Of a DNA stretch of 7,642 nt, positions 1 to 7,642 are shown piece after piece (positions within the stretch are counted from its first letter, which is position 1; each line of letters opens with the position of its first letter). Source of the stretch: an uncultured Panacagrimonas sp. Its GTDB lineage: Bacteria > Pseudomonadota > Gammaproteobacteria > Nevskiales > Nevskiaceae. The notes below the pieces were generated by a model. It was not told where the DNA came from. It made no database searches and was given only the letters and a program-made list of their open reading frames with translations. The stretch lies in contig CAMLNE010000208.1 in assembly GCA_946481265.1 (NCBI GenBank), positions 1 through 7,642 on the forward strand, read 5' to 3'. A program made the translations under genes and the position numbers.

Positions 1-737
1 GCGCCGAGTTCGCGGCGCACCTGGTCGAGCCGGCGTTCGGCAACCAGTTGCAGGCTGCCGGCGACCAGGTACAGGGCCAGCTCGCGGCCCGGCGTGGCGC
101 CCGGCAGGGCCTCCAGCTGCAGGCGCAGGCACTCGGAGAGGCTGCGCGCGCCGAAGCCGGTGGGCTCCACGCTCTGCACCAGCGCAAGGGCCGCTTCCAG
201 TTCCGCGGCGCTGGTGTTGAACGCCACGCCGAGCTGCGCGCCGATCTCACCGAGCGAGCACTCCAGGTAACCGTTGCCGTCGATGTTCTCGATGATGGCG
301 GCGACGATCGCGCCTTCGCGCGGCGTACGCACCATCAGGCTCAGCTGCTCGAGCGCGGACATGCGGGCGTCCGGGTTCTCCGGCGTCGCGGTACGCGCGG
401 TCCAGGGCTCGTCATCCTCGTCGGACGGTTCACCGCCCGACCAGCTCTCGCGGCTGGACCAGTCGAAGTCGGCCTCCACCTCGGCGTGACTGCCGGCGTC
501 GCAGCCGGTGGCCGGCGCCGGGTCGGCCTCGGTGGCCAGGACCTCGGCCGCAATCGCGACCGGCTCGTCGGAACCGTCCGACGCATCGTCGGCCTCCAGC
601 ATCACGTTTTCCTCCAGTGCCTGCTCGATTTCCTGTTCGAGTTCCAGGGTGGAGAGCTGCAGCAGGCGGATCGACTGCAGCAGTTGCGGGGTCAACACCA
701 TGCTCTGGGTGGCGCGAATGGTGAGGCTGGCTTTCAT
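1..737 (-). CDS. rpoN: RNA polymerase sigma-54 factor RpoN, N-terminal part (3' end off window)
   Basis: Sigma-54 directs core RNA polymerase to -24/-12 promoters and needs an AAA+ enhancer-binding protein to open DNA. The first 245 codons are visible. Residues 1-50 form the typical glutamine- and leucine-rich region I, with the strongly conserved stretch TPQLLQSIRLLQLSTLELEQ at about residues 17-36. A very acidic, low-complexity region II follows (about residues 50-115, many Asp/Glu). The start of the core-binding region III follows, with a DGNGYLE motif and an EPTGFGARSLSECL segment that corresponds to DPVGVAARDLRDCL in E. coli RpoN. The ATG at 737 is supported by a GGGAGG Shine-Dalgarno at 744-749, 6 nt upstream. 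The C-terminal HTH and RpoN box lie outside the window. The gene before it is a response regulator, not lptB, so this may be a second or relocated rpoN rather than the housekeeping copy. That last point is inference. Confidence 0.95.
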   Translation of the reverse strand, partial: MKASLTIRATQSMVLTPQLLQSIRLLQLSTLELEQEIEQALEENVMLEADDASDGSDEPVAIAAEVLATEADPAPATGCDAGSHAEVEADFDWSSRESWSGGEPSDEDDEPWTARTATPENPDARMSALEQLSLMVRTPREGAIVAAIIENIDGNGYLECSLGEIGAQLGVAFNTSAAELEAALALVQSVEPTGFGARSLSECLRLQLEALPGATPGRELALYLVAGSLQLVAERRLDQVRRELG

Positions 738-983
738 GGACTCCCTCCCGAGTTAGGACTCGTTGTTGATGGAGCCATCCTCGGTCACGGAGCCGCATTC
801 GCTAAGAAGTGTATTCCCGACGTCTTGTCAGGCTTTCCCTTATACGCGTCGGGTTCCTGGCAGCAGCCGCGAAGCGGCGGATGCGCGCGGCGCACGCTGC
901 GCCACCTGCAAGAGCGGCGCCAGCAAGCGTGGAAAGAGGGTGTTCGGTGCTTCGTGCAAGCTGCAGGAGCGGTCCCTGGCGCC
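738..983 (-). other. Non-coding gap upstream of rpoN with several inverted repeats
   Basis: No plausible gene is visible in these 246 nt. Directly after the response-regulator stop lies an 8-nt inverted repeat (916-923 with 976-983). A 6-nt pair (905-910 with 962-967) interlocks with it, which gives a pseudoknot topology on the minus-strand RNA. A compact GCCGC-loop-GCGGC hairpin lies at 866-878. Near rpoN there are a palindrome at 769-780 and a CGAGT/ACTCG hairpin at 749-762 just before the rpoN Shine-Dalgarno. None is followed by a U-tract, so I see no intrinsic terminator for the response regulator gene. With this GC content an 8-nt inverted repeat is expected about once by chance in such a length, so structure is possible but unproven. 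Confidence 0.5.
839..844 (-). promoter_or_regulatory. Weak candidate -10 box for rpoN (TATAAG)
   Basis: TATAAG on the minus strand matches the sigma-70 -10 consensus at five of six positions and lies about 100 nt upstream of the rpoN ATG. No convincing -35 box is found 16-18 nt further upstream (the region reads GC-rich, around CTGCTG). It is listed only because rpoN is 246 nt from the preceding gene and may need its own promoter. Confidence 0.25.
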
Positions 984-1649
984 TCAGTACTCGTGCGTGT
1001 CCAGGCCCCAGCGCAGGGCGGTCCGCATCAGCGCATTGGTCCCGTAGAGACCCAGCGATTGCATCAGGCGCGCCCGGTGGGTCTCCACGGTCTTCACCGA
1101 AACACCGAGCAGCTGCGCGATCTCCTTGGTGGACTTGCCCTTCCCGATGAGCGTCAGGACCTGCCGCTGGCGGTGCGTCAGCGCCGCCGAGTCCTCCACC
1201 CGGGTGTGGTCACGCCGGTCGAGCAAGAGGTTCGAGACGGCAGGGCTGATGTAGGTCTGCTGCTTCTCCACCGAGCGCAGGGCCAGCCCGAGCTCCTGCG
1301 GCTCGGCCTGCAGGGTCAGGAATCCCGCCGCGCCCTGGCGCAGGGCCGAGCGCACCTGGCCCGGGTCGGGCCGGGTGGCAAGCAGCAGGACCGCCACCTC
1401 GGGATAGTGCCGGCGGATCTGTGCGAGGGCGTCCAGCCCGTTGACGATGGGAAGGTCGAGCTCGACCAGGGCGGCACGCGGCCGCAGCCGCGCGACCAGG
1501 GTCAGCAACTCCTGGCCATCCGCGGCCTCGCCGATCACCTCGGCCTGGGCCTCGACCTGCAGCAGCAGGCGCATGCCGGCCCGCACCAGGGCCTGCCCAT
1601 TGGCGAGCACCAGCTTGGTCGGCGTTGCGCGACCGGACGGGACGTTCAT
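984..1649 (-). CDS. NarL/FixJ-type response regulator with degenerate receiver domain and LuxR HTH
   Basis: This is a 221-residue protein with two domains: an N-terminal receiver (about residues 11-128) and a C-terminal LuxR/GerE helix-turn-helix (about 154-215, with LTHRQRQVL, STKEIAQLLGVS and KTVETHRARL). The fold pattern is well conserved, but the signature receiver residues are not. The acidic pair expected after the first strand is N17-G18 (AxDD in family members). The phospho-acceptor Asp is E63 (ALVELDLP). The Thr/Ser of strand 4 is A91, and the conserved Lys of strand 5 is L113. Spacing between these positions matches NarL (D14, D59, S87, K109), so the alignment is secure. The DNA-binding half looks intact. 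The protein probably binds DNA without classical phosphorylation, with E63 perhaps acting as a fixed phospho-mimic; this is inference. The ATG at 1649 gives a receiver with a normal N-terminus, although its Shine-Dalgarno is poor. No histidine kinase is present in the window. The target genes are unknown; the neighbouring rpoN is a possible partner. Confidence 0.9.
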   Translation of the reverse strand: MNVPSGRATPTKLVLANGQALVRAGMRLLLQVEAQAEVIGEAADGQELLTLVARLRPRAALVELDLPIVNGLDALAQIRRHYPEVAVLLLATRPDPGQVRSALRQGAAGFLTLQAEPQELGLALRSVEKQQTYISPAVSNLLLDRRDHTRVEDSAALTHRQRQVLTLIGKGKSTKEIAQLLGVSVKTVETHRARLMQSLGLYGTNALMRTALRWGLDTHEY

Positions 1650-1705
1650 CCCGCTACTGTGCCGCCGCGTGCGCGGATCGTCATCCCTTTTACTGTCACA
1701 CCGCT

Positions 1706-2473
1706 TCAGGCCGACAGCTCGCCGGGATCGAATCCCGCCCGTGTTCGCGCCTCGAGATTGAACGGCCGCTGCAAGCGGACCCGGTGTTCCGCGATCAGCG
1801 CGCGGAACGTCGCCGCGGAGTCCAGGCCGCGCTGCGCGCACAGGTGCCGGAACCAGCGCGTGCCGATGGCGACGTGGCGCACCTCCTCCTCGAGGATCAC
1901 GCGCAGGATCGCGGCTGTGGCTTCGTCCCCCACCTCGACCAGCCGTCGGATCAGGTTGGGCGTCACGTCGAGTCCACGTGCCTCCAGCACGCGCGGCACC
2001 AGCGCCATGCGCACCAGCGGGTCGTGGGCGGTCTTCTGCGCCGCCTCCCACAGGCCGTTGTGCGCGCAGAAATCGCCATAGGCATAGCCCAGCTCCACCA
2101 AGCGGCCGGACAGCAGGGCGAAGTGGCGCGCCTCGTCCTGCGCCACGCTGATCCAGTCCGCGTAGTAGTCGGCGGGCAGTCCGTCGAAGCGCAGCGCGGC
2201 GTCGAGCGCAAGGTTCACCGCGTTGAATTCGATGTGCGCGACCGCGTGCACCAGCGCCGCACGACCCTCGGCGCTGCCGAGTCCGCGCAAGGGAACCGCG
2301 CGCGGATCCACCAGCTGCGGGCGCGCCGGACGACCCGGAATGCGCGGGTCGCGGGCCAGGCTCGCGTCACCGGCCCACGCCGCACCGGCGGCCGAGGGCG
2401 CCAGCGCCGCCACCAGGGCGCACTTGCGCGCCGGGTCGGGCTCGCACAGCGCGTCGAGCAGGGCGTGCCGCAT
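1706..2473 (-). CDS. DUF455 family ferritin-like diiron protein
   Basis: A 255-residue soluble protein recognised as DUF455 (COG2833), a family with a ferritin-like four-helix bundle related in fold to the tRNA hydroxylase MiaE. Its function is not established. A complete set of candidate diiron ligands is visible in the expected helix order: E82 (AHIEFNAV), E114 and H117 (DEARHF), E164 (LEARGLD), and E197 and H200 (EEEVRHVAIG). The family-typical ends FNLEARTRAGFDP (about 238-250) and ARGLDVTPNL (165-174) are also present. The ATG at 2473 is chosen because it lies 8 nt after the metZ stop. Longer in-frame versions would run deep into metZ. There is no clear Shine-Dalgarno, so translation is probably coupled to metZ. 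Binding of metal and an oxidase or hydroxylase role are family-based inference. Confidence 0.88.
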   Translation of the reverse strand: MRHALLDALCEPDPARKCALVAALAPSAAGAAWAGDASLARDPRIPGRPARPQLVDPRAVPLRGLGSAEGRAALVHAVAHIEFNAVNLALDAALRFDGLPADYYADWISVAQDEARHFALLSGRLVELGYAYGDFCAHNGLWEAAQKTAHDPLVRMALVPRVLEARGLDVTPNLIRRLVEVGDEATAAILRVILEEEVRHVAIGTRWFRHLCAQRGLDSAATFRALIAEHRVRLQRPFNLEARTRAGFDPGELSA

Positions 2474-2481
2474 GCCGGCGT

Positions 2482-3675
2482 TCAGGCCAGGCCGCGACGC
2501 AGGTCGGCCTGGATGTCGTCGAGATCCTCCAGCCCCACCGCGACGCGCACCAGGCCCTCGGTGATCCCCGCCGCGGCGCGCGCCTGCGGGCTGATGCGCC
2601 CGTGCGTGGTGGTCGCCGGATGGGTGATGGTGGTGCGCGTGTCGCCCAGGTTCGAGGTGATCGAACACAACCGCGTGGCGTCGATCAGCTTCCAGGCGCC
2701 CGCACGCTCGCCCTCGACCTCGAACGAGACGACGGCGCCGTAGCCGGTGCTCTGGCGCTTCGCCAGTTCGTGCTGCGGATGGCTGGGCAGGCCGGGGTAG
2801 AACACGCGCCGGATGGCGACCTGCTCGTTGAGCCAGGTCGCCAGGCGACGCGCGTTGTCCTCGTGCGCCTTCATGCGCACGCTCAAGGTCTCCAGCCCCT
2901 TGAGGAAGACCCAGGCGTTGAACGGTGACATGCAGGGCCCGGCCGTGCGCATGAAACCGAAGACGTCCTTGCCCACGCCCTGCGCGTCGCCGACGATCGC
3001 GCCACCCATGCAGCGACCCTGGCCGTCCAGATACTTGGTGGCCGAGTGGATGACGTAGTCGGCGCCCAGTGCCAGCGGCCTCTGGAACACCGGGGTCAGG
3101 AAACAGTTGTCCACGGCGAGCTTCGCGCCGTGCCGGTGCGCCAGCTCGGCGAGCGCGGCGATGTCTGCGACCTCGGTCAGCGGATTGGACGGCGTCTCGA
3201 CGAACAGCAGGCGGGTGTTCGGACGTATTGCCTGCTCCCAGGCCGCCGGGTCCTTCTGGTCGACGTAGTCCACGTCGACGCCGAACTTCACCAGGTAGTT
3301 GTTGAACAGGCTGATGGTCGACCCGAACAGCCCGTTCGATGCGAGCAGGTGATCGCCCGCCTTCATCGTCGCCAGCGCCAGCGAGAGGATCGCGACCATT
3401 CCGCTGGCGGTGGCCACGCAGGCCTCGCCGCCCTCCATGCGTGCCAGGCGCTCCTCGAAGGCCTTCACCGTCGGATTGCTGAAGCGCGCGTAGATGTTCC
3501 CCGGCTGCTCTCCGGCGAACACCGCGGCAGCCTCGGCCGCGCTGTGGAACATGAAGCTGGACGAGGCGAAGATCGCCGGCGAGTGCTCCATCTCGGACGT
3601 GCGCCGCGCGGCCGCGCGGATGCCGAGCGTGGCGGTGCCCCAGTGGAGTTCAGGATCTTCAGGCGTGTCGGTCAT
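2482..3675 (-). CDS. metZ: O-succinylhomoserine sulfhydrylase MetZ
   Basis: MetZ is a PLP enzyme of the Cys/Met metabolism family that makes homocysteine from O-succinylhomoserine and sulfide, bypassing the MetB/MetC transsulfuration route. The 397-residue protein aligns end to end with my recollection of Pseudomonas MetZ. Visible features are FAGEQPGNIYARFSNPTV (about 53-70, the phosphate-contacting YxR motif), TASGM (89-93), VETPSNP (159-165), VDNCF (188-192, with D189 for the PLP nitrogen) and the Schiff-base lysine K214 in HSATKYLDGQG. Near the C-terminus are LPSHPQHELAKRQ (296-308) and SNLGDTRTTITHPATTTHG (341-359). The ATG at 3675 fits the family N-terminus. The Shine-Dalgarno is weak (CGGA about 9 nt upstream). 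It follows purF in the conserved cvpA-purF-metZ order, but it has its own promoter and a terminator-bearing leader, so it is probably regulated separately. A cystathionine gamma-synthase is less likely, given the specific MetZ motifs. Confidence 0.95.
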   Translation of the reverse strand: MTDTPEDPELHWGTATLGIRAAARRTSEMEHSPAIFASSSFMFHSAAEAAAVFAGEQPGNIYARFSNPTVKAFEERLARMEGGEACVATASGMVAILSLALATMKAGDHLLASNGLFGSTISLFNNYLVKFGVDVDYVDQKDPAAWEQAIRPNTRLLFVETPSNPLTEVADIAALAELAHRHGAKLAVDNCFLTPVFQRPLALGADYVIHSATKYLDGQGRCMGGAIVGDAQGVGKDVFGFMRTAGPCMSPFNAWVFLKGLETLSVRMKAHEDNARRLATWLNEQVAIRRVFYPGLPSHPQHELAKRQSTGYGAVVSFEVEGERAGAWKLIDATRLCSITSNLGDTRTTITHPATTTHGRISPQARAAAGITEGLVRVAVGLEDLDDIQADLRRGLA

Positions 3676-3782
3676 TTTTCGAGTCCGTCACGCGGGCAAC
3701 AAAAAGCCCGCGATCAATGCGGGCCGATTCAGATGGATGCTTCACGCTTAGCAGTGAGCCCGCAAGCGTTGGAAATCGGCGT
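3676..3782 (-). promoter_or_regulatory. metZ 5' leader: candidate transcription attenuator or riboswitch
   Basis: If transcription starts about 7 nt after the -10 box, the leader is roughly 107 nt and contains interlocking complementary segments. P1 pairs 3774-3780 with 3723-3729 (7 bp). P2 pairs 3764-3769 with 3744-3749 (6 bp), and its loop carries a GCGGGC. That loop segment (3758-3764) is complementary over 7 nt to 3718-3724, the 5' arm of the downstream terminator. The terminator 3' arm (3706-3712) can instead pair over 7 nt with 3691-3697, just before metZ. Thus P1 or the loop pairing would block the terminator, and the last pairing would also disrupt it. This is the layout of an attenuator with alternative folds. 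I see no leader peptide ORF rich in Met codons, which favours direct RNA sensing or a protein. The fold does not match the SAM-II, SAM-V or SAH aptamers as I remember them. The ligand is unknown; each single helix could arise by chance at this GC content. Confidence 0.55.
3701..3724 (-). terminator. Intrinsic terminator inside the metZ leader
   Basis: On the minus strand a 6-bp all-G/C stem (3719-3724 with 3706-3711), with a 7-nt loop, is followed at once by five T residues (3701-3705) and then GTT. This is a standard Rho-independent terminator. It ends 25 nt before the metZ ATG, too close for a promoter to fit between them. It may serve partly to end purF transcripts, but it must also control RNA that reads into metZ. 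Confidence 0.75.
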
Positions 3783-3788
3783 GCGCGA

Positions 3789-3814
3789 ATTCTAGGGAGT
3801 ACCACCGGGGCGGG

Positions 3815-3818
<4 letters not shown>
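3789..3818 (-). promoter_or_regulatory. Sigma-70 promoter for metZ, overlapping the purF stop
   Basis: On the minus strand TTGACC (3813-3818, five of six matches to the -35 consensus) is followed after 18 nt by TAGAAT (3789-3794, five of six matches to the -10 consensus). The -35 box includes the purF TGA stop codon. The predicted start lies near 3782, just before the first arm of the leader structure. It is the best promoter-like sequence I find in the window. Confidence 0.65.
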
Positions 3819-5335
<1,517 letters not shown>

Positions 5336-5348
5336 GCGAGGCGTCTCC

Positions 5349-5912
5349 TCAGGCGGGGAAAAGGGAAGCCGAAGGCTCGGCGCCGTCCATTCCCGGTTCT
5401 GGTGTCACAGATGGGGGCCGGGCATCGGGCTTCAAGGGCTCGAGCCAGGCGTCGGGAATCAGTGTGTCCAGGCCATCGGCGATCACCGTCGACGGCGGGA
5501 TCAGGATCGACTCCCTCCACCAGGCGTCCGAGCCGAAACCGGCGGTGCGACCGATCAGCACGGCCAGCCCCACGAGCAGCATGCCGCGTACCAGCCCCAG
5601 GCCGGCGCCCAGCGTGCGGTCTGCCGAGGAGAAACGGCTCTGGCGGATGCGCGACACCAGCAACGCCGTGAGGATGCTGCCGATCAGCAGCCCGCCCAGG
5701 AACAGCCCGCCGTAGGCGGCGCCCATGCGCAGGAGCGGCGTGGCGATATGCGGCTGCAGGGCCAGGACCAGGTTCGCACCGAAGAGCACAGCGAGCACGA
5801 TGGCAAGAACCCAGGTGGCGATACCGAAGATTTCGCGGGTGAACCCCCGCAACAGCCCGATCAGGATCGACAGGATGACGATGGCCAGGATGCCGTAATC
5901 CGCCCAGTTCAT
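5349..5912 (-). CDS. cvpA: CvpA family inner-membrane protein
   Basis: A 187-residue membrane protein with about four hydrophobic segments (roughly residues 5-22, 31-51, 65-87 and 102-122) and a hydrophilic, proline-rich C-terminal tail (about 155-187). The opening [20 protein letters not shown], followed by [10 protein letters not shown], is typical of the CvpA (colicin V production) family. In E. coli the gene lies upstream of purF and is needed for colicin V production. A role in envelope integrity and bile or stress resistance has been reported in enteric bacteria, but its molecular activity is not known. The ATG at 5912 starts at the family N-terminus. The Shine-Dalgarno is weak. An extended -10 promoter lies about 30 nt upstream. 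It forms an operon with purF (13-nt gap). Confidence 0.93.
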
Positions 5913-5940
5913 GCCGCCATCGCGTCGAAAAGCCGCGTGA

Positions 5941-5949
5941 AGTCTAGCA
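5941..5949 (-). promoter_or_regulatory. Extended -10 promoter for cvpA-purF
   Basis: TGCTAGACT on the minus strand combines a TGn extension with a TAGACT hexamer (four of six to consensus, including the key second A and last T). No good -35 box lies 17 nt upstream (TGAGTT), which is tolerated by extended -10 promoters. The predicted start near 5934 would give a leader of about 22 nt before cvpA. Confidence 0.5.
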
Positions 5950-6054
5950 TTTGCCGCCGCCCGAACTCATCGGAGGACTAACGTCACGGGGACGCAGGCA
6001 CAGGCCTTCGGCGAGATCTTCCCCCACCTCATGGCGTGAAATCCGGGACAGCAA

Positions 6055-6067
6055 GATCACCGTGATC
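6055..6067 (-). repeat. 13-bp perfect palindrome GATCACCGTGATC
   Basis: Arms GATCAC and GTGATC surround a single central base, 15 nt past the thrC stop. It could be a protein-binding site or a weak RNA hairpin. It lies more than 100 nt upstream of the cvpA promoter and has no T-tract, so no role can be assigned. Confidence 0.35.
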
Positions 6068-6082
6068 CACCCTTCGATGGGC

Positions 6083-7183
6083 CTACAGGCGGTCCAGGAT
6101 CGCCTTCTCGACCGAAAACCGCTCGGCCGGCACCTGCACCAGGCCGGCCAGGCCGTCCTTCATCACGATGTCCGGATCCTTCAGGCCGTTGCCGGTGAGC
6201 GTGCAGACCACGGTCTTGCCCGCCTTGATGTCGCGCAGCGCGCCGCACAGCGAGGCGGCGGAGGCCGGCTCGCAGAACACGCCCTCGCTCTGCGCCAGCA
6301 GCCGCTGGGTGGCCAGGATCTCGGCGTCGGTGCATTCGTCGAACCAGCCGCCGCTGTCCTTCTGCGCCTCCCAGGCCAGGTCCCAGGACTGCGGATGACC
6401 GATGCGAATGGCCGTGGCGACCGTTTCCGGCTCGGCGACCGGGCCGCCGCGCAGGAAGGGCGCCGCGCCGGACGCCTGGTAGCCGAGCATGACCGGGCGG
6501 CTGTCGGTGATGGCGAACCGGTCGTAGGCGGGGTTCTCGCCGAAGGTGCGCGAGGCCGCGGTGGTCAGGCCCATCATCTCGGAATAGCCCATCCAGTACG
6601 CCGAGATGTTGCCGGCGTTGCCGACCGGCAGGCAGTGGTAGTCGGGGGCACGGCCGAGCGCCTCGACGATCTCGAAGGCGGCGGTCTTCTGGCCCTGCAG
6701 GCGGTAGGGATTGATCGAGTTGACGATGGATACCGGCGAGGTCTGCGCGACCTCCTTCACCAGGCGCATGCCGTCGTCGAAGTTCCCCGTCACCTGGATC
6801 ACGACCGCCCCGTGCACCACGGCCTGGGCCAGCTTGCCCAGCGCGATCTTGCCTTCCGGGATCAGCACGAAGGCCGTGATGCCGGCGCGCACCGCATACG
6901 CCGCCGCGGCCGCGGAGGTGTTGCCGGTGGAGGCGCAGATGATGGCGCGCGAGCCCTCGTGCACGGCCTGGGTCACTGCGGCCGTCATGCCCCGGTCCTT
7001 GAACGAGCCCGTCGGATTCAGGCCCTCGAACTTCACGTAGAGCTCGTTTTCCAGGCCCAGGCGCCTGGGCAGATTCTCCAGCTTGATCAGCGGCGTGCGG
7101 CCCTCGCACAGGGCGATGGCGCGCGCATCGGGCGCGATCGGGAGACGGTGACGATAGTGATCGACCAGACCGGTGTAGCGCAT
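6083..7183 (-). CDS. thrC: Threonine synthase ThrC (short form)
   Basis: Converts O-phosphohomoserine to threonine with PLP, the last step of threonine synthesis. The 366-residue protein is a fold-type II PLP enzyme. Visible features are [13 protein letters not shown] (28-40), the PLP lysine K62 in [11 protein letters not shown] (56-66), [14 protein letters not shown] (84-97), [13 protein letters not shown] (155-167), the glycine-rich phosphate loop PVGNAGN (186-192) and the C-terminal LTGNGLKDP (329-337). It belongs to the short form (about 350-370 residues, as in Bacillus and Mycobacterium), not the form of well over 400 residues found in E. coli and Pseudomonas. The ATG at 7183 ([10 protein letters not shown]) is preferred: it lies 4 nt after the GNAT stop, and AGG lies 9 nt upstream. 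A longer in-frame start would overlap the GNAT gene and add unconserved sequence. Confidence 0.96.
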
Positions 7184-7187
7184 GGAT

Positions 7188-7642
7188 TCAAACCTGAGCG
7201 GGCAAGACGGTTGAGACGCAGGACTGCAGTCGCGCATCGAGGGCCGCACGGACGGCCGGCCACTCCTGGCGAAGGATGCTGAAGTAGACGGTATCGCGGA
7301 TGCGCCCGTCGGGCATGATCATGTGCCGCCGGAAGATGCCTTCCTGGGTGGCGCCGATGCGCTCGATCGCGGTGCGCGAGCGGGCATTGAGAAGATCGGT
7401 CTTGAACTCGATCCGGTCCAGCTGCATCTGATCGAAGCCGTGGCCGAGCAGCAGGCGCTTGCACTCGGTGTTGACGGCGGTGCGCTGCACCCGCGCCGCG
7501 ATCCAGGTCCAGCCGATCTCGGCCCGGCGATGGGCGGGTTCGATCGCCGCGAAGCGCGTGGAGCCGATCACCTCGCCGCCCGCGCGCAGGCGGATCAGGA
7601 ATGGCTGCGCGCTGCCCACGGCCTGCGCATCCAGCGCGCGCT
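7188..7642 (-). CDS. GNAT family N-acetyltransferase (5' end off window)
   Basis: The last 150 codons of an acetyltransferase of the RimJ/RimL-like (COG1670) group are visible. Landmarks are [20 protein letters not shown] (strands 2-3), [19 protein letters not shown] (the acetyl-CoA-binding motif A, with QRTAVN as the pyrophosphate loop), [18 protein letters not shown] (motif B, containing the family-typical NxxS-like [13 protein letters not shown]) and [20 protein letters not shown] near the C-terminus. Proteins of this kind acetylate amino groups of small molecules or of protein N-termini; the substrate here is not deducible. The start codon is beyond the right edge. Its stop lies 4 nt before thrC, so the two are probably one transcript. 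Confidence 0.9.

Follow-up and report, generated by a model that had tools for sequence, protein, structure and literature searches.

The 139-nt gap that separates purF from metZ on the minus strand of an uncultured Panacagrimonas sp. holds promoter-like and terminator-like sites. It raises the question of how expression of metZ is controlled and, if by a riboswitch, to which class that riboswitch belongs. A preliminary description of this DNA had proposed a metabolite-type switch of no recognised class. Comparison with related leaders suggests instead that the element is likely to be a compact, divergent SAM-II-type riboswitch, predicted to turn metZ off at the level of transcription. The window referred to throughout is the whole stretch of DNA that was analysed (7,642 nt); its features are collected in Table 1.

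Parts of the metZ leader

The promoter-like site overlaps the purF stop codon and is the only sigma-70-like promoter found in the window by a simple scan, where 0.4 would be expected by chance. Counterparts were recognised by eye at the same place in other Panacagrimonas leaders, TTGACC-18-TAAACT in loci L001 and L003 and TTGAGC-17-TACACT in L082, a locus from the same genome as L002. The leader RNA would be expected to start near 3782, about 2 nt before P1. Three terminator-like sites are present in the window against 1.8 expected, and the one in the metZ leader has the longest stem. As a side observation, thrC and metZ, which both use homoserine, are separated by about 2.4 kb that includes purF and the CvpA-like gene.

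Base-by-base checking on the minus strand confirmed every helix named in the preliminary description. The terminator stem (3725-3719 with 3705-3711) has 7 bp, the P2 hairpin (3769-3764 with 3744-3749) has 6 bp, and the antiterminator (3780-3774 with 3723-3729) has 7 bp, or 8 bp counting U3773-G3730. A further 7 bp are possible between 3764-3758 and 3718-3724, and the alternative partner given for the 3′ arm of the terminator, 3691-3697, pairs with 3712-3706 at all 7 positions. The same description warned that single helices of this length are near chance expectation, and rightly so: the minimum-energy fold of the leader has a z-score of −1.81, with 9 of 200 shuffles equal or better. Since the fold is only modestly better than shuffled sequences, the sequence of the window alone does not decide the case. 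The argument had been rested on the combined layout, and this recurs: the promoter, GCCGAUUUC, GCUUGCGGGC, GCUAAG, AUCGGCCCGC, the terminator and GCCCGCGUGA are found at matching places in L001, L082 and L003. The core, antiterminator and terminator segments are almost letter-identical in the four species, and the linkers between them vary.

Table 1. Features of the window and of the predicted metZ riboswitch
Feature	Position	Strand	Basis or remark
metZ, O-succinylhomoserine sulfhydrylase; putative controlled gene	2482..3675	-	NCBIfam NF006003 and TIGR01325, both above cut-off
purF, amidophosphoribosyltransferase; upstream neighbour	3815..5335	-	TIGR01134, above cut-off
DUF455 protein	1706-2668	-	window neighbour
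LuxR-type response regulator	about 984-1547	-	window neighbour
rpoN (sigma-54), start, cut by window end	3-737	-	NCBIfam match below cut-off
Threonine synthase (thrC)	6083-7249	-	NCBIfam match above cut-off
CvpA-like protein	5349-5912	-	NCBIfam match below cut-off
Promoter-like site: -35 TTGACC (3818-3813), 18-nt spacer, -10 TAGAAT (3794-3789)	3789..3818	-	simple sigma-70 scan
Predicted compact SAM-II-type aptamer, H-type pseudoknot	3744..3780	-	pairing check and element comparison
Aptamer P1, 3 bp, GCC/GGC	3780-3778/3760-3758	-	
Aptamer L1, G8 A9 U10 U11 U12 C13	3777-3772	-	
Position 13 of L1, C	3772	-	G in 67 of 69 other elements
Aptamer P2, bulged U44 at 3750	5′ strand 3769-3762; 3′ strand 3752-3744	-	
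Position 47, G, paired with C19 (3766)	3747	-	
Aptamer L3, UCACU	3757-3753	-	
Antiterminator 3′ strand GAAUCGGC; partner GCCGAUUU (3780-3773)	3723..3730	-	folding and pairing check
Intrinsic terminator GGCCCGC-AUUGAUC-GCGGGCU (3725-3705) with U tract UUUUGUU (3704-3698)	3698..3725	-	terminator scan and folding
GCCCGCG, can pair with terminator 3′ arm (3712-3706) in read-through RNA	3691..3697	-	kept in L001, L082, L003

Kinship with SAM-II

In a search with MetZ, the best 80 of 306 stretches encoding a relative were kept as loci (L001-L080). The closest of these came from three Panacagrimonas genomes (80-84% identity), followed by other Nevskiales (69-75%). The first 30 leaders share the motif GCGCCGATTTG..CAGCTTGCGGGCGC..AATAAAT..GCTAAA, and by a loose pattern this motif or a short form of it stands before metZ in 25 of these best 80 loci. 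Five of 20 loci submitted to Rfam, 18 of which carry an ordinary element, exceeded the gathering cut-off of 36 bits for SAM_alpha (RF00521), namely L006, L008, L011, L012 and L015. A second set comprised 13 sources. Seven of them (L004, L005, L010, L016, L027, L028 and L030) gave SAM_alpha at 29.2-35.2 bits, below the cut-off, and L007, L009 and L013, which have an extra hairpin in L3, gave no SAM_alpha row. Neither did the Panacagrimonas loci L081, L082 and L083 up to an E-value of 2, nor the window up to 10 with lax filters. An Rfam scan of the leader itself, the check first suggested for this site, would therefore have misled; it is the relatives that settle the class.

BLAST with the window leader recovered the element in three Panacagrimonas genomes (E = 3.5e-21, 5.6e-15 and 4.8e-11) and, at that strength, only in those three of the 85 genomes of the order; in three more genomes (E = 2e-4 to 7e-4) the terminator part of the query alone was matched. 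The segments GAUUU, CUUGC and GCUAA are kept in this order at the metZ-leader site in the window, L001, L003 and L082. A model (R1) was built from an alignment (A1) of 44 of the 69 ordinary elements. Left out were nine with an L3 longer than 14 nt and, by hand, 16 of the remaining 60, mostly near-duplicates, though the rule-departing L101, L112 (P1 of 3) and L125 (C47) were among them. In 111 kb of chosen loci, R1 found L082 and L003 at E of about 0.002 and L001 at 0.045. The window scored 12.5 bits (E = 0.12, unrestricted) and, as a chance site in L001 reached 12.0 bits, the window alone is inseparable from chance in such a blind search; when the search was confined to its 140-nt leader, E was 1.5e-4, by a tool whose E-values are rough.

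The covariation score of the structure in A1 was 0.079, compared with a mean of 0.038 for shuffled alignments, none of 500 being as high (the shuffles ignore relatedness), and with 0.023-0.049 for slid structures. The support comes from the outer pairs of P1. On P2 the covariation is silent, because P2b and the two U-A pairs are invariant (4 pairs, 44 of 44).

Kinship of the window with SAM-II is well supported by the intermediate forms L003 and L082, which link it to the family, and by the identical genomic site. By the letter, the leader falls outside SAM-II, as it lies below the Rfam cut-off and lacks both A47 and the L3 adenines. To judge from these comparisons, it is very probably a compact derivative of SAM-II and not a new class. 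The claim that no known class applies has thus to be given up, since leaders of relatives score as SAM-II and R1 reaches the Panacagrimonas leaders. The proposal of a metabolite-type switch in the metZ leader holds, the same site being an Rfam-recognised SAM-II in more distant relatives, and SAM, one of several ligands suggested, would fit this kinship. The collection of related metZ leaders that had been recommended yielded conserved segments and P1 covariation in A1; the variant itself is known from four genomes.

The ordinary pattern matches 117 of 369 genomes in the class sample, with no match to a reversed-pattern control among the matches listed, and 35 of the 85 genomes of the order. 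The short form was found in three of these 35 and, in the class sample, in G001 only. With the window and one chance match (L166) excluded, 65 of 72 elements are followed by metZ, and 45 of 72 are preceded by purF, within 600 nt. Because L001-L080 were picked by MetZ, a fair count for metZ is given by the 48 elements of L094-L153, found in whole genomes by DNA pattern alone; metZ follows 42 of these by hand count. Of 31 elements from 30 loci of the class sample, 25 precede metZ. In L003 the purF match ends 540 nt from the aptamer, and the unit of promoter, aptamer, terminator and metZ is still intact.

Several candidates were rejected in the course of these searches. The pattern match L166 was judged to be chance and removed from all counts. 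A loose pattern for a short L3 with G47 matched 46 of the 369 genomes; on inspection the remainder of the element was present in G001 alone, and the others have the look of chance for a 16-letter pattern, whose reversed control also matched several. In a phylum-wide search for a short L3, 6 of 398 genomes matched. Besides the variant in G001, these comprise a separate compact element in G541, apparent chance matches in G706 and G517, and ordinary elements in G679 and G792 whose L3 happens to begin GCTAA. All Rfam matches of the window were sub-threshold, and those in the leader (Trp_leader, RF00513, at 22.6 bits against a gathering cut-off of 41 and mainly through the terminator stem; RyhB, Hrs1, anti-hemB and asX2) were put down to chance or to similarity of the terminator hairpin.

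SAM-II-like elements occur in tandem or in several copies in some genomes (L123 in G168, G291, G413, G330 with 7 matches and G442 with 6), in part spaced by about 110 nt, and include forms with A13 (GATTTA..CAACTTGC) next to ordinary ones; L123 has no metZ within 600 nt downstream. L013 is a near-copy of L007. On the two contigs of L082 and L002 (G002), a similar stretch was seen by eye in opposite orientations between the terminator and metZ, as though the assembly had broken at a palindromic repeat.

A predicted compact aptamer with an altered pocket

Residues of the aptamer are numbered as in SAM-II (PDB 2QWY). This numbering agrees with the triples U11-A45-U21, U12-A46-U20 and G8-G42-C23 and with the list of conserved bases in PMC3764141. 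Thirteen pocket bases are reported there to be completely conserved, and the window keeps 12 of those listed (U10-U12, U20, U21, G22, C23, G42, C43, U44, A45 and A46). The exception is position 47, G in the window, where the A of SAM-II makes contact with the methionine end of SAM. The contacts to the adenine (U10, U44) and to the sulfonium (U11, U21) are intact. All interleaved P1/P2 pairs with the bulged U44 can form, in a layout common to L001, L003 and L082. The pseudoknotted fold that excludes the terminator, as first proposed, would accordingly be a SAM-II-type aptamer, with the parts cast differently: the 6-bp hairpin becomes the P2 helix of the pseudoknot, the supposed loop segment (3758-3764) is the P2/P1 strand and the supposed closing helix is the antiterminator.

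The comparison covered 73 distinct elements (74 found, less L166), 4 from Panacagrimonas and 69 ordinary. C13 and G47 occur together in all four Panacagrimonas elements. Outside the genus, A47 is found in 67 of 69, the exceptions being L149 (G) and L125 (C), and G13 likewise in 67 of 69, the exceptions being L107 (T) and L123 (A). L149 (G072, at 1500 on the plus strand), the second case of G47, has ordinary G13 and P1 and a long L3, and lies before metZ. P1 has 3-4 bp in Panacagrimonas and at least 5 in 68 of the 69 others (5-8 bp in 67; 3 in L112). L3 measures 4-8 nt as against 7-30 nt (10-12 nt in 55 elements, 26-30 nt in 8, mostly with an extra hairpin), and that of the window has no A-rich stretch of the kind that docks in the minor groove of P1. 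The longest L3 loops, in L007, L009, L143, L146, L149, L150, L152 and L153, most with this extra hairpin, recall the P3 of SAM-V. The two shortenings look coupled: L3 of an H-type pseudoknot lies alongside P1, and the two are short together.

P2a of the variant gains pairs: C-G at 19/47, G-C or G-U at 18/48, C-G at 17/49 and A-U, G-C or C-G at 16/50. These four positions pair (Watson-Crick or G-U) in 4 of 4 elements, and 15/51 does so in 2 of 4. The counts were obtained by anchored extraction with a script, as the MAFFT alignment A2 sets GCCGATTT of L001 one base off. The pairing is supported by changes on both sides at 16/50, covariation that is thin with four sequences of one genus.

The replacement of A47 is the surprising part. 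In SAM-V, exchange of the equivalent A for inosine severely reduces SAM binding (PMC6061858), which makes a natural G47 unexpected. This leaves two readings: the amino acid is recognised differently, by the C19-G47 pair, or ligand preference has shifted. A small chance is given to a rebuilt pocket on the SAM-II fold, in an aptamer of about 37 nt with its antiterminator on the P1/L1 strand, where the C19-G47 pair, perhaps capped by C13 in a C+.G-C triple, would take the place of A47 and serve a different ligand or a new reading of the amino-acid end of SAM. The idea that the two exchanges, A47 to G and G13 to C, brought another ligand or made the preference at the amino-acid end clearly different, for instance in favour of a relative of SAM without the aminoacyl tail, is slightly less probable still. 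Its strength lies in the strict co-occurrence of C13 and G47 in the genus set against their rarity elsewhere, and in geometry, by which a C+.G-C triple at layer 47 would occupy the place of the methionine tail. Yet the adenine and sulfonium contacts are kept, the gene is metZ as with most ordinary elements, a single clade probably means a single event, L149 combines G47 with otherwise ordinary features before metZ, and a C-G pair could still offer the amino acid donor and acceptor groups. A changed ligand is possible, and less likely than SAM.

That the aptamer has decayed, binds nothing and leaves a constitutive or leaky terminator is considered very unlikely. The loss of A47 and of the A-rich L3, the short P1 and the failure of Rfam to recognise the element would suit decay, but near letter-identity of the core, antiterminator and terminator in four species amid varying linkers, P2a pairing retained through base changes, and the presence of AUCGGC in all four Panacagrimonas elements and only there, speak against it. 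Even less can be said for a plain purF terminator, with metZ expressed from elsewhere and the alternative helices due to chance: purF ends at 3815, 90 nt ahead of the stem, and the U tract is correctly oriented, but a conserved promoter-like site intervenes between purF and the terminator, the unit persists in L003 with the purF match 540 nt away, and the SAM-II homology would go unexplained. Attenuation through a methionine leader peptide is hardly credible. It would share a terminator and alternative helices in the leader of an amino-acid gene, and the weak similarity to Trp_leader, but that similarity runs mainly through the terminator hairpin, 3782-3726 contains no ATG and just one TTG (3765) and one GTG (3745), there is no run of methionine codons, and the GTG is missing at that place in L001 and L082. 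A compact SAM-II-type riboswitch remains the preferred reading.

Predicted switching and relation to known elements

When SAM is plentiful, the short H-type pseudoknot would close around it, with P1 as GCC/GGC, P2 as ACGCUUGC/GCUAAGCGU and GAUUU of L1 as the third strand. The pseudoknot would occupy GCCGAUUU, the terminator would form and metZ would be off. When SAM is scarce, GCCGAUUU would pair with GAAUCGGC, which overlaps the 5′ arm of the terminator; three basal pairs of the terminator would be lost and polymerase would read through. In the full mRNA, GCCCGCG would take up the 3′ arm of the terminator. The conserved parts, the homology at the same site and the mutually exclusive helices can be read from the sequence itself; the start site, the binding of SAM, the occurrence of termination and the sense of the response are presumed for the metZ leader.

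Folding of the growing transcript is consistent with such a switch. Before the 3′ arm exists, the predicted fold in all four leaders is the antiterminator of GCCGAU(UU) with AUCGGC. At the U-tract stage, with pseudoknot and ligand excluded from the energies, the terminator state lies 0.4 (window), 0.7 (L001), 0.5 (L082) and 0.0 (L003) kcal/mol from the best free fold. Less in keeping with it, the best free fold at this point is the terminator itself in L003 and a shortened antiterminator together with the terminator in L082. With the two states only 0.0-0.7 kcal/mol apart, a locking ligand would tip the balance to termination, giving the OFF response to be expected of a gene for making methionine.

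In ordinary elements the antiterminator would mostly pair with GCUAAA of the P2 strand, whereas in Panacagrimonas it fits GCCGAUUU. By letter, a sharper test than the duplex energies below, all 4 Panacagrimonas elements have AUCGGC no more than 60 nt beyond GCUAA, and none of the 69 others does. For the duplex energies, each of the two strands, P1/L1 and P2 3′, was set against the sequence that ends at the first run of four T. In some leaders (e.g., L001, L009 and L140) this run belongs to the terminator loop and does not mark the end of the terminator. The better partner was the P2 strand in 60 of 62 ordinary elements, seven without a T run being set aside, and the P1/L1 strand in 3 of 4 Panacagrimonas elements. 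The exception is L082; the probable reason is that the terminator arm, too, can pair with its P2 strand. A duplex of −9 kcal/mol or better is also open to the P1/L1 strand in 29 of the 62 ordinary elements, so downstream pairing of this strand is not special in itself. By these predictions, the antiterminator looks to have moved from the P2 strand to the P1/L1 strand in Panacagrimonas.

The arrangement of the leader has precedents. The Nevskiales metZ leaders L004-L013 and L015 share with it the site, the GAUUU/CUUGC/GCUAA core and a terminator after the aptamer. Corbino 2005 places SAM-II promoters just upstream of P1, by a few nucleotides, and terminators downstream of P2 (PMC1273637), as in the metZ leader. 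For the metZ SAM-II of Sinorhizobium meliloti, SAM-dependent termination is predicted, and at high SAM the short RNA goes up and the read-through mRNA down; since promoter activity fell too, these data are not proof of termination alone (PMC9373788). SAM-V, found with metY in Pelagibacter, is alike in its H-type pseudoknot, SAM-binding triplex and short P1 (4 bp), and differs in being translational, in its extra P3 hairpin and in keeping the A equivalent to A47 (PMC6061858). Rfam gave no SAM-V row for the window, its 5-nt L3 is too short for a P3 hairpin, and there is no Shine-Dalgarno sequence in P2a of the SAM-V type, the start codon lying about 69 nt past the end of the aptamer with the terminator between. 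A second compact element, L177 (G541, around 1497-1545 on the plus strand), has a P1 of 4 bp (TGCC/GGCA), an L3 of about 5 nt and a terminator-like hairpin, but it keeps G13 and A47 and belongs to a different, 1.8-Mb genome, probably a separate lineage. The genes after it match the methionine transporter families MetN (292 bits) and MetI (178 bits, in a reading frame cut by the locus end) best in NCBIfam, both short of their cut-offs (500 and 212). A compact form may thus have evolved repeatedly.

SAM-II was first described from alpha-proteobacteria. A figure legend of Corbino 2005 has Coxiella and Bordetella among its species (PMC1273637), and Barrick and Breaker 2007 note sporadic SAM-II cases in gamma-proteobacteria and, for alpha- and beta-proteobacteria, terminators that accompany SAM-II (PMC2258182). 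Leyn 2014 places SAM_alpha in Rhizobiales and Rhodobacterales only and describes a "novel" metXZ element in beta-proteobacteria, which resembles the present one in its metX/metZ genes, pseudoknot and terminator (PMC4239095). RF02424 (Bp2_287, "Burkholderia sRNA"), placed beside purF, metZ and metX (PMC3521395), matched the opposite strand of the ordinary leaders L004, L005, L016, L028 and L030 at 22-30 bits (cut-off 70). In the available portions of the two papers, neither element is termed SAM-II (PMC4239095, PMC3521395). Together with the ordinary elements described above, these opposite-strand matches suggest that metXZ and RF02424 may be one and the same SAM-II element, and RF02424 may be the reverse strand of its beta-proteobacterial form. 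A full-text search of openly licensed PMC papers gave no Panacagrimonas riboswitch and no A47-to-G SAM-II in titles or abstract starts among the matches listed, and no openly licensed PMC paper combined "Panacagrimonas" with "riboswitch".

With 117 of 369 genomes in the class matching the ordinary motif and only 5 of 18 ordinary metZ leaders reaching the Rfam cut-off, there is a blind spot in detection. If the preferred reading is true, SAM-II can shrink and be rewired far without leaving its gene, most of P1 as well as L3 and the "invariant" A47 would be dispensable or replaceable, and the expression platform could shift between the strands of the pseudoknot within one bacterial order. The evolution of ligand recognition could then be tested directly on the exchange at A47.
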